From IMG/VR virus record IMGVR_UViG_3300049927_000161, positions 1 to 56,239 of that record: 56,239 nt of DNA. The stretch is one strand, 5' to 3'. How positions within the stretch are numbered: position 1 is the first letter of the stretch; every line of letters starts with the position of its first letter. This document shows positions 1 to 56,239 of the stretch, one piece after another. The position numbers and the translations under genes are program-made. The notes under the pieces were generated by a model. It searched no databases. It was not told where the DNA came from and saw only the letters and a program-made list of their open reading frames with translations. This DNA comes from a virus.

Positions 1-15
1 ATTCTCTTTGGGACT
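1..15. repeat. Terminal repeat (left copy) matching 56225-56239
   Basis: The first 15 bases (ATTCTCTTTGGGACT) are identical to the last 15 of the window. This is what a circular molecule opened at an arbitrary point, or a short assembler overlap, would give. A genuine virion direct terminal repeat is possible but would usually be longer. Confidence 0.9.
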
Positions 16-120
16 CGCCCTCTCCGTAAACATTTTTATTTTTTTCTATTCTGCACTATTTATGAACAATTAAACCATATATGGTATATACAGACTAAAA
101 ATAAATCAGCCTAGCAATTC
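16..120. other. Intergenic, possible cos/pac vicinity
   Basis: This short AT-rich gap lies at the circular junction, upstream of the terminase genes, where lambda-like phages carry cos. It contains a perfect 12-bp palindrome, ACCATATATGGT, at 74-85. No cosN-like nick site can be assigned from sequence alone, so the packaging role is only positional inference. Confidence 0.3.
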
Positions 121-774
121 CTATTTTTTGAAGTATTTATTCGCGTTTCTAACAAAAACGCGTTGAGCAAACTTTTCAGTTTTTTGGACTGCAGGAGTAA
201 GCCATGGTTTCTTTTTAATTTCCACATGCTTCCTGGACAGATCATGAATTTTAAATAATTTTAATTTTTTTCTCGGACCTTCTAATCTAAAAATGCCCGG
301 ACGTCCGTTGATATTCAAAACCATCGGTTTAATTTTTCCAGATTTCTTCGCAGCGATTTTAATCGCTATCATTGCATTCTTTTTCCCAGCCGCTATGTGG
401 GGTAAGGTTCCAAGCTTACTTAAGCGTAGCGGAACGATTATCCGCTTCTCCTTCAATTTTTGGACACGAGCAGCGTTCGTTGGGATGCTAGAAATCTTTT
501 CTGTGTCGCCGAGTTCTTGAATTCTCATGTAGTCTTGTACACTTCCCATTTCTGCATAACTTCCTTTAGCGTCCGTCGCTTTGTTGACCCGGACGCTCCC
601 CGTTGTAAAGTTGTTACGAATTATAAATTCTTTAGAAATATTTTTCTGTGCAGTACTACGAGAAATAAAAGCGAGATCGTTAAGCGTATCTCTCTTTAAT
701 TCCGGATAACGTGCTTCCAGTTTTTTTAATTTATTTTTAAAACTCTCAAGACCTGTGAATTTTACGTTTGCCAT
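121..774 (-). CDS. Putative minor tail / neck protein (HK97 gp10-like or lambda Z-like)
   Basis: A basic 217-residue protein whose pattern (an RSTAQKNI segment, then RNNFT, an alanine-methionine-glycine-serine stretch and a C-terminal KPWLTPA) resembles phage head-tail or minor tail proteins of the gp10/Z type. The start is taken at the ATG at 774, which has a GGGGAAAG leader 8 bases upstream, rather than the TTG two codons earlier. It is the only virion-type gene on the minus strand in this part of the map and lies just upstream of, and divergent from, the small terminase. Such genes normally sit between portal and tail tube, so the position and inversion are unusual. The family call is tentative. 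Confidence 0.45.
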   Translation of the reverse strand: MANVKFTGLESFKNKLKKLEARYPELKRDTLNDLAFISRSTAQKNISKEFIIRNNFTTGSVRVNKATDAKGSYAEMGSVQDYMRIQELGDTEKISSIPTNAARVQKLKEKRIIVPLRLSKLGTLPHIAAGKKNAMIAIKIAAKKSGKIKPMVLNINGRPGIFRLEGPRKKLKLFKIHDLSRKHVEIKKKPWLTPAVQKTEKFAQRVFVRNANKYFKK

Positions 775-826
775 GAGCAACTTTCCCCATTAGGATTAAA
801 AAATATTTTTAATAAAAGTTTGAATT

Positions 827-1345
827 ATGAGTTTATCAGCAGAAGACGCACGCGAACAACACAGAGTTTTTGACAAATTAAAATCGGGAAAGCCAAATCC
901 TCTAGAAAGAGATGTCTATCCAGAAGAGATTGATCTTGGCACAGACGTTTTGTCAGTAAAAGAATTTGAAGCGTTAACGATAAAAGACATCTGTGTTCGC
1001 TACAACAACATCCCAGCGTTCCTCGCAATCATCAAAAGTCAAAAAATCGTAACCGAGAATGAAATCAAAATGAATGCGCTAAAAGAATCTCGTGGAGAAC
1101 TGATAAGCCGTGATCTTTTGAAAATGGTCTTTGGTTTAATCGACCTAATGAACAAAAGATTGTTGGAGTGTCCACTGAGCTTTGTGAGCCACATAGCCGA
1201 TTTACTCAAAGCAGATCAAGTGTCCGCGGTAAAAGAATCCGAACAAATCATAACGAAGTTAATTTCAAAAATAATTTCAGGTTCAAAGAATGAAATTATG
1301 AAACAGTTAAAAGAGCCACAGAATGATAAAACCCTGGGCGAATAA
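827..1345 (+). CDS. Putative terminase small subunit
   Basis: A 172-residue soluble, mostly helical protein directly upstream of the large terminase; the two reading frames overlap by 23 bases. Its position, size and charged helical character fit the DNA-recognition (small) subunit of a lambda-type terminase, which binds cos/pac DNA and recruits the motor. No clear winged-helix motif can be picked out by eye, so the call rests mainly on gene order. The 52-bp gap before it contains an AT-rich inverted repeat (TTAAAAA..TTTTTAA) that may be a promoter or terminator for the flanking divergent gene. Confidence 0.55.
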   Translation: MSLSAEDAREQHRVFDKLKSGKPNPLERDVYPEEIDLGTDVLSVKEFEALTIKDICVRYNNIPAFLAIIKSQKIVTENEIKMNALKESRGELISRDLLKMVFGLIDLMNKRLLECPLSFVSHIADLLKADQVSAVKESEQIITKLISKIISGSKNEIMKQLKEPQNDKTLGE

Positions 1346-3191
1346 TAACGATAATGAATTTTTACACAATTGCATAGCGTCATTAACCGACGAAAAACTT
1401 TTATTAAAAGTCAGCGAATGGGCTGAAAGAACGCGCTACATGCCGCCCGAATTAACAGCAATGCCCGGTCCTTGGGAAAACTTCCGCTTTCCATACAACG
1501 TCGAAATTATGGATTGCTTCTCTGATATCAGTCCAATACGTGAAGTAGCCTTCATGAAAGGCGCACAAATCGGCGCAACAACAGGAATTTTAGAAAACAT
1601 AATAGGCTATGTGATAGACCATTCTCCCGCCCCCATGATGTTTGTAAGCGCGGACAAGACGTTGGTTGAACAAGCCGTGGAAGTGCGTGTTAACCGCATG
1701 TTGGAATCTTCTAACCTTTCACACAAGATTCAAAGTCAAAGTAGTTCCGGTAGCGCAACCGGTAACACAAAAAGCAAAAAAGAATTCCCTGGCGGATTTT
1801 TATTGGCCGTGGGCGCGATTAATCCTACAAAATTACGTTCGTTCACAATTAAGATTTTGTTAATGGACGAAGTCGATGGCTACAAATTGGAAGCCGGCGA
1901 AGAAGGCGATCCGATATCGTTAGCCAAAAAGCGAACTAACACGTTTGAGCAATCACGCAAAATTCTTTACATAAGCACGCCTCACTTAAAAGGCGTTAGC
2001 AAAATTGAGGCCTTGTACCTACGCGGTGATCAACGCAAATATTTTGTTCCGTGCAAACACTGTGGAGAGATGCAGACATTAGAATTCAATTCTGCTAAAG
2101 GTGGAAAATTAATTTATGACCTGGACAATTTTGGAAATTTAATCGAAGACAGCGTCCACTACGTTTGCCCACACTGTGGCGGTTTGTGGAAAAATTCTGA
2201 TAAAGCGTGGTTTTTGCAGCGCGGCGAGTGGCGCGCAACCGCAACATCTTCCGATCCTACCTTCAGGAGCTATCATTTAAGCGGCCTGTACAGTCCGCCA
2301 AGCACGTATTCCTGGTCAAGTGTGGTTAGGGACTTCCTAGAGGCCATTAAGTCCAATGACAGGATGAAAACTTTTGTGAATACTGTTTTGGGAGAATCTT
2401 ACGAGGAAACTGGAGAAAGTATTCTCTACACAACAATTTTCAAAAATAAAATTGATTATCTGGCTGGCACAATTCCCGACCCCGTTAAATTCTTAACAAT
2501 AGGGGCAGACTTGCACAAAGACCGGATAGACTTGGAAGTAGTGGGCTGGGCAGATAACTACGTAAGCTATTCCATTGACTGGAGATCGTTCAGAGGAGAT
2601 GCGTTGCGTCCAGACAGTCAAGTGTGGCTAGATTTTGATAATTATGTGGCAGAGTTGAATCAAATAAAAAAAGTAAGAGCCGTCATGATTGATAGCGGTT
2701 ATTCAGCAAACACGGTTTATTCATTTTGCGTGGGCTACAAATCTGGAATGTACCCGATCAAGGGTACGGCTCCACCTAAAAATGGCATTGTTAAATCTCC
2801 TTATTACAAGCGAGACATTGATAATTATGGCGGCTTAGTGGGAGTTAATGCGATTGTAGACATTTATAAAGACCGTTTGCATGGGTTTTTGCATCTAGAA
2901 ATTAAAGACAAAGTCGTTCCGCACGGCTATTGTTTTTATCCGCAAGACTATCCAGACGAGTTTTTTAAGCAATATTCTTCAGAAAAAAAATTCATGAAAT
3001 TGAATTCAAAGGGACAAGTTATTGGTTACGAATGGGCAAAGGCCACGCAACACGTTGACAATCACGCGTTAGACTGTAGAGTCTACAATTACGTTGCGTT
3101 GGATTTCTTAATAGACGCCATGAGAGAAAAATATAACAATCCTGAGTTGACTGTGGAACAATTCTTTACTTTAATTGAAAATGAACATTAA
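1323..3191 (+). CDS. Terminase large subunit, lambda GpA family
   Basis: The ATP-driven packaging motor and nuclease, 622 residues, about the usual length for GpA proteins. A P-loop-like KGAQIGATTG lies at residues 79-88, a Walker B hydrophobic strand ending MDEVD at 181-185, and two CxxC pairs (244-247 and 282-285) form the small zinc ribbon typical of this family. The C-terminal nuclease carries acidic residues in IGADLHKD (D396), MIDSGYS (D457) and HALD (D584). The gene starts inside the end of the putative small subunit and is followed by gpW-like and portal genes, the lambda order. GpA-type terminases usually cut at cos, so cohesive ends are expected but not shown. Confidence 0.95.
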   Translation: MIKPWANNNDNEFLHNCIASLTDEKLLLKVSEWAERTRYMPPELTAMPGPWENFRFPYNVEIMDCFSDISPIREVAFMKGAQIGATTGILENIIGYVIDHSPAPMMFVSADKTLVEQAVEVRVNRMLESSNLSHKIQSQSSSGSATGNTKSKKEFPGGFLLAVGAINPTKLRSFTIKILLMDEVDGYKLEAGEEGDPISLAKKRTNTFEQSRKILYISTPHLKGVSKIEALYLRGDQRKYFVPCKHCGEMQTLEFNSAKGGKLIYDLDNFGNLIEDSVHYVCPHCGGLWKNSDKAWFLQRGEWRATATSSDPTFRSYHLSGLYSPPSTYSWSSVVRDFLEAIKSNDRMKTFVNTVLGESYEETGESILYTTIFKNKIDYLAGTIPDPVKFLTIGADLHKDRIDLEVVGWADNYVSYSIDWRSFRGDALRPDSQVWLDFDNYVAELNQIKKVRAVMIDSGYSANTVYSFCVGYKSGMYPIKGTAPPKNGIVKSPYYKRDIDNYGGLVGVNAIVDIYKDRLHGFLHLEIKDKVVPHGYCFYPQDYPDEFFKQYSSEKKFMKLNSKGQVIGYEWAKATQHVDNHALDCRVYNYVALDFLIDAMREKYNNPELTVEQFFTLIENEH

Positions 3192-3211
3192 CCTTTTTCT
3201 ACGGTGCCATA

Positions 3212-3496
3212 ATGAGAAGTGTAGCAGAGATTCAAACGCAATTAGATCAAGTAACCGCCGCAATTACGAATTCGTTAATTGCTAAAGAGTACATGATCAA
3301 TACTTCTAACATTCAAAACACGGTTAAACGTCAGCCGATTGAGATGCTGCAGAAGCTGCAAGAATCTCTCGTTAGTGAATTAAGCGTGGCAACGCTCAAA
3401 CAGAATGGAAATCAAGTGACCGTGGGCGTTCCAATTAAACCAATTAATTTTTATTTTAATCCACTCGTAGATTGTGCAATAGTTGAAAGCTTATGA
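3212..3496 (+). CDS. gpW-like head-tail joining protein
   Basis: A 94-residue protein between terminase and portal, exactly where lambda gpW lies. The N-terminal half is a helical stretch starting MRSVAEIQTQLDQV and the middle carries a short NGNQVTVG turn, consistent with the small alpha+beta gpW fold that plugs the connector. It is longer than lambda W (68 residues), and its last codons overlap the portal start (ATGA). Assigned by position and size with modest sequence resemblance. Confidence 0.5.
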   Translation: MRSVAEIQTQLDQVTAAITNSLIAKEYMINTSNIQNTVKRQPIEMLQKLQESLVSELSVATLKQNGNQVTVGVPIKPINFYFNPLVDCAIVESL

Positions 3497-5100
3497 TATT
3501 ATCCAATTTTTTAAATAAAAAAAATATTCCTGCTCAGCAAGAACTCATTCCTGAAGAGAAAAAGGAACTATTGCACATAGAAGACGTTCCAATAACCGCA
3601 ATATTTGAATTTGTTTCCAACGCGGTAAAAGCCACCAAAAACAATGTCAGTGGTATTGAATTCACCAATATTAGCGGCGTTCCTTATTACCTGTTGCGTG
3701 AAAAAATGCGCCGCATGTACCAGACCAATCTTTTTGTCACCATGTTGATTGATGGCATGGTCACAAACATTATCAACAAAGGTCTGCAAGTTGAATGTTC
3801 GCCAGATCAGAATGTCTTGAAATTAAAAAAGGCTGAGAATTACTTCAATGAGTGGAAATTAAAAACAGAATCTTATTATGAATTGTGGTCGGGTAGTCAA
3901 ATGCCAGACCAACAAGGCATAAAAGCCTTGGGCGAATTAGAACAAACTATTTTTAGAGAAGCATTAATAGAAGGCGACGTTCTTTATATCAATAGAGCGG
4001 ACAAAAAAACTGGGCTTCCAAAAATCGATATTATCAATGCCAGACGTGTAGGATCCATATTGACGGTGGCTCCTTTAAGTAACAATAAAATTATTGACGG
4101 CGTAGAGATTAATTCCTACGGCGAACAAGTGGCTTACTGGGTACAACAGGACGATGATTTTTATGCGCTTACAGAACCAGTAAGAATTGCTCGTTTTGGA
4201 GAAAAAACTGGCCGCCAAATGGCAGGATTAATTTACTGGGAACCGTTAGCCGCTGGAAAAGTGCGTGGTACGCCGTTTATTGCCTCGATTGTTAAAGAAA
4301 TAGAATACGTTTGTCAGTACACAGATTTTGAGTTGATCGCCGCAAAAATCAATGCCTCACTCGCAATGATGGTGGAAAAAACGCAAAATATTGCAGGTAG
4401 TCAGCCACTGGAAGGCGTTCAAAAACGCATAACAGTACCGACTTCTTCTGTTGCTAGGCCGCCCATCAGCATGATGCCTGGCGGAATGATTATTCATGAA
4501 TTAAATTATGGTGAAAAACCAACAAGCTTTAAAACCGACAGACCTAATGTCAATTTTAAAACCTTTGTGGAATGTATGATAAATTTCTTGTGTGCTGCAA
4601 AGGGTATTCCCCCAGAAATTGTTTTACTTAAATTCGATCAAAATTACAGTGCGAGTCGCCAAGCTACGATTGAGCATGGAATATTTATTGAAAAATATCG
4701 ATCGAGTTTTTCAAACCAATTCAGTTCTAGAATTTTCAAAGAATGGTTTACCGTCAGCGTGTTAATGCACGTGATAGAAGCCGATGGCTATGTGGAAGCC
4801 ATGCGCAAAGAAGATTTTTATACGTTGCTTGCATGGCAAAAAGCGAATTATTTGGGCGTGATCAAACCGCATGTAGATCAATTAAGTGAAGCCAAAGCCG
4901 TCACGGAAAATATTAAGAATGGTTTAACAACCCGTGAAAGAGCCGCCGCCAAATTTAATGGCAGTGACTACAATCAAAACGTGGCAATTCTAAAAAATGA
5001 GAATAAACTGCTAGCAGATGCCAATGAGGACTTGATCGCGGCAGAAAATCCAGTTGCTCCAACGGAATCATCAAACTCAAACAAAGACGAAGGTAAATAA
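3493..5100 (+). CDS. Portal protein, lambda gpB family
   Basis: A 535-residue portal, the dodecameric ring through which DNA is packaged and to which the tail neck binds. Family signs include the conserved N-terminal helix around YYLLREKMRRMY, the stretch RPPISMMPGGMI, and the C-terminal part with KGIPPEIVLLKFDQNYSASR. The start codon overlaps the stop of the gpW-like gene, so the two are translationally coupled. The next gene is the S49-type protease/scaffold, completing the lambda W-B-C order. Confidence 0.92.
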   Translation: MILSNFLNKKNIPAQQELIPEEKKELLHIEDVPITAIFEFVSNAVKATKNNVSGIEFTNISGVPYYLLREKMRRMYQTNLFVTMLIDGMVTNIINKGLQVECSPDQNVLKLKKAENYFNEWKLKTESYYELWSGSQMPDQQGIKALGELEQTIFREALIEGDVLYINRADKKTGLPKIDIINARRVGSILTVAPLSNNKIIDGVEINSYGEQVAYWVQQDDDFYALTEPVRIARFGEKTGRQMAGLIYWEPLAAGKVRGTPFIASIVKEIEYVCQYTDFELIAAKINASLAMMVEKTQNIAGSQPLEGVQKRITVPTSSVARPPISMMPGGMIIHELNYGEKPTSFKTDRPNVNFKTFVECMINFLCAAKGIPPEIVLLKFDQNYSASRQATIEHGIFIEKYRSSFSNQFSSRIFKEWFTVSVLMHVIEADGYVEAMRKEDFYTLLAWQKANYLGVIKPHVDQLSEAKAVTENIKNGLTTRERAAAKFNGSDYNQNVAILKNENKLLADANEDLIAAENPVAPTESSNSNKDEGK

Positions 5101-5101
5101 T

Positions 5102-6283
5102 ATGCTGTGGCTTTTAAAAAGTGACTTCGCAGAACAGTTTTTGCCAAAATTTTATGAAAATAAAGAACAAGCAAAAGCGTATTCAGATTCTTACAATGCA
5201 GCAACCAACATAAAAATGGGCGACAGTAGTGTTTCAGTTATTGATATTAACGGCGTGTTACAACCGAGTGGTGTTTCATATTATGGAACAACTTATCAAG
5301 AAATTATTGAAAAAGTTGCAATTGCAGAGAGTTCTCCGTCGATTCAAACGATTTTACTAGCAATTAATTCGCCTGGTGGTTCTGTAGACGGCATTATTCC
5401 TGCTATGGATGCCATTAAAAATGCAAAAAAACCGATTTATTCTGTCGTAATTGACCGCGCTACGAGCGCAGCGTACATGTTGGCGAGCCAATCTAAGAAG
5501 ATTTATTCCCTTACAAACCTGTCAGAAGTCGGCAGTGTGGGAGTTGTTGTTGAATTTTTCTCTGCAAAAGACATGCTAGAGAGAGAAGGAATAAAATTTT
5601 ATTCGTTTACTAACACACTTTCTCCTAACAAGAGAATGGATTTGACAACGGAAGCGGGAAAAGAATCGTTAGTTTCTCACCTTGATGAGATTTATTTGGA
5701 ATTAGAATCAAAAATTTCTGCTGGTAGGAATGTTAGTGCGGAATTTATAAGAAAAAATTATGGAAAAGGAAAAGTTATGTTGTCTAAAGAGGCAATATTA
5801 AATAACATGGTGGATGGAATTTTTGATATTAAAAATTTTTCATCATCTAAAAAATTAACGGAGAATTTCAGAATGAGTGAAGCGACAAACAAATTAAGTT
5901 CGGTTTTGGAATTGCGTGCGGCTCATCCTGAGCTAGTAGCAAAGTTAGAAAGTGAGAGTTATGAAAACGGCGTTAAGGCTGAGAAAAGACGCGTAAGCGG
6001 CTGGGTCAAGTTTATTTCTGTTGACGCCAAAGAAGTTCAAGACGGCATTTTAAGCGGAGAAGCTATTGACGCTTCCAGTGCTGCTATTTTAGCTTCCAAA
6101 ATGAATCAAGTTTCTGCTGTAGAAGCTCGTAAGGCTGAGAATGTACAAGCCGTTGCGCATGTATCAAAGCAAGACGAAAAAAACGTTGATGCTAAAAAAG
6201 AAGAAGGCGAAGTCGATCAAAAATTATTAGACGAAATCGTTGCAAAAGCAACGGCTCGCGCTAAATCTTGGGAGGTTAAATAA
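5102..6283 (+). CDS. Capsid maturation protease with C-terminal scaffold (lambda C/Nu3 type, S49)
   Basis: A 393-residue fusion of an S49 (ClpP/SppA fold) serine protease and a scaffold tail. The protease part has INSPGGSVDG at about residues 88-97 and the nucleophile region RATSAAYMLAS with Ser122, followed by the SEVGSVGVV turn. From about residue 258 the chain turns into a charged, helical, lysine/glutamate-rich scaffold. The ATG at 5102 has a GAAGGT ribosome site; a longer frame from a TTG at 5054 is less likely because it lies inside the portal gene. The protease removes scaffold during prohead maturation in lambda relatives. A nested start is listed separately. Confidence 0.9.
   Translation: MLWLLKSDFAEQFLPKFYENKEQAKAYSDSYNAATNIKMGDSSVSVIDINGVLQPSGVSYYGTTYQEIIEKVAIAESSPSIQTILLAINSPGGSVDGIIPAMDAIKNAKKPIYSVVIDRATSAAYMLASQSKKIYSLTNLSEVGSVGVVVEFFSAKDMLEREGIKFYSFTNTLSPNKRMDLTTEAGKESLVSHLDEIYLELESKISAGRNVSAEFIRKNYGKGKVMLSKEAILNNMVDGIFDIKNFSSSKKLTENFRMSEATNKLSSVLELRAAHPELVAKLESESYENGVKAEKRRVSGWVKFISVDAKEVQDGILSGEAIDASSAAILASKMNQVSAVEARKAENVQAVAHVSKQDEKNVDAKKEEGEVDQKLLDEIVAKATARAKSWEVK
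5873..6283 (+). CDS. Nested scaffold protein (Nu3-like), internal start
   Basis: Codon 258 of the protease gene is an ATG preceded 9 bases upstream by GGAG (5860-5863). It would produce a separate 136-residue scaffold identical to the C-terminus of the protease. This matches lambda, in which Nu3 is made from an in-frame start within gene C. The segment begins MSEATNKLSSVLELR and is strongly charged and helical, as scaffolds are. The ribosome site is seen directly; its use is inferred from the lambda arrangement. Confidence 0.7.
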   Translation: MSEATNKLSSVLELRAAHPELVAKLESESYENGVKAEKRRVSGWVKFISVDAKEVQDGILSGEAIDASSAAILASKMNQVSAVEARKAENVQAVAHVSKQDEKNVDAKKEEGEVDQKLLDEIVAKATARAKSWEVK

Positions 6284-6711
6284 TGTCAGTACCAGTTTTA
6301 ACAACGAATCCAGAAATTACTAATATTAATAGTGCGGTTGTTGAGCTTGGCAATAACGAATATCGCCAAGTGACAATTGCTTCCGGCCAAGACTTATTAG
6401 CAGGAACAGTTTTAGGGAAAATTACTTCTTCAGGAAAATATGTTGCTGTGGATAGTACTGCAACAGACGGTTCACAATTAGCCAGAATGATTTTAAGTGC
6501 TGATTGCGACGCTACTGATGCTGACACTTTTGCAATGGCAATTATCACTGGCGATGTTGACGCTGGATTATTACTTTTTCAAAATGCTGATTCGTTGGAT
6601 ACCGTTCCAGCAAGTCCATCGGGTCAACCGGATTCGTATCTAGACCAATTGCGCGATTACACTATTTTCGCAATTACGACCGATCAACTTTATATTGAAG
6701 ACAACCAGTAG
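6283..6711 (+). CDS. Head decoration protein, lambda gpD family
   Basis: A 142-residue decoration (cement) protein that trims capsid three-fold sites after expansion. The region after the N-terminal arm (VELGNNEYRQVTIASGQD, then LLAGTVLGKI) is the recognisable gpD core. The later segment with ARMILSADCDATDAD matches the usual acidic strand. The start overlaps the preceding stop as TAATG, showing coupling to the protease/scaffold gene, and the major capsid gene follows after 12 bases. Confidence 0.88.
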   Translation: MSVPVLTTNPEITNINSAVVELGNNEYRQVTIASGQDLLAGTVLGKITSSGKYVAVDSTATDGSQLARMILSADCDATDADTFAMAIITGDVDAGLLLFQNADSLDTVPASPSGQPDSYLDQLRDYTIFAITTDQLYIEDNQ

Positions 6712-6723
6712 AGGGTAATAAAA

Positions 6724-7818
6724 ATGCTTAATCCAGGAACTCTTACAAAGACTTTTGAGCGTACTTTTGAAAATATGTTCGCTCCTACCAATTTTTTTAG
6801 TGGTATGGCTGTCGACAATGCTCCAACTAACGCGTTATTAATTACAATGGACATCGTCCGCGGTCGTGAAAGAATTGCGGTTGATGTTAAATATGGAACT
6901 GGAGCGAATAAAGTTTATCGTCCACAACCCTATACTAATAAAACTTTCCAGCCGCCAGAATATAACGAGAAAGCCACTTTGACCGCAGACGAATTATTTA
7001 CTCGTTTGACTGGCAAAACAGAATATACCGAGGTTGACTGGGCAATTGAATCAACAGCTATTTTGGCATCAAGCGCAAATGAACTGAAAAAAGACATTCT
7101 TCGCGCGATAGAATGGCAAGGCGTTAATGCGTTTATTACTGGAACCATTCCTTTAATTAACAATGCTACGATTGATTTCCATCGCAAAACAAGCCATGCA
7201 GCAACTGCTGCTACTTCCTGGTCTACTTCTAGTGCTGCTGCAATGTTAGACATTGAATTGTTAGGAGACGTTATTCGCGCAGACTCTGGAAGAGTTCCAG
7301 ATACGTTGATTTTTGGACAAGGCTCTCTTGATGCGTTTTTAGCAAATGACGAAGTACAAAAACGTGCTAATTTTAGACGTGTTGATTATGTTGCTATCAA
7401 GCCGCCGTCTATGAATTCTGCTGGTGCCACTTTCCACGGCGTTTGCACGATCGGTTCATACAATTATGAAATCTGGACATATCCGCAAGTTTACGAAGTA
7501 CCAATGGGCTTTGGTCTTCCAAACGAAGGCGAAAAAGTTAAATACGTTCCTGATGACGTTGTTATCGTTACCTGTAAAGGTTTACGCGCCGACATCTGGT
7601 GGGGCGGCCTGCCACGTTTTGCGGACGGCAATATGGAAGGCGCACAAGCGATTAACTTTGGATCGATCAAGCCTACTGGCAAACCAGTGCGTTATGCTCC
7701 TTATGTTTATTGCAGTAAAGATGGTAAAAATTTAACTGTTGGCTTGCGCTCACGCCCAATGTTCTGCTTAACAGAAATTGATGCTGTGGCAGTCCTCAAC
7801 ACTGATTTGGGAGGCTAG
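6724..7818 (+). CDS. Major capsid protein, lambda gpE family
   Basis: A 364-residue shell protein with the HK97 fold expected for lambda gpE relatives (lambda E is 341). Typical features are the N-terminal MLNPGTLTKTFERTF, the stretch RGRERIAVDV, and the C-terminal WTYPQVY and KGLRADIWWGG region. A strong ribosome site (AGAGGGTAATAAAA) precedes the ATG. It directly follows the decoration gene as in lambda D-E. Confidence 0.92.
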   Translation: MLNPGTLTKTFERTFENMFAPTNFFSGMAVDNAPTNALLITMDIVRGRERIAVDVKYGTGANKVYRPQPYTNKTFQPPEYNEKATLTADELFTRLTGKTEYTEVDWAIESTAILASSANELKKDILRAIEWQGVNAFITGTIPLINNATIDFHRKTSHAATAATSWSTSSAAAMLDIELLGDVIRADSGRVPDTLIFGQGSLDAFLANDEVQKRANFRRVDYVAIKPPSMNSAGATFHGVCTIGSYNYEIWTYPQVYEVPMGFGLPNEGEKVKYVPDDVVIVTCKGLRADIWWGGLPRFADGNMEGAQAINFGSIKPTGKPVRYAPYVYCSKDGKNLTVGLRSRPMFCLTEIDAVAVLNTDLGG

Positions 7819-7826
7819 GAGTTTAT

Positions 7827-8123
7827 ATGGAAAAATATAAAATTGTAGGCAGGATCAGTATTCTAACTAATCGTGGAATAGCTAGACAAAATTCTCAATT
7901 CAATAAAGACGCTGTAGATAGTCCAGAAGCCTTAGACCGTTATTTAAAATCTGGAAAGATTGTAAAAATTGTTGAAAGCAAAAATACTGAAAAACAAGTT
8001 GTTAAAGAAACTTTGAAAACTGAAAAACAAGTTATTAAAGAAAATTTGAAAGAAGACAAAGTCGAGACTCCAAAATTGGAACCTCGTTCACAGCTTGGAT
8101 TGCAGAAACAAGACAATAAATAA
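7827..8123 (+). CDS. Hypothetical protein, lambda FI-position, with lysine/glutamate repeats
   Basis: A 98-residue protein between capsid and head-completion genes. The N-terminal 50 residues look folded, with a LTNRGIARQNSQF segment, followed by a low-complexity tail in which TEKQVVKETLK and TEKQVIKENLK repeat almost exactly. Its position matches lambda FI, which helps terminase dock to the prohead, but no sequence similarity can be claimed. It has a GGAG ribosome site and a TAATG junction with the next gene. Confidence 0.6.
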   Translation: MEKYKIVGRISILTNRGIARQNSQFNKDAVDSPEALDRYLKSGKIVKIVESKNTEKQVVKETLKTEKQVIKENLKEDKVETPKLEPRSQLGLQKQDNK

Positions 8124-8464
8124 TGCCTGGTGAAATTCGCGCCTTAGCCTTGCAAGACTTGACCCAACTCTTACAGACAGAGTTGGGTCAAACTATGAAT
8201 ATCACCAATATGAGCGGTCTAACCGTTCAATTTATTGGTTTGACGAATGATACTTTTCAAGAAGTTGAAACAAACACGCAACGAGCAATGGGAAGAATTA
8301 CTCAAGTTGTTTTAAAGCAAAGTGATTGCATAGCAGCTTTTGGACAAATTCCAGTGCATGGATACAAAGTCGAATTTGTTGATCTTCCCGGACAGACATT
8401 TACTGTAAAATCTTATCGCAAAGACAACACGCTGGGCGTGGCAATTTTAGACGTAGGATTATAA
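8123..8464 (+). CDS. Putative head-tail joining / head completion protein
   Basis: A 113-residue protein with a helical first third and a strand-rich second half ending in GQTFTVKSYRKDNTLGVAILD, a pattern common in small head-completion (neck) proteins. Start and stop overlap the neighbours (TAATG on both sides). It sits in the slot of lambda FII or a tail-completion protein. Function is inferred from position. Confidence 0.5.
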   Translation: MPGEIRALALQDLTQLLQTELGQTMNITNMSGLTVQFIGLTNDTFQEVETNTQRAMGRITQVVLKQSDCIAAFGQIPVHGYKVEFVDLPGQTFTVKSYRKDNTLGVAILDVGL

Positions 8465-9138
8465 TGGATCAGACTCTACCGTTACTACAACATTCCACTT
8501 TTGAAAATATTTTAGTTCAAATTAATGATATTTTAGTAGCAGAAGAAACCAATCAAGAAGCTCAAGCAGAATTACTCTCTTTAAATCCAGCCGATTTTTC
8601 TTGGCAAAATCGCATGGAAGACTTCCTCATAATTGAGACAGAAACTGAACTTGAAATACCGATCGTTAATGTTTGGTTCAATAATTCTTCTTTTGAGACA
8701 ATTAACAATGGAACAAACATTAATTGTGTTGGAACATATTATATTGACGTCTATTCAGAAGCTCTAACTCCTGAAGATTATTCTCAAATTGGTTTAACTG
8801 CATCCAGTTCTATCAATAATAGAGTGGTTAGACAAATAATTGGAATTTTAATGTCTCCAAAATATTACAAATTAGGTTTTCCGCTTGGGAAAGATGTAGA
8901 TGGGAATTTATATCCAAATTTTATTAAGAAAAGATATATTGAAGACATTACAAAATTTATTCCAGAAAATTCTCCATCAACCACTAACAATACAATTTCA
9001 ACGCGTGTAATATTCAAGGTTGAATTTGTCGAATTAATTAACGATTTAAACGGAGACGCATTGACGTCTGTTTTATCGAATTTGAATACAGAAACTAGCA
9101 GTGAAAACTTAGACGGTGTTTTAGTTAATACGGGGTAA
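8464..9138 (+). CDS. Putative tail terminator / tail completion protein
   Basis: A 224-residue protein immediately before the sheath gene, the normal position of the tail terminator that caps the sheath and tube. It has alternating strands, including IPIVNVWFNNSSFE and TYYIDVYSEA, that resemble the gpU/Mu terminator style. Its start overlaps the previous stop. Only position and general composition support the call. Confidence 0.5.
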   Translation: MDQTLPLLQHSTFENILVQINDILVAEETNQEAQAELLSLNPADFSWQNRMEDFLIIETETELEIPIVNVWFNNSSFETINNGTNINCVGTYYIDVYSEALTPEDYSQIGLTASSSINNRVVRQIIGILMSPKYYKLGFPLGKDVDGNLYPNFIKKRYIEDITKFIPENSPSTTNNTISTRVIFKVEFVELINDLNGDALTSVLSNLNTETSSENLDGVLVNTG

Positions 9139-9141
9139 ATC

Positions 9142-10617
9142 ATGGGAATATCACAAGCAATACCACAAGGCTCTATTGCGAGCGGCACAGGCATTAGTTT
9201 TAAGAACGCGCAATTGCGAGTTCAGTCTCCTTTATTGCCGCAACGTGTTGCAGTTCTTGCGAGCGCAAAAACTGGCGTTACCGGATTTACTGATAATGCA
9301 CGCGTTGAAATTTTAAGCATTAAAGACGCTGGTGACACATTCGGTTATGGTAGTCCAATTCACACTATTTGTAGAATTCTTTTTAATCCTCAGCAAAATG
9401 TTGGAACGATTCCTGTTGACGTTTATCCTGTTCCTGCAGGAGCGGATGCTGTTGCGGCAACTGGTTCCATTGCATTTTCTGGCACACAAACAGCTACACA
9501 GCAATATGTTCTTTGTATTGGTAGTGAAGTTTTCACTTTTACTTTGACAGAAGGCACGACTGCCTCAGCCGCAGCAACTCAAGTAAAAAATATGCTGGAC
9601 AGCAATGTTAATTTATTGGTTACGACTGATGACATTGACACTGGATCAATTCCCCTTACTGCTAATTGGGAAGGCTTAACTTCAAACGACATCGGCATTA
9701 GCTTATTTGGAGCCTCTGCAGGAATAACAATTACGATTACCGATATGTCGGGCGGAGACATTGATGCAAATTTAACTGGAGCGTTAGCAAATTTTGGCGA
9801 AGTTCATGAAACAATTGTTGTTAATCAATTTTATGATGCTAGCAATTTAACAAAGTTGATCAATACCAACGAGACATTATGGCAAGCCATTGTGGGTCAA
9901 CCGTTCTATGCGATCTATGGAAGTTTTGAAACCGATCCTACGACTGTCAGTTCTGAAACCGATACAGCAAAAAATGACAGAACCAATTGCAAGTTTCCGG
10001 TTCCTGGCTCTACTAGTGCGCCGTTTGAAATTGCGGCAAGTCTTGCGGCATTAACTGCAATCACTTCCAACAATGATCCTGCCAAACCTTATTACGGCGG
10101 CGTTGTCTATGGCATTGTTCCTGGCTTGGCTCAAGACCAATGGGAATATGCTGAAAGAGATTATATTGAAAAACGCGGTTGCAGTACGAGCTATCTAGAT
10201 AATGGCCAAGTAAAAGTAGGGGACGCATTAACAACGTACCATCCTGCAGGAGTTGACGCGCCTGGATATCGTTACGTTGTCGACATTGCAAAGTCTCAAT
10301 ACATTTTAAACGACTTGCGCACATTATTTGACGGTGACGAATGGAACCAAAAGATTTTAGTTGGTGACAATGATCAAGCGACCAATCCTAATGCACGCAA
10401 GCCCTCTGCAGCTAAAGCAGCAATTCTTGCGCGTGTAGATGATTGGGAAACTAAGGCAATTATTGTTGACGCGGATTATACTCGCAAAAATACACGCGTA
10501 GAAATCGATCCAAGCAATAACAATCGATTAAATTCTGTGATTCCTACTTTTTATAGCGGCGGTGCTAGAATCAAAAGTACCGACTTTTTATTCTCAACCC
10601 AAGTCGGAGGAAATTAA
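9142..10617 (+). CDS. Contractile tail sheath protein, Mu gpL type
   Basis: A 491-residue sheath subunit. The N-terminus (MGISQAIPQGSIASGTGI), the VAATGSIAFSG handle-like domain and the C-terminus with NNNRLNSVIPTFYSGGARI match the Mu L family. A contractile sheath makes this a myovirus. The gene is followed three bases later by the tube gene with a strong GGAGG site, the standard sheath-tube pair. Confidence 0.92.
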   Translation: MGISQAIPQGSIASGTGISFKNAQLRVQSPLLPQRVAVLASAKTGVTGFTDNARVEILSIKDAGDTFGYGSPIHTICRILFNPQQNVGTIPVDVYPVPAGADAVAATGSIAFSGTQTATQQYVLCIGSEVFTFTLTEGTTASAAATQVKNMLDSNVNLLVTTDDIDTGSIPLTANWEGLTSNDIGISLFGASAGITITITDMSGGDIDANLTGALANFGEVHETIVVNQFYDASNLTKLINTNETLWQAIVGQPFYAIYGSFETDPTTVSSETDTAKNDRTNCKFPVPGSTSAPFEIAASLAALTAITSNNDPAKPYYGGVVYGIVPGLAQDQWEYAERDYIEKRGCSTSYLDNGQVKVGDALTTYHPAGVDAPGYRYVVDIAKSQYILNDLRTLFDGDEWNQKILVGDNDQATNPNARKPSAAKAAILARVDDWETKAIIVDADYTRKNTRVEIDPSNNNRLNSVIPTFYSGGARIKSTDFLFSTQVGGN

Positions 10618-10619
10618 TT

Positions 10620-11000
10620 ATGCCAGCATTAGGTGGAAGTTGTGGGAAATTAACCTTATTAGGTCGTCCGTTTAGCATTGTGGGTGACGCTGACATTGGG
10701 CAGAAACTTGTTCGCACGGAAAATGAATCTCAGCCTAACGGTGACGGAACGAGCCGTTTAATTAAAAAGGCAGTCACGCAAAGATTGGAAGGTGTTAACG
10801 TCACAATTGACGACACTCTTTTAGACTTTGAAGCATTGCAAGATTTTGCAGAACTAAAAGACTATATTTCGTTTACTGTTGAACTGCCAAGCGGTGCAAT
10901 TTATTCTGGTAAATGTCAATTAAGTGGCGAAATCAAACGCCAAACAATGAACGCGACATGTGAATTGTCGCTTGACTGCATTAACATGGTATTACAATAA
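10620..11000 (+). CDS. Tail tube protein, Mu gpM type
   Basis: A 126-residue inner tube subunit. The motif MPALGGSCGKLTLLGRPF at the N-terminus, the central GDGTSRLIKKAVTQRLEGV and the final NATCELSLDCI are typical of Mu M-like tubes. Length and position directly behind the sheath agree. It has a GGAGGAAATTAATT leader and is followed by a strong GGAGA site for the chaperone gene. Confidence 0.9.
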   Translation: MPALGGSCGKLTLLGRPFSIVGDADIGQKLVRTENESQPNGDGTSRLIKKAVTQRLEGVNVTIDDTLLDFEALQDFAELKDYISFTVELPSGAIYSGKCQLSGEIKRQTMNATCELSLDCINMVLQ

Positions 11001-11008
11001 GGAGACTT

Positions 11009-11455
11009 ATGGACATTATTAAATTGGGCAGTGCTGACGCATTAATAGAATTTCAAAGAATGATCGATGCGTTTGGTTGCGACATTAACTTAGAAGAAAT
11101 TGGAAAAAGTCCAGAAGAAAGACTAGTTGAGCGTGACAATTCAATTAAAACTGTTTTACGCGCAATTGAGTTAGGACAAATTAGTTTAGAGCAAGAAAAA
11201 GACGAATTTGTCATTGTTCATAATTTGTTTAAGCCATTAAATGAAAATCGACCCACTTTAAAATATAGAATGTTGGACGTGGCCAAGTTAAAGATGTCTG
11301 ACCAATTCAATAATAATCAAGGAATTGGAAAGCAACAAGCCATGATTGCTGCAATGGCTGGAGAAGCCATTGGCATGATCAGTAGAATGCTTGCTCGAGA
11401 TTTCATGATAGCCGTCAAGGTATCAGAAGTTTTTTTTATGGTGCTGGCACATTAA
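11009..11455 (+). CDS. Tail assembly chaperone, zero-frame product (gpG-like)
   Basis: A 148-residue, mostly helical, charged protein between tube and tape measure, where Mu gp41 and lambda G lie. Such chaperones coat the tape measure while the tube polymerises. Near its 3' end is a slippery T-run (11430-11437), and the frame stops soon after, while the -1 frame stays open to the tape measure start. The zero-frame stop is at 11453-11455. Confidence 0.8.
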   Translation: MDIIKLGSADALIEFQRMIDAFGCDINLEEIGKSPEERLVERDNSIKTVLRAIELGQISLEQEKDEFVIVHNLFKPLNENRPTLKYRMLDVAKLKMSDQFNNNQGIGKQQAMIAAMAGEAIGMISRMLARDFMIAVKVSEVFFMVLAH

Positions 11456-11628
11456 GCAAAGACTGGTATTCAAAACTTGGTTCATTGGTTAATAACGGAT
11501 GGACGGATCACGAAAAGCTTAATCGGATGTCATTGTACGACTTAGACTTTTATTATCGCCTTGTTGAGAAACTCGCCGAGGCGAATGCAAAAGCGGCTGA
11601 AAAGGTGAAAAATGGCAAACGTATTTAA
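11009..11628 (+). CDS. Tail assembly chaperone, -1 frameshift product (gpGT-like)
   Basis: A -1 slip at T TTT TTT (11431-11437) would join the first 143 codons to 63 further codons ending at TAA 11626-11628, a fusion of about 206 residues. The extension reads YGAGTLSKDWYSKLG and continues to RLVEKLAEANAKAAEK, a typical helical T domain, and overlaps the tape measure start by 17 bases. The open -1 frame, canonical heptamer and gene order are seen directly; that ribosomes shift here follows from lambda G/GT and the homologous Mu genes. Confidence 0.8.
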
Positions 11629-13435
11629 AGTCAGCGCGATATTTACAGCCTTTGATGAAATCACTAAGCCCTTGCAGAAAATGGGAAAGTCTTTGGACGA
11701 ATTTTCTGCAAAAAATAAAATCTTAATGAAAAATCTTAATACTGCTGGGAGAACGATCGGTAGTGGATTCGGTTCAATTGCTGGTGGAATCATTCAAGCC
11801 ACCATTGCGTTAACTGCTTTTAGATTATTAATCACTGACACGTTTAAAATTGGTATAGACTTTGAAAAAGTTCTCGCGAGTGCCGGAGCCAAGTTTGACG
11901 TTAACATTAAAAAGGGTACGTCTGAATATGCAAAAATAGAAGCAGCCGCTCGCCAAGTTGGCAAAATGACACAGTTTACAGCCGTACAAGCCGCGCAAGG
12001 TCTGGAATATCTGGCCTTGGCTGGCTTTAAAGTAGACCAAGCAATATCTGCTTTGCCTGGTGTTGTTGACCTTGCTACTGCTGCAAATTTGGATCTTGCG
12101 CGTGCGAGCATGATCGCCACAAACAGTTTAGGTGGCTTTGGCTTAATGACAAAAGACACTGAGCAATTAGCGAAGAATTTGGCTAGAGTTAACGATGTAT
12201 TCTTATTAACTTCAACCACTTTTAGTACTGACGTAGAGCAATTATTTGAAGCTGTACGTCAAGCCGCTCCGATTGCAAAACAAGTCGGTGTTAGTGTTGA
12301 GCAGTTTTCCGCTTATGCTGGCGTGCTATCTAACGCAGGCATTAAATCTGAAAGGGCGGGCATTGCTTTAAGAAATATTTTTATTCGCTTTAATGCTTCA
12401 GTTGGACAGGGAACCGCATTGTTACGTAAACTTGGAATCCAAACAAAAGATTCTCAAGGAAACATTATAGATATGACGGATATAATTGGACAGTTAGCAG
12501 AAAAACTTAACAAAATGGGAAGCGCTCAAAGAATTAAATATTTATCCACTATTTTTGGCAAAGAAGCCGTTGCTTCTGCAAGTGTACTTATGGGCAACGT
12601 AGAAGCTATAAAAGAATACACGAAGCAATTAGAACATGCCGCTGGAACCACTGAAAAAATGGCGAAAATTATGAGGGAAACTTTTCAAGGAAGAATATTC
12701 TCACTTATAAGTGCGTTTCAAGATTTACAATTAATATTGATGAATCATGTCTCGCCTGGATTAGGAATTACTCTTGATTTGTTCACAGGATTTTTTAGGT
12801 TAATTGGTCAGCCGGGTCCACTTAAAGAAATTATCAAATGGCTTGTTACAATGCTGGAAGTTTTTATTCCATTAATAACAATTGTAAAACTGGTCACAAC
12901 CGTTATTTGGCTTTTCAATTTGGCGTTGGCTGCAAATCCAATAATTTTATTCACAATTCTTGTCAGTATTTTAATTGGAACATTAATCTATCTATACAAA
13001 AACTGGGACAGACTTAGAGATGGATTTTTTGGTTTCTTAAATACAGCCGCCTCACAATTTCTAGGCTGGGTCATTGCCGTAGGAGACACTATTGTTAATT
13101 TCTTTATTCATCCATTACAGTCTGTGATCGATATGCTTAAATGGGTTTCCAGCTTTTTTAAGTCTGTTGAAACAAAGCCCATTGTTACGACAATTTTAGA
13201 AAAAAAAGAAGTTTCCACAACCGATGACGTTACTCGAAATTATGTTGATAAAGGCGAACAGGGGGAAGACGTTACTTTAAGTTCAAAATTAATTAGACCA
13301 ATTTCTTCCAATGTTAACAATAGAATTGGTGGACAAATTGACGTTAATTTTAATAACGCTCCTAAAGATGCTGAAATAAATACGAAGAGTTACAACGATT
13401 TTGAATTTAATCTAGCGCGGAGTAGCTCATTCTAA
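11612..13435 (+). CDS. Tail tape measure protein
   Basis: A 607-residue tape measure of the TP901 type. It sets tail length and is ejected with the DNA. The N-terminal region is helical, followed by the conserved phage core with GKMTQFTAVQAAQGLEYLAL, LSNAGIKSERAGIALRN and the KYLSTIFGKEAVASASVLM segment. Hydrophobic helices around residues 395-450 are usual membrane-active parts. It starts within the chaperone extension, confirming the frameshift geometry. At 607 residues it predicts a fairly short tail. Confidence 0.92.
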   Translation: MANVFKVSAIFTAFDEITKPLQKMGKSLDEFSAKNKILMKNLNTAGRTIGSGFGSIAGGIIQATIALTAFRLLITDTFKIGIDFEKVLASAGAKFDVNIKKGTSEYAKIEAAARQVGKMTQFTAVQAAQGLEYLALAGFKVDQAISALPGVVDLATAANLDLARASMIATNSLGGFGLMTKDTEQLAKNLARVNDVFLLTSTTFSTDVEQLFEAVRQAAPIAKQVGVSVEQFSAYAGVLSNAGIKSERAGIALRNIFIRFNASVGQGTALLRKLGIQTKDSQGNIIDMTDIIGQLAEKLNKMGSAQRIKYLSTIFGKEAVASASVLMGNVEAIKEYTKQLEHAAGTTEKMAKIMRETFQGRIFSLISAFQDLQLILMNHVSPGLGITLDLFTGFFRLIGQPGPLKEIIKWLVTMLEVFIPLITIVKLVTTVIWLFNLALAANPIILFTILVSILIGTLIYLYKNWDRLRDGFFGFLNTAASQFLGWVIAVGDTIVNFFIHPLQSVIDMLKWVSSFFKSVETKPIVTTILEKKEVSTTDDVTRNYVDKGEQGEDVTLSSKLIRPISSNVNNRIGGQIDVNFNNAPKDAEINTKSYNDFEFNLARSSSF

Positions 13436-14691
13436 TGACGTGGTCAGAAAGATTAAAAGAAGCCTCTTATACTTCACCAAGCGGAGTACGCACCACGTTC
13501 CAATATGAGGACGTGGAAGAAAGTTTTGATAAAAATATTTCTATCTATAGATTTCCAAGTCGTGATGGTGCGTATGTTTTGGGATTAGGCTCAGGCGAAA
13601 AACACTATCCCTTTACCGCTTTTTTAAGCGGAACCAATTATGATTTACGCGCAACCGTTTTTATTAATGCCCTTTATGAGAGCGGCAATGGAATTTTAGA
13701 ACATCCGATGTACGGAACAAAAACCGTGCAAGTCACAAGGGTGATTCGCAAAGACGCTCTAGTCACTGCTGCAAACCAAGCCAGAATAGAAATTGAATTT
13801 GTGGAAAGTACCGATAAAACTTTCCCAGCGACTAATGCAGACGTGGCAAATGATTTATTGCGTCAGCAAGAAGAATTCGATGAATTGGACGCGCAAGACT
13901 ATGCCGACAAAGAAAAATATAATACGCCGCAAGAGCGCGTGGACAGTGAGAGTCGCTGGACAGCATTGCTCAAAATTATAACGGCTGCTTTAACAAAAGT
14001 CGCCCAAATTGAACAGGGAATTAATGCACAGTTCCATAATATCTATAACCAAATTAACAGTAACATTACCACGTTAATTGACGACCCATTGTCCCTTGTT
14101 ATGCAAACAATCACATTGGTAAAAACTCCATCGCGCATGACGCAACAGATTGAGCGCAGATTGAGTGGCTATGCAGATTTAACGCAAAGAATTATTGACA
14201 ATGCAAAAATAAATGATAAAACAAATGACACTCGAAATTCTGTTATTGAAAATTCTGCTGTGCTTGCTGCTGTCGCGGCGGCGGCTGCTCAGGCCACATT
14301 GTTTGCAGAATATAAAACAAAAAGTGAAGCGTTAAAAGCTTCCCAAACTGCATTGGCTATGTATGAGCAAACAAGAAATTATATTGAAACTAGCCAGCAA
14401 CAATTCCAAATTGACGACCTTAATTTAATGCTCTATGGAGATCAAACAGTAGCAGAGAGATTAAATAATATTGCTCAACAAACTTCTTCACGCCTTGCGG
14501 GTCTTGCGTTTACCTTAAAGCAAGAACGGAATGTTATTTTGCAACGGGAAAGAACGATTATAGATTTGTCGTTTGAATTATACGGAAGCTCAAGCGATGC
14601 AATTCTAGACGAGTTAATTTCTATAAATCAATTAGAAGACGAAGAAATAATATTGATTCCTAAAAATAGGAACATTGTTTATTATGCCTAG
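13435..14691 (+). CDS. DNA circularisation / tail protein, Mu gpN family
   Basis: A 418-residue protein with the N-terminal domain of the Mu N family: MTWSERLKEASYTSPSGV, then RFPSRDGAYV and the GILEHPMYGTKTVQV motif. The family is annotated as DNA circulation protein but acts as a baseplate or tail-tip structural component. The C-terminal half is helical and contains an alanine-rich run. The start overlaps the tape measure stop as TAATG. Confidence 0.85.
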   Translation: MTWSERLKEASYTSPSGVRTTFQYEDVEESFDKNISIYRFPSRDGAYVLGLGSGEKHYPFTAFLSGTNYDLRATVFINALYESGNGILEHPMYGTKTVQVTRVIRKDALVTAANQARIEIEFVESTDKTFPATNADVANDLLRQQEEFDELDAQDYADKEKYNTPQERVDSESRWTALLKIITAALTKVAQIEQGINAQFHNIYNQINSNITTLIDDPLSLVMQTITLVKTPSRMTQQIERRLSGYADLTQRIIDNAKINDKTNDTRNSVIENSAVLAAVAAAAAQATLFAEYKTKSEALKASQTALAMYEQTRNYIETSQQQFQIDDLNLMLYGDQTVAERLNNIAQQTSSRLAGLAFTLKQERNVILQRERTIIDLSFELYGSSSDAILDELISINQLEDEEIILIPKNRNIVYYA

Positions 14692-15934
14692 AAATTATAT
14701 TGTCAAAACAGGAGATACTATCCAAGCAGTTGCTATACGCATGTATGGAGACGTTTCCAAATATCCTGTTATTTTGCACGCCAATCAACAATTACGACAA
14801 AATGTTCCATTGCAATCTGGCATGGTTTTAGTCATTCCAGACTTAAAAGATGCTCTCGCTCCTATAATACAGAAATCTGACGATCCTGACTTAGTGACCA
14901 TCATTATTGATGGCGTTAGGCTAATTCATTGGTCTGATTTAACGATTGAATTGACCATTGATAAGTTTGCAAACAGCTTTTCATTTTCCGTTCCTTGGGA
15001 CCCAGACGTATTATTGTATCGTAGTTTATTCAGACCATTCACGTATAAGCTTTGCAAAATTTTTATAGGAAATCAATTAATACTGACGGGCAATGTTATT
15101 AATAATAAGCCTAGCAGCGCATACGATAGTAGAACATTAAAAATTTCTGGATATAGTTCTGCAGGAATTCTTAATGATTGTAATTTTCCACAGAGCGCTT
15201 TTCCATTGTATTTTGACGGCCTTACGTTGCCAGAAATTGCTAGAAGTAGTCTAGAGTTTTTTAACTTGGAATTTTTAGACAGTTCAGGCGACACGCAGCC
15301 ATTCGCAGACATTACCGTTAAGCCGCAAGACAAGGTTATCAATTTTTTAATTGATCTTGCAAAGAAACGTGGACTGATATTCCGCAGTACGCCAGATGGA
15401 ACTTTAGAATTAACGAGAGCTTCCACTGTAAAATCTAAATTTACTTTACAGGAAAAAGAAACCAATATTATTGGAATTGAATGTGTACTTGATGGAACAT
15501 TAGGATATTCATCAATCACAGGAATGTTGGGAATGTCGGCAGGATCTAGTGACGAAGAAAACGGAGACCTGTACACGGAAACTGACGAGTTTATAACTGC
15601 TGCAGGAGTATCGCGACCATTTTTATTTGAGTTGGATAATATTGACCAAGGAACAATTGTTGATGCTGTTAAGGCTAAGCATAGAAGGAATTGGTCTGAC
15701 AGAATAAATTATATTTTGACAGTTGAAGGGTGGCGCACGCCGTTAAATGAAATTTGGAGAGAAGACACTCGCCTACAAGTTATTTATCCTAGCGCGTTCA
15801 TCTATATAAATTATGAATTTATTATTAAAACTGTTAGATTAATAACAAGTGCAAATGAGCGCAAAACTGAATTGGAATTGACACTACCGCAAGCATACAC
15901 AAACGAGGAGTTAATAACTTTACCGTGGCTTTAA
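14684..15934 (+). CDS. Baseplate hub with N-terminal LysM domain (P2 X+D / Mu P like)
   Basis: A 416-residue hub protein. The first 55 residues form a LysM-like module (NYIVKTGDTIQAVAIRMYG, then ANQQL and VLVIPDL) comparable to P2 gpX. The remainder resembles the gpD/gp27-type hub, with KFANSFSFSVPWDP and the ISGYSSAGIL strand, and a C-terminus rich in strands. A separate X gene is therefore fused here. The ATG at 14684 overlaps the previous stop; a TTG three codons upstream is less likely. Confidence 0.85.
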   Translation: MPRNYIVKTGDTIQAVAIRMYGDVSKYPVILHANQQLRQNVPLQSGMVLVIPDLKDALAPIIQKSDDPDLVTIIIDGVRLIHWSDLTIELTIDKFANSFSFSVPWDPDVLLYRSLFRPFTYKLCKIFIGNQLILTGNVINNKPSSAYDSRTLKISGYSSAGILNDCNFPQSAFPLYFDGLTLPEIARSSLEFFNLEFLDSSGDTQPFADITVKPQDKVINFLIDLAKKRGLIFRSTPDGTLELTRASTVKSKFTLQEKETNIIGIECVLDGTLGYSSITGMLGMSAGSSDEENGDLYTETDEFITAAGVSRPFLFELDNIDQGTIVDAVKAKHRRNWSDRINYILTVEGWRTPLNEIWREDTRLQVIYPSAFIYINYEFIIKTVRLITSANERKTELELTLPQAYTNEELITLPWL

Positions 15935-16401
15935 TAGGAAAATTTATACAAGTTGTTGGAAATTTATTGCAGATAAGATATAACTCTATCGCAAATTATA
16001 TTGTTCCTGGACAAGAGTTTTATCCGCCTGGATTTGATTCTAAGCCAATTCCTGGCGACATTCTTTTAGTGGAAAGTGTTATGAGTAGGAACAATCAATA
16101 CGTTATTGGCTGTAAGAAATTACCAGAGGAAAATATTGCGCTTCCTGGTGAAGCCAGAATGTTTAGCCGTGGTGATACAAAAGCTGAAGTCTATTGTGAC
16201 AATGAGGGCGTTGTTAGATTAAACGGAAATTCTTATAGTTTTTTATTATTTGAATTTTTTAGCGCGCATTTTACAGTATTAATCAACGCGTTTAATGATC
16301 ATGTTCATATAGCGAGTGGATCTCCAACGTCTACGCCGACAGTTCCTGTTAGTATTGATATTTCTGATTCTAAAACAACGACGGTAAAAACTGATGGCTA
16401 A
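15925..16401 (+). CDS. Baseplate spike / assembly protein, Mu gp45-like
   Basis: A 158-residue protein following the hub, with an OB-like N-terminal part and a glycine/asparagine turn region before a short C-terminal HVHIASGSPTSTPTVP stretch, a signature of the spike's beta-helical tip. The GTG at 15925 lies within the hub's last codons. Its job would be to pierce the outer membrane. Short tail phages such as Mu have a spike of about this size. Confidence 0.75.
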   Translation: MALIGKFIQVVGNLLQIRYNSIANYIVPGQEFYPPGFDSKPIPGDILLVESVMSRNNQYVIGCKKLPEENIALPGEARMFSRGDTKAEVYCDNEGVVRLNGNSYSFLLFEFFSAHFTVLINAFNDHVHIASGSPTSTPTVPVSIDISDSKTTTVKTDG

Positions 16402-16852
16402 TGAGAATTTATTATTTGAAGGCGACCTAGCTCTTTTTAACAATTTGATCGCCGGAGACATCAATGTTGAGAATGGACAGCCTACAATGGAACAAGGCTT
16501 AGAAACCGCTATTTTTATTTCTTTATATTCTGGCGACAAAAAATCGTATTGGGCTAATGAGAATTTACAACAAACTCCAACGTATCAAATGGGCGGAGAA
16601 TATGAGAAATTGTCGGAAGGTCTAGCATTAAACCCACAAAGCGCACAGCGACTAAATGAGGCAATAAAACGAGATATTCAATGGCTCATTGATGAGAATA
16701 TTGTAAATGAAATCACAACACAATCTTCCATAATAAATGGTGCGTATCAAGTTGTAATTACTGTTTTAAAAAATGATAATAGTACTCAACAATTTAAGTA
16801 TTCCAACAATTGGGTCGGACAGTATTTAAGTCCATCACATGAGAAGAGTTAA
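16394..16852 (+). CDS. Baseplate wedge protein, Mu gp46 / gp25-like
   Basis: A 152-residue wedge component between spike and J genes. The central part, with LNPQSAQRLNEAIKRDIQWL and a following IVNEITTQSS, fits the gp25/W-type fold that links the hub to the wedge. It begins inside the spike gene's last codons. Gene order (45-46-47-48 of Mu) is fully preserved here, which strengthens the call. Confidence 0.8.
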   Translation: MANENLLFEGDLALFNNLIAGDINVENGQPTMEQGLETAIFISLYSGDKKSYWANENLQQTPTYQMGGEYEKLSEGLALNPQSAQRLNEAIKRDIQWLIDENIVNEITTQSSIINGAYQVVITVLKNDNSTQQFKYSNNWVGQYLSPSHEKS

Positions 16853-16857
16853 AAAAT

Positions 16858-17982
16858 ATGGCTGCTCCAATTATTCCAACAACGACAGAAATTGCGACAG
16901 CCGTAATTTCCGATATTGAAGGAAAAATTGCTCAGTCAATTCCATTTTTGCCTAAAGCTGTTTTCCGTGTTATGGGATTCGCGTGGGCTGGCGTAGCCAC
17001 AATTCTCTACAAATATGCTGGCTGGCAATATTTACAAATATTCCCCATAACCGCAGGAGAGAAAGCTCTTGAATTGTGGGGAGAATTAGTCAATATTATT
17101 CGCGCCCCCGCGCAAAGCGCGCAGCTACAAATTATGTTTGTTGGCACAAACGGACAAACGATTTATACCGGAACGAAGATTTTAAACACCTTAACACAAG
17201 TCGTTTACACGATTGATACCGATGTTACTGTTGTTGACAATGTCGCAACAACCACAATGACGGCAATTACGCCTGGCATTAACGGCAACTTACCGGACGG
17301 TAGTGCCGTGAGTATTGTGACTTCATTGCCTGGAATTAGTAATTCTCCTATTATTACCGACACAATCGTCTTCGGCGCAGACAAAGAAGATCTTGAAGTT
17401 TACCGCGCCCGCGTTGTTGGTAGATTCCAACGCCCGCCGCAGGGTGGTGCATATTCTGATTATAGAATCTGGGCAGAAGAAGTTGCAACGATTATCAACG
17501 CGTATCCTTACGCGGGCGATCAAGAAAGCTATGTTCAAGTCTATAGTGAGTCTGAAATTGGTGTTGACGGTATTCCAGATTCCACAGAATTAACCGCCGT
17601 GTTTGACAGCATCAATTTACCAAACCGTAGACCCGTATGCGCAAGAGTTTTGTCATTGCCGATTTACCGTGCCACTTTTAATGTTAAAATTTATAATTTA
17701 ACTCCAATTAACACCAAAGTTCAAGACGACATTGAAAGTTCTTTAACAGAATATCTATTGAATCGTGAACCGTACATTGACGGACTTTCTGTGAATAACA
17801 AGAGTGTTATAACGTCAACTCAATTGATCAGTGTTATAGATGAGGCCGCACAAGTGAACGGCTCTTCTTTTACTGACGCGCAATTTTTCCTTAGTACCGC
17901 GCCGACGACTGACGTTGCGAAATTTATTTTAGGGGAAGGACAAAAAGCAAAACTTGGCACAATAACCTATGCGACACTATAG
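16858..17982 (+). CDS. Baseplate wedge protein, J-like (Mu gp47)
   Basis: A 374-residue J protein with the recognisable AGEKALELWGEL segment, the long repeat-like beta region (VNIIRAPAQSAQ to GINGNLPDGS) and the conserved RFQRPPQGGAYSDYRIWAEE motif near the middle. It makes the wedge ring that couples fibre binding to sheath contraction. It is followed directly by the gp48-like gene. Confidence 0.92.
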   Translation: MAAPIIPTTTEIATAVISDIEGKIAQSIPFLPKAVFRVMGFAWAGVATILYKYAGWQYLQIFPITAGEKALELWGELVNIIRAPAQSAQLQIMFVGTNGQTIYTGTKILNTLTQVVYTIDTDVTVVDNVATTTMTAITPGINGNLPDGSAVSIVTSLPGISNSPIITDTIVFGADKEDLEVYRARVVGRFQRPPQGGAYSDYRIWAEEVATIINAYPYAGDQESYVQVYSESEIGVDGIPDSTELTAVFDSINLPNRRPVCARVLSLPIYRATFNVKIYNLTPINTKVQDDIESSLTEYLLNREPYIDGLSVNNKSVITSTQLISVIDEAAQVNGSSFTDAQFFLSTAPTTDVAKFILGEGQKAKLGTITYATL

Positions 17983-18705
17983 ATGGACTATCAAAAACGC
18001 TTTGTAAAAGTCTATAGATTGTTATTGCCCAACGGTAGAGCGTGGAACATTCATCTAAGTAACTTTTTTTTAAAAGTTATTGATGGAATGACGCAAGTTT
18101 GCCATAGACTAAAATCTCTTTTTATTATTATAAAAGAGACGCCTTTTCCGTATTTGACAAATTCAATTGCGGAATGGGAACAGCAATTTTATTTAATAGG
18201 CGTCAATGGAATGACGGAAGAGCAACGCCGTGACAGGTTAGCCGCACAATGGGCAGCGCAGGGAGGGCAAAGTCCAAGTTACATTGAATACATGCTGTCA
18301 ACGATTGGAATTACAGCAAAAGTTTACGAGAATCTAGGACATTATTCCGTAACAATGTTTGACGGTACAACATGCGGTGACGGAGCAACGTGCGATACTG
18401 GAACGTGGTGGGATCCGAATTATTTTATCTCGATTGGCTGTCAACTTTTAGTTAATGGCTTTATTCCAGATAAAACGTATGCGATCTCTCCTAAGCCGAG
18501 TATGTGGGGATATTATTTTGTGGTGGCGGATCCAAGCGGAATTGAAGTTCCGCTAATTATTCCGATAGAATTGCGTAGTACGTTTATAACGACGCTATTG
18601 CAAATAAAGCCCACGAATACACGGGCTTTAATAAATGCGCATTACACGGACGATACAATGGGTGATGGCGCGACAATGGGTGATGGATCTACGATGGTTT
18701 TTTAA
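17983..18705 (+). CDS. Tail protein of the Mu gp48 / DUF2313 type
   Basis: A 240-residue protein with the conserved N-terminus around LLPNGRAWN, and the EEQRRDRLAAQWAAQGGQSP motif of DUF2313/P2 I-like proteins that join fibres to the baseplate. Glycine-aspartate-threonine repeats occur in the middle (GTTCGDGATCDTG) and again at the very C-terminus (MGDGATMGDGSTMVF), suggesting an internal duplication of a fibre-docking loop. Confidence 0.82.
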   Translation: MDYQKRFVKVYRLLLPNGRAWNIHLSNFFLKVIDGMTQVCHRLKSLFIIIKETPFPYLTNSIAEWEQQFYLIGVNGMTEEQRRDRLAAQWAAQGGQSPSYIEYMLSTIGITAKVYENLGHYSVTMFDGTTCGDGATCDTGTWWDPNYFISIGCQLLVNGFIPDKTYAISPKPSMWGYYFVVADPSGIEVPLIIPIELRSTFITTLLQIKPTNTRALINAHYTDDTMGDGATMGDGSTMVF

Positions 18706-18720
18706 TTTGATTGGTGAAAT

Positions 18721-19500
18721 ATGATTGATTTAAACGCGCAAGTTTCCAATACAAATGCTCCAAATGTTGGCGCAGGTCTTGATTATGGTTCTTTTAAAAA
18801 TGACGTCTCTCCTGGCGACCATACCGGAACGCCGTTTGTAGAAATTTATATGAACGACGTTGTTTACGCGCTTTATGCTGTTTTAAAAGAAGCTGCAATT
18901 ACACCAAGCGGCGTTAAAGAAACAACGGCTGTCAGTGATTTTTTAACCGCGTTGAAAAAATTGATTGTGAATAATAATTTTGATCCCTCAGACATTAAAG
19001 TAACATTCAGCGCAACGCCAAAAATTGGATGGATGTTGTGGACAGATTCTACAATCGGAAGCGCAACTTCTGGAGCAGACAGAGCTAATAGTGACACTCA
19101 GGCATTATTTACAGAGTTATGGAATTCAGTTTCAAACACATATTGTTCGGTAAGTGGTGGTCGTGGAGTGAGCGCTGCTGCAGATTGGGCAGCGAATAAA
19201 ACTCTACAACTTCCCCCTACAAATGGAAGAACTCTTGTAAACGTAGCAGGCGGAACTTATAGCTTGGCGGAAGCTTTTGGTGAAGCTACACACACTTTAA
19301 TAGTTACAGAGCTACCTTCGCATAATCATAGCGCATTAGAAGGTGATTTTATTTATGACGTAGGATCAGGTGGCAATGTTGCCGTTAATACAGGTGCGAA
19401 TGCTACGGATAATAAATCAACGACAGCTGACACGGGTGGCGATGGCGCACACAATAACTTGCAGCCCTCAACTGCTGTTTACTTTCACATTAAATTGTAG
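18721..19500 (+). CDS. Tail collar-domain fibre protein
   Basis: A 259-residue fibre with a C-terminal phage collar domain: PKIGWMLWTDSTIGSA, the long W..N..LQLPPTNGRTLV segment, the signature LPSHNH and a terminal HNNLQPSTAVYFHIKL. Such proteins contribute to receptor binding or fibre attachment. It follows the gp48-like gene, as fibres do in Mu, and is much shorter than the second fibre downstream. Confidence 0.85.
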   Translation: MIDLNAQVSNTNAPNVGAGLDYGSFKNDVSPGDHTGTPFVEIYMNDVVYALYAVLKEAAITPSGVKETTAVSDFLTALKKLIVNNNFDPSDIKVTFSATPKIGWMLWTDSTIGSATSGADRANSDTQALFTELWNSVSNTYCSVSGGRGVSAAADWAANKTLQLPPTNGRTLVNVAGGTYSLAEAFGEATHTLIVTELPSHNHSALEGDFIYDVGSGGNVAVNTGANATDNKSTTADTGGDGAHNNLQPSTAVYFHIKL

Positions 19501-19511
19501 AGGAAATTTTT

Positions 19512-20177
19512 ATGACAATGATTGTTTTAACAGCAACGACGGAATGGCAATCAACCATTATCACTCAAGAATCTGCTGTATGGACGGACGAATTGGGCGT
19601 TATAGAATTTTCAACTGGAAGCAGTACGCCTTCGTCTGACGATGGAAATTTTTCAGCAATTCCTACAGGAATAATGAACAAACATTTTTTTAAAGAATCA
19701 ACTCAACTTTGGTACAGAAGACGCAAAGGAACTTCACTGTTAAAAATTGATGATCAAATTAGTGATGGTAGTGGACAGAGCGACGTTGTTCCGAATCCTG
19801 TAGTTTTTGGAGCGTTTAGTCCAATTTTCTCACATGGCTCAGATATTACTACAATAAGGAATGTTGTTGGTTCTTATTTTGGAAGTGGTTCAAATGCAGG
19901 CTGTAGAATTATCGTTGTCGTTTCTTTGCAAATTGTTGTTGCTGGAGACCCAGCTACTTTCCAGATGACCAATCCATTAAACGCGAATTTTACTAATAAT
20001 AATCAAGCAGAATTAATCGGTAGCAATATAAAAAGGGCATCGGATTCAGCATTAGTAGACGGCGAGGTATTTACTCTAACAAGCGTTAATGGCGCAGGAG
20101 TTCAAGTACAACTTTCTACAACAATTCCAGACACTTACAATATGACATTCTCTTACATGTATGGTAAACAATCATGA
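19512..20177 (+). CDS. Hypothetical fibre-associated protein
   Basis: A 221-residue, strand-rich protein between two fibre genes. It contains several serine/threonine/glycine turns and a hydrophobic strand CRIIVVVSLQIVVAG. A good AGAGGAAA ribosome site precedes the ATG, and its stop overlaps the next start (ATGA), coupling it to the giant fibre. It may be a fibre connector or a chaperone; the sequence does not say which. Confidence 0.6.
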   Translation: MTMIVLTATTEWQSTIITQESAVWTDELGVIEFSTGSSTPSSDDGNFSAIPTGIMNKHFFKESTQLWYRRRKGTSLLKIDDQISDGSGQSDVVPNPVVFGAFSPIFSHGSDITTIRNVVGSYFGSGSNAGCRIIVVVSLQIVVAGDPATFQMTNPLNANFTNNNQAELIGSNIKRASDSALVDGEVFTLTSVNGAGVQVQLSTTIPDTYNMTFSYMYGKQS

Positions 20178-23100
20178 TTAAAAAATACTTTTCATTTTTA
20201 TTAGCTTTTTTATTTTCGTCTATAGCATTATCTGCTCCTGTTCCGCCACAAAATGGCGGTACGGGTGTTAGTAATGATAATGCAAGTACATTAACGATTA
20301 ACGGCGCTCATCCTTCTACTTTCAATATTACTGGCGATACGAATGTGACGTTCCCAACAAGTGGAACACTGGCTACAACTGGAGAAGTTGGAATTGCAAC
20401 TTTGCAGGATGCGTATGATAACGGAACGGATGGCGCATTAGGCTCTATTCTTCTCAACTCAAACAACTTAAATCCGATTGCTACCTTTAACACAAATTTT
20501 TTACTCGATCAGATTCATTACGCATTAGTGAATTATGTTGATCCGAATACTAATACTCCCTCGCCTTGGGGCATTGATTACCGAGCGGTAATTAGTAACG
20601 GAAATATTAAATCATTCGTTCGTATCGAGGCTATTTCACAAACCCAACTTTCTAGCAGTGAAAACGCAGCGCTCTACGTGATAACAAAAAGTTACGGCGC
20701 GGATGTGACAGCATTAAAAATTGATGGGCAAAATCAGTCTATTTCTTCCGCATGGCCGATGAATATTCCAAACGGCGCTCAGGTATTTCAATCGACACAT
20801 TATGTTACTTCTGACCTCTCTTATGACGGTACGCAGATTGGAACAGTTTTCGTTAGTGATGATGTGGCGGATCATACGGCGACAATTCCTGCCTCGTATT
20901 TTAGCACGAACGCGGACGATTCTTTTTCTGTGCAAACTCGTGCAGTACATTCAATTACGCTCTCTCCCACGGGCGGCGCAACGATCAATGGCTCGTCCTC
21001 CGATTTTGTTATTCCAGCAAATTATCGTGCTGTTGCTCAGTTAGTCAATCCTACAAGCAAAGCTTGGGTAGTCACTTTACAAAGCCCATTGGTAGCCACT
21101 AGCGCAAATACTTTTTCAACTATCGTTGCGCGTGATTCGAGTGGTAATTTTTCTGGCGGAACTTTCTCGGGTATTTTAGACGGATATCTCGCCATAAATA
21201 GTACGTCAGTAAACGCAAATATTTATCCCATTTTATCATCGACGAGCAGCGGAAATAATTCTCCTTTTGTTTCGACAAACTATTCTCTAAATCCATCTAC
21301 GGGAGTTTTAAGTGTTACTGGGGCGCATCTTAGCGGCCTAACGGCTTCGAGTTTAGTTGCTACAGACGCAAGCAAAAATCTCGTTTCAACAAATTTGACT
21401 GGCGATGTGACGAGTAGCGCTGCGACAACAACGCTCGCAACTGTTAACTCAAATGTAGGAACTTTTGGAGACGGAACACACTCTTCTCAGGTTACGGTTA
21501 ATGCAAAAGGATTGGTAACGGCTGCATCAAGCGTTGCAATCACGGGCGCGGCTCCTACCGGCGCGGCCAGTGGAGATTTAACGGGAAGTTATCCTTCTCC
21601 CACACTCGCTACTGTTAATAGTAATGTAGGAAGCTGGGGAACTGCATCATCGGTTTCAACAATTACTGTAAACGCTAAAGGTCTAACAATCGCCGCAGCT
21701 AATACGCCGATCCAAATTTCCGAATCACAAGTCACCAATTTGACTACCGATTTAAATTCTAAGTTGAATTTGAGCGGCGGAACGATGACTGGGGATTTAA
21801 TTTTAAACGCCGATCCCACAAGTTCGTCACAAGCTGTCACTAAAAATTACGTCGACTCAATTGCTGCTGGGTTCAACCAATTTGCGGTTGTTGCGGCTTC
21901 TACGGCTAATTTGACAGGTACGTACAACAACGTGTCATCTGGTCTAGGCGCAACATTCACATTGACTGCAACAGGCGCGTTTAGTCTTGATGGACAATCG
22001 GGAATTTTAAATTCTCAATATCTTTTGAAGGATCAAACGAGCAGTCTTGAAAACGGAATTTACAAACTAACTACCATCGGTGATGTTAGCACTCAAGCTG
22101 TGTTAACTCGCTCTATTGATTACGATACTCCCGCACAAATAACTCCCAGCGATATTATCAATGTGGCTGTGGGTTCTGTTAACGGCGGAATAAGTTATTT
22201 ACAGAATGCAACAGTAGCAACAATTGGGCTCGATGCAATTTCATTTTCTCGCTGGGGTGGACAGTCGATGTCCTATGTGGGTGACGTTTCTGGCAGTGGT
22301 TTTTCACCCGTCACTTTATCAATCGGTTCCGCAAAAGTCTCTAATGCGATGCTCGCTGGAAGTATCGACTCTTCAAAATTAATTGGTTCCGACATCACAA
22401 CAGTTGGAACTATTACTAGCGGCACCTGGAGTGGCTCATTCGGGGCTGTTTCCGGCGCGAACTTAACCAGTCTCACTGCTGCAAATATCTCTGCGGGCAC
22501 GGCGGGAATTAATATTTCTGGAAATTCTGCCACGGTTACTACTAACGCAAATTTAACAGGAGACGTGACCAGTGTCGGCAATGCGGCAACTGTTGTTAAA
22601 ATCAACGGTGCGACATTGGGTACTACTACCGCGACGAGTGGAAACGTGCTCATTGGTTCCGGTACTGTTTGGGACACGCACGCCTTGGGCGGTGACATCA
22701 CCATGAATTTGCTCGGTACAACAACTATCGGTACTAACAAAGTTACTTTTGCTAAATTTCAGCAAGTTGGTGCAAGCAATCTCGTGGGCAACGCGACTGG
22801 CTCACTCGCGAATGCTACGGGAATTTCACTCGGTTCTACCCTGACTTTTTCTGGTGCGGCATTACAAACGCTCGCAATTACCGGCGACGTAACATCCTCA
22901 GCAAATAGTTTTTCGACAACGCTTACAGATAATGCCGTCACGCTTGCAAAAATGGCACAGATGTCTACAGCGTCCTTCCTGGGTCGTAATACGGCAAGCA
23001 CTGGTAACGTCGAGGTATTAAGCGAAGCCACAGCAAAAACGATGCTTAATCTAACAGGAACGAATAGCGGCGATGTAACACTAGCAGGACAAAACTACTT

Positions 23101-23983
23101 ATCTATAAGCAGCCAAGTTATAACTGCAAACGCTGTAGATTTATCCGGTACGAATGCAACCGGCATTTTAGCGGCCGCGAGATTTCCAGCATTAACAGGC
23201 GATGTGACAACATCATCTGGAGCTGTAGCAACAACACTCGCTGCAAACATAGTGACGTATGCTAAGTTCCAACAAGTCGCTGCGAGCAGTTTAGTGGGCA
23301 ATGCAACAGGCTCTCTTGCAAATGCAACAGGCATCACTCTCGGTACGTCTTTAGCTTTCAGCGGTAGCTCACTGAATACAGTTCAAGGAATTCAGACTTC
23401 TGATAGTCCTACGTTTGCCGGCCAAACTTCAAGCGGTACGGGAACGGTGGTAAACACTATCGCTAGTACAACTTCTGGATCATTTAATGAAGCCGCATTA
23501 AACATAGTTCGAAAAGATCAGGCGAATGGATATGCTCAAACGTACTACAAGACTGACACTACCTCGGTATGGCAAACTGGGCTAAGAGTAAACGACGCGA
23601 ACTACCATATCTTAGATGCTGTTAACGGCGTACATCAATTAATAATATCTCAAGGCGCTACAAATACAGGAGTTGCGACATTCGCGGGCAGTGTGAATGT
23701 TGGAAGCGATTTAGTAGTTGCCACGGCAGGGAAAACCGTAAAAATTAAAACAGGCTCAAACGCGTGCATGGGTACAGGCGCGGTTTTATCGTCGGGTTCC
23801 GTTGCTGTTAGTACGACTTGCGCGGCGACTGGCGATGTAATTATGCTTACGAAAACGGCTGCAAGCGGCACAGAGGGTTTTGTGCGATATTCGATTAGTA
23901 ACGGCGTCTCTTTTACTATCACGTCATCGAGCGGATCGGACGTCTCAACATACAGTTGGGTGATTTTTAAAGCAGCTCCTTAA
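20174..23983 (+). CDS. Giant tail-fibre-like protein with a Sec signal peptide
   Basis: A 1269-residue repeat protein. Its body consists of phage-fibre repeats: GGTGVSN near the N-terminus, several LTGDVTSS and GDVTS units, two copies each of VNSNVG.., VNAKGL.. and VGNATGSLANATGI. A globular tip begins around ACMGTGAVLSSG. Unusually for a virion fibre it opens with a textbook type I signal peptide, MIKKYFSFLLAFLFSSIALSA, with an ALSA cleavage site before PVPPQ. The next gene also encodes an exported protein. It may be a fibre with an acquired leader or a surface-displayed adhesin made by the infected cell. Confidence 0.8.
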   Translation: MIKKYFSFLLAFLFSSIALSAPVPPQNGGTGVSNDNASTLTINGAHPSTFNITGDTNVTFPTSGTLATTGEVGIATLQDAYDNGTDGALGSILLNSNNLNPIATFNTNFLLDQIHYALVNYVDPNTNTPSPWGIDYRAVISNGNIKSFVRIEAISQTQLSSSENAALYVITKSYGADVTALKIDGQNQSISSAWPMNIPNGAQVFQSTHYVTSDLSYDGTQIGTVFVSDDVADHTATIPASYFSTNADDSFSVQTRAVHSITLSPTGGATINGSSSDFVIPANYRAVAQLVNPTSKAWVVTLQSPLVATSANTFSTIVARDSSGNFSGGTFSGILDGYLAINSTSVNANIYPILSSTSSGNNSPFVSTNYSLNPSTGVLSVTGAHLSGLTASSLVATDASKNLVSTNLTGDVTSSAATTTLATVNSNVGTFGDGTHSSQVTVNAKGLVTAASSVAITGAAPTGAASGDLTGSYPSPTLATVNSNVGSWGTASSVSTITVNAKGLTIAAANTPIQISESQVTNLTTDLNSKLNLSGGTMTGDLILNADPTSSSQAVTKNYVDSIAAGFNQFAVVAASTANLTGTYNNVSSGLGATFTLTATGAFSLDGQSGILNSQYLLKDQTSSLENGIYKLTTIGDVSTQAVLTRSIDYDTPAQITPSDIINVAVGSVNGGISYLQNATVATIGLDAISFSRWGGQSMSYVGDVSGSGFSPVTLSIGSAKVSNAMLAGSIDSSKLIGSDITTVGTITSGTWSGSFGAVSGANLTSLTAANISAGTAGINISGNSATVTTNANLTGDVTSVGNAATVVKINGATLGTTTATSGNVLIGSGTVWDTHALGGDITMNLLGTTTIGTNKVTFAKFQQVGASNLVGNATGSLANATGISLGSTLTFSGAALQTLAITGDVTSSANSFSTTLTDNAVTLAKMAQMSTASFLGRNTASTGNVEVLSEATAKTMLNLTGTNSGDVTLAGQNYLSISSQVITANAVDLSGTNATGILAAARFPALTGDVTTSSGAVATTLAANIVTYAKFQQVAASSLVGNATGSLANATGITLGTSLAFSGSSLNTVQGIQTSDSPTFAGQTSSGTGTVVNTIASTTSGSFNEAALNIVRKDQANGYAQTYYKTDTTSVWQTGLRVNDANYHILDAVNGVHQLIISQGATNTGVATFAGSVNVGSDLVVATAGKTVKIKTGSNACMGTGAVLSSGSVAVSTTCAATGDVIMLTKTAASGTEGFVRYSISNGVSFTITSSSGSDVSTYSWVIFKAAP

Positions 23984-23989
23984 AGAAAA

Positions 23990-24019
23990 ATTGCGTTGTG
24001 ATATGTATTGCAACGCAAT
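23990..24019. repeat. Inverted repeat between fibre and outer-membrane gene
   Basis: Perfect 9-bp arms ATTGCGTTG / CAACGCAAT flank a 12-base loop just after the fibre stop. It may be a weak terminator (no T-run follows) or an operator, because its right arm overlaps the -35-like TTGCAA of the next gene's promoter. Confidence 0.5.
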
Positions 24020-24036
24020 CTTAATATATATAATAT
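24008..24036 (+). promoter_or_regulatory. Predicted promoter for the outer-membrane gene
   Basis: TTGCAA (24008-24013), 17-base spacer, TAATAT (24031-24036), about 40 bases before the start codon. An alternative -10, TATAAT, lies at 24029-24034 with a 15-base spacer. The TTGCAA element recurs in several other promoters of this phage. Confidence 0.5.
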
Positions 24037-24072
24037 ATTTCCGCGTGTCTAATTTATTAAGGAGGAAACATT

Positions 24073-24780
24073 ATGAAAAAAATTTCTAAATTAGTGTTGA
24101 TATTTTCAATGCTTGAAATTTCTAATGCGGCTCCAATAGGAACCTTTGTCGGCTTTGACGCGGGCTATTCCGTTATTGACACGGACAAGCATAATATTTT
24201 CAATGCAAATAAAAATCCCGCTAGCGGTGACGATTCCATTGCTGTTGAGAAAAATATTCACTCAATTGGTGGACTTGGTGAAAGCATTGTGTTCGGTAGA
24301 AATTTTACTGAAAGATTTGGCCTAACCTTAAGAATGGACAACTATGCAGAATCAAAGTACGAACTTAAAGAATGTTCAGTCTATGAGGGAAAATGTCATT
24401 ACACAGCCGATGGAAAATTATCGATTAACGAACAATCTTTAAAAGTTATCGGCAATTTTTATCAAACACTTTTTGGCAAAACACAATTGAGAGCTGATGT
24501 TGGACTTGCAATGTCTGTCCAAGAGATCAAATACTTTAGCGGTAGCGACAATGAAAATTTTTATGTTGAAAATAGCGCTCAAAAGAATGTGCAGGAAGAC
24601 AAGCAAACTATTGCCGTGGCTCCTGTTCTGGGCATTGGTATTGAGCGTGTCTTTCACAATCAATATTCTGTTGGTTTCACATATCAACGAGTGTTTAATC
24701 GATTCAGCCACAAGACAGATGCTGGAGCTTTTCCAGATCTAGAACTTTTTGATATTGAAATAAAATATTTTGTTGACTAA
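24073..24780 (+). CDS. Outer-membrane beta-barrel protein with signal peptide
   Basis: A 235-residue protein with a Sec signal (MKKISKLVLIFSMLEISNA, cut before APIG), amphipathic strands with alternating aromatic residues, FGRNFTERFGLTLRMDN in the middle and a C-terminal strand ending DIEIKYFVD that suits outer-membrane insertion. The size fits an 8-stranded barrel of the OmpW/Opa/surface-antigen kind. It has its own promoter, a strong GGAGGAA site, and lies after the fibres. A phage-coded barrel might block or replace a receptor, giving superinfection exclusion. It resembles host porin-like proteins, so it was probably acquired from a host. Confidence 0.8.
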   Translation: MKKISKLVLIFSMLEISNAAPIGTFVGFDAGYSVIDTDKHNIFNANKNPASGDDSIAVEKNIHSIGGLGESIVFGRNFTERFGLTLRMDNYAESKYELKECSVYEGKCHYTADGKLSINEQSLKVIGNFYQTLFGKTQLRADVGLAMSVQEIKYFSGSDNENFYVENSAQKNVQEDKQTIAVAPVLGIGIERVFHNQYSVGFTYQRVFNRFSHKTDAGAFPDLELFDIEIKYFVD

Positions 24781-24802
24781 TAGCGGAGTTAGTTTATTTT
24801 AG

Positions 24803-24831
24803 TTGCAAATATTATATTTCATATTTATAGT
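24803..24831 (+). promoter_or_regulatory. Predicted promoter for the histone-like peptide
   Basis: TTGCAA (24803-24808), 17 bases, TATAGT (24826-24831). A small dyad GTTAG-TGTGT-CTAAC immediately overlaps the -10/+1 region and could be an operator. The next coding start, with an AGGAAA site, is at 24883. Confidence 0.5.
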
Positions 24832-24882
24832 TAGTGTGTCTAACTCAATATGACATTTTATTAATTTACACAGGAAATTTTT

Positions 24883-24978
24883 ATGGCAAAAGCACCCGTT
24901 AAGAAAGCAGCTACTAAAGCTCCAGCAAAAAAGGCTCCAGCTAAAAAAGCAAAAGCTGCTACCAAAAAAGCAAAATAA
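24883..24978 (+). CDS. 31-residue Lys/Ala-rich histone H1-like peptide
   Basis: A very small gene coding only Met, Ala, Lys, Pro, Thr and Val: it starts MAKAPVKKAATKAPAKKAP and continues with AKK-type repeats. This is the composition of bacterial and phage H1/HctA-like DNA-compaction proteins. A CAGGAAATTTTT ribosome site, its own promoter and a terminator right behind it support expression. It could neutralise DNA charge during packaging or condense host or phage DNA; the exact role is unknown. Confidence 0.75.
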   Translation: MAKAPVKKAATKAPAKKAPAKKAKAATKKAK

Positions 24979-24980
24979 TC

Positions 24981-25418
24981 CTACTCTGGAAGTTTAGCCC
25001 TGCTTGCAGGGCTTTTTATTTTTTCATACAGACGCAATATTTCTTCCTCAACTAGACCCCAGTATTGTTTATGCTTGCCCAGCAAAAATATTCCATCCAC
25101 TTCCCATACCCTCTTTGTCTTAAGTTCCTCTGCTTTTGAGCCTTCAAAAATGACATGGCCGATATTCCCGACCTTAACGATGATAAGGGCGCAATTGCCC
25201 GTATTGCAATAATTCATTAGCCATTGCGGCTGTGCGGGGCGGAATTTAACCTTACGATCAATTGTCAGTATATATTTTGCTTCTATCCAGCCGTTCCGGC
25301 CGGAAGACGCGGCAAAGTGGTAGTCGGGCATACCGTTGTCTAAACGGTTTTCTACGCGCCATAAATTAACTTCTTCAATATGTTTCTTTAAATTGTGGTA
25401 AATTGTCTTCTCGCTCAT
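24981..25418 (-). CDS. VRR-NUC-type nuclease
   Basis: A 145-residue PD-(D/E)XK nuclease of the VRR-NUC group, which act as structure-specific or Holliday-junction-type nucleases. It shows NGMPDYH (PD at 31-32), WIEAKY (E46, K48) and a QPQW segment at 63-66 that fits the trailing helix motif. It lies next to a SNF2-like helicase, the pair typically found together in phage genomes. Its last codons overlap the late terminator. It is the distal end of the replication operon. Confidence 0.85.
   Translation of the reverse strand: MSEKTIYHNLKKHIEEVNLWRVENRLDNGMPDYHFAASSGRNGWIEAKYILTIDRKVKFRPAQPQWLMNYCNTGNCALIIVKVGNIGHVIFEGSKAEELKTKRVWEVDGIFLLGKHKQYWGLVEEEILRLYEKIKSPASRAKLPE
24996..25025 (+). terminator. 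Rho-independent terminator of the late operon
   Basis: Stem AGCCCTG / CAGGGCT with loop CTTG, followed by TTTTATTTTTT. It ends plus-strand transcription from the virion module, but lies inside the coding end of the converging VRR-NUC gene, encoding part of its last dozen residues. Confidence 0.8.
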
Positions 25419-25438
25419 TGAGCTATATTAAGTTATTA

Positions 25439-27112
25439 TCAGCACAAGAAAAAGCTTTTATAGTCCTTCAAAATTTCCGTTGAAACTTCTTTTTTGTTGC
25501 GTAAAGCCGTCAAAATTTTGTCGTCCTGAGTATTGTCTGCCACCAAATCCCATACTGTCAGTTGATGTTTTAAGCCCAGTCTATGCGCGCGCTTCTCACA
25601 TTCTTCTCTGAATCTTAATGAATAGTCGTTGTTATAAAATATAATATTGTTTGCGCTTGTTAGCGTGTGTCCAACTCCCAGCGTCCTTGGCTGTCCGATT
25701 AAAAATCTTGTGTTCGGACATTCCATAAATTTTTGCTTAGCGATGTCGCGTTCTTCTTCGCCAATTCCGCCATGATAGCTGACGGCAATGTCGCCAAAGT
25801 ATTTTTGAATTAATTCTAAATCTGCCCTGAATCTTCCAAAAATAATCACTTTTCCCATATTTGTATGGAGTAAAAGATTTACTAGAGCTTGTAACCGACT
25901 AGGCTCTTCTTCAATAGATTTAAAATTTTCAGCGTGCGGCCACCACCCACTTGCGATCTGTTGCAGCCTCATACTTTTAACAATCGCTAGATGAGCCTCT
26001 AATATTTCATTGTATTCTATTGGTTTTTTTAAATCGTTGCTGAACGTAGTGATGTCTAGCTTTTTAAGTTCGTTATAAATGCGTTGTTCTTTTGACGTCA
26101 GATCAAACCACCATCTTTTATAAATAATGGGTTGTAGACCTAACACGTCTTTTTTAAGTCTAAAAATGTAGGGATTGATTAATTTGTAAAGCTTGTCCAC
26201 GTTTTTGTAAGACTTTATTTCATTAAAATAACCAACGACACAATACTCTGCTCTAAAAGCTGTCCACGTTTTATGTCCAATGATTTTCCAATCTAAAAAC
26301 TTAAATTGAGAATAAGACTCTTCCGCGCCTTCCGCCACAGGCGAGCCGTCTAAAATTCTACGATAGGGCGCAAGTGGAGCTAATTTATCAATAATAAATT
26401 TGGTACGTTTTGTCGAATAATTTTTGATACTTGCGCTCTGGTCAACAACTAACAAGCAACGATTTTCTTTAACGCATCTTAGCAAATATTCTTTTCCTTT
26501 TTTAGAAACACATGCTTCAACATTAAACGTCAAAATCTTAAGACCGTCTTTGTGCGTCATCACTTCTTCAAGCAATTCAAGCCGTTTTTTGCTTAAATTT
26601 GAAGACCAATAAGCGTCTTTGTGATTACAGAAATTAGGCAAGTCTAGCGGTATTTCTGTTTTATTCCAATTTCTATGCAACCCGTTAGGCCATGCAATCA
26701 CCACCAACATGTCTATTCTCCCTTGTTGGTATAAATAGGCTGCTGTGTCCAGCGTTAATTTGGTTTTACCCTCACCTTGCCGTAAGAACAACGCAAAAAA
26801 TGCCTCATCGCGCGTCAAAAGGAAACCTTCCGACTGATGAGGCAGCATGTCACGTTTCGGGACATAAGAGGAGTTAATACTTGGAACTTTTTCTTCAATG
26901 AATTTGTTTTTGATTTCAATCGCGTTATCTTCCCATGTTGCATCGGGGAAGTGACGAACAACATACTTAACATTGTCGTTTGAGGCTTTAATGATTAAAT
27001 CGTGCTTGTACCACTTTTTGTCTTGCAGGTTTGAGAGCAATTCAAAATTGTCCCCGTTGAAGTCTATTTCGGTCAACATTATTTCATGTTCAGATATTTT
27101 TTTTATGAACAT
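25439..27112 (-). CDS. SNF2-like superfamily 2 helicase/ATPase
   Basis: A 557-residue SF2 protein. Motif I is RQGEGKTK (113-117 GEGKT). Motif II is degenerate: VVDQSA at 222-227 in place of DEAH. Motif III-like LDGSPV and the C-terminal RecA lobe with SYHGGIGEEERD, TLGVGHTLTSANNIIFYN and EKRAHRLG (motifs V-VI) are clear. Such phage SNF2-type enzymes act in DNA translocation or recombination with VRR-NUC nucleases. The D-Q change in the DExx box is unusual but the rest looks active. A GGAGAG ribosome site precedes the ATG, which overlaps the upstream stop. Confidence 0.88.
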   Translation of the reverse strand: MFIKKISEHEIMLTEIDFNGDNFELLSNLQDKKWYKHDLIIKASNDNVKYVVRHFPDATWEDNAIEIKNKFIEEKVPSINSSYVPKRDMLPHQSEGFLLTRDEAFFALFLRQGEGKTKLTLDTAAYLYQQGRIDMLVVIAWPNGLHRNWNKTEIPLDLPNFCNHKDAYWSSNLSKKRLELLEEVMTHKDGLKILTFNVEACVSKKGKEYLLRCVKENRCLLVVDQSASIKNYSTKRTKFIIDKLAPLAPYRRILDGSPVAEGAEESYSQFKFLDWKIIGHKTWTAFRAEYCVVGYFNEIKSYKNVDKLYKLINPYIFRLKKDVLGLQPIIYKRWWFDLTSKEQRIYNELKKLDITTFSNDLKKPIEYNEILEAHLAIVKSMRLQQIASGWWPHAENFKSIEEEPSRLQALVNLLLHTNMGKVIIFGRFRADLELIQKYFGDIAVSYHGGIGEEERDIAKQKFMECPNTRFLIGQPRTLGVGHTLTSANNIIFYNNDYSLRFREECEKRAHRLGLKHQLTVWDLVADNTQDDKILTALRNKKEVSTEILKDYKSFFLC

Positions 27113-27309
27113 TATTCTCTCCAGATTATTTCATAACGGTACGGCAAATTATTGCAGGAGTATCCATCGTTGCTGTCAACTTCCAAGCATTGTTTTGTAA
27201 CATAACTTTTAACAACGACTGGAATACAAACATAGTTCATAAACGAATATGTAAATAAAAATAAAACTAATGTGAACAGCAAATATAAAATAATCTGATC
27301 TTGCTTCAT
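27112..27309 (-). CDS. Small membrane protein
   Basis: A 65-residue protein with one strong hydrophobic helix (ILYLLFTLVLFLFTYSFM) near the N-terminus and a cysteine-containing polar tail with CLEVDSNDGYSCNN. The start at 27309 is chosen because GGAGGA lies 4-9 bases upstream; the frame remains open further but without a ribosome site. The stop overlaps the helicase start as TAATG. Function unknown. Confidence 0.6.
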   Translation of the reverse strand: MKQDQIILYLLFTLVLFLFTYSFMNYVCIPVVVKSYVTKQCLEVDSNDGYSCNNLPYRYEIIWRE

Positions 27310-27348
27310 AACGTCCTCCATGACCATATTACACCATTCCATATTTAA

Positions 27349-27693
27349 TTAATTCTCCAACACGAGAGAATTTTTCTGTAATATTTTATTAAAACGCGCT
27401 TCTGTAAATGATCCTCTTTTTAGTTCAAATTGCACGGAGAATTCATCACAACTAGCAAGATTACCGACAATGATTTCATTCACGCAGATATTAAAGTCTA
27501 TTCTTAATTTATCATTGAGCCAGAGAGGCAATATTGTAAATTCAGAACCGTTTAGTTTTTCTAAAAATTCTTTTTTACAATTCACACTATTGAACTCTAA
27601 TTCAAAAACGAGCTTGTTAAAAACAGAAAATACTTCAGCGAAAAAATAGGGCTTTAAATTTTGAGTAAGGTCTTCAGATACCATGAATAGCAT
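27349..27693 (-). CDS. Hypothetical protein
   Basis: A 114-residue soluble protein with alternating strand/helix pattern and many phenylalanines. It has an AAAAGGATATAAATT leader, the same AAGGATATAA-type site seen before several accessory genes (50408, 51003 and 54394 regions). No family recognised. Confidence 0.6.
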   Translation of the reverse strand: MLFMVSEDLTQNLKPYFFAEVFSVFNKLVFELEFNSVNCKKEFLEKLNGSEFTILPLWLNDKLRIDFNICVNEIIVGNLASCDEFSVQFELKRGSFTEARFNKILQKNSLVLEN

Positions 27694-27762
27694 AATTTAT
27701 ATCCTTTTTTAAAAACAATCAGAAGGCTTTTTACAAGAGCCAAAACTTGTTTTTTAGCAGAA

Positions 27763-28251
27763 TCATTCCACCAATATTCTTCCTAATTTAACGTCATGTG
27801 CAAGATCAACTAGGCTACCGCCTTTGCGCCTAAAATCTGTGTACGTCATTCCATTTTCTATCAATTCCCACGTGTCCCAGCCATAAGATTTTTTACGGCG
27901 CGGATTATATTCTAACAATTTATATATCCGCTTGCCGTCAAATTTCCCTTTCTTACCCGTGTGGATATAGTCCCCGATTGTGTAGTCGGGCAACTCAATC
28001 AGCTTCTCTTCTGGGGCTAAAAACTCCAGAGCGGAGATGGCCTTGGGCTTAAGCTTAACCGCCTCATCATATTTTATCTGCAAAAGCCGGAACTCGGCTA
28101 TTCGCTCAACAATATTTTTGACAACGTGCTTTTTTCCGTTGACGGCTTCCGTAATAGCAGAAATTTTTATAAAATCTCTGGGAGAAAGCTCATGTATCTT
28201 TATAACTAAAAACTGCTCTTTAACAGTCAGCTCTGACTTGATCGCAAACAT
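27763..28251 (-). CDS. Hypothetical protein with C-terminal NPRRK domain
   Basis: A 162-residue protein. Residues 1-95 are helical and charged; the last 60 form a compact motif region, GKRIYKLLEYNPRRKKSYG then LIENGMTYTDFRRKGG and DLAHDVKLG. The same order of motifs occurs in the gene at 38583-38870. The shared region suggests a small nucleic-acid-binding domain (basic NPRRK box), but this is inference. A GGTGAG ribosome site precedes the ATG. Confidence 0.65.
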   Translation of the reverse strand: MFAIKSELTVKEQFLVIKIHELSPRDFIKISAITEAVNGKKHVVKNIVERIAEFRLLQIKYDEAVKLKPKAISALEFLAPEEKLIELPDYTIGDYIHTGKKGKFDGKRIYKLLEYNPRRKKSYGWDTWELIENGMTYTDFRRKGGSLVDLAHDVKLGRILVE

Positions 28252-28261
28252 AACTCACCTA

Positions 28262-28516
28262 TTAGTATTTTTTGAAGTTCTGTTGTTTACGATTAAAAAT
28301 ATTGTCGTTTATGAGTCTTTTTTTAATGTTTGGGGCAAACGGCGGACGGATTTTTAGTTCTGCAGCAATGTTAACGATCTCGATTTTCTGCAGCATTTTT
28401 ACTGATAGATCAATGCAGTCCAAAATCACAGAATCGTCTTTAATGGTGCGGCGGAACTCGTCGCTGACGTTAGCTGCAATGCAGTTTGTACGGGTAAGTA
28501 GTTCTTGATATTTCAT
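28262..28516 (-). CDS. Hypothetical protein
   Basis: An 84-residue helical protein beginning MKYQELLTRTNCIAANVSDE. It has a good AAGGAGAGCCT ribosome site and is separated from the next gene by only 10 bases. The C-terminus is basic (KKRLINDNIFNRKQQNFKKY), suggesting nucleic-acid contact. No family recognised. Confidence 0.6.
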   Translation of the reverse strand: MKYQELLTRTNCIAANVSDEFRRTIKDDSVILDCIDLSVKMLQKIEIVNIAAELKIRPPFAPNIKKRLINDNIFNRKQQNFKKY

Positions 28517-28599
28517 TAGGCTCTCCTTGTAATTAAGTCGTATCCTAACCGCATTTTGCTTACGTTTTTATGTTATTGCCAGAGTTATATATATAAATA

Positions 28600-28631
28600 G
28601 CCTTTCGCCCATGTCCAAAATGGCGAAAGGC
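28600..28631 (-). terminator. Strong hairpin behind the XRE/RHH pair
   Basis: Perfect 10-bp stem GCCTTTCGCC / GGCGAAAGGC with a 12-base loop in the gap after the HTH gene. In minus orientation it is followed by TATTTATATATA, a poor T-run, so it may be a terminator, an RNA stabiliser or a regulatory hairpin. Confidence 0.6.
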
Positions 28632-28643
28632 TTACAAGAAATT

Positions 28644-28898
28644 TTATTTACTTTCCTTTGTAGTCATTTTCGTTAACCGAATCTCAAACGCATAGCCCAG
28701 CGCGTGAATATAACGCTTCAAAAATTTGAGCGTAGGCGAATGTAACGCTTGCTCAAACTGATAGAGTTGCTGGGTGTACGTCACGCCAAGACGTTTACAC
28801 ATAGCGGGTGCCTCAACGCTACCGACGCGTATTTCTGCAAGGTTTTTAACCAGTTCAAATTCCTCGTCTTGGTCACTTTTATAAATCAATTTACTCAT
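28644..28898 (-). CDS. Small helix-turn-helix (XRE-like) regulator
   Basis: An 84-residue protein whose centre, EIRVGSVEAPAMCKRLGVTY then QQLYQFEQALHSPTLKFLKRYIHALGY, has the spacing of an XRE-type five-helix DNA-binding domain, of the kind common in HigA/antitoxin-like proteins. It overlaps the preceding small gene by ATGA and is followed by a strong hairpin. It could be the phage's transcription switch or the antitoxin half of a pair. No CI-like C-terminal domain is present. Confidence 0.7.
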   Translation of the reverse strand: MSKLIYKSDQDEEFELVKNLAEIRVGSVEAPAMCKRLGVTYTQQLYQFEQALHSPTLKFLKRYIHALGYAFEIRLTKMTTKESK

Positions 28899-29086
28899 TT
28901 TTTACCCTTCTGTTCTTCCATTAATTTTTTAAGGCCAAGGCGCACCAGCGCATTAACAATGCCGCCAAACGGTCCGACGCAATAACGACGTATGTCTCGG
29001 AAAACGTCTTGATCAAAATACACGAGTTTGCATGTTTTATTTTTTCTTTCGCCGCAGCCAACGCGACGCACAAATAACTTTTCCAT
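28895..29086 (-). CDS. Small basic protein, possible ribbon-helix-helix regulator
   Basis: A 63-residue protein from the ATG at 29086 (AAAGGAAC site just upstream; an open frame continues to 29134 without one). The core TCKLVYFDQDVFRDIRRYC then VNALVRLGLKKLMEEQ has the strand-helix-helix spacing of Arc/CopG/MetJ proteins. It is translationally coupled to the XRE-like gene behind it, which suggests a two-protein regulator or toxin-antitoxin-like unit. The fold call is tentative. Confidence 0.55.
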   Translation of the reverse strand: MEKLFVRRVGCGERKNKTCKLVYFDQDVFRDIRRYCVGPFGGIVNALVRLGLKKLMEEQKGKK

Positions 29087-29139
29087 TTTGTTCCTTTTAT
29101 ATTGTTCATTAATTAGCCAATGCAATATTGACATGGAAC

Positions 29140-29168
29140 ATTATAACAACAAAATTGTTTGCAAACAA
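29140..29168 (-). promoter_or_regulatory. Predicted promoter for the RHH/XRE pair
   Basis: On the minus strand TTGTTT (29168-29163), 17 bases, TATAAT (29145-29140). The spacer and flank share the TTGTTTGCAAACAA segment with the promoters at 29548, 50737 and 52195. Confidence 0.6.
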
Positions 29169-29174
29169 ATAAGT

Positions 29175-29513
29175 TTAATTAATGGTTATTTTTTTAAAGA
29201 ACTCGTCTATTGTCAACTCGCCGTCAACATTGCGAATACTGAACCACTCGTTTGTATAATAATTGCCCGCGCTGTCAACGATGATGATTTTCATGTTATT
29301 GAACGCAGCTTCGATGATTTCCACTTTAAAACGATAGTCAGGATGTATTTTAGGAAATTTTACACCGTACTCTCCTATTGAAAGAACTATTATTCCTAAC
29401 TCGTCCATTTTTCTAATAAATTCAGACAAAAGAAGTTGGAGTTCGTCTACGCTTTTAAAGTCCCAGTTCTCAATTTTTTGAGCAATTTTTAATAATGCTA
29501 GATTGCGTGCCAT
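29175..29513 (-). CDS. Hypothetical protein
   Basis: A 112-residue alpha/beta protein starting MARNLALLKIAQKIENWDF, with two beta-hairpin-like segments (IIVLSIGEYGVKF and MKIIIVDSAGNYYTNEW). It has an isolated transcription unit, with its own promoter of the TTGCAA type upstream and another behind it. No family recognised. Confidence 0.6.
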   Translation of the reverse strand: MARNLALLKIAQKIENWDFKSVDELQLLLSEFIRKMDELGIIVLSIGEYGVKFPKIHPDYRFKVEIIEAAFNNMKIIIVDSAGNYYTNEWFSIRNVDGELTIDEFFKKITIN

Positions 29514-29547
29514 GTTGTATATATCCTATTCAATTAATCACAATACT

Positions 29548-29575
29548 ATTATACAATAAACTTATTTATTTGCAA
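29548..29575 (-). promoter_or_regulatory. Predicted promoter, TTGCAA family
   Basis: On the minus strand TTGCAA (29575-29570), a 16-base spacer containing AATAAGTTTATT, and TATAAT (29553-29548). It lies in the gap after the polymerase gene and drives the gene at 29175-29513. Near-consensus -10, and the AATAA..TTATT dyad in the spacer looks like an operator. Confidence 0.7.
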
Positions 29576-29580
29576 CAAAT

Positions 29581-32415
29581 TTATTTTAGCTCATACTTTG
29601 GATTACCACTCAGCTTAATGTGCCGCTTTATATTGATCTTACGGAAGCCTTGTTGGCTGAATCCTTTGAAAATGTACCAGTCGCCCATCTTACCATTCTC
29701 TAAAATCTGGACGCCAATCTTAGGATAATCAAAGCGGTTCACACCGCAAATCATCTGACTTGTATCGTCTTCAACTGTCAATGAAAGAAATAGATTTTTA
29801 CCGTCCTCAACCCTTACACCACCATGCTTCTCTAAGTTTAAAAGTTCGTTTCTGTCGCGCAAGTTTTTCTCTGTGATCTTTGCTATAAAGCAGAACTCAC
29901 CTATTGATTCGTGTGTAATTTCTTCTAATTTCGTTAGCGGCGTGACAATGTTGTACTTGCTAGGATCTTTAATAATGTGTCCCCAACGATCTTCGCATTC
30001 AAAAATAGAATCATAGGGCGTGACGCCATGTTCCAGTAATTCGTTTTGACGCTTAGTCAGTGGCTTACCTTCCGCACGCTTTTTCAAGATGTCGTTAGCG
30101 GTTTTTTCAGCTATGCCCTTTATTCCTATAAGGCCACCCACGAGCATTCCATTTTGTACAGACCAATTCACTTGCGACAATTCCTTGTCGTACTTCTTAT
30201 ACTTATACCCTGCTTGTTCAAGTTCCCTCAAAATCTTAACGCTTTTTGATGGATCAATGTCGCCATTACGTAAACATGCCGCGCCATACTCAAGCGGAAA
30301 CTTTGCTTTAAGCAACATGCACCAATAACTTATGATGCCATATGCCACGGCGTGGGAACGATTAAACGCCCATGATCCCATCGTGTTAATGTTGTCCCAG
30401 ATGGTTTGTGCTTGTTCCATCGTTAAACCATTCTTCAACGCGCCCACTTTGAATCTTTCAAAGAAGCTATCGAAGAATTCTTTACCAAGACTTTTCGACA
30501 TTGCTTTGCGTAATGAGCTGACGTCTTCCCACGTCAATTCTCCCACTTCCCGCGCTATCTGCATGACCTGTTCTTGGTAAATAACGATTCCATAGGTCAG
30601 TTTAGTAATGTTCTCACAGAGAGGAAGATGCTCTGTTTCATGCTCTTTGTTGCGTCGTTTTAAAAACTCTGACGCGCCGCCGGAAAAAAGTGGTCCGGGT
30701 CTGCCTAAACTGGTTAAGCTAATGACGTCTTCGATGTTGTCAATAACCAATTGTCTACACAGCGACTGAATGCTAAAGCCTTCAAATTGAAATATTCCTG
30801 CAGGGCGACGTTGATTCATCACTTCAAACGCTGACTTGTCGTCTAGTCTGTAATTCAGCAAAGTTTTTAAGTCCCAGTTAACTTGCGCAAGAGTATCGTC
30901 AATAACCGCTAGTGTGGTTAATCCCAGTACGTCAATTTTAAGCAGATTAAGTTCTTCAGCGTCATATTTATCTATCTGTGCCGCGCCAGTTTGTGCGTCC
31001 ACAGAACAATACCAACTCACTGGGTTTTTAGTAATAATGATACCGGCTGCATGTACGCCCGTATGTCTTGCGTGTGCTTCAATTTCTTCACTGACGCGCA
31101 ATTCTGGGTATTTATCAAGAATCTTACGCGCAATTTCAAGACTATCAAACGTGTCTTTGATGCACATTTTAGCGCGTGCATCGCCTGTACTACGGTTAAC
31201 AATTGCGTTCTTAAGTTCGTTAATTTCCCATAGAGGAATCTTAAGTTCCCGCGCAACGTCTGTAATTGTTACTTTGGCTTGATAACGTGACACAGTGCCG
31301 AGTCGCGCAACGCAATTCGCGCCATATTTTTGTTGGAGATAACTGAAAATCATATCTCTCTTATTATCTGGAAAATCGATGTCGATATCGGGAAGGTCTT
31401 TTCGATTAATGTCGATAAATCGCTCAAACAATAAATCATAAGGAATTGGATCAATTTCAGTGATAGACAATAAGTAGCAAACAAGAGAACCGCACGACGA
31501 ACCTCTGGCAGGACCGACAAGCATGTATTGCTTAGCATATAGGCATAAATCAGAAACAACATAAAAATAATCCTCAAAGTTTTTTTCAGCTATTAACGCT
31601 AATTCACGGTCTAATCTATCCATGTAGACTTTATTTGTTAAATCAATATTGCGTGCGGGGGCGGCGTCAATACACGTTTGACGCAATGACTTCTCCTTGA
31701 CAGGTTCTACAATCTCAGCTTTGGGCAGTTCTGCATTGCATTCTTCAGCGATCCTGTAAGTTGTCGCAATAGCATGATGATTATCACAATAGAGTTTCCA
31801 TTCGTCTTCGCTTAATATGTGCATAGGGCTTGAGCGCAACTCTTTATTTCTGCCAGCAACAATTTCATAAGCATTGCGATCACTTGGCTTAGGATAGTAA
31901 TTATCACTTACTGCAACAACAGCAATTTTTAATTTACTAATCAATTCAATGTCGTTTGGAGTTGTAGACGGAGACATTCCATAATAAACATTATGACGCT
32001 TGGCCAACGATTTAAATTCTTTTGTTTCGTCAAGATTACTTAAAATAATAAACACATTGTCGCTAACATTTTTAACGATGGAAAAATCAATACGAGGAAA
32101 ATAATAAAATTTCTCAGTCGCTATGGAAACTAACTCATAAATTTCCCTTAGCCCATCATTGTTTTTGGCTAAAAAACTCACGTACCTAACACCCTGCTTC
32201 TCCCGCAAGTTAGCATCGTCAACCCAAGCCAATTCCACACCAAAGATCGGCTTGACACCATTCCTCTTGCAAAGCTTTTGCCACGCAACATGTCCCCACG
32301 TTCCCTTGCGGTCGCAGATAGCGGCGGCGGATCCATGATTAGCAGCTAGGACATTTTCAATTTTCCCGTAGGCGCAACCAAAACTGTACTCTGTGCGGTT
32401 CTTTAAATTAATCAT
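29581..32415 (-). CDS. DNA polymerase III alpha-type polymerase (DnaE family), phage
   Basis: A 944-residue C-family replicative polymerase, shorter than cellular DnaE (about 1160). The palm has GPARGSSCGSL (301-311) and the catalytic PDIDIDF (342-348), followed by the fingers and an OB-like C-terminal segment. The N-terminal PHP-like domain is present but metal ligands look lost: the HSxYS position reads RTEYS and the ITDH position reads ICDR, so it probably lacks phosphoesterase activity. A separate DnaQ-type exonuclease is encoded nearby. The start at 32415 overlaps the helicase stop (ATGA), better than the longer frame from 32427. Confidence 0.93.
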   Translation of the reverse strand: MINLKNRTEYSFGCAYGKIENVLAANHGSAAAICDRKGTWGHVAWQKLCKRNGVKPIFGVELAWVDDANLREKQGVRYVSFLAKNNDGLREIYELVSIATEKFYYFPRIDFSIVKNVSDNVFIILSNLDETKEFKSLAKRHNVYYGMSPSTTPNDIELISKLKIAVVAVSDNYYPKPSDRNAYEIVAGRNKELRSSPMHILSEDEWKLYCDNHHAIATTYRIAEECNAELPKAEIVEPVKEKSLRQTCIDAAPARNIDLTNKVYMDRLDRELALIAEKNFEDYFYVVSDLCLYAKQYMLVGPARGSSCGSLVCYLLSITEIDPIPYDLLFERFIDINRKDLPDIDIDFPDNKRDMIFSYLQQKYGANCVARLGTVSRYQAKVTITDVARELKIPLWEINELKNAIVNRSTGDARAKMCIKDTFDSLEIARKILDKYPELRVSEEIEAHARHTGVHAAGIIITKNPVSWYCSVDAQTGAAQIDKYDAEELNLLKIDVLGLTTLAVIDDTLAQVNWDLKTLLNYRLDDKSAFEVMNQRRPAGIFQFEGFSIQSLCRQLVIDNIEDVISLTSLGRPGPLFSGGASEFLKRRNKEHETEHLPLCENITKLTYGIVIYQEQVMQIAREVGELTWEDVSSLRKAMSKSLGKEFFDSFFERFKVGALKNGLTMEQAQTIWDNINTMGSWAFNRSHAVAYGIISYWCMLLKAKFPLEYGAACLRNGDIDPSKSVKILRELEQAGYKYKKYDKELSQVNWSVQNGMLVGGLIGIKGIAEKTANDILKKRAEGKPLTKRQNELLEHGVTPYDSIFECEDRWGHIIKDPSKYNIVTPLTKLEEITHESIGEFCFIAKITEKNLRDRNELLNLEKHGGVRVEDGKNLFLSLTVEDDTSQMICGVNRFDYPKIGVQILENGKMGDWYIFKGFSQQGFRKINIKRHIKLSGNPKYELK

Positions 32416-33632
32416 GCTTGCACCCACAATAATTTTTTCTTAGCCCGTGTCACGGCTGTATACAGCCACCGACGACGGAACTCCATGTCTTGGCTACGAA
32501 TACGGTCGTCATCTACTATGACGTAATCCCACTCACTGCCTTGAGCTTTGTGACACGTAATCGCATACGCATAATCAAATTCTCGTAAGTCTTGGCGGTT
32601 AAACCACGGCTCTTCCTCGATGGTTTTGTCATAATGTCTTCGGAAAAAATAATCGTAAATCTTAACGTCTTTTATTGGAAGATCATCGTATTCCATGTCT
32701 AAATAGCAATGTCCGTCGTCTGGGCTGTATTCAGCAACGCTGGTTGTTATTGCTTGTATGCCATTAATAAAGCGGAAGTTTCCAGCGTTTTGATTTTTCA
32801 AACAAATAATCTTTTCATTGCGCGCTGGCATTTCACCAAAATATCCAAAATACTTTCTCAGTTCACGATTGATTCTCTGACGATTGAAATTTGAGCCTGT
32901 AATAATTTGGTCTGCTTTTGCAAATTCTTCTATTGAAGTTTGATCACGCTTTGCAAATTTACAATCGTCCGTTGAGTATTCACTTTTCCTAATAGAATTA
33001 TTACGGATCTCCATGCTCATTCTGATAATTGGACTGTCCAACGCTTGACGCTGAATCTCTGTTAGCACAGCATCACTTTTTCCATAGACAAACCATTCGC
33101 TGTCGCCAATGGCTGGCAACTGGCCGTGATCGCCCACAAACAATACTTTGCAGTTTGTTTTCTCAAAGTCTTCAAACATTTTTTTAGTGACCATAGACGC
33201 TTCATCAACAACAATCAATTGTCCTGGGCGAATATCAAAATCGTCTTTTATTGAAAAGCTGATTTTGACTTTAGCAAGTCTCTTTTTCTCTTTATCAATT
33301 TCTTTCATTATGTTTTTATCGTCAGGATTTTTAAGCGCAAGTTCTAATAATTCTTCAAGATAGACTGAGCAAGGCATGAATGGCGTATAAAGCAATTTAT
33401 GAATCGTAATAACAATCTGATTCTTTAGCTTGCGCGCCAAGACGGAAGCCGCTTTGCCAGTGGGCGTGCAACAAATAACGGGTTCTGATGTGGGCAAGTT
33501 ATTAATAAAATGTTGCATCGTAAACGTCTTGCCAGTACCAGCATAGCCCTTAAGCGTAAAAAACCATTTTGAATCGTCAGCAAGCCATTTATTCACGGCC
33601 ATTAACGCTGCGTCTTGCTCTTTTGTTAGCAT
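32412..33632 (-). CDS. RecD/Dda-like SF1B DNA helicase
   Basis: A 406-residue 5'-3' helicase. Motif I LKGYAGTGKTFT (28-38), motif II VVDEASM (141-147), motif III VGDHGQLPA, motif V CHKAQGSEWDYV and motif VI YTAVTRAKKKL are all intact. It resembles T4 Dda and the RecD core, used at replication forks or in origin firing. It is coupled to the polymerase gene by an ATGA overlap, implying a joint role in elongation. An AAAGGAAATT ribosome site precedes the ATG. Confidence 0.93.
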   Translation of the reverse strand: MLTKEQDAALMAVNKWLADDSKWFFTLKGYAGTGKTFTMQHFINNLPTSEPVICCTPTGKAASVLARKLKNQIVITIHKLLYTPFMPCSVYLEELLELALKNPDDKNIMKEIDKEKKRLAKVKISFSIKDDFDIRPGQLIVVDEASMVTKKMFEDFEKTNCKVLFVGDHGQLPAIGDSEWFVYGKSDAVLTEIQRQALDSPIIRMSMEIRNNSIRKSEYSTDDCKFAKRDQTSIEEFAKADQIITGSNFNRQRINRELRKYFGYFGEMPARNEKIICLKNQNAGNFRFINGIQAITTSVAEYSPDDGHCYLDMEYDDLPIKDVKIYDYFFRRHYDKTIEEEPWFNRQDLREFDYAYAITCHKAQGSEWDYVIVDDDRIRSQDMEFRRRWLYTAVTRAKKKLLWVQA

Positions 33633-33643
33633 ACAATTTCCTT

Positions 33644-34180
33644 TTATAATTTACCGCGTGAATGTAATTCTATGACAATACGTGTTAACGCTTCTACGTC
33701 ATTCATTGCTCTGTGTGCGTCTTTGAATTTTTCATTGAAAAAATGTTGATAGAGTTCGATTAATTTCAATTTTCTATTCTGAATATAGAACGTTCTTTCT
33801 ACAGTACACACATGATTCATAGGCCAAGGAAAATGATGAATCCTGTCAAGACGCATGAGTTCGTACTTCAACATGTCTCTATCAAAAGCGACATTATGTG
33901 CAACCATCGTTCTTTCACCGAGGAAGAATTCGCTTAATACCTTTAAATAAGCGGAGAATGGCGGCTTAGTACTCACCATTTCATTAGTTATACCGCTAAC
34001 TCTTACAGCGTCAGGCTCAATCATTTTATTTGGATTACACATAAACTCCATTCTTCCGATTTCTCGGAATGTTTCGTCGTCAAGTTTGATCGCTGCAAAC
34101 TCAACAATGGAAGTTTGCTTGTCAAGCGGCGTCATTGAAGACTTTGCCAGACCTGTTGTTTCAGTGTCGAAGATTATCAT
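33644..34180 (-). CDS. DnaQ-like 3'-5' exonuclease (DEDDh)
   Basis: A 178-residue proofreading-type exonuclease with MIIFDTETTGL (D5, E7), the AHNVAFDRDML motif II and a final HRAMNDVEAL with the His and Asp of DEDDh enzymes. It probably serves as the epsilon-like partner of the DnaE polymerase, which has no own exonuclease. It overlaps the upstream coiled-coil gene by ATGA. Confidence 0.93.
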   Translation of the reverse strand: MIIFDTETTGLAKSSMTPLDKQTSIVEFAAIKLDDETFREIGRMEFMCNPNKMIEPDAVRVSGITNEMVSTKPPFSAYLKVLSEFFLGERTMVAHNVAFDRDMLKYELMRLDRIHHFPWPMNHVCTVERTFYIQNRKLKLIELYQHFFNEKFKDAHRAMNDVEALTRIVIELHSRGKL

Positions 34181-34662
34181 TTTTTATTCCTTAGATTGTG
34201 GATTTCTGTTGTTTGTTCATGGATGTGATGGTCAAGCGAATATAAACTTTCTTTTAGGCGTTTATTCTCATTGCTCAGCTTTTTATTAAGAGCTTTAATT
34301 GCCGTGACTTCATGGGTTAATTTAAGTAAGTTACTTTCTAACTCGTCTTTTTCTTGGGTAAGATCTATAAAAGACTTTTCAAGATCATTATAATCATTTT
34401 CAAGTTTTTCTTTACCGTCCTCAATTTCACCTATTTCATCTTCACGATCAGAGTGGGCAACTTCTAAATCAGTAAATCTTTCTTCAATTTCCACCAATTC
34501 TTTTTCTTTTTCAACAAAATTGTCGCCCATAACTTCAAGCCTTTTTGAAATTTCTAAAACTAATTCAGGACTAAAAGTAACTTCTTGTTTTAAAGAAAGG
34601 CGAATTATTCTGTCTTCAATGAGCAGTAATAATTCTCTGTCCGTCAGTGTTCTATAATTCAT
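34177..34662 (-). CDS. Coiled-coil protein
   Basis: A 161-residue protein dominated by a long heptad-repeat coiled coil from about residue 50 to the end (VEKEKELVEIEERFTDLEV through IHNLRNKK). The N-terminal 45 residues look globular. It is flanked by the exonuclease and the NTP-pyrophosphatase-like gene with tight overlaps, so it belongs to the replication operon. It could be a tether or accessory subunit; function unknown. Confidence 0.65.
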   Translation of the reverse strand: MNYRTLTDRELLLLIEDRIIRLSLKQEVTFSPELVLEISKRLEVMGDNFVEKEKELVEIEERFTDLEVAHSDREDEIGEIEDGKEKLENDYNDLEKSFIDLTQEKDELESNLLKLTHEVTAIKALNKKLSNENKRLKESLYSLDHHIHEQTTEIHNLRNKK

Positions 34663-35330
34663 GCTTTCTGCTCCTTATATTGTTCATCCACAAATTGCAA
34701 AATCGCCAAATAAATGCCTGCATCGTGTGCAGAATCTTTGTGGCCACCCGCCATGAAATTATTCGCGTAACGGCATATTTTGCCAATCGTCCATTCCAAG
34801 AGATGGAGCCGCGTGAAGTCTTCTGAATTTTTTAAAGTTAATCCGTTCGGAAACATAGCAGACATCACATTGCCAACTTTAAAAAATGAATTGCCGTATT
34901 GTTTGTTCTTTTCAGTGTAGGTCTTTTGCATTTCTTTAAGAATGTGCATAGCATTTTTATCTGAATATTGTCCATGTGTATTGTTAGGAATTTCATCAAT
35001 GGTTAATGTGTGCGAATCTTCAGCACCATATTTTTCTAATTCATAACCAGCAAAATTAAATAAATAAATAATACTTATAATTTTTTCGCTTAAAATATCA
35101 TATGTAGTACATTCATGACCTTTTCCATCCACGAATATTTTTTCAATAAATTGCTGATAAACTTCAAAATACCTATCATAAATTGCCATGTCAAAGTCGC
35201 CTATAAATCTTCTTCCCCCAAATTCATCTTTATGCGCACGAATAATAGATCTAATTCTTCTTAAAGACTTTAAATAATATTCTATAGGAACTATAACGTG
35301 ATCAAATTTTACATGTGTTATTCCATTCAT
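34659..35330 (-). CDS. NTP-pyrophosphatase-like protein (DUF1599/MazG-like C-terminal domain)
   Basis: A 223-residue, helical protein. The C-terminal 100 residues (EMQKTYTEKNKQYGNSF, RLHLLEWTIGKICRYAN, DSAHDAGIYLAIL) match the all-alpha nucleotide-modification-associated/MazG-like fold, with acidic and lysine residues at expected spots. These domains hydrolyse or bind modified nucleotides in phages with altered DNA. The N-terminal 100 residues are unassigned. Its start overlaps the SDR stop as TAATG. Confidence 0.65.
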   Translation of the reverse strand: MNGITHVKFDHVIVPIEYYLKSLRRIRSIIRAHKDEFGGRRFIGDFDMAIYDRYFEVYQQFIEKIFVDGKGHECTTYDILSEKIISIIYLFNFAGYELEKYGAEDSHTLTIDEIPNNTHGQYSDKNAMHILKEMQKTYTEKNKQYGNSFFKVGNVMSAMFPNGLTLKNSEDFTRLHLLEWTIGKICRYANNFMAGGHKDSAHDAGIYLAILQFVDEQYKEQKA

Positions 35331-36136
35331 TACCGTTGCCCCCCTGCTAAATCAATACAAGAACCGCTTAAGTATTTACGGTCTTGCATTAACAAATCAA
35401 CCACCACTTCTGCAATTTCTTTCTTTGTTAAAAAATTGCCTAGTGGACATTCTGCAGACCAATAAGCTTTAGCTTCCTCATCTGTCAAGTCTCTATAGCG
35501 TTTAAGATCTTGAATGGTTTTTTCTGACATTGGGGAATCTTGTACATTGCTTGGATTAACGCAAAATATTTGGAATCCTTTAGGAGCCAATTCATAAGCC
35601 GCGCATTTTACAAAATGGTTAAGGCCAGCTTTTGCAGCGCAATAAACAGATGAACCATTAAGAACATTTTTATAGGCCATGCTACCAATAAAGACTATTT
35701 TTTTCCAAGAATTTTTTTCATTAAAGTTCTTACAAGCAATGCTCTTTCTTACTATCCAATTTAAAGAAATAATATTAGCAATTAAATTCTTGTTAATAAT
35801 TTCTATAACTCTTTTATCAGTAAGATTTTCTATCCAATCAAGGTGAGTATAACCATTATTAAATACAAAATAGTCAAAGTCTTGGAAGTTGCTTCCATTG
35901 TCACAACCTTTAATAACTTCTCTTTCTTCTGTCTTTAATAAGTCCCATTCTTCCTCAGTAAAAAATTGAACTCTTTTATTTTTATTAACTAATTCTTGAG
36001 CAATTCCATGTCCAATATTATTTTTTTGATAACCAAAAATAGCAGTTCTTGGGGATTCATTTTCAATAATATTTTTTAATAAAGCCTCATGATTATTTTT
36101 TAAATATTCTTTATGTATCTGCCCTTTCGTTCTCAT
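35330..36136 (-). CDS. Short-chain dehydrogenase/reductase (SDR)
   Basis: A 268-residue Rossmann enzyme from ATG 36136 (GGAGAG site). It has a variant cofactor loop FGYQKNNIGHGIA (34-46), NNG at 93-95, the catalytic Ser152 in GSMA, and YCAAK with Tyr165 and Lys169, then NPSNV and a C-terminal SGSCIDLAGGQR as in classical SDRs. SDRs are rare in phages. Coupling to an NTP-pyrophosphatase-like gene, an HAD phosphatase and ThyX suggests nucleotide or nucleotide-sugar chemistry rather than general metabolism. The substrate cannot be read from sequence. Confidence 0.85.
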   Translation of the reverse strand: MRTKGQIHKEYLKNNHEALLKNIIENESPRTAIFGYQKNNIGHGIAQELVNKNKRVQFFTEEEWDLLKTEEREVIKGCDNGSNFQDFDYFVFNNGYTHLDWIENLTDKRVIEIINKNLIANIISLNWIVRKSIACKNFNEKNSWKKIVFIGSMAYKNVLNGSSVYCAAKAGLNHFVKCAAYELAPKGFQIFCVNPSNVQDSPMSEKTIQDLKRYRDLTDEEAKAYWSAECPLGNFLTKKEIAEVVVDLLMQDRKYLSGSCIDLAGGQR

Positions 36137-36137
36137 T

Positions 36138-36623
36138 TTAATACTCTCCTTTTTGACACTGTAAACACGTAATACCGTTGCGACGCCACATTTCAACGAC
36201 TTGATCGCGGTCTTCTACGGCAAATTTAATATTGTAGAATTGATTTAAGTTTTGAAGAATTTCTTCTTTGACTATGTAGTCTGGCCGATGGTCTCCTGTC
36301 CTTCTCATGCGCAACGGATACACGTAAGGAATTCCAATGTGCAAGTCAAGCCAGTCCTTAGTGACAATTCTCCATTTTTCTTCTCGACCCGTCACAATAA
36401 CAATTAAATATTTATAAGAGAAAATTTTTAATAAATCTATTATGTCTTTTTTGGGAATATCACCAACACACAAACTATTAAAATCATCATAATTTTTTTG
36501 CTCACCAGTAACATAGTGCAGTCTATGGGTTATGTCTGCTAGCGTTCCGTCTATATCAAAAATAACGGCGTCCTTTTTATTTACCGTTCTACTCAATAGA
36601 TTTAATTCAACTACATTACTCAT
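36138..36623 (-). CDS. HAD-family phosphatase (polynucleotide kinase 3'-phosphatase-like)
   Basis: A 161-residue HAD phosphatase with the nucleophile motif FDIDGTLAD (D23, D25), the IVTGREEKWR motif and a C-terminal VEDRDQVVEMWRRNG stretch that closely resembles the phosphatase half of T4 polynucleotide kinase. No kinase domain is attached. It may remove phosphate from nucleotides or DNA ends. The ATG at 36623 has AGAAGGA 9 bases upstream and overlaps the ThyX stop. Confidence 0.85.
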   Translation of the reverse strand: MSNVVELNLLSRTVNKKDAVIFDIDGTLADITHRLHYVTGEQKNYDDFNSLCVGDIPKKDIIDLLKIFSYKYLIVIVTGREEKWRIVTKDWLDLHIGIPYVYPLRMRRTGDHRPDYIVKEEILQNLNQFYNIKFAVEDRDQVVEMWRRNGITCLQCQKGEY

Positions 36624-37350
36624 AAGATAAGTCCTTCTTAATTCTGTCAATAAATTTCATGATATTAATAAAATCATCATGATCCATTAGTTCTTTTTCT
36701 ATTAATAAAACAAAATGATTAACAAGTAATTCAAAATCTTTGTAGTCTGGCTTTAAAAACAATTCTGTCCACGGATGAACTTCTATCACGCACGCAATCA
36801 TTTTTTCGACTACGCCGCGATATTCTTCCTGTGTGCGCCAGCCAGTTCTTGCGCGGGCAATTTCGGCTAAGGTTCGCAAATTGAATTGAGCGACGATGTT
36901 TGTATGGATATTGGTGGGGAGTACGCCGCGTGCGTCTTCTGTTTTAATGCCAAGCTTTAATAAGGTATTATAATATTCTTGAATTTGTTCCATACAATGC
37001 TCATACATTGCCTTGGCTGTTGTGTCTTTCTCAATTTCGGGTGGCGTGTGGTAAGTAAACTTTTCCATATTAACCATGCGCATTGTCTGTTGCGCAAAAC
37101 TGCCATGCCTGTTGCGGACAAACTGGTGAGTGAATCCCCTGCTGACGTCTTCAATTAAAAACGTATAACTGACAAACTCCCAACTGCTTGGAATGGTTTT
37201 AGCCATGTATTCTAGTTCTTTTAATTTGTCCTCACGTGGCATTTCAAAAACTTTTTCTAATTCTGCAGCCGTTAGGTTTAGCCGCGTATTTTTAGTCATT
37301 ATCAATTTTTCCATAGCACATTTTGTACTATCAATCAAACTTACTTTCAT
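36616..37350 (-). CDS. ThyX-like flavin-dependent thymidylate synthase (divergent motif)
   Basis: A 244-residue ThyX relative. The signature aligns as RNRHGSFAQQTMRM (79-92) against the classic RHRxxSxxxxSxRY: both arginines and the serine remain, but the second His is Asn, the later Ser is Thr and the final Tyr is Met. The C-terminal NLRTLAEIARAR and RTQEEYR carry the usual substrate arginines. It would make dTMP, or a modified pyrimidine, from dUMP with flavin and folate. It is followed by the HAD gene and preceded by an FAD oxidoreductase. Confidence 0.85.
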   Translation of the reverse strand: MKVSLIDSTKCAMEKLIMTKNTRLNLTAAELEKVFEMPREDKLKELEYMAKTIPSSWEFVSYTFLIEDVSRGFTHQFVRNRHGSFAQQTMRMVNMEKFTYHTPPEIEKDTTAKAMYEHCMEQIQEYYNTLLKLGIKTEDARGVLPTNIHTNIVAQFNLRTLAEIARARTGWRTQEEYRGVVEKMIACVIEVHPWTELFLKPDYKDFELLVNHFVLLIEKELMDHDDFINIMKFIDRIKKDLSYE

Positions 37351-37361
37351 ATATTTTCCTT

Positions 37362-38333
37362 TTATTTACTATTAATTAAACGCTTCTGATAACTGTTTCT
37401 GCCTTCTATAAAACTGTCAATTACTTTAACGTCATTAACAATGTCATCCAACAACAACTGTCGCCACGTTGCAAAACGACCCAGACTATAGATGCCGAAT
37501 CTGTCTGACATTTCTACTATAAATTGTTTGCGGAAAGTATCGTCTATTGGGAGAATTTTTCCGTATTTTTGATAACTAACTTTTGCATCGTAAATATCAC
37601 ATACAATTCCAAGACAACGATCTAATAATCCTTCAACTTCTTCCCTGTAATTATCAGTATCAAATATTTCTTTCTCAATAGCATTTTCATGCTTTGTGAA
37701 TTCAATCGTTAATAAATTTCCCGTTATAGAGGCTCTATAAACATTGTCATCGGTCGCTGGATAATAAATTGTTTGATAAACGTCAATTTCAGTATTGAGT
37801 TTGCAAGTAAAGGTATAAATTTCTTTATGATTAAACTTAATTTTTTTATTAGGATTATATCCTAACAAATCCAGTAATCTTTCCATTGGAATTGTACTGA
37901 TGACGGGTATTTCAGTCTTCTTAAAATAATCAATGTGGCTTGAGCTAAACTCTTTATTAAAGCTGATGTTCACATTTTTAGCCAACAACTCAATCAAATT
38001 TTCCGGAGAGATATAACGCTCACAATCATTAAGATTATTTAAACTACGACTATAAATACCACCCGTCACTTTCTTGCTGTACATGTTCTGCATACGCAAG
38101 TCCGCTTTGTCGTGGAGCTTGTCCTCAAAATACACTGCCTTTTTAACATGTACTTTTTTAAATTTTATGCCCGTTGCTTCTGCCACAACATTACTCCTAA
38201 AGCGCAACAAAGCAGAATGATTGTTCGGTAGCGTTGATTGAGCCTCTATAATCAATGGGTTTTTGTGTCGGAGCATGTTAGCAGCGATAAGACCACTCAT
38301 GCCCGCACCGACGATGATGACTTCGTTTTTCAT
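37362..38333 (-). CDS. FAD-dependent oxidoreductase
   Basis: A 323-residue flavoprotein with an N-terminal dinucleotide fold VIIVGAGMSGLIAANML (GxGxxG at 9-14) and an FAD-contact segment IIEAQ. The C-terminal GIYSLGRFATWRQL is the usual FAD-pyrophosphate/isoalloxazine end seen in UDP-galactopyranose-mutase-like and amine-oxidase-like enzymes. It sits directly before ThyX (12 bases), so a shared reduced-flavin or modified-base pathway is possible. The reaction is not identifiable. Confidence 0.8.
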   Translation of the reverse strand: MKNEVIIVGAGMSGLIAANMLRHKNPLIIEAQSTLPNNHSALLRFRSNVVAEATGIKFKKVHVKKAVYFEDKLHDKADLRMQNMYSKKVTGGIYSRSLNNLNDCERYISPENLIELLAKNVNISFNKEFSSSHIDYFKKTEIPVISTIPMERLLDLLGYNPNKKIKFNHKEIYTFTCKLNTEIDVYQTIYYPATDDNVYRASITGNLLTIEFTKHENAIEKEIFDTDNYREEVEGLLDRCLGIVCDIYDAKVSYQKYGKILPIDDTFRKQFIVEMSDRFGIYSLGRFATWRQLLLDDIVNDVKVIDSFIEGRNSYQKRLINSK

Positions 38334-38356
38334 TTTGATTCCTTTTATAAATTGTC

Positions 38357-38596
38357 TTACGTTATTTCAGTTTTAGGAAAATGTTTTTTAACAAGCCCTA
38401 TGGTTTCTTTAAAAGTGTTGTATTCAGTTATTGTTTCTAATAATTGAATATTAAGGCGCTCATTTTCCCTGTTGCGCAAAGCAATAAGTCCTTTGAGTCG
38501 TAAATTTTCAATTGTAAGATCCATGGTTCTTGTACGGAATTCTTCAATGCGTTTTGAATTGTCAAATACGTTCCGTATAAATCTAATTAGACACAT
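38357..38596 (-). CDS. Small coiled-coil protein
   Basis: A 79-residue helical protein from ATG 38596, with GGAG seven bases upstream, lying inside the end of the preceding gene. It begins MCLIRFIRNVFDNS and most of it (MDLTIENLRLKGLIALRN and following) forms heptads. No family recognised. Confidence 0.55.
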   Translation of the reverse strand: MCLIRFIRNVFDNSKRIEEFRTRTMDLTIENLRLKGLIALRNRENERLNIQLLETITEYNTFKETIGLVKKHFPKTEIT

Positions 38597-38870
38597 CCTC
38601 AAACTCCTGTTGTTTATTCTTACAATCACGTTGCTTGTCGGACAATTCAACATAGCCGTGTTTTAAGTCCCACTTGAGATCCATGTTACGACCACCCATT
38701 TTAATAAATTCCTCGTACCGCATACCGTTCACAATCAATCCGTGTGAGCGATGACCCACAGAGTTTTTTCTCCGTGGGTTTTCAGCAGAGAGTTTATAAA
38801 TATAAAGACCGTTAAACTTTTTATTTCTGCGACGAATTTTTGTCGCGAATGCTTTAATGACTTTGTTCAT
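38583..38870 (-). CDS. NPRRK-domain protein, paralogue of 27763-28251
   Basis: A 95-residue basic protein. After a short RRRNKKFNG lead, it contains YIYKLSAENPRRKNSVG, LIVNGMRYEEFIKMGG and DLKWDLKHG, matching in order and spacing the C-terminal domain of the gene at 27763. Two copies in one operon imply duplication of a functional module. A GAGGAAC site precedes the ATG. Its strong positive charge (RRRNKK) suggests DNA or RNA binding. Confidence 0.65.
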   Translation of the reverse strand: MNKVIKAFATKIRRRNKKFNGLYIYKLSAENPRRKNSVGHRSHGLIVNGMRYEEFIKMGGRNMDLKWDLKHGYVELSDKQRDCKNKQQEFEDVSN

Positions 38871-38882
38871 AGTTCCTCTTGA

Positions 38883-39788
38883 TTACATGGGTGAATCTTC
38901 ATCAACTTCTTGTTGCTGATAATGCTGAGCGTCAGTCGCTTTAACATTAAATTTATTTTCATTAATCTGTTTATAAAGATCACGCGCTTTTAAGTAAATC
39001 ATTGAACCGTTTGGCACATTCACAATGTCTCCGTGACGCGTGATAACCCAGCCCATCCATGTTCCTTTTGAATTACTTTCCGGCGTTGTTGATAATTTAA
39101 AAACGGAATAGAACAATGCTGGGTTGTAAAATTTTCCTTTATTGGTCGTTGATTCAACCAACAAACTATTAATCATCGTATTGAGTGTACGAGATTTTTT
39201 AAGCTGTGTGCTAGCCATGCTCAAGACTGCAGGACTAAAAATGCCAGTTTTAATATCAACCAAGTAAACAATGTATTCAGCCGTTGGCGTAATAATGTTT
39301 CCTTCCTTAGTAATATCCCTGCCCTTCTTGTCTTTTGTGCAGCCATTCAAGACGCTGGAGTTACCACCATGATCTTTTACAATGCCGCCGCCACCAGAAG
39401 ATTCTCTGTCACGCCATTCGATATACGCAAATCGATAGGAAGCAGGCACAATATACACGCCTTCCGCGCCGTTATAGAGTTCACGAGTAGTCGTGTTAAA
39501 AATCATGCCGACTTTTGCGCCTTCGATATAATCTTCTTTTGCAGACTCATCAACTTGTGGTGATCCTTTTTGCATAATGTAAAGGCGTGGAATGGCATAG
39601 TCGGAAACTTTCATTTCTTCTTGACCTTTGCCCGCGTCTTCTTCAAACAAATTCACTGCTGCAGAAGGTAAAGTTTCAGCGTGATGAGCTTCCACTAATT
39701 CCATCTGATCTAACTTTCCTGGAACATCCACAATTTTCTCTGCCTGTTGCTGTGCTTTTTGAATTTTCTCTTTCTGTTTAGTTGCCAT
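38883..39788 (-). CDS. Putative single-stranded DNA-binding protein
   Basis: A 301-residue protein with a disordered, Gln/Lys-rich N-terminus, a folded middle (VSDYAIPRLYIMQKGSPQV and following strands) and an acidic C-terminus ending VDEDSPM, the type of tail used by SSBs to recruit partners. It lies between replication genes. This architecture occurs in phage proteins annotated as ssDNA-binding or recombination-associated. The start at 39788 (GGAGAAG site) is preferred over a GTG two codons upstream. Direct OB-fold evidence is not visible. Confidence 0.5.
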   Translation of the reverse strand: MATKQKEKIQKAQQQAEKIVDVPGKLDQMELVEAHHAETLPSAAVNLFEEDAGKGQEEMKVSDYAIPRLYIMQKGSPQVDESAKEDYIEGAKVGMIFNTTTRELYNGAEGVYIVPASYRFAYIEWRDRESSGGGGIVKDHGGNSSVLNGCTKDKKGRDITKEGNIITPTAEYIVYLVDIKTGIFSPAVLSMASTQLKKSRTLNTMINSLLVESTTNKGKFYNPALFYSVFKLSTTPESNSKGTWMGWVITRHGDIVNVPNGSMIYLKARDLYKQINENKFNVKATDAQHYQQQEVDEDSPM

Positions 39789-39806
39789 TTTCACTTCTCC
39801 TATTGT

Positions 39807-40403
39807 TTACTTTTTACGTACTTTTGCTGATGTAATTTCAGCCTTGCGACCTTCAAAAATCGCAAAAGTATCTGTCGGAACTTTTGCGCCTGCTTTGAGC
39901 TTTTCGCGGATGAACGCGCCCAGTGTTTGATGATTGACGGATTCTTTTTCCTCAACCAACACTGCCAAGCTTTCCGCAAATTCTTTAATTTTCTGAGCGA
40001 CTTCTTTATTGTCTTTGCCAACGTCTGCAATAATTTGATTTTTAATAATGGCCGCGCCGTCATTTTCACGTAACCACTTAAGCCCTTCCAGCCTACGCAA
40101 TTTTGCCGCCATGTCTTTTTCTGCTGCACCTTCCGCGGGCAATGACGAATTAATAAAGCTTTTAATCTTAATCATTGAGCCGTCTGTCAACGTGAATTCT
40201 TTAATTCTGAATTGATCCATCAGGTTTGGAAGATCAACACTTTCAATCCTGTTCAATTCTTCTTGTTCTATTTTTAATTTTTTCTCAATTTCTATAATTA
40301 AATTCTGTTGATAAATAATCTTATTCGCCAACTCAGAAATATTTTTAAAATCGCCTGAAATTGTTTGAACGTCTTCTTCAAAGTTTATGTTATCTGACAT
40401 CAT
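39807..40403 (-). CDS. Hypothetical replication-operon protein
   Basis: A 198-residue helical protein with a coiled-coil N-terminal third (NLIIEIEKKLKIEQEELNRI), a beta turn FTLTDGSMIKIK and a C-terminal GAFIREKLKAGAKVPTDTF segment. The same general arrangement is frequent next to phage ssDNA-binding genes, so a recombination or nuclease-inhibitor (Gam-like) partner is possible but unproved. Confidence 0.6.
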   Translation of the reverse strand: MMSDNINFEEDVQTISGDFKNISELANKIIYQQNLIIEIEKKLKIEQEELNRIESVDLPNLMDQFRIKEFTLTDGSMIKIKSFINSSLPAEGAAEKDMAAKLRRLEGLKWLRENDGAAIIKNQIIADVGKDNKEVAQKIKEFAESLAVLVEEKESVNHQTLGAFIREKLKAGAKVPTDTFAIFEGRKAEITSAKVRKK

Positions 40404-40416
40404 AATTGTTCCTTAA

Positions 40417-40797
40417 TTAATAGAGTTCTTTTAAATCGTAACAAACAGGAATGTAATACCCGTCACGGAATATGACGTTGCCTTCTTCGTCTTTTTTGCG
40501 CACACGATTCCAAATTAGAAAATTGATTTTGTCAAGTGACATATAGTTAGACAAAATCATCACGGCAATATGCGCGGCGGAAGGATCACCACCCCACGGC
40601 CACAGAACATAATCTTTTTCAAAATTAAAATCCTTTAGCGCGTCCCTTGCTATGCGAATAGACTTGACGTTATTGCCATTGACTGGATAGCCATTTTCAA
40701 AAATAAATTTTAATTCGCCGTACTTAACAGCGGAACTTAGATCGGGAGTCCATTTTTTTTCTGTTGGGGCAGCTTGATGAGTTACATAGACCGTCAT
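40417..40797 (-). CDS. Hypothetical protein, first gene of the leftward operon
   Basis: A 126-residue soluble protein beginning MTVYVTHQAAPTEKKW. The pattern SIRIARDALKDF and LWPWGGDPSAAH is distinctive but unknown to me. It is promoter-proximal in the minus-strand replication operon, which often means an early function. It has a weak AATAAGGTTTTTATA leader. Confidence 0.6.
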   Translation of the reverse strand: MTVYVTHQAAPTEKKWTPDLSSAVKYGELKFIFENGYPVNGNNVKSIRIARDALKDFNFEKDYVLWPWGGDPSAAHIAVMILSNYMSLDKINFLIWNRVRKKDEEGNVIFRDGYYIPVCYDLKELY

Positions 40798-41034
40798 TAT
40801 AAAAACCTTATTCCTATTTATTTTTTCTACTCTACATATTCTATTTTAAAAAATACAGCTCGCTAATGAGAGTTAATAAAATATTTTTTCATGCGGCTAG
40901 AATACCACAAAAAATATTTTGTAAAAGTGTGCGAATAGAAGAATTATAAAAACTCTGTTATTTATTTTGTTTTAACTTTTTTTAAAAAGACGTAGAGTGT
41001 CTATCCGTTTTTAGAAAAAAATAATTGGATCAAT
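40798..41034. promoter_or_regulatory. Divergent early control region
   Basis: This is a 237-bp very AT-rich gap between the leftward replication operon and the rightward primase gene. A dyad ACAAAAAATATTTTGT (40907-40922) sits between minus-strand TTTACA (40925-40920) and TATTCT (40904-40899), a possible leftward promoter with a short 15-base spacer. Rightward, a TATAAA lies at 40945-40950. The dyad is well placed to be an operator for both directions. Confidence 0.55.
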
Positions 41035-43119
41035 ATGCAAAATTTTGAAAAAATACACGCCGTTTATAAATACTTAATGGCGCAATTAACTCTCAACAAT
41101 GACCATAAAGAAAATTTACTCAAGCGCGGATTCAACGCAAACGACATTGAAGTTCTCGGCTATAAGTCCTTGCCAATCCAGCGCGCGCACATTGCCGCCG
41201 CGTGCGCTAATCAATTTAACAATGATTTAAGTGGTGTTCCGGGCTTTTGGAAAAATGATCATGGCGTGTGGCAGCTTTCCGGCCAAGCCGGATTGTGTGT
41301 GCCAGTACGTAACATAGATGGATTGTTCTCTGCTATTAAAATACGTTCTGACAATTCCAACAGCAAACAAAAATACACGCATCTAAGCAGCAATCCAAAA
41401 ACCGACGCCGACGGCAAAACGAATTATCCGCACGGCACAGCCGCTACAATCTCTGTGCATTATCCTATTATAGAAAGTCGCGGTAAGTTGTTGCGAATAA
41501 CAGAGGGAGAAATAAAATCTGACTTAATCAGTTTGCTTAATGCGACTTATACGATATCCATTCCAGGAATTAACGCGTGGGAATGGGCGTTGGACAGCGT
41601 TAAAATCCTAAAACCAGAACGTGTACTTCTTGCGTTTGATGCAGATAAGAACAAAAGAACTTCTACCAGTACGGGGGCGGACACCGAGCCGTTTGCTGTT
41701 GCGAAGGCTCTCTCACAATTATATCTCGCATTAAAAGAGTTAAAGATCGATGTCGTAATAGAAGACTGGCCGGAAGAACACGGGAAAGGTCTTGATGACG
41801 TGTTGTCCGCTGGGTTTGATCAAATCAGAATTTTAACCGAAAACGAAGCCAAAGAATTTGTAGAAGACGCGCTTAAAAACACAATGCCGACGGACTGGCT
41901 CTACGTAATCAGCGCAAGAAAATTCATCAATTTGACTTCCATGCAAAAATTGGACAAAGAAGGATTTAATGATAAGTTCGCGCCTAACTTTAAAAAAGGT
42001 TCACCAAGCGATGCCGTGTTGCGCAATCCAGCGTTCCCCCGCGTTGATGACCAACTGTTTGAGCCGCGCAAACCCGTGATAATAGAAGAGAATCATCAGC
42101 GTTTTTTAAATCTGTGGCGGCCAAGTGATGTGCAGCCGGAAGCTGGCACGCCGGAAGTTTTCCTACGTCATTGCGAATATTTAATTCCAAACGAAGAAGA
42201 GCGCAACATACTCTATGATTTTTTAGCGCATAATATTCAGCACGAAGGCGACAAAATACGCTGGGCGATTATTTTGCAAACGATTGACGGCACGGGTAAA
42301 AGTTACTTCGGCAAGTTAATGAAAAAATTACTGGGAAAGTGGAACGTCTCAACACCGACTAACAATGAAATTCATCAAGACTTTAACTCATGGCAAAAAG
42401 CGTGTTCGTTTGTTGTCGTAGAGGAAATAATGAGCAAGGGAAAGCTTGATTTAATGAATTCATTGAAGACCGTTATTTCTGAGCCTGACGCAAGAATAAG
42501 GGAAATGCACAGAGATTTCTATTCCACTGAAAATAAATTCAACATGCTGATGTTCACAAACCACCGCGACGCAATCATTGTCGATGAAAATGATCGTCGT
42601 TATTGCGCTATCTATACTGACGCCATACCAAAAGAAACATCGTATTTTAAAACGCTCTGGGACGATACCGAACAAAACGCTGGCAAGATTTTAAACTTTT
42701 TGCAACAGCGTGATTTAAGCAAATTTGAGCCAAAAGCCCACGCGCCAATGACCGCCGGTAAAAAAGAATTAATACGGAATAGTCGTAGCGCGTTAGTTTC
42801 ATGGATGGAAGAATGTATAGAAACGCAAACATGGCCATTCCACAGCGACCTAGTTTCAACGCTACACTTGCTGGAGTGTCTGCCTCACCACTTAAAATTA
42901 ACTTCAATCAATGCGCTGGGCAATGCGTTAACGAAATTAAAATTTGATAAGCCACGCATTGTTAGACTTTCCAACGGATCCAAAGCCCGCGTGTGGGCTA
43001 TACGTAAAAAAGAAATTTATAATTGTGCAACGGAAAAATTTATTGCAGACGAATATGAAAAAGGTCTAAAGGAAAAAATTCCAGGCGCAAATCCTCTATT
43101 AGAAGCAAAACCGTTTTAA
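41035..43119 (+). CDS. Primase-helicase: Toprim-like (DUF3854) plus SF3/D5 helicase
   Basis: A 694-residue replication initiator. Residues 150-260 form a Toprim-type domain with TEGEIKSD (156-163), FDADKN (201-206) and GLDDVL. The C-terminal half is a DUF5906/SF3-type hexameric helicase with Walker A DGTGKS (418-423), Walker B FVVVEEIM and the FNMLMFTNH motif C. It would load at the origin, melt and prime DNA. It is transcribed away from the other replication genes. An SF3 helicase of this type normally recognises an origin, possibly the iteron array at 55.4 kb. Confidence 0.88.
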   Translation: MQNFEKIHAVYKYLMAQLTLNNDHKENLLKRGFNANDIEVLGYKSLPIQRAHIAAACANQFNNDLSGVPGFWKNDHGVWQLSGQAGLCVPVRNIDGLFSAIKIRSDNSNSKQKYTHLSSNPKTDADGKTNYPHGTAATISVHYPIIESRGKLLRITEGEIKSDLISLLNATYTISIPGINAWEWALDSVKILKPERVLLAFDADKNKRTSTSTGADTEPFAVAKALSQLYLALKELKIDVVIEDWPEEHGKGLDDVLSAGFDQIRILTENEAKEFVEDALKNTMPTDWLYVISARKFINLTSMQKLDKEGFNDKFAPNFKKGSPSDAVLRNPAFPRVDDQLFEPRKPVIIEENHQRFLNLWRPSDVQPEAGTPEVFLRHCEYLIPNEEERNILYDFLAHNIQHEGDKIRWAIILQTIDGTGKSYFGKLMKKLLGKWNVSTPTNNEIHQDFNSWQKACSFVVVEEIMSKGKLDLMNSLKTVISEPDARIREMHRDFYSTENKFNMLMFTNHRDAIIVDENDRRYCAIYTDAIPKETSYFKTLWDDTEQNAGKILNFLQQRDLSKFEPKAHAPMTAGKKELIRNSRSALVSWMEECIETQTWPFHSDLVSTLHLLECLPHHLKLTSINALGNALTKLKFDKPRIVRLSNGSKARVWAIRKKEIYNCATEKFIADEYEKGLKEKIPGANPLLEAKPF

Positions 43120-43189
43120 TTTTGCATTGTATATATAGTATAGATCAATTAAAATTATTTTGAATTTATTTAATTAAAAGGAAATATTT

Positions 43190-43558
43190 ATGCTTAACAA
43201 TTCAATGACATTATTCGGTAACAATTCAAATACTGGTATTATTCCACACGCAACGGAAAGTGACGCAATCTACATTATATACGCTGTCGGCGGACTTATC
43301 GGATTGGGCGTCGTCGTTACGTGTTGCATACTGTGCTATCTCAATTTCTGTCAACGAGTGAACGACGAAACTATTATTCCAGCCAGTAGATCATTAACGC
43401 CAGAAGAGGAAGAAGACATAAATTTGAATTACTCAAATATGATTGACGGAACGTCTGAAATTCCACTCGGCGCATTAACAAGCAGTGATGAATTATTGCA
43501 TACGCCCTACGAGAGCGATGTTGAGATGTACGATAATTTACATGTTAGCTTTGGTTAA
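43190..43558 (+). CDS. Single-pass membrane protein with Asn-rich N-terminus
   Basis: A 122-residue protein: a short Asn/Thr-rich N-terminal region (LFGNNSNTG), one hydrophobic helix with cysteines (LIGLGVVVTCCILCYL), then an acidic tail with PEEEEDI and two tyrosine-centred motifs (PYESDVEMYDNL). It has an AAAAGGAAAT site. The gene at 48503 shares the same plan. It could affect the host envelope, act as a holin-like or exclusion protein, or mark the cell surface; nothing decides between these. Confidence 0.6.
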   Translation: MLNNSMTLFGNNSNTGIIPHATESDAIYIIYAVGGLIGLGVVVTCCILCYLNFCQRVNDETIIPASRSLTPEEEEDINLNYSNMIDGTSEIPLGALTSSDELLHTPYESDVEMYDNLHVSFG

Positions 43559-44030
43559 TTTTTTTTGCTAAAACATACCCATTCTTTAAAAGATTGACCA
43601 GTATCATTCCCAGTAGATTAACTAGGATCGGATTATGGTGAACTTCAAGGAATGGGCTTTTTAATACTTCGCCTTTTGAATTTTGGTTGTAGGGCGTATT
43701 AGGATTTTCAAAAAAATCATTTTCAAATACCGCACCATACTTACCATTTTCTTCTTTATAAATTCTTAATGACATACGATCAATTTTTAGTGGAATCAAG
43801 TGAAAAATTTCTGCCAAGGTATACGCTGAATAAACAGAAAGTATCTTAATTTCTGCGTCCTTTTCAGCTTCAAAAATTCCCCCTTTACACATGATTTCCT
43901 GCTCTGTGTCGCCGTCTTCTAGATACTTAATTTCTACATGATAATACCAAGATTCTTGACGCACTCCAAGACGGCGAAGTTCTTTTGAAATATAAAGATT
44001 TGTTCTTTCTTCTTCACTTTGTAAAATCAT
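43545..44030 (-). CDS. Hypothetical protein
   Basis: A 161-residue soluble protein, start codon preceded by AAGGAGAG. It converges with and overlaps the end of the membrane protein by 14 bases. It contains an alternating pattern YYHVEIKYLEDGDTEQEIM and a C-terminal hydrophobic helix (NPILVNLLGMILVNLLKNG), possibly amphipathic or membrane-associated. No family recognised. Confidence 0.6.
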   Translation of the reverse strand: MILQSEEERTNLYISKELRRLGVRQESWYYHVEIKYLEDGDTEQEIMCKGGIFEAEKDAEIKILSVYSAYTLAEIFHLIPLKIDRMSLRIYKEENGKYGAVFENDFFENPNTPYNQNSKGEVLKSPFLEVHHNPILVNLLGMILVNLLKNGYVLAKKINQS

Positions 44031-44203
44031 TTAAAACTCTCCTTGGTGACTTGTAGATTGATACTGTAAATTGTGCATCCAACGTATTTCTCAGAAAAAA
44101 TCTTTACGGCTTCAGGTTCGCTCGTCGCCCACACAGTCGTTTTGAAAATAGAACGCATGGGTGGGCGATGGTATTGCACGTTAAATATTTTCTCTTCATT
44201 CAT
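44027..44203 (-). CDS. Small protein of the A-(S/T)-x(n)-F accessory family
   Basis: A 58-residue protein from ATG 44203 (GAGGAAAG site). It has strand MNEEKIFNVQYH then FKTTVWATSEPEAVKIFSEKY and a final CTIYSINLQV strand. The same strand-(WATSEPEAVKIF-like helix)-strand order is found at 46097, 46624 and 47099. It overlaps neighbours on both sides. Confidence 0.6.
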   Translation of the reverse strand: MNEEKIFNVQYHRPPMRSIFKTTVWATSEPEAVKIFSEKYVGCTIYSINLQVTKESFK

Positions 44204-44447
44204 TTTTACTTTCCTCTTCACAAATTTGACACCACACGGCGTGAACTTTAATGGAATAACTGTAACGATGATACGCGCCGGTTATTCCATTAAAATCAAC
44301 TTCTATTCTTTTAGCCAAACCTTTTCTAATTAAAATTCCAGCGGAATATGGCGGAACTTGACTGTCATTGCTGCAAATTTTATCTAACGCTCTGCGGCAC
44401 GGTCTGGAGAGTTCTTTGATTGTTTTATAAATTTCTTCAGGCGTCAT
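44196..44447 (-). CDS. Hypothetical protein
   Basis: An 83-residue protein starting MTPEEIYKTIKELSRPCRRA, with a helix-rich first half (winged-helix-like ALDKICSN..SAGILIRKGLAKRIE) and a C-terminal CQIC pair that could bind metal. Helix-loop-strand spacing hints at a DNA-binding fold, but this is weak. It overlaps flanking genes. Confidence 0.55.
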   Translation of the reverse strand: MTPEEIYKTIKELSRPCRRALDKICSNDSQVPPYSAGILIRKGLAKRIEVDFNGITGAYHRYSYSIKVHAVWCQICEEESKNE

Positions 44448-44623
44448 TAAAACACTTCCCTAAAGATCTTAACGAGCAATGCAAGTTCTATCACAACACC
44501 AATGAAATCGGCAATGTATTCTATGAGGTCTATTTTAAAATAGATTGAGCCTACAAGTCCGGCGGAGAAAATTATCAGTACAGATAATTGGACTAGGTTT
44601 ATTTTAGTTCTAGTAAGATTCAT
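44447..44623 (-). CDS. Small membrane protein, 58 residues
   Basis: An ORF below the usual size cut-off, reading MNLTRTKINLVQLSVLIIF and then two hydrophobic segments (SVLIIFSAGLVGSIYF and YIADFIGVVIELALLV). An AGAGGAAT site precedes two adjacent ATGs, and the stop overlaps the next gene's ATG (TAATG). It fills an otherwise empty gap in a dense operon, which supports it being real. Function unknown; a holin-like role is conceivable. Confidence 0.6.
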   Translation of the reverse strand: MNLTRTKINLVQLSVLIIFSAGLVGSIYFKIDLIEYIADFIGVVIELALLVKIFREVF

Positions 44624-44840
44624 CATATTCCTCTAAAATTTCATCAAATAATTTATTAATATAAAGTTCTTCTTTCTTTTTTAAGACTGCCAATTTGCGC
44701 TTATAAGATTTTATAGCTTCGCCTAGTTCTGGAAATTCCTTGCAGACAAGTTCAAAACTAGAATAATTTTCTGGATCACGTTCGTCAAAGAAATACCTTA
44801 ACGATTGAACACAACTTAATAATTCTTGCCTATCCATCAT
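44610..44840 (-). CDS. Hypothetical helical protein
   Basis: A 76-residue charged helical protein beginning MMDRQELLSCVQSLRYFF, with a lysine-rich YKRKLAVLKKKEELY segment and an acidic end. It overlaps both neighbours. No family recognised. Confidence 0.55.
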   Translation of the reverse strand: MMDRQELLSCVQSLRYFFDERDPENYSSFELVCKEFPELGEAIKSYKRKLAVLKKKEELYINKLFDEILEEYDESY

Positions 44841-45058
44841 TCCTTATCATTTTCTTTATAAGTAAAAACAGGACATCGTGTACACTTATATTCAAAAATG
44901 CCGTTTGGCAACGTAAACCTTTCTTCAGCGAAAGTGTGCCAGCCAAAATAACACCGTATTTTTCCGATAAATTTTAGCACCGGATAAAGACAGACGGCGA
45001 CGACTAAGCCAATACAGAGCTCAAGTTGAAGCCACGCGGCCATTTCTTCATTAGTCAT
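44837..45058 (-). CDS. Membrane-anchored CYFG-H-x-F / CxRC mini-protein 1
   Basis: A 73-residue protein from ATG 45058 (GGAGTAAG site): a hydrophobic N-terminal helix (LCIGLVVAVCLYPVL), then IGKIRCYFGWHTFAEE and FEYKCTRCP. The Cys-His-Cys-Cys set could bind zinc. Two close relatives follow immediately upstream in the same operon. The motif recalls small prophage proteins of the DUF1660 type. Confidence 0.65.
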   Translation of the reverse strand: MTNEEMAAWLQLELCIGLVVAVCLYPVLKFIGKIRCYFGWHTFAEERFTLPNGIFEYKCTRCPVFTYKENDKE

Positions 45059-45062
45059 ATTC

Positions 45063-45287
45063 TTACTCCAACGCTTTAAAACAACAAATCTGACATCGTG
45101 TACACTGGTATTTAAAAATGCCTTTTTCGATAATTTCTTCAATGTTTGCGTCGAGCATTTCTTCGCGGAATTTATGAAAGCCAAAATAACACTTTATTCT
45201 TCCGATGTACCATTCAAAGCAAATAACAAAGCCCGCGCTCATACAAATCATTAGTGATAAGCTCAGAACTATTTCTGCACCTGTCAT
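45063..45287 (-). CDS. Membrane-anchored CYFG-H-x-F / CxRC mini-protein 2
   Basis: A 74-residue paralogue of the previous gene: N-terminal helix (IVLSLSLMICMSAGFVICF), IGRIKCYFGFHKFREE and FKYQCTRCQICC. It has a strong AAAAGGAGTAGACG site. The tandem copies have diverged but kept every Cys/His, indicating selection on the metal-site-like motif. Confidence 0.68.
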   Translation of the reverse strand: MTGAEIVLSLSLMICMSAGFVICFEWYIGRIKCYFGFHKFREEMLDANIEEIIEKGIFKYQCTRCQICCFKALE

Positions 45288-45391
45288 CGTCTACTCCTTT
45301 TATCACAACCACACCGAATACAATACATATTCGGACAGGAAGAATGCCACACAAAATCATGCAATCCAAAATAACACAGTAATTTTTTCAT
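45284..45391 (-). CDS. CYFG-H-x-F / CxRC mini-protein 3 (short form)
   Basis: A 35-residue product if translation starts at ATG 45391 (GAGGCGATTT leader): MKKLLCYFGLHDFVWHS then YCIRCGCDK. An open frame extends to 45490 and would give 68 residues with a basic lead. It lacks the hydrophobic helix of its two relatives in the short form. Third tandem member of the family. Confidence 0.55.
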   Translation of the reverse strand: MKKLLCYFGLHDFVWHSSCPNMYCIRCGCDKRSRR

Positions 45392-45464
45392 AAATCGCCT
45401 CACGGTTCTTGATAAAAAACGAATACGAACTCTACAGTACCACACGCGCACTTTAATGAAAATA

Positions 45465-45797
45465 TTAAGCTTCTTTACTAAGTTCCACATATTTTTTAAA
45501 CCTTAAAATGTATTTGTTTAACTTATTGCGCTCTTGCAGCGTGCAATGCGTATAGCTTCTAATCGCTGTCAATATTGTGTGCTTGGACTCGTCAAATTCT
45601 TTGTAGGAGAATTTGAAAATCATTATGTCTTCTTTATACATGATCTCAAGATAGCAATCATTGCGCGTTGCTCCGTCAATAAAATTAACGTGCCACGTAA
45701 AAGTAGACTCTAAATAGGCATTGACTTCAGAATCTTTTAAGGGAAATTTTCTCCCCTTAAAAGTAAAAAACCACTGTTTTTTATTTTCCATTGCCAT
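45465..45797 (-). CDS. Hypothetical protein
   Basis: A 110-residue protein starting MAMENKKQWFFTFKGRKF, with strands in the first half and a basic helical end (ERNKLNKYILRFKKYVEL). The start overlaps the end of the small membrane gene before it. No family recognised. Confidence 0.55.
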   Translation of the reverse strand: MAMENKKQWFFTFKGRKFPLKDSEVNAYLESTFTWHVNFIDGATRNDCYLEIMYKEDIMIFKFSYKEFDESKHTILTAIRSYTHCTLQERNKLNKYILRFKKYVELSKEA

Positions 45798-45957
45798 GCC
45801 ACCACTTTTTAAATTTAAACGCAATGACGTAAAATATTTCTGCAGATATTACAAGACCAAAGAACAACGCAATGACGTGCAGGGGACGCGGGCTAAAGAC
45901 AATGTCACTTATAAGCAAAATGAACATGAGATATACTACGTTTGTGAGTTGTTTCAT
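45781..45957 (-). CDS. Small membrane protein, 58 residues
   Basis: A short ORF reading MKQLTNVVYLMFILLISDIV, then a second hydrophobic segment (VIALFFGLVISAEIFYVIAF) and a basic end KFKKWWHGNGK. GAGGAAACTCC precedes it, and its ATG overlaps the stop of the gene at 45954-46106. The end overlaps the next gene's start. Two membrane segments and a basic tail are a holin-like topology, though not evidence of lysis. Confidence 0.58.
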   Translation of the reverse strand: MKQLTNVVYLMFILLISDIVFSPRPLHVIALFFGLVISAEIFYVIAFKFKKWWHGNGK

Positions 45958-46106
45958 GGAGTTTCCTCGTTAGTTGATAAATTATCAGGTAGTAAAAATG
46001 CCAACGGAACTGATTTTTCTACTGCAATTTTTTCTATTTGTTTTATTATAAATTTTTTCAAAATTTCTTTTTCTTCACTGGTAAGCGTGCATTCTTTTAA
46101 TAACAT
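45954..46106 (-). CDS. Hypothetical 50-residue protein
   Basis: A short ORF beginning MLLKECTLTSEEKEILKKF, with one amphipathic helix and a proline-rich end. It is coupled to the next gene by ATGA and overlaps the end of the gene at 46097. Ribosome site GGAGC is somewhat far (11 bases). The tight packing supports it. Confidence 0.5.
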   Translation of the reverse strand: MLLKECTLTSEEKEILKKFIIKQIEKIAVEKSVPLAFLLPDNLSTNEETP

Positions 46107-46624
46107 GAAATATTATGCTCCAACATTAGCCTCATAAAGAAATTTCCCCAACATGCATTAATAATCAGCCAACGATCCCATAAGTTTTTATTTTCAATTT
46201 CATGCCAGTGAGTGATTCTGAATCCAGACCTATTATAAATCGTGCGTGCCAAAACAGCGCATCTAAATGAGCCGTCTTCTAATAGCCATTGATCGTCAGG
46301 CATCAATATTGCTCTATAAATTTTACCAGAAAATTCTAGAGCATACACAACACGAGCAGTTCCAGGAAGCGACTCGTCGCAAGATTTCCATGTTGAAGCT
46401 TGTTTTTCCTTAGGATTATATTTTTCCAACACTTTTGGATCAACGCCGCCTTGGTAAACTTCCAAGATTGACTTTTGAGTTCCAGAATGTCTACATTCAT
46501 CATAAAATTCTCTAATCGCAAGTTCTCTACTCTGAGCAGCAATATAAGCAAAGTAATTTTCTCCACTACTTACGTCTTTATAGTGGACGGTATATTGATA
46601 CATGGGCGCGTCTTGATGTTCCAT
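46097..46624 (-). CDS. Hypothetical protein with N-terminal accessory-family module
   Basis: A 175-residue protein. The first 60 residues (MYQYTVHYKDV, FAYIAAQSRELAIREFYDEC, KSILEVYQ) repeat the strand-helix-strand module of 44027, 46624 and 47099. The rest contains WKSCDESLPGTARVVYALEF, typical of small phage proteins that answer GTA/WxxxDE motifs, and a GRWL-type end. AAGGAGAGATA precedes the ATG. Confidence 0.6.
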   Translation of the reverse strand: MEHQDAPMYQYTVHYKDVSSGENYFAYIAAQSRELAIREFYDECRHSGTQKSILEVYQGGVDPKVLEKYNPKEKQASTWKSCDESLPGTARVVYALEFSGKIYRAILMPDDQWLLEDGSFRCAVLARTIYNRSGFRITHWHEIENKNLWDRWLIINACWGNFFMRLMLEHNISCY

Positions 46625-46815
46625 TATCTCTCCTTATTACATTCACTGCATAATTCCACGATTCTTTCAAATCTCCATTGGCTACATTCGCGACGGAAGG
46701 AATCTTTCGCGTATTCCACACTTGTAGCATGGATAATAATCGTGTCATGACACTTAATCATATCGTTATAGAAGTATATCTTAAATGTTTTAATGCCATT
46801 ACTAAAATCCATCAT
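46624..46815 (-). CDS. Small protein of the accessory strand-helix-strand family
   Basis: A 63-residue single-module protein: IKTFKIYFYND, IIIHATSVEYAKDSFRREC and WRFERIVELC. The order and spacing match 44027 and 47099. An ATAGGAGAG site precedes two ATGs. Several cysteines are present near the end (CSECNKER). Confidence 0.6.
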   Translation of the reverse strand: MMDFSNGIKTFKIYFYNDMIKCHDTIIIHATSVEYAKDSFRRECSQWRFERIVELCSECNKER

Positions 46816-47096
46816 AACTCTCCTATTTTACGCTCAATTTCGTTGACTATTTGATAATGCGTTTCCTCTGGTACGCCAATACTGCTAACGTATTCTTCTT
46901 TGTTAACGTCATAATAAAACGATTCATACGGGCTTGGAATCGGTCGATGCAGAACTGCTGCAAGATCATTAAAACTTTTAGTCTTATAAAATGACGCACA
47001 GCCTTCAAACAACTCAAAATTAAAATATATTCTGTCTTTACCGTTCTGCATCCAGCGTTTACCGCCGAGTTCAACCATTTTTTGTGTTTTGTGCAT
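46812..47096 (-). CDS. Hypothetical protein
   Basis: A 94-residue protein: MVELGGKRWMQNGKDRIYFN, a pattern (GGKRW..DRIYFN) recurring in small phage proteins, then a tyrosine-rich strand region and a helical end. AGAGGAAT precedes the start. It overlaps the next gene by ATGATG. No function known. Confidence 0.58.
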   Translation of the reverse strand: MHKTQKMVELGGKRWMQNGKDRIYFNFELFEGCASFYKTKSFNDLAAVLHRPIPSPYESFYYDVNKEEYVSSIGVPEETHYQIVNEIERKIGEL

Positions 47097-47098
47097 GG

Positions 47099-47278
47099 TT
47101 ATTCCTCTATTTCTTCTGTTTCGACGATTTCTATAGAATGTTTTTCAATTCCGTCTGAAAAGCTTTCAGCAAACTCTTTTATTAATTCTTTTTCTGCTTC
47201 GTCTTCAGAAACAGCAAGAATTTCATATACTCGATGGTATTTTATTATTGCTGTTATCTCATATTTCTTTAACATCAT
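47099..47278 (-). CDS. 59-residue accessory-family protein, short ORF
   Basis: An ORF in a gap, reading MMLKKYEITAIIKYHRVYE, then ILAVSEDEAEKELIKEFAES and ending HSIEIVETEEIEE. It shows the same strand, A-V-S-x-x-x-A helix, strand arrangement as 44027 and 46624. An AAGGAAC site precedes two ATGs; it overlaps 47259 by 20 bases. It is too short for common ORF filters. Confidence 0.62.
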   Translation of the reverse strand: MMLKKYEITAIIKYHRVYEILAVSEDEAEKELIKEFAESFSDGIEKHSIEIVETEEIEE

Positions 47279-47672
47279 TGTTCCTTATTAAGGCTTGCGC
47301 GTATTGCACAGGAAATATAGGAACAAGTCCTTGTCTGTCAATAGAGATTTGACTAACACCGCCGCACGGCTCCCATCCGTTTGCGAGGAAGCTATTAATG
47401 TTTTCAACAAATTCTTTGTAGCCACCAGAAACAACGGTATATTCTTTCGTTAATTTGGCAGGCTCAACAGTCAAATCTTCTGGTTCTTGCATCGCGTTTA
47501 TAAACAATTGCGCTTTAAAATTTTCAACAGCATTTTCAAAATTGTTGCCAAAAACATATCTGTCATATTGCCAATCGTTTTTAATTTTTACATCGACTTT
47601 GTAACGCTGCAAACCATTGTGAGTTTCCTTATAGACAAAATCATATTCTTTCCCGTTCAAATTTATTTCCAC
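47259..47672 (-). CDS. Hypothetical protein, FNGKE/ENAxxNF family
   Basis: A 137-residue protein starting at GTG 47672 with an excellent AAGGAGCAGTTAAC site. LNGKEYDFVYKET and FGNNFENAVENFKAQL resemble FNGKELEKYKVYKET and IDLEDAIVNFEIQL in the gene at 48966. The second half (VVSGGYKEFVENINSFLANGW) is separate. Function unknown. Confidence 0.6.
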   Translation of the reverse strand: MEINLNGKEYDFVYKETHNGLQRYKVDVKIKNDWQYDRYVFGNNFENAVENFKAQLFINAMQEPEDLTVEPAKLTKEYTVVSGGYKEFVENINSFLANGWEPCGGVSQISIDRQGLVPIFPVQYAQALIRNNDVKEI

Positions 47673-47673
47673 G

Positions 47674-47967
47674 TTAACTGCTCCTTTCCATAATTGCTGA
47701 TCCTTCTAAAATGAGCAAAAGCTCTTTATAGTCTGAAATACTCATGCCAGCCCGCGTTTGACGCGCTTCTTCACGCGTCACCGCGCGACGACAATTGTTT
47801 TGCATGTCTGACGTTATCGATCCTTCTAACACCCACAAGTCTCTGTCGCGCTTTTTTATAAAAACTTTTAATTGACCTGCAATGCTTAGTCTGCCAGACG
47901 CTTTGTTAGGTTCGCCCGTTGTTGTACGCTCATTGCTGTAAAATTCAAAACCGAAATAACGCTTCAT
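47674..47967 (-). CDS. Hypothetical conserved-looking phage protein
   Basis: A 97-residue protein, MKRYFGFEFYSNERTTTGEP then GRLSIAGQLKVFIKKRDRDL and TREEARQTRAGMSISDY. The shape (beta half, basic helix, short loop) is like phage small proteins with strong constraint, and AGGAGTTAATAGT precedes the ATG. No function known. Confidence 0.6.
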   Translation of the reverse strand: MKRYFGFEFYSNERTTTGEPNKASGRLSIAGQLKVFIKKRDRDLWVLEGSITSDMQNNCRRAVTREEARQTRAGMSISDYKELLLILEGSAIMERSS

Positions 47968-47971
47968 ACTA

Positions 47972-48319
47972 TTAACTCCTATTATGTAATGTGTAACCTT
48001 TTATTGCATTTCTGACTAAGAGATTATGAGAAAATTGACATAGCATTCCAACAGATGCAATAGAATCATTTTTCCACAACGCTATTGAGACTGTTGGATC
48101 AGTAATCATGTCAACTACTTCAATTCGATATTTATTTTCTTCAAAACTAATAGTCACTTCAAATCTTTCTTTAACATAGGCTCCTTCCATGCTGAATACA
48201 AAATTATTGCGTCCGCCATCTTTCTTGTACGTCTCGATAGCTTCTTTAATCGCAAACGCTAGATCCAACACTTCAAGATCAAATTGTGTAAAATTCTTTT
48301 GTGTGTATTTATTTGACAT
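47972..48319 (-). CDS. Hypothetical protein
   Basis: A 115-residue protein from ATG 48319, MSNKYTQKNFTQFDLEVLDL, with a helical first half and a strand region (KYRIEVVDMITDPTVSIALW). An upstream frame to 48352 lacks a ribosome site. No family recognised. Confidence 0.55.
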   Translation of the reverse strand: MSNKYTQKNFTQFDLEVLDLAFAIKEAIETYKKDGGRNNFVFSMEGAYVKERFEVTISFEENKYRIEVVDMITDPTVSIALWKNDSIASVGMLCQFSHNLLVRNAIKGYTLHNRS

Positions 48320-48485
48320 CGTTTTTAAGTTTCTTTCTATAATGAACACCATTCACCAATCCAACAAAACACAGGTACACGCCAGTAAAGATCAACGCGG
48401 CTATAGGAATGTAAATACTAATAGTGGCCATTATTATGATAAATCCAAGTAGAAATAATAATTCACAAAATATTTTTACGCTCAT
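48309..48485 (-). CDS. Small membrane protein, 58 residues
   Basis: From ATG 48485 (AGGAGCAATAAT site): MSVKIFCELLFLLGFIIIMA, a second hydrophobic segment (IYIPIAALIFTGVYLCFVGLV) and a basic end. A two-TM hairpin. Overlaps the next gene. Role unknown. Confidence 0.6.
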   Translation of the reverse strand: MSVKIFCELLFLLGFIIIMATISIYIPIAALIFTGVYLCFVGLVNGVHYRKKLKNDVK

Positions 48486-48502
48486 ATTATTGCTCCTAAG
48501 TG

Positions 48503-48763
48503 TTAACTTCTCGATCCCGATAGTGAATAATAACTCGGCTCGTTTAAAATAATGCAATGTTTACTGTCAATGTACACGTTAACATTGTGTTGCGGTCTTT
48601 TAAGTAAATGCTTTATTAATTCACATAATAAAACGCAAGAACACACTGAAAAGCAAGTACCAATAATCGCAAAGCAGAGAATTAATTGCGTGTCAACGTG
48701 GTTGTTATTGATTGTTGTATTAGTATTATTGTTGTAAAAAAAGTTGAATGTTTTGTTTAGCAT
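48503..48763 (-). CDS. Asn-rich single-pass membrane protein
   Basis: An 86-residue protein, MLNKTFNFFYNNNTNTTINNN, one Cys-containing hydrophobic helix (LILCFAIIGTCFSVCSCVLL), then a basic patch and a YYSLSGS tail. It shares layout with 43190 (MLN start, Asn-rich segment, Cys-rich TM, tyrosine tail) on the opposite strand. GGAAGAATCATT precedes the ATG. Function unknown. Confidence 0.6.
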   Translation of the reverse strand: MLNKTFNFFYNNNTNTTINNNHVDTQLILCFAIIGTCFSVCSCVLLCELIKHLLKRPQHNVNVYIDSKHCIILNEPSYYSLSGSRS

Positions 48764-48969
48764 AATGATTCTTCCTTAATTTTTCCATTAACAACAAGCT
48801 TCCTCAAGCCCAACTCTTTGCGGATATTTTTTTCAATTGCATAAGCCAAATTTGAATCTATTCCTCCACATTCTCCGCCTGGGAAATATTCGTCTAATTC
48901 TCCACAGCAAGCGTTGACAGCTTTTTGGAGTATTTTATCAAGATCAATTTGTTCTTTAGTTTTCATCAT
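48757..48969 (-). CDS. Hypothetical protein
   Basis: A 70-residue protein, MMKTKEQIDLDKILQKAVNA then CCGELDEYFPGGECGG and a helical end. GAGGACG precedes the start and it overlaps both neighbours. Three cysteines might bind metal. No family recognised. Confidence 0.55.
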   Translation of the reverse strand: MMKTKEQIDLDKILQKAVNACCGELDEYFPGGECGGIDSNLAYAIEKNIRKELGLRKLVVNGKIKEESLC

Positions 48970-49184
48970 GATTCGTCCTCGTTTACTAATTGAATTTCAA
49001 AATTGACAATGGCGTCTTCTAGATCAATTCCATCAATGGAAGTTTCATAGACAAAAGAAGAATTATTCAAATCTGAAAATGTCTCTTTGTAAACTTTATA
49101 TTTTTCCAACTCTTTACCGTTGAACGTAAACTTACCGTCAAACTCAAAGCGGTACTGTGTGCCTAAAATTTCTCTGATTTCCAT
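48966..49184 (-). CDS. Hypothetical protein, FNGKE/EDAxxNF family
   Basis: A 72-residue protein with FTFNGKELEKYKVYKET and IDGIDLEDAIVNFEIQL, the same two motifs as 47259. It has a strong GGAGAAAGAAT site and overlaps its neighbours by ATG/ATGA junctions. Function unknown. Confidence 0.6.
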   Translation of the reverse strand: MEIREILGTQYRFEFDGKFTFNGKELEKYKVYKETFSDLNNSSFVYETSIDGIDLEDAIVNFEIQLVNEDES

Positions 49185-49657
49185 TATTCTTTCTCCTCGT
49201 TTTTGGACTGTTCCTTAGTCGTTTTCCCAGCCAACACAGACTCAATGTGCTCGTCCAGCCGTTTTATATAATTCAGAAAGCTTTTACGCACGTAAGGATC
49301 TAATGCAACATAATGCACGACAATTTCACCATTCTCCTCACGCTCACACATTAAATTGATGGCGTAGCCGTCAAAGTTAACGTAAAGACCGTCTCCAAGA
49401 TAATCAGGCAATTGGCCTGAGTCTAACATTTCTTTTAAATTATTATTTGATTCTGGAAATTCTTTGTCTTCTACAAAATTAAAAAGATCTTCCGTCGCTT
49501 CATTTAGTCCGCATTGTGGACACAGTTTTATTTCACAGTTGCGCCTTGACATTGCACCGCGCTTAAGATCAGTTTCTTTACAACAAATACCACAGCGTCC
49601 GACTTGATTTCTAGTCAATGCTACTTCTTCTGTTATTCTGATTATAATGTCTGACAT
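49184..49657 (-). CDS. Zinc-ribbon protein
   Basis: A 157-residue protein with RCGICCKETDLKRGAM and LCPQCG, two CxxC knuckles about 25 residues apart, near the N-terminus. The remainder is acidic and helical. Zinc ribbons in small phage proteins often bind nucleic acids or host RNA polymerase. An AAATAAGGAATAAA leader, a shared junction sequence, precedes it. Target unknown. Confidence 0.62.
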   Translation of the reverse strand: MSDIIIRITEEVALTRNQVGRCGICCKETDLKRGAMSRRNCEIKLCPQCGLNEATEDLFNFVEDKEFPESNNNLKEMLDSGQLPDYLGDGLYVNFDGYAINLMCEREENGEIVVHYVALDPYVRKSFLNYIKRLDEHIESVLAGKTTKEQSKNEEKE

Positions 49658-49671
49658 TTTATTTATTCCTT

Positions 49672-49693
49672 ATTTTGTACGCTCGTTAATCCG
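49672..49693. repeat. Junction repeat copy 1 (TTTTGTACGCTCGTTAA)
   Basis: On the minus strand AACGAGCGTACAAAATAAGG upstream of the zinc-ribbon gene. The same sequence at 50404-50426 encodes the last residues (NERTK, stop) of another gene. A variant (AACGAGCGTTCAAAC) is at 50083-50097. This suggests copying or recombination at gene junctions. A hairpin CCGTCA-GCT-TGACGG lies beside it (49691-49705). Confidence 0.6.
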
Positions 49694-49715
49694 TCAGCTT
49701 GACGGTTAATTTTTT

Positions 49716-50036
49716 TTATTCAAAAATATCTTTGTCTACTGCTCGTTGAATGGCTTCTATTATTTTTAATTTTTTTATCAATTTTTCTAAAGTTTCAGAC
49801 TCTCCGTATTTCTCCGCAAATTCGTCTTGAATTTCTGTTGCTGTTTCGTCATCTTCGTCAAGATGACTCCAGCAAGCTAAATTTCCATTCGGAATAGAAA
49901 ATTCTTCATCAGTGCCGTACTGAATCATATATCTATCGTTTATAATTACTTCAGCAGAAAAAACATCTCTATTTTCTGTGCCATCGTCATTTTGTGTAGC
50001 GAATAGTCTTATTTCGGTTATTCTTAAATCTTTCAT
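49716..50036 (-). CDS. Hypothetical acidic protein
   Basis: A 106-residue protein starting MKDLRITEIRLFATQNDDG; a beta-rich first half (FSAEVIINDRYMIQYG) and an acidic helical end (DETATEIQDEFAEKY). AGGAGAAAC precedes the ATG. Acidic small proteins of this sort are often DNA mimics or inhibitors, but no evidence beyond charge exists. Confidence 0.58.
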   Translation of the reverse strand: MKDLRITEIRLFATQNDDGTENRDVFSAEVIINDRYMIQYGTDEEFSIPNGNLACWSHLDEDDETATEIQDEFAEKYGESETLEKLIKKLKIIEAIQRAVDKDIFE

Positions 50037-50095
50037 TTTAGTTTCTCCTATTATTTAAAATCCGTCACTTGACAGTTTATAAGTTTGAACGCTCG

Positions 50096-50395
50096 TTATT
50101 CACTTAAACTACAAGGATCTACTTCTTGACCATCGCGATCAAATATGATCACTCCACTATAATCTTGAAGTTTTTTATATCTACGCAAAGCAGAATCGGC
50201 ATGTTTATGGCGGCTTGTGCGAATATTGTAATAAGCAGGCGCGGCAACAACGTACTGATACGTTTTTCCAAGGCTAATCTCAGTGTCATATTGTTCTGAA
50301 TTTATTTCATAAATATTTCCGGTATTGGACATTTTTTTAGGAAATAATAAATTATGTTTTCTGCTGGTTTTCACTATTTCAATTGTAGTGCTCAT
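50096..50395 (-). CDS. Hypothetical protein
   Basis: A 99-residue protein, MSTTIEIVKTSRKHNLLFPK, with a strand pair TYQYVVAAPAYYNI and a helix HKHADSALRRYKKL before DRDGQEV. AAGGAGTAAATAGC precedes the ATG and shares the junction repeat. No family recognised. Confidence 0.58.
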   Translation of the reverse strand: MSTTIEIVKTSRKHNLLFPKKMSNTGNIYEINSEQYDTEISLGKTYQYVVAAPAYYNIRTSRHKHADSALRRYKKLQDYSGVIIFDRDGQEVDPCSLSE

Positions 50396-50403
50396 GCTAT
50401 TTA

Positions 50404-50426
50404 CTCCTTATTTTGTACGCTCGTTT
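50404..50426. repeat. Junction repeat copy 2
   Basis: Minus-strand AACGAGCGTACAAAATAAGG. Here it encodes the C-terminal NERTK-stop of the gene at 50408-50692 and runs into the ribosome site of the next gene. Compare 49672-49693. Confidence 0.65.
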
Positions 50427-50692
50427 AACATCTTTTCCACGGCTGCACGCGCAATGGCGTATAGCGGATGGTCTTCGAATAGTCTTACGCGACCAGCTTC
50501 AATGTAGTCTGTTTGTATGTCACTGTCGTTTTCATACGCGTCACCAAACAACTTGTTGAGCTTATGACCGTAGTCTTTGTCGTAGATCGTTACACAGGGC
50601 TTTTTATCGGCGCGGTTGTCGAGGCTATAAAACACACGGGCTTTGATCTCGCCGTTGGTTACGTGATGTTTGTTGAATTTGATAGGGTTCAT
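50408..50692 (-). CDS. Hypothetical protein
   Basis: A 94-residue protein, MNPIKFNKHHVTNGEIKARV, then KPCVTIYDKDYGHKLNKLFG and RVRLFEDHPLYAIARAAVEK. Strands then helices in an order typical of phage accessory proteins. Own promoter at 50737 and an AAAAGGATATAAAC leader. No family recognised. Confidence 0.62.
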   Translation of the reverse strand: MNPIKFNKHHVTNGEIKARVFYSLDNRADKKPCVTIYDKDYGHKLNKLFGDAYENDSDIQTDYIEAGRVRLFEDHPLYAIARAAVEKMLNERTK

Positions 50693-50736
50693 GTTTATAT
50701 CCTTTTATTGAGTAAGAAACTACTTACTATGGAAAC

Positions 50737-50765
50737 ATTGTAGCAATAAACTTATTTGTTTGCAA
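50737..50765 (-). promoter_or_regulatory. Predicted promoter, TTGCAA family
   Basis: Minus strand TTGCAA (50765-50760), 17-base spacer with AATAAGTTTATT, TACAAT (50742-50737). It drives the gene at 50408-50692. The spacer is nearly identical to that of the promoter at 29548, 21 kb away. Confidence 0.7.
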
Positions 50766-50770
50766 CAATT

Positions 50771-51010
50771 TTATTTCGTTAAAACCTTAAGATCTCTTTG
50801 CTGAGCAAGCCATATCACGTCCAGCAAGCATTCAATGGGAATAATATGTGTAGTGGTGTTACGCTGCTTTTCCTTTTTTGAATGCTCTTGTTCAGCTTCT
50901 TTTGTGAGGAACTTATGGGTGGCTTCATATAAATCACACGTGTTTTTTATTTTTGTATATGTCCACATAAAGCCTTTTTTCTCATTCATTATTTTAACGG
51001 ATTTATACAT
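50771..51010 (-). CDS. WTYT-domain small protein, paralogue of 51003 C-terminus
   Basis: A 79-residue protein from ATG 51010 (AAGGAGCAAACA site): MYKSVKIMNEKKGFMWTYTK and DLYEATHKFLTKEAE. It aligns with KSMKIFRIV..WTYTQY..DLYEETHEWLCEQ in the last 85 residues of the gene behind it. The two are neighbours, so this looks like a duplication of the C-terminal domain. Function unknown. Confidence 0.65.
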   Translation of the reverse strand: MYKSVKIMNEKKGFMWTYTKIKNTCDLYEATHKFLTKEAEQEHSKKEKQRNTTTHIIPIECLLDVIWLAQQRDLKVLTK

Positions 51011-52154
51011 TGTTTGCTCCTTGTTGAACTTCATAGCCGCTTGCGTGCGCATTATCAATAAGTATTCTTAGTTCTTCACTTGTAACGTGTTCACTTGCAA
51101 ACACCCACTTGTCCTCAGAAACTTTTTCTTCAAACTCTGCCTTCTTTTGCTCACACAGCCACTCATGCGTTTCTTCATAAAGATCTTCACTGTATTGCGT
51201 ATATGTCCACGCGTCGCCACAATCTTCTCTGACGATTCTAAAAATTTTCATTGACTTTTTAATGTATTTTTCAACGTATGTCGCCCTGCCCTTAATCTTT
51301 GGCATATATTTAAGGGGAAAATGGTTAATCATTTCATAGCCTTCAACAATACAACCAACTTTAGGCTCAAATCTAGATTTTATCCACACAGTGTGCTGGT
51401 CTTCTAGCCGGACATGATAAATTGAATATCGTTTATTAACTCGGCGTGCTAAAAATTTGGAAGTCCGTGCGCGTTTCTTGAAGGAAATTATGTCTTCTTC
51501 GTTCATGATTGATTCATACTCAATTATTTTTACTTCAAAATCACTATCTTTGACAATATCAATCAACTGCTGAGAAACTTTAAGCCGAAAAACAGCTCCT
51601 TCTCTGACTTCTGTTGACCAGTTTTTCATTGAGCCGCCGCTCGTTACTTTGCCGCTTAACAGAGCAACGTCTTCACACACTTTTGCGCCAGAATCACGGC
51701 CAAAGGCGCGAGCCAGTGGATAACCTGCAAACGTGACCGCGTCCTTGCCCGTGTAAGTATTTTTAGTCGCAATCAGGTCAACTGTTCTGACGTTTGAATT
51801 GTATTTAAAGTCCAATTCTTCAACCGCGTCTTCAACTATTTTGGGGAAAACCCACACTTTTGCATCAGCGTCCCAACGACCGCCAAGGTTTTGACAAGAA
51901 GCAACAAGCCACTCATTGTATCTATGCTTAAGCGTAACAACGCCTTGATCTTTGACTTCAGACTCTAATTCATAGATAACATCAACGCCGTATTTGGATC
52001 TTACTGAAATATCATTAACAAGGAGTTCTTGTTCGCCTAACGACAAATTTTCGCTTTTTGGAGTGACTTTGAGTTTGACTTCATAACCCTGTTCGTTTGT
52101 GCATTTAAAATAAACGCGGTTCTTTTTGATGACGTTTAATTTGAGAGTTTTCAT
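51003..52154 (-). CDS. Large accessory protein with GGRWDADAKVWVFP motif and C-terminal WTYT domain
   Basis: A 383-residue protein, the largest of the accessory region. N-terminal part contains SCQNLGGRWDADAKVWVFP, which resembles the HARP-domain signature (LGGRW..xxK.WVFP) of annealing helicases, suggesting nucleic-acid binding. A middle part has GYPLARAFGRDSGAKV and IYHVRLEDQHTVWIKSR. The C-terminal WTYT/DLYEETH module is duplicated in the adjacent small gene. It has its own TTGCAA promoter and an AAAGGATATAAAG leader. The HARP parallel is only a motif match. Confidence 0.6.
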   Translation of the reverse strand: MKTLKLNVIKKNRVYFKCTNEQGYEVKLKVTPKSENLSLGEQELLVNDISVRSKYGVDVIYELESEVKDQGVVTLKHRYNEWLVASCQNLGGRWDADAKVWVFPKIVEDAVEELDFKYNSNVRTVDLIATKNTYTGKDAVTFAGYPLARAFGRDSGAKVCEDVALLSGKVTSGGSMKNWSTEVREGAVFRLKVSQQLIDIVKDSDFEVKIIEYESIMNEEDIISFKKRARTSKFLARRVNKRYSIYHVRLEDQHTVWIKSRFEPKVGCIVEGYEMINHFPLKYMPKIKGRATYVEKYIKKSMKIFRIVREDCGDAWTYTQYSEDLYEETHEWLCEQKKAEFEEKVSEDKWVFASEHVTSEELRILIDNAHASGYEVQQGANNV

Positions 52155-52194
52155 ACTTTATATCCTTTTATATATGGCTTACTGCCATGCGAGT

Positions 52195-52223
52195 ATAATA
52201 ACAATAAATAAGTTTGTTTGCAA
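52195..52223 (-). promoter_or_regulatory. Predicted promoter, TTGCAA family
   Basis: Minus strand TTGCAA (52223-52218), 17-base spacer, TATTAT (52200-52195). It drives the gene at 51003-52154 and lies just downstream of the RNA-like elements. The spacer reads AACTTATTTATT rather than AATAAGTTTATT. Confidence 0.6.
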
Positions 52224-52261
52224 CAAGTTTATTTAACTGGTTTGCACATTATTAATAAGGT

Positions 52262-52392
52262 GGTAGTAGGCAAGATTTTACTTGCTAGGAATGCGTTACA
52301 ACGGCTGTCGTGTGGGGCGACCGTATCATTCCGAGTTATAGCTCTCCACTTGAAACATTTCCACCTGCGTTTCTATCAACGCCGCTACTACC
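52262..52392 (-). ncRNA. Structured RNA candidate 1 (cloverleaf-like)
   Basis: An 8-bp closing helix (GGTAGTAG/CTACTACC) encloses about 115 bases. Inside on the minus strand are a GCGTT/AACGC hairpin after the first strand, a long arm GGAATG/CATTCC with an inner GTCG/CGAC, and a GCAAG/CTTGC hairpin (6-base loop) immediately before the closing helix. The layout mimics acceptor, D arm, variable/anticodon arm and T arm, but the size (131) and loops do not fit a normal tRNA. Pairing was read by eye. Confidence 0.45.
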
Positions 52393-52406
52393 ATAAATTG
52401 CCTTTT

Positions 52407-52509
52407 GCTTTAACGTGCAAGTTTGTATGATTGCGCATCATGGTGGAAAAATTCGGCTAGCTCCAATTACTCAAGGAGAAAGGCTACCTACACCGCCCAA
52501 CGCTAAAGC
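52407..52509 (-). ncRNA. Structured RNA candidate 2
   Basis: A 10-bp closing helix GCTTTAGCGT / ACGTTAAAGC (one G-T pair) surrounds 83 bases. Inside on the minus strand are GGTG/CACC, GGTAGC/GCTAGCC with one bulge and CTCC/GGAG in series, then a separate ATGAT/ATCAT hairpin. It lies 14 bases from candidate 1. Confidence 0.4.
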
Positions 52510-52540
52510 CATATAAAAATATTGTTCCTTATCAATGTTC

Positions 52541-52718
52541 TTATTGAGTAACAACAAGTGGAATCAAACCACATTGCGCCTCATAACCTCTACGGTAAAG
52601 CATCACCCTTGTGGGCTACCAACAGCCAGCTTTTCGCTTAGTCGGGTCACGGGATTAGACCTGCAATCCTACCGACACTGCCTGACTTACTCACAGTCAC
52701 GTTGTTGCCACTCAATAA
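52541..52718 (-). ncRNA. Structured RNA candidate 3 (cloverleaf-like, enlarged)
   Basis: A composite closing stem: 9 bp (TTATTGAGT/ACTCAATAA), a 2x2 internal loop and 6 bp (CAACAA/TTGTTG). Internal minus-strand hairpins include TGAC/GTCA, GGATT/AATCC (8-base loop), GGCT/AGCC, and GTGG-TTTGATT-CCAC just before the closing helix, a seven-base T-loop-like hairpin. The element ends three bases from the stop of the gene at 52721. Cloverleaf topology with a long insertion between anticodon-like and T-like arms. Confidence 0.45.
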
Positions 52719-52720
52719 GA

Positions 52721-52936
52721 TCACTCAATCGTTGCTTGATCTTTTAAAAATTTCTCACAATATTTCATTAGTTTACTTAAAACTTCATCGGACAGATAGA
52801 TAACTTCTGGATCGGCTTCTTCAAAAGTATCCGTCGACAATACCATGTGAAAAGAATCGCAATCATAATAAATATTTACGTCTTCCCCAAGAAATTCCTT
52901 TTTAGAGTATATTTCTTTAAATTCTTGACGGTTCAT
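52721..52936 (-). CDS. Hypothetical acidic protein between RNA elements
   Basis: A 71-residue acidic protein, MNRQEFKEIYSKKEFLGEDV then YYDCDSFHMVLSTDTFEEAD and a helical end. TAGGAGCAAACA precedes the ATG. It is flanked on both sides by structured RNA candidates, with the candidate-3 stem starting right after its stop. No family recognised. Confidence 0.58.
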   Translation of the reverse strand: MNRQEFKEIYSKKEFLGEDVNIYYDCDSFHMVLSTDTFEEADPEVIYLSDEVLSKLMKYCEKFLKDQATIE

Positions 52937-52961
52937 TGTTTGCTCCTATTCAATAATCATA

Positions 52962-53105
52962 GCGCGTTCCGTCCCCGGATCGAACGGGTCTCTCCTGTCG
53001 GTCAGGTGAAGTTAAGTTTTTCAAACGGCGCGTCCGCCAATTTACTCACGCTTAACTGATCCAGTAATTAACTGGCACTGTTTCCACTACACCACCGGAA
53101 CGCGC
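52962..53105 (-). ncRNA. Structured RNA candidate 4 (tRNA-like with long insertion)
   Basis: A 10-bp GC-rich closing helix (GCGCGTTCCG/CGGAACGCGC) with a canonical-looking T arm immediately inside its 3' strand (ACCCG-TTCGATC-CGGGG; plus positions 52973-52989). Also present are an arm CCAG-TTAATTA-CTGG (53061-53075) in the anticodon position, GGTG..TGCC as a weak D arm, a CCTG-ACCGA-CAGG variable-arm-like hairpin and an extra TTAAG/CTTAA stem. The middle insertion of about 60 bases makes it 144 bases. If charged at all, the 7-base loop would give anticodon AAT with an unusual T37. The best tRNA-like of the four. Confidence 0.5.
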
Positions 53106-53110
53106 GATGG

Positions 53111-53665
53111 TTACTTAAATAAATGGTATATTTCAGTCCTTATTTTTTTTAGTTCAGATTCTATTGCGCCTAATGATGCCCTTTCGTCCATGGATAAATC
53201 AAGCGGAGTACTCATTCTTGGGCTAGCAGCAATAATCTTATATCCGTGAATATCAAGTTCTTGTATCTTTTTCATTAGCGCAATGTAGCGTTCTGCACGC
53301 TCGCCCAACTCTGGCATGACGTCCTCATTTTTAAGCCAAAAGCTGACGTGGCAAAAACGCCAACTGACACACAGAATCTCGGCTTGCTCGGGCGTTACTT
53401 TACACAGCGTTTTAAAGCGTAGGTCACACGCCTTATTATAATCTTTAAAGGCTTCAACGTCGCCCATCATGTGCAATACGCCACCACCAAACATTTTAAC
53501 GGTACGCGGCACGGTCATTTTTAACTTTTCAGCGTAGGGCTTTATAAAGAATTTATGGAGTTCTTCGCGGCGTGGGTAAGGCGTGCCTGTGCTTGCGTCT
53601 ACCCATACGCCTTCTTGCTTTTGTGGGTCTTCGGCTTTTAAAAACCAGTCTACGAAGTTTTTCAT
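53111..53665 (-). CDS. Hypothetical protein
   Basis: A 184-residue mostly helical protein, MKNFVDWFLKAEDPQKQEGV, with EVTPEQAEILCVSWRF-type helices (actual KVTPEQAEILCVSWRFCHVS) and a C-terminal MDERASLGAIESELKKIR. AAGGAACCAGC precedes the ATG. Transcribed toward RNA candidate 4, which starts six bases after its stop. No family recognised. Confidence 0.6.
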   Translation of the reverse strand: MKNFVDWFLKAEDPQKQEGVWVDASTGTPYPRREELHKFFIKPYAEKLKMTVPRTVKMFGGGVLHMMGDVEAFKDYNKACDLRFKTLCKVTPEQAEILCVSWRFCHVSFWLKNEDVMPELGERAERYIALMKKIQELDIHGYKIIAASPRMSTPLDLSMDERASLGAIESELKKIRTEIYHLFK

Positions 53666-53898
53666 GCTGGTTCCTTATTTTCCACTGCTAACAACGGCTG
53701 TAAATAGCGTAATGTTCTACGGGCGCGTTCAACGGCCATTTCTTCGTCTAATGCTTCTATATAAAATAATGCCACTTCGGAATCAATAAGTGAGCCTTTA
53801 AATCGTAGACCCACAGCATACGTAGGAGATTTCGCGAATAATTGTAGGCATGTGTTGGTGACAAACCAGGTATTGTCGTTGAATTCGAATTCTTTCAT
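53662..53898 (-). CDS. Tandem accessory paralogue D
   Basis: A 78-residue protein: MKEFEFNDNTWFV start, a strand region, then FYIEALDEEMAVERARRTLR near the end. It is the last of four overlapping genes (53662-54762) that share the MKxF start and a terminal xA-D/E-x(n)-ER-R helix. Overlaps neighbours by ATGA. Function unknown. Confidence 0.62.
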   Translation of the reverse strand: MKEFEFNDNTWFVTNTCLQLFAKSPTYAVGLRFKGSLIDSEVALFYIEALDEEMAVERARRTLRYLQPLLAVENKEPA

Positions 53899-54143
53899 TG
53901 TTTATGGCTAGCCTCTATAATACGTATAATTTTTCTAACGCGCTCTTCGGCTGCATCTTCATCCTTTGCGCCAATCATAAATAATGGAAAATTATTGTCT
54001 GCAAAGAGTTCGGAACGCACTTCTTTAATGATCTCAGGAAGATCTAACATGTAATACACGCTAAAGAGGTGAATGTTACAAAAGGAATTAATCTGTTCAA
54101 GAACAATCGCTATTTTTCGGCTGCCTACTGTGAATGTTTTCAT
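53895..54143 (-). CDS. Tandem accessory paralogue C
   Basis: An 82-residue protein: MKTFTVGSRKIAIVL, then FPLFMIGAKDEDAAEERVRK. The closing helix (AKDEDAAEERVRKIIRIIE) parallels ALDEEMAVERARRTLRYLQ in the next gene. Coupled on both sides by ATGA overlaps. Confidence 0.62.
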   Translation of the reverse strand: MKTFTVGSRKIAIVLEQINSFCNIHLFSVYYMLDLPEIIKEVRSELFADNNFPLFMIGAKDEDAAEERVRKIIRIIEASHKQ

Positions 54144-54394
54144 TGGTTCACCAGTCCTAAAACAGATTTTGCTCTTAATAAATTAGAGATTCTTTCCTGT
54201 GCATCAATAATATCAAGTCCTTGCGCCGTAATGCCTGTAAAGTTGTATTCACCGAATAGAGCAACTTCTCTGGGTGGGGTTTTTATAGACAATTTATAAT
54301 ATTTAATGGATGAATTGTAGAACTTTTCTTCGCACGCTGGATGCAATTTCAATAAGAGTTCTATGCCAAAGCTTTTAAATTTGAGCTCTTTCAT
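54140..54394 (-). CDS. Tandem accessory paralogue B
   Basis: An 84-residue protein from ATG 54394 (GGAG eight bases upstream): MKELKFKSFGIELLLKL, GEYNFTGITAQGLDIIDA and QERISNLLRAKS. It keeps the strand region plus the A-x(n)-ER helix of paralogues C and D. A GTG three codons upstream is within the ribosome site and unlikely. Confidence 0.62.
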   Translation of the reverse strand: MKELKFKSFGIELLLKLHPACEEKFYNSSIKYYKLSIKTPPREVALFGEYNFTGITAQGLDIIDAQERISNLLRAKSVLGLVNQ

Positions 54395-54762
54395 TATGTC
54401 CACTCCTTAACTATGAATTCGGTCGCACCAGTCGGTTCAGTGAAGCCCATTACTATTGTAGAACCAGAGGTTAGCTCATTAAAGTAGAATTCGATGTGGC
54501 TGTGTACAACACAAAGCTGTTTTGAGTTGTGAGGACGATCAGAAAATTTCGTGGGTATTATCCAATACAGAGTGTTAATGCTGGTTTCCAGCTTCTTTCT
54601 ATAGAGCGTTGTTAAGAGTATTTTGTCGGGTGGAAGTTCCGCATACCCTGCTTTACGGAAAATAGAGAATTCTTTTACGCTGGAATTCGCTGGTTTAGTG
54701 GCTAACACTTGCAGAAAAGAACGATCAACGAACTGTATATCAAATACTTTAGAGATTATCAT
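54394..54762 (-). CDS. Tandem accessory paralogue A (diverged, longer)
   Basis: A 122-residue protein: MIISKVFDIQFVDRSFLQVL, a long strand-rich middle and a final VMGFTEPTGATEFIVKEW that corresponds loosely to the terminal helix of B-D. It is the first gene of this four-gene set and has its own promoter and an AAAAGGATATAACCG leader. The paralogy of this member is the least certain. Confidence 0.58.
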   Translation of the reverse strand: MIISKVFDIQFVDRSFLQVLATKPANSSVKEFSIFRKAGYAELPPDKILLTTLYRKKLETSINTLYWIIPTKFSDRPHNSKQLCVVHSHIEFYFNELTSGSTIVMGFTEPTGATEFIVKEWT

Positions 54763-54789
54763 CGGTTATATCCTTTTATCTAGACGGCA

Positions 54790-54818
54790 ATTATAAAAAT
54801 TTGTTTGTTGGTTTGCTA
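54790..54818 (-). promoter_or_regulatory. Predicted promoter, TAGCAA variant of the TTGCAA family
   Basis: Minus strand TAGCAA (54818-54813), 17-base spacer rich in CAAACAAA, TATAAT (54795-54790). It drives the four tandem paralogues. Confidence 0.6.
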
Positions 54819-54838
54819 CAAGTATCTACATAACTCCA

Positions 54839-55039
54839 CTATTTTTGTCTATTTCTCATTTTAGATTGGGAATGTTCAGCTATTGTTACTAAAATTATGA
54901 CGATTGTTTTTAAACATTGGCGCAAATAAATTGCATAGACAAACCAAAAGCAGAGATTTTGCTCGTGATCAGACCGGATAATAAGAATTAGTATCAATAA
55001 ATAGGCTAGGTTAACAGTGAGTCGAGATGAGGCAAGCAT
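54839..55039 (-). CDS. Putative small membrane protein
   Basis: A 66-residue protein, MLASSRLTVNLAYLLILILI, with a second hydrophobic stretch (CLKTIVIILVTIAEHS) and a basic tail (KMRNRQK). An AAAAAGGATAAAACGCC leader precedes it. It is the first gene beyond the large non-coding region. The topology is holin-like but composition alone does not prove it. Confidence 0.5.
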   Translation of the reverse strand: MLASSRLTVNLAYLLILILIIRSDHEQNLCFWFVYAIYLRQCLKTIVIILVTIAEHSQSKMRNRQK

Positions 55040-55176
55040 GGCGTTTTATCCTTTTTTAGTGAGCGACTGGTGGATATAAAACCAATCGCTCGTCCCACTG
55101 GCAATTATTTATCCTAAACATTGCCAACTAAGGACTGTATGGTAACTTACATAATGAGAGTTGTATAGTGTTAATT

Positions 55177-55193
55177 ATTGAACAGTGTTCAAT
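55177..55193. repeat. Palindrome ATTGAACA-G-TGTTCAAT
   Basis: Perfect 8-bp arms around a single G. The size suits a homodimeric repressor or initiator operator. Confidence 0.65.
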
Positions 55194-55208
55194 TAGTTGT
55201 CTTGTTGA

Positions 55209-55272
55209 TTAGTGTTATTTTTGCACTAGAGCAATTATTGATCTTGTGTTTTAGTGTTATTTTTGCACTAGA
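55209..55272. repeat. Two exact direct copies of a 22-bp hairpin-forming repeat
   Basis: Copies at 55209-55230 and 55251-55272, starting 42 bp apart (about four helical turns). Each contains TAGTG...CACTA arms around a T-rich loop. TAGTGTTA occurs four times in the region 55165-55350. Confidence 0.7.
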
Positions 55273-55296
55273 CAAATTAATGTACTGAGTATAATA

Positions 55297-55352
55297 AATA
55301 CTGTACATTATTAATGCAAGAGTAGTGTAAAATTAATGCAAGAGTTAGTGTT
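55297..55352. repeat. Direct repeat TAATGCAAGAGT and nearby dyads
   Basis: Two copies of TAATGCAAGAGT separated by about 20 bp, next to an imperfect GTAC..GTAC dyad (55278-55312 area). They add to the repeat density between the hairpin repeats and the iterons. Confidence 0.5.
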
Positions 55353-55385
55353 AACTTTGAACATTTGTTTACAATTTAGGCAATT

Positions 55386-55485
55386 TGCCTCACTTGCCTC
55401 ACTCTGCCTCACTTGTACAAAAAATATCAGGCAAAAAAACTGTAGTAGAAACAAGGATGCCTCACTTGCCTCACTTGCCTCACTT
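55386..55485 (+). repeat. Iteron cluster, forward: six TGCCTCACT copies
   Basis: Copies at 55386, 55395, 55405, 55458, 55467 and 55476, grouped as three plus three, with 9-10 bp steps within a group, about one helical turn. The second triplet is preceded by GTAGTAGAAACAAGGA, which reappears inverted beside the reverse cluster. Confidence 0.85.
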
Positions 55486-55490
55486 ATTTT

Positions 55491-55518
55491 TTAATAATAA
55501 TAATAATAATAATAATAA
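55491..55518. repeat. AAT trinucleotide tract
   Basis: About nine uninterrupted TAA/AAT units directly after the forward iteron cluster, followed by a purine-rich AAAGGAAGGAG. An easily melted tract between the iteron arms. Confidence 0.8.
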
Positions 55519-55562
55519 AGGAAGGAGTGTGGTGTGGCTGGCTAACGCTTCCCCTGTGTGAG

Positions 55563-55580
55563 TGTGAGGCATGAGGCATG
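55563..55580 (-). repeat. Two degenerate iterons in the array centre
   Basis: GTGAGGCA and TGAGGCAT in tandem. They fit the iteron core on the reverse strand but lack the AAGT lead. Confidence 0.5.
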
Positions 55581-55617
55581 ACGACGTGGCTCTTCCTGGG
55601 CGATAACCCAAAAAGGG

Positions 55618-55706
55618 GTGAGGCAAGTGAGGCAAGTGAGGCACCGTTGTTTCTACTGAAGTTTTTTCGAGGTCGAAGTGAGGCAAGTAGTGAGGCAAGT
55701 GAGGCA
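55618..55706 (-). repeat. Iteron cluster, reverse: six GTGAGGCA copies
   Basis: Copies at 55618, 55627, 55636, 55678, 55690 and 55699, again three plus three, mirror-imaging the forward cluster. The inner triplet is followed by CCGTTGTTTCTACT, the inverse of the forward flank. The whole 55386-55706 segment is therefore a large imperfect inverted repeat. Confidence 0.85.
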
Positions 55707-55738
55707 AAACGGTAATTTTTGAACACTTGCTAGAAACT

Positions 55739-55761
55739 CTCAATAACAAGGCGTTATTGAG
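55739..55761. repeat. Hairpin CTCAATAAC-AAGGC-GTTATTGAG
   Basis: Perfect 9-bp stem with a 5-base loop beside the reverse iterons. The same TTATTGAGT word forms the closing helix of RNA candidate 3. Confidence 0.65.
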
Positions 55762-56144
55762 TAAGACAATACTACAACAAGTATTTATTTAACACAAATA
55801 GTAATATTTATTTTACATTTAAGTGCAATATTCTCCTTATAAACTATTTACTTCTACGTATGTATGTGCTAGCTATAACAAATAGAACATTAATAATACA
55901 AATATAGTGCATTAATAATACAATTGTACATAAATAATATATATATATAGTATATCAAATGTACAATATGTACATATAATAAACTAGAGCACACTTTTAA
56001 TCATATTGCAATACACAAATAATATACATATGACACAATAATATACACATGAAAGAATAATACACTATCTACAACACGTTAAATTTGTCCTACATTAAGC
56101 GATAATTTTAGACGTAAAAAAATATAGAAGACACAGAGATCGTT

Positions 56145-56161
56145 GCACAGTGAGGCTGTGC
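56145..56161. repeat. Hairpin GCACAG-TGAGG-CTGTGC near the circular junction
   Basis: Perfect 6-bp stem whose loop repeats the iteron core TGAGG. CCACAGTGG follows ten bases later. Both lie within 100 bp of the window end, close to where a cos/pac site could be. Confidence 0.5.
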
Positions 56162-56224
56162 TGCTACCACAGTGGCATTTCTACGCTGATCAATTAAGGT
56201 ACTGCTGACCGAATTTTGACCGGC

Positions 56225-56239
56225 ATTCTCTTTGGGACT
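56225..56239. repeat. Terminal repeat (right copy) matching 1-15
   Basis: ATTCTCTTTGGGACT, identical to the first 15 bases of the window. Confidence 0.9.

What the first reader, a model, noticed from the sequence alone, without database searches (positions are those of the whole stretch)
52262..53105. Array of four cloverleaf-like structured RNAs of abnormal size
Four consecutive elements (131, 103, 178 and 144 bases) each have an 8-17 bp closing helix. Elements 1, 3 and 4 place a T-arm-like hairpin immediately inside the 3' strand of that helix; element 4 has an orthodox TTCGATC loop. Yet all contain long insertions and do not fold as standard tRNAs by eye. They could be tRNAs with giant variable arms or introns, decayed tRNAs, or a new class of tRNA-mimicking phage RNAs that resist or titrate host tRNA-processing or tRNA-cleaving defence enzymes.
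Basis: partly seen in the sequence, partly recalled or inferred. Interest (0 to 1): 0.75.

Follow-up and report, generated by a model that had tools for sequence, protein, structure and literature searches.

The report
Oversized tRNA-like RNA genes in a phage
Two of the four reported phage RNA elements are real oversized tRNA look-alikes, one of them almost a complete tRNA with a giant extra arm, and a survey shows that enlarged phage tRNA genes which standard gene finders miss are common in virus sequences.

Summary
Observation partly confirmed. Of four elements (minus strand), E4 (53105-52962) and E3 (52720-52539) are real; E1 and E2 cannot be told from chance. E4 has a 10-bp closing helix, a tRNA D-arm (AGUGGAA loop), a 4-bp/7-nt anticodon-like arm and a UUCGAUC T-arm, with 71 nt where a variable loop of 4-21 nt belongs. 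That combination occurs 0 times at this strength in 40 shuffled windows and nowhere else in 1.28 Mb of other viral DNA. E3 has a 19-bp closing helix (z = -4.3) stacked on a T-arm with loop UUUGAUU, but no canonical D-arm. Neither is a standard tRNA (ARAGORN and Rfam tRNA negative). No homologue was found, so covariation could not be tested. A D-loop/T-loop spacing scan of IMG/VR found 17 oversized tRNA genes among 80 hits (0.8 expected) and over 30 in 0.73 Mb. Some score 43-55 bits with Rfam tRNA, ARAGORN reports none of those checked, and many carry a covarying hairpin followed by ACAGCAA. Unexplained phage tRNA introns are already known from Lak megaphages. Best reading: E4 is a tRNA-derived gene with a giant variable arm, probably not decoding; E3 is a more distant mimic. 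A decoy role is inferred only.

The parts
52962..53105 (-). E4: tRNA-like RNA gene with giant variable region (144 nt)
   Evidence: fits between the stop of ORF 53665-53111 and the ribosome-binding site of ORF 52936-52721
53096..53105 (-). E4 closing helix, 5' strand GCGCGTTCCG (7-bp acceptor equivalent plus 3 bp)
   Evidence: sequence; pairs with 52971-52962, 10 WC pairs
52962..52971 (-). E4 closing helix, 3' strand CGGAACGCGC; no encoded CCA follows
   Evidence: sequence
53078..53092 (-). E4 D-arm GTGT-AGTGGAA-ACAG (3 of 4 pairs; A14 G15 U16 G18 G19 A21 present)
   Evidence: sequence
53060..53076 (-). E4 anticodon-like arm GCCAG-TTAATTA-CTGGA (4 bp, 7-nt loop, U33 present, nominal AAU, U37 atypical)
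   Evidence: sequence; in the centroid structure; same layout in a viral tRNA at L235:2039-1963
52989..53059 (-). E4 giant variable region (71 nt): hairpin AGTTAAG...CTTAACT with inner GGCG-GACG-CGCC, then hairpin CCTG-ACCGA-CAGG
52974..52988 (-). E4 T-arm CCCG-TTCGATC-CGGG
52539..52720 (-). E3: 182-nt multibranched RNA with 19-bp closing helix (52720-52702 with 52557-52539)
52558..52572 (-). E3 T-arm-like hairpin GTGG-TTTGATT-CCAC, stacked directly on the closing helix
52261..52393 (-). E1: weak candidate (9-bp closing helix; 6-nt-loop hairpin GCAAG-TAAAAT-CTTGC)
   Evidence: z = -1.73; closing helix at chance level
52407..52509 (-). E2: not supported as a structured element
   Evidence: z = -0.08; closing helix at chance level
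52721..52936 (-). 71-aa ORF between E4 and E3, no family
51003..52154 (-). 383-aa ORF downstream of E1 (phrog_18108, unknown function)
53111..53665 (-). 184-aa ORF upstream of E4, orphan

Best explanation
What it is: E4 is a tRNA-derived RNA gene in a phage operon. It keeps the acceptor/T-arm minihelix, D-arm and an anticodon-like arm, but its variable region has grown to 71 nt with two extra hairpins, and its acceptor helix has grown to 10 bp. E3 is a more derived tRNA mimic that keeps only the T-arm stacked on a very long (19-bp) closing helix. E1 and E2 are not shown to belong. How it most likely works (inferred): both are transcribed with the neighbouring minus-strand genes and released or stabilised through their minihelix, which tRNA-handling enzymes bind. 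They do not decode: there is no CCA, position 37 is U, the acceptor is too long and the size is abnormal. They most likely act as stable tRNA mimics that occupy host tRNA-binding or tRNA-cutting enzymes. Shown: the anatomy. Inferred: transcription, processing and the decoy role (about 0.25).
For: E4 combination unique and above shuffles; helix statistics for E3; fold z-scores; the E4 centroid structure shows the anticodon-like arm, both variable-region hairpins and the T-arm; a viral tRNA called by ARAGORN has the same D-arm and G-A-closed anticodon stem as E4; oversized tRNA genes are common in viral contigs, 17/80 against 0.77 expected, 37 listed against 0 in reversed sequence, including giant-variable-region cases L182 and L196; ARAGORN and Rfam do not see E4 or E3; PNKP-type phosphatase gene in the genome.
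Against: No homologue of E1-E4 in IMG/VR relatives, GenBank phages or plasmids, so no covariation support. The Rfam tRNA model gives nothing at E <= 10. The T-stem has only 4 bp with a mismatched junction, and D-stem pair 10-25 is G-G. Nothing here shows a transcript or a function. E4 can also be read with an anticodon-loop insert.
Confidence: 0.5

Rival explanations
1. Intron-bearing tRNA: E4 is a class II pre-tRNA with a roughly 45-nt insert in its anticodon loop (stem GUUAA/UUAAC, 52-nt loop starting UUACU, variable arm CCUG/CAGG). It is removed after transcription to give a working tRNA, like the unexplained introns of Lak megaphage tRNAs.
For: The alternative parse exists with a 5-bp stem and a 21-nt class II variable arm; anticodon-loop inserts of about 52 nt exist in L158 and L199; phage tRNA introns are reported in PMC6784885; the genome encodes a PNKP-type end-healing enzyme.
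Against: The predicted fold prefers the CCAG/CTGG arm. The conserved insert motif ACAGCAA of other phage tRNAs is absent from E4. No RNA ligase was recognised among the genes scanned. 7-66/49-65 mismatches and a 10-bp acceptor are unlike the intact cases. E3 cannot be read this way.
Confidence: 0.2
2. Decayed tRNA relics: old tRNA genes broken by insertions, now neutral.
For: The tRNA model no longer matches; the D-stem and T-stem of E4 carry mismatches; 23 related phage records have no tRNAs.
Against: Long closing helices (10 and 19 pairs) and low folding energy are gained or kept structure, not decay. The elements sit tightly between genes in a compact genome.
Confidence: 0.2
3. Structured leaders, processing or termination elements of the operon with no tRNA ancestry; the T-arm resemblance is accidental.
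For: All four lie in intergenic gaps of one operon; E1-E3 lack a canonical D-arm; hairpins with long helices are common by chance.
Against: E4 combines several tRNA features at the right spacing. No terminator-like site falls at E3 or E4.
Confidence: 0.1

Closest known systems
Intron-containing tRNAs of Lak megaphages (Devoto et al. 2019, PMC6784885)
   Same: Oversized phage tRNA genes, insert not explained, missed by bacterial-mode gene finders; one intron may itself encode a tRNA
   Different: Lak cases are otherwise ordinary tRNAs with an anticodon; E4 most likely has its extra sequence in the variable region and a longer acceptor; Lak sequences were not compared here
Class II tRNAs (Ser, Leu, Tyr) with a long variable arm
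   Same: Order of arms, hairpin in the variable region
   Different: Their variable region is up to about 21-24 nt (general knowledge); 71 nt with two hairpins in E4
Allo-tRNAs and other non-canonical tRNAs (reviewed in PMC7609411; listed, abstract only)
   Same: Unusual acceptor/T-stem composition and long variable arms
   Different: They have a 12-bp acceptor branch in total; E4 has 10+4 with a mismatched junction, E3 19+4
Pseudo-tRNA tRNA-Other of Bacillus cereus (PMC3399842)
   Same: tRNA-like RNA without a translation role
   Different: It is chromosomal, flanks a genomic island and carries a Trp anticodon; no large insert is described in the passages read
Bacterial Y RNAs (YrlA) with a tRNA-like module
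   Same: tRNA-mimicking domain in a larger RNA (general knowledge)
   Different: No match to any Rfam family at E <= 10 except five chance-level hits, none of them YrlA

Membership tests
Canonical tRNA (RF00005) | Covariance-model match | tested here: not met
   No match at E <= 10 in the window; ARAGORN 0 genes, also with introns allowed
Canonical tRNA (RF00005) | 7-bp acceptor and 5-bp T-stem without linker | tested here: not met
   E4: 10-bp helix, 2-nt junction, 4-bp T-stem; E3: 19 bp plus 4 bp
Canonical tRNA (RF00005) | T-loop UUCRANN | tested here: met
   E4 UUCGAUC meets it; E3 UUUGAUU has lost C56; E1 and E2 do not meet it
Canonical tRNA (RF00005) | D-arm with A14 R15 ... G18 G19 | tested here: met
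   E4 only; not found next to the acceptor helix in E3, E2 or E1
tRNA with intron / oversized phage tRNA | Complete tRNA arms with abnormal D-to-T spacing | tested here: inconclusive
   E4 meets the relaxed descriptor but not the strict one that 37 other viral elements meet
tRNA with intron / oversized phage tRNA | Insert removed in vivo | not testable with these tools
   needs RNA
Phage insert family with hairpin + ACAGCAA | Hairpin followed by ACAGCAA in the enlarged middle | tested here: not met
   Absent from E1-E4 by inspection; present in L156, L171, L175, L185, L186, L224, L231
tmRNA, Y RNA, riboswitches and other Rfam families | Match at the gathering score | tested here: not met
   0 matches; five chance-level matches at E 1-10

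The most novel reading that the evidence does not exclude
E4 and E3 belong to a widespread, largely unannotated class of phage RNAs built on the tRNA minihelix, with large structured inserts in the anticodon loop or variable region. The class includes a family whose insert is a covarying hairpin plus ACAGCAA. They are either a new kind of small tRNA intron or tRNA decoys against host tRNA-targeting defence.
Probability: 0.3. Interest if true: 0.8.

Novelty: new variant of a known kind. Interest (0 to 1): 0.5.

Why it matters
Phage tRNAs are counted and interpreted (codon supply, evasion of tRNA-cutting defences) with programs that cannot see these genes. If oversized tRNA-like genes are common, phage tRNA repertoires are miscounted, and a class of small inserts in bacterial virus tRNAs, with no known removal mechanism, becomes directly testable with the listed sequences.

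Tried and rejected
Homologues of the region: blastn in phages and plasmids, neighbour proteins in viral contigs, phages and genome contigs, 27 related virus records: none; the blastn matches in G018 lie in coding sequence. Synteny: the replication module has relatives at up to 57% identity, but the right arm (43-56 kb) has none. ARAGORN with introns and low thresholds: swamped by false calls. In-silico deletion of the E4 insert: ARAGORN calls a tRNA in 238 of 468 deletions but with many different anticodons, so too permissive to use. Shared heptamer UGAGUAA in E2, E3 and E4: 13 in the window against 8.3 expected, so not significant. TTATTGAG at the E3 ends: 5 against 3.5 expected. Extra candidates L041, L043, L044 and L064: inside long reading frames (three over 1,000 aa, one 217 aa), rejected. 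Mobile element with 22-nt inverted repeats (E3): no target-site duplication seen. Dolichospermum phage with the neighbour gene: no tRNA-like element.

Full report
Where it is. The window is a 56,239-base IMG/VR virus record with no named source. It is a contractile-tail phage: terminase, tail sheath and tape measure on the left, whose tail sheath is closest to Vibrio and related phages at up to 38% identity. The replication module holds DNA polymerase III alpha, an exonuclease, a Dda-like helicase, a PNKP-type 3'-phosphatase and Pam3-like genes. The right arm (43-56 kb) consists of small orphan genes, most of them on the minus strand, with no relatives in the records that share the replication module. 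The finding lies in that arm.

What is really there. Reading the minus strand, E4 (53105-52962) fills the gap between two genes, E3 (52720-52539) begins right after the stop codon of a 71-aa ORF, and E2 and E1 fill the next intergenic stretch. ARAGORN and Rfam find nothing. E3 has the strongest structure: a 19-bp closing helix with 17 Watson-Crick pairs, more than any helix in 12 whole-window shuffles, and z = -4.3. A 4-bp hairpin with T-loop UUUGAUU is stacked directly on it. E4 has a perfect 10-bp helix, a T-arm with UUCGAUC, a D-arm with the canonical AGUGGAA loop, and a 4-bp anticodon-like arm with a 7-nt loop and U33. Between that arm and the T-arm lie 71 nt with two hairpins, where a tRNA has 4 to about 21. 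The joint pattern was found only at E4, 0.15 times per shuffled window, never with a 10-bp helix, and in none of 1.28 Mb of other viral loci (the one background hit is L001, a copy of the window itself). E1 (z = -1.7) and E2 (z = -0.1) rest on 9-10-bp helices of a kind that occurs over a hundred times on this strand of the window. I do not count E2, and hold E1 as weak.

Is it a tRNA? Not by the membership tests: no covariance-model match, no 7/5 acceptor-T geometry, no CCA. But the order and spacing of the arms of E4 up to the variable region are those of a tRNA. A scan for its D-arm with the start of the next stem found one viral tRNA (L235:2039-1963), whose anticodon stem begins GCCGG and ends CCGGA against GCCAG and CUGGA in E4, including the odd G-A closing pair. 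The pattern fixed only the D-arm and the GCC; the 3' half of the stem was not selected for. I therefore prefer 'normal anticodon arm plus giant variable region' to 'anticodon-loop insert', but the second parse (GUUAA/UUAAC stem, 52-nt loop, 21-nt variable arm) is possible.

Survey. Since E4 had no homologues, I asked whether oversized tRNAs exist in other viruses. A scan of IMG/VR for a tRNA D-loop and T-loop at a distance that excludes both normal tRNAs and tandem tRNAs gave 80 loci, the listing cap. Seventeen have an acceptor stem of 6 or more WC pairs in the right place and a T-stem of at least 4 bp; partners swapped among the 80 give 0.77 on average, at most 5. A strict three-arm descriptor found 37 oversized elements in these loci (a few overlap or are near-duplicates), none in reversed sequence, and none in the 1.3 Mb of loci fetched earlier, window included. 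Several score 43-55 bits with the Rfam tRNA model. In the 18 loci checked ARAGORN lists mainly ordinary tRNAs and a few odd 'tRNA-???' calls, and not the oversized genes. The inserts are of several kinds. L158 and L199 have 59-nt anticodon loops with an ordinary 4-nt variable loop. L182 and L196 appear by eye to have a normal-sized anticodon arm and a giant variable region. The largest group has a hairpin followed by ACAGCAA or a close variant: 16 inserts, 15 distinct stems, 91 of 96 pair cells standard against 49 for swapped partners. I chose the 6-bp segments by hand, so this control flatters the count, but the variety of intact stems is plain. L185 has two cases with a second T-arm inside the insert. 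Unexplained introns in phage tRNAs, including one that may itself encode a tRNA, were reported for Lak megaphages (PMC6784885); I did not compare sequences. E4 does not carry the ACAGCAA motif, so it is related in kind, not by demonstrated descent.

Mechanism. Most likely E4 is a tRNA-derived gene that no longer decodes: U37, no CCA, an over-long acceptor and a giant variable region. Its best-preserved part, the acceptor/T-arm minihelix, is what RNase P, EF-Tu, CCA-adding and modification enzymes recognise (general knowledge). E3 keeps only that part. A role as a stable mimic that occupies tRNA-handling or tRNA-cutting enzymes is therefore the most natural guess, about 0.25. A PNKP-type phosphatase in the same genome shows at most that this phage deals with broken nucleic-acid ends. 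A spliced tRNA and a relic are each about 0.2.

Limits. No homologues, hence no covariation for E1-E4; no transcript data; one metagenomic contig. The survey used one D-loop/T-loop pair and hit the listing cap, so it gives existence and a lower bound, not a frequency.

Noticed in passing
L155-L234 (e.g. L175:351-470, 8389-8505, 9917-10038; L171:1374-1493; L186:8270-8386; L224:5904-6020; L231:333-447): Over thirty oversized phage tRNA genes (inserts of about 40-110 nt) that ARAGORN misses in the loci checked; a large group shares a covarying hairpin followed by ACAGCAA, not in Rfam. Possibly a new small tRNA intron or insert family.
   Followed up: partly
L158:1024-1146 and 1155-1282; L199:2034-2156: tRNAs with about 50-nt inserts, two in tandem in a 51-kb contig whose only tRNA-model matches are these two; by eye the three inserts share a motif like GGUUAUC.
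   Followed up: partly
L185:6512-6707 and 3716-3871: tRNAs whose insert contains a second T-arm; in 3716-3871 the inner 3' half can also pair with the same 5' half (alternative 3' halves).
   Followed up: no
L002:1206-1273 (G018): 68-nt tRNA-like element with 12-bp acceptor and perfect T-arm but no room for an anticodon arm, flanked by two other long-helix elements, 1.9 kb upstream of a distant homologue of the gene downstream of E1.
   Followed up: partly
window 55440-55700: Repeats of GTGAGGCAA and their inverted copies give a 28-bp helix; together with the AT-rich end at 55750-56100 this looks like a replication or regulatory region.
   Followed up: no
window 36138-36650: PNKP-type 3'-phosphatase domain gene; no RNA ligase recognised among the genes scanned.
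   Followed up: partly
window 35330-36196: Short-chain dehydrogenase-like gene inside the replication module; one distant match (25%) among the replication-module relatives.
   Followed up: no
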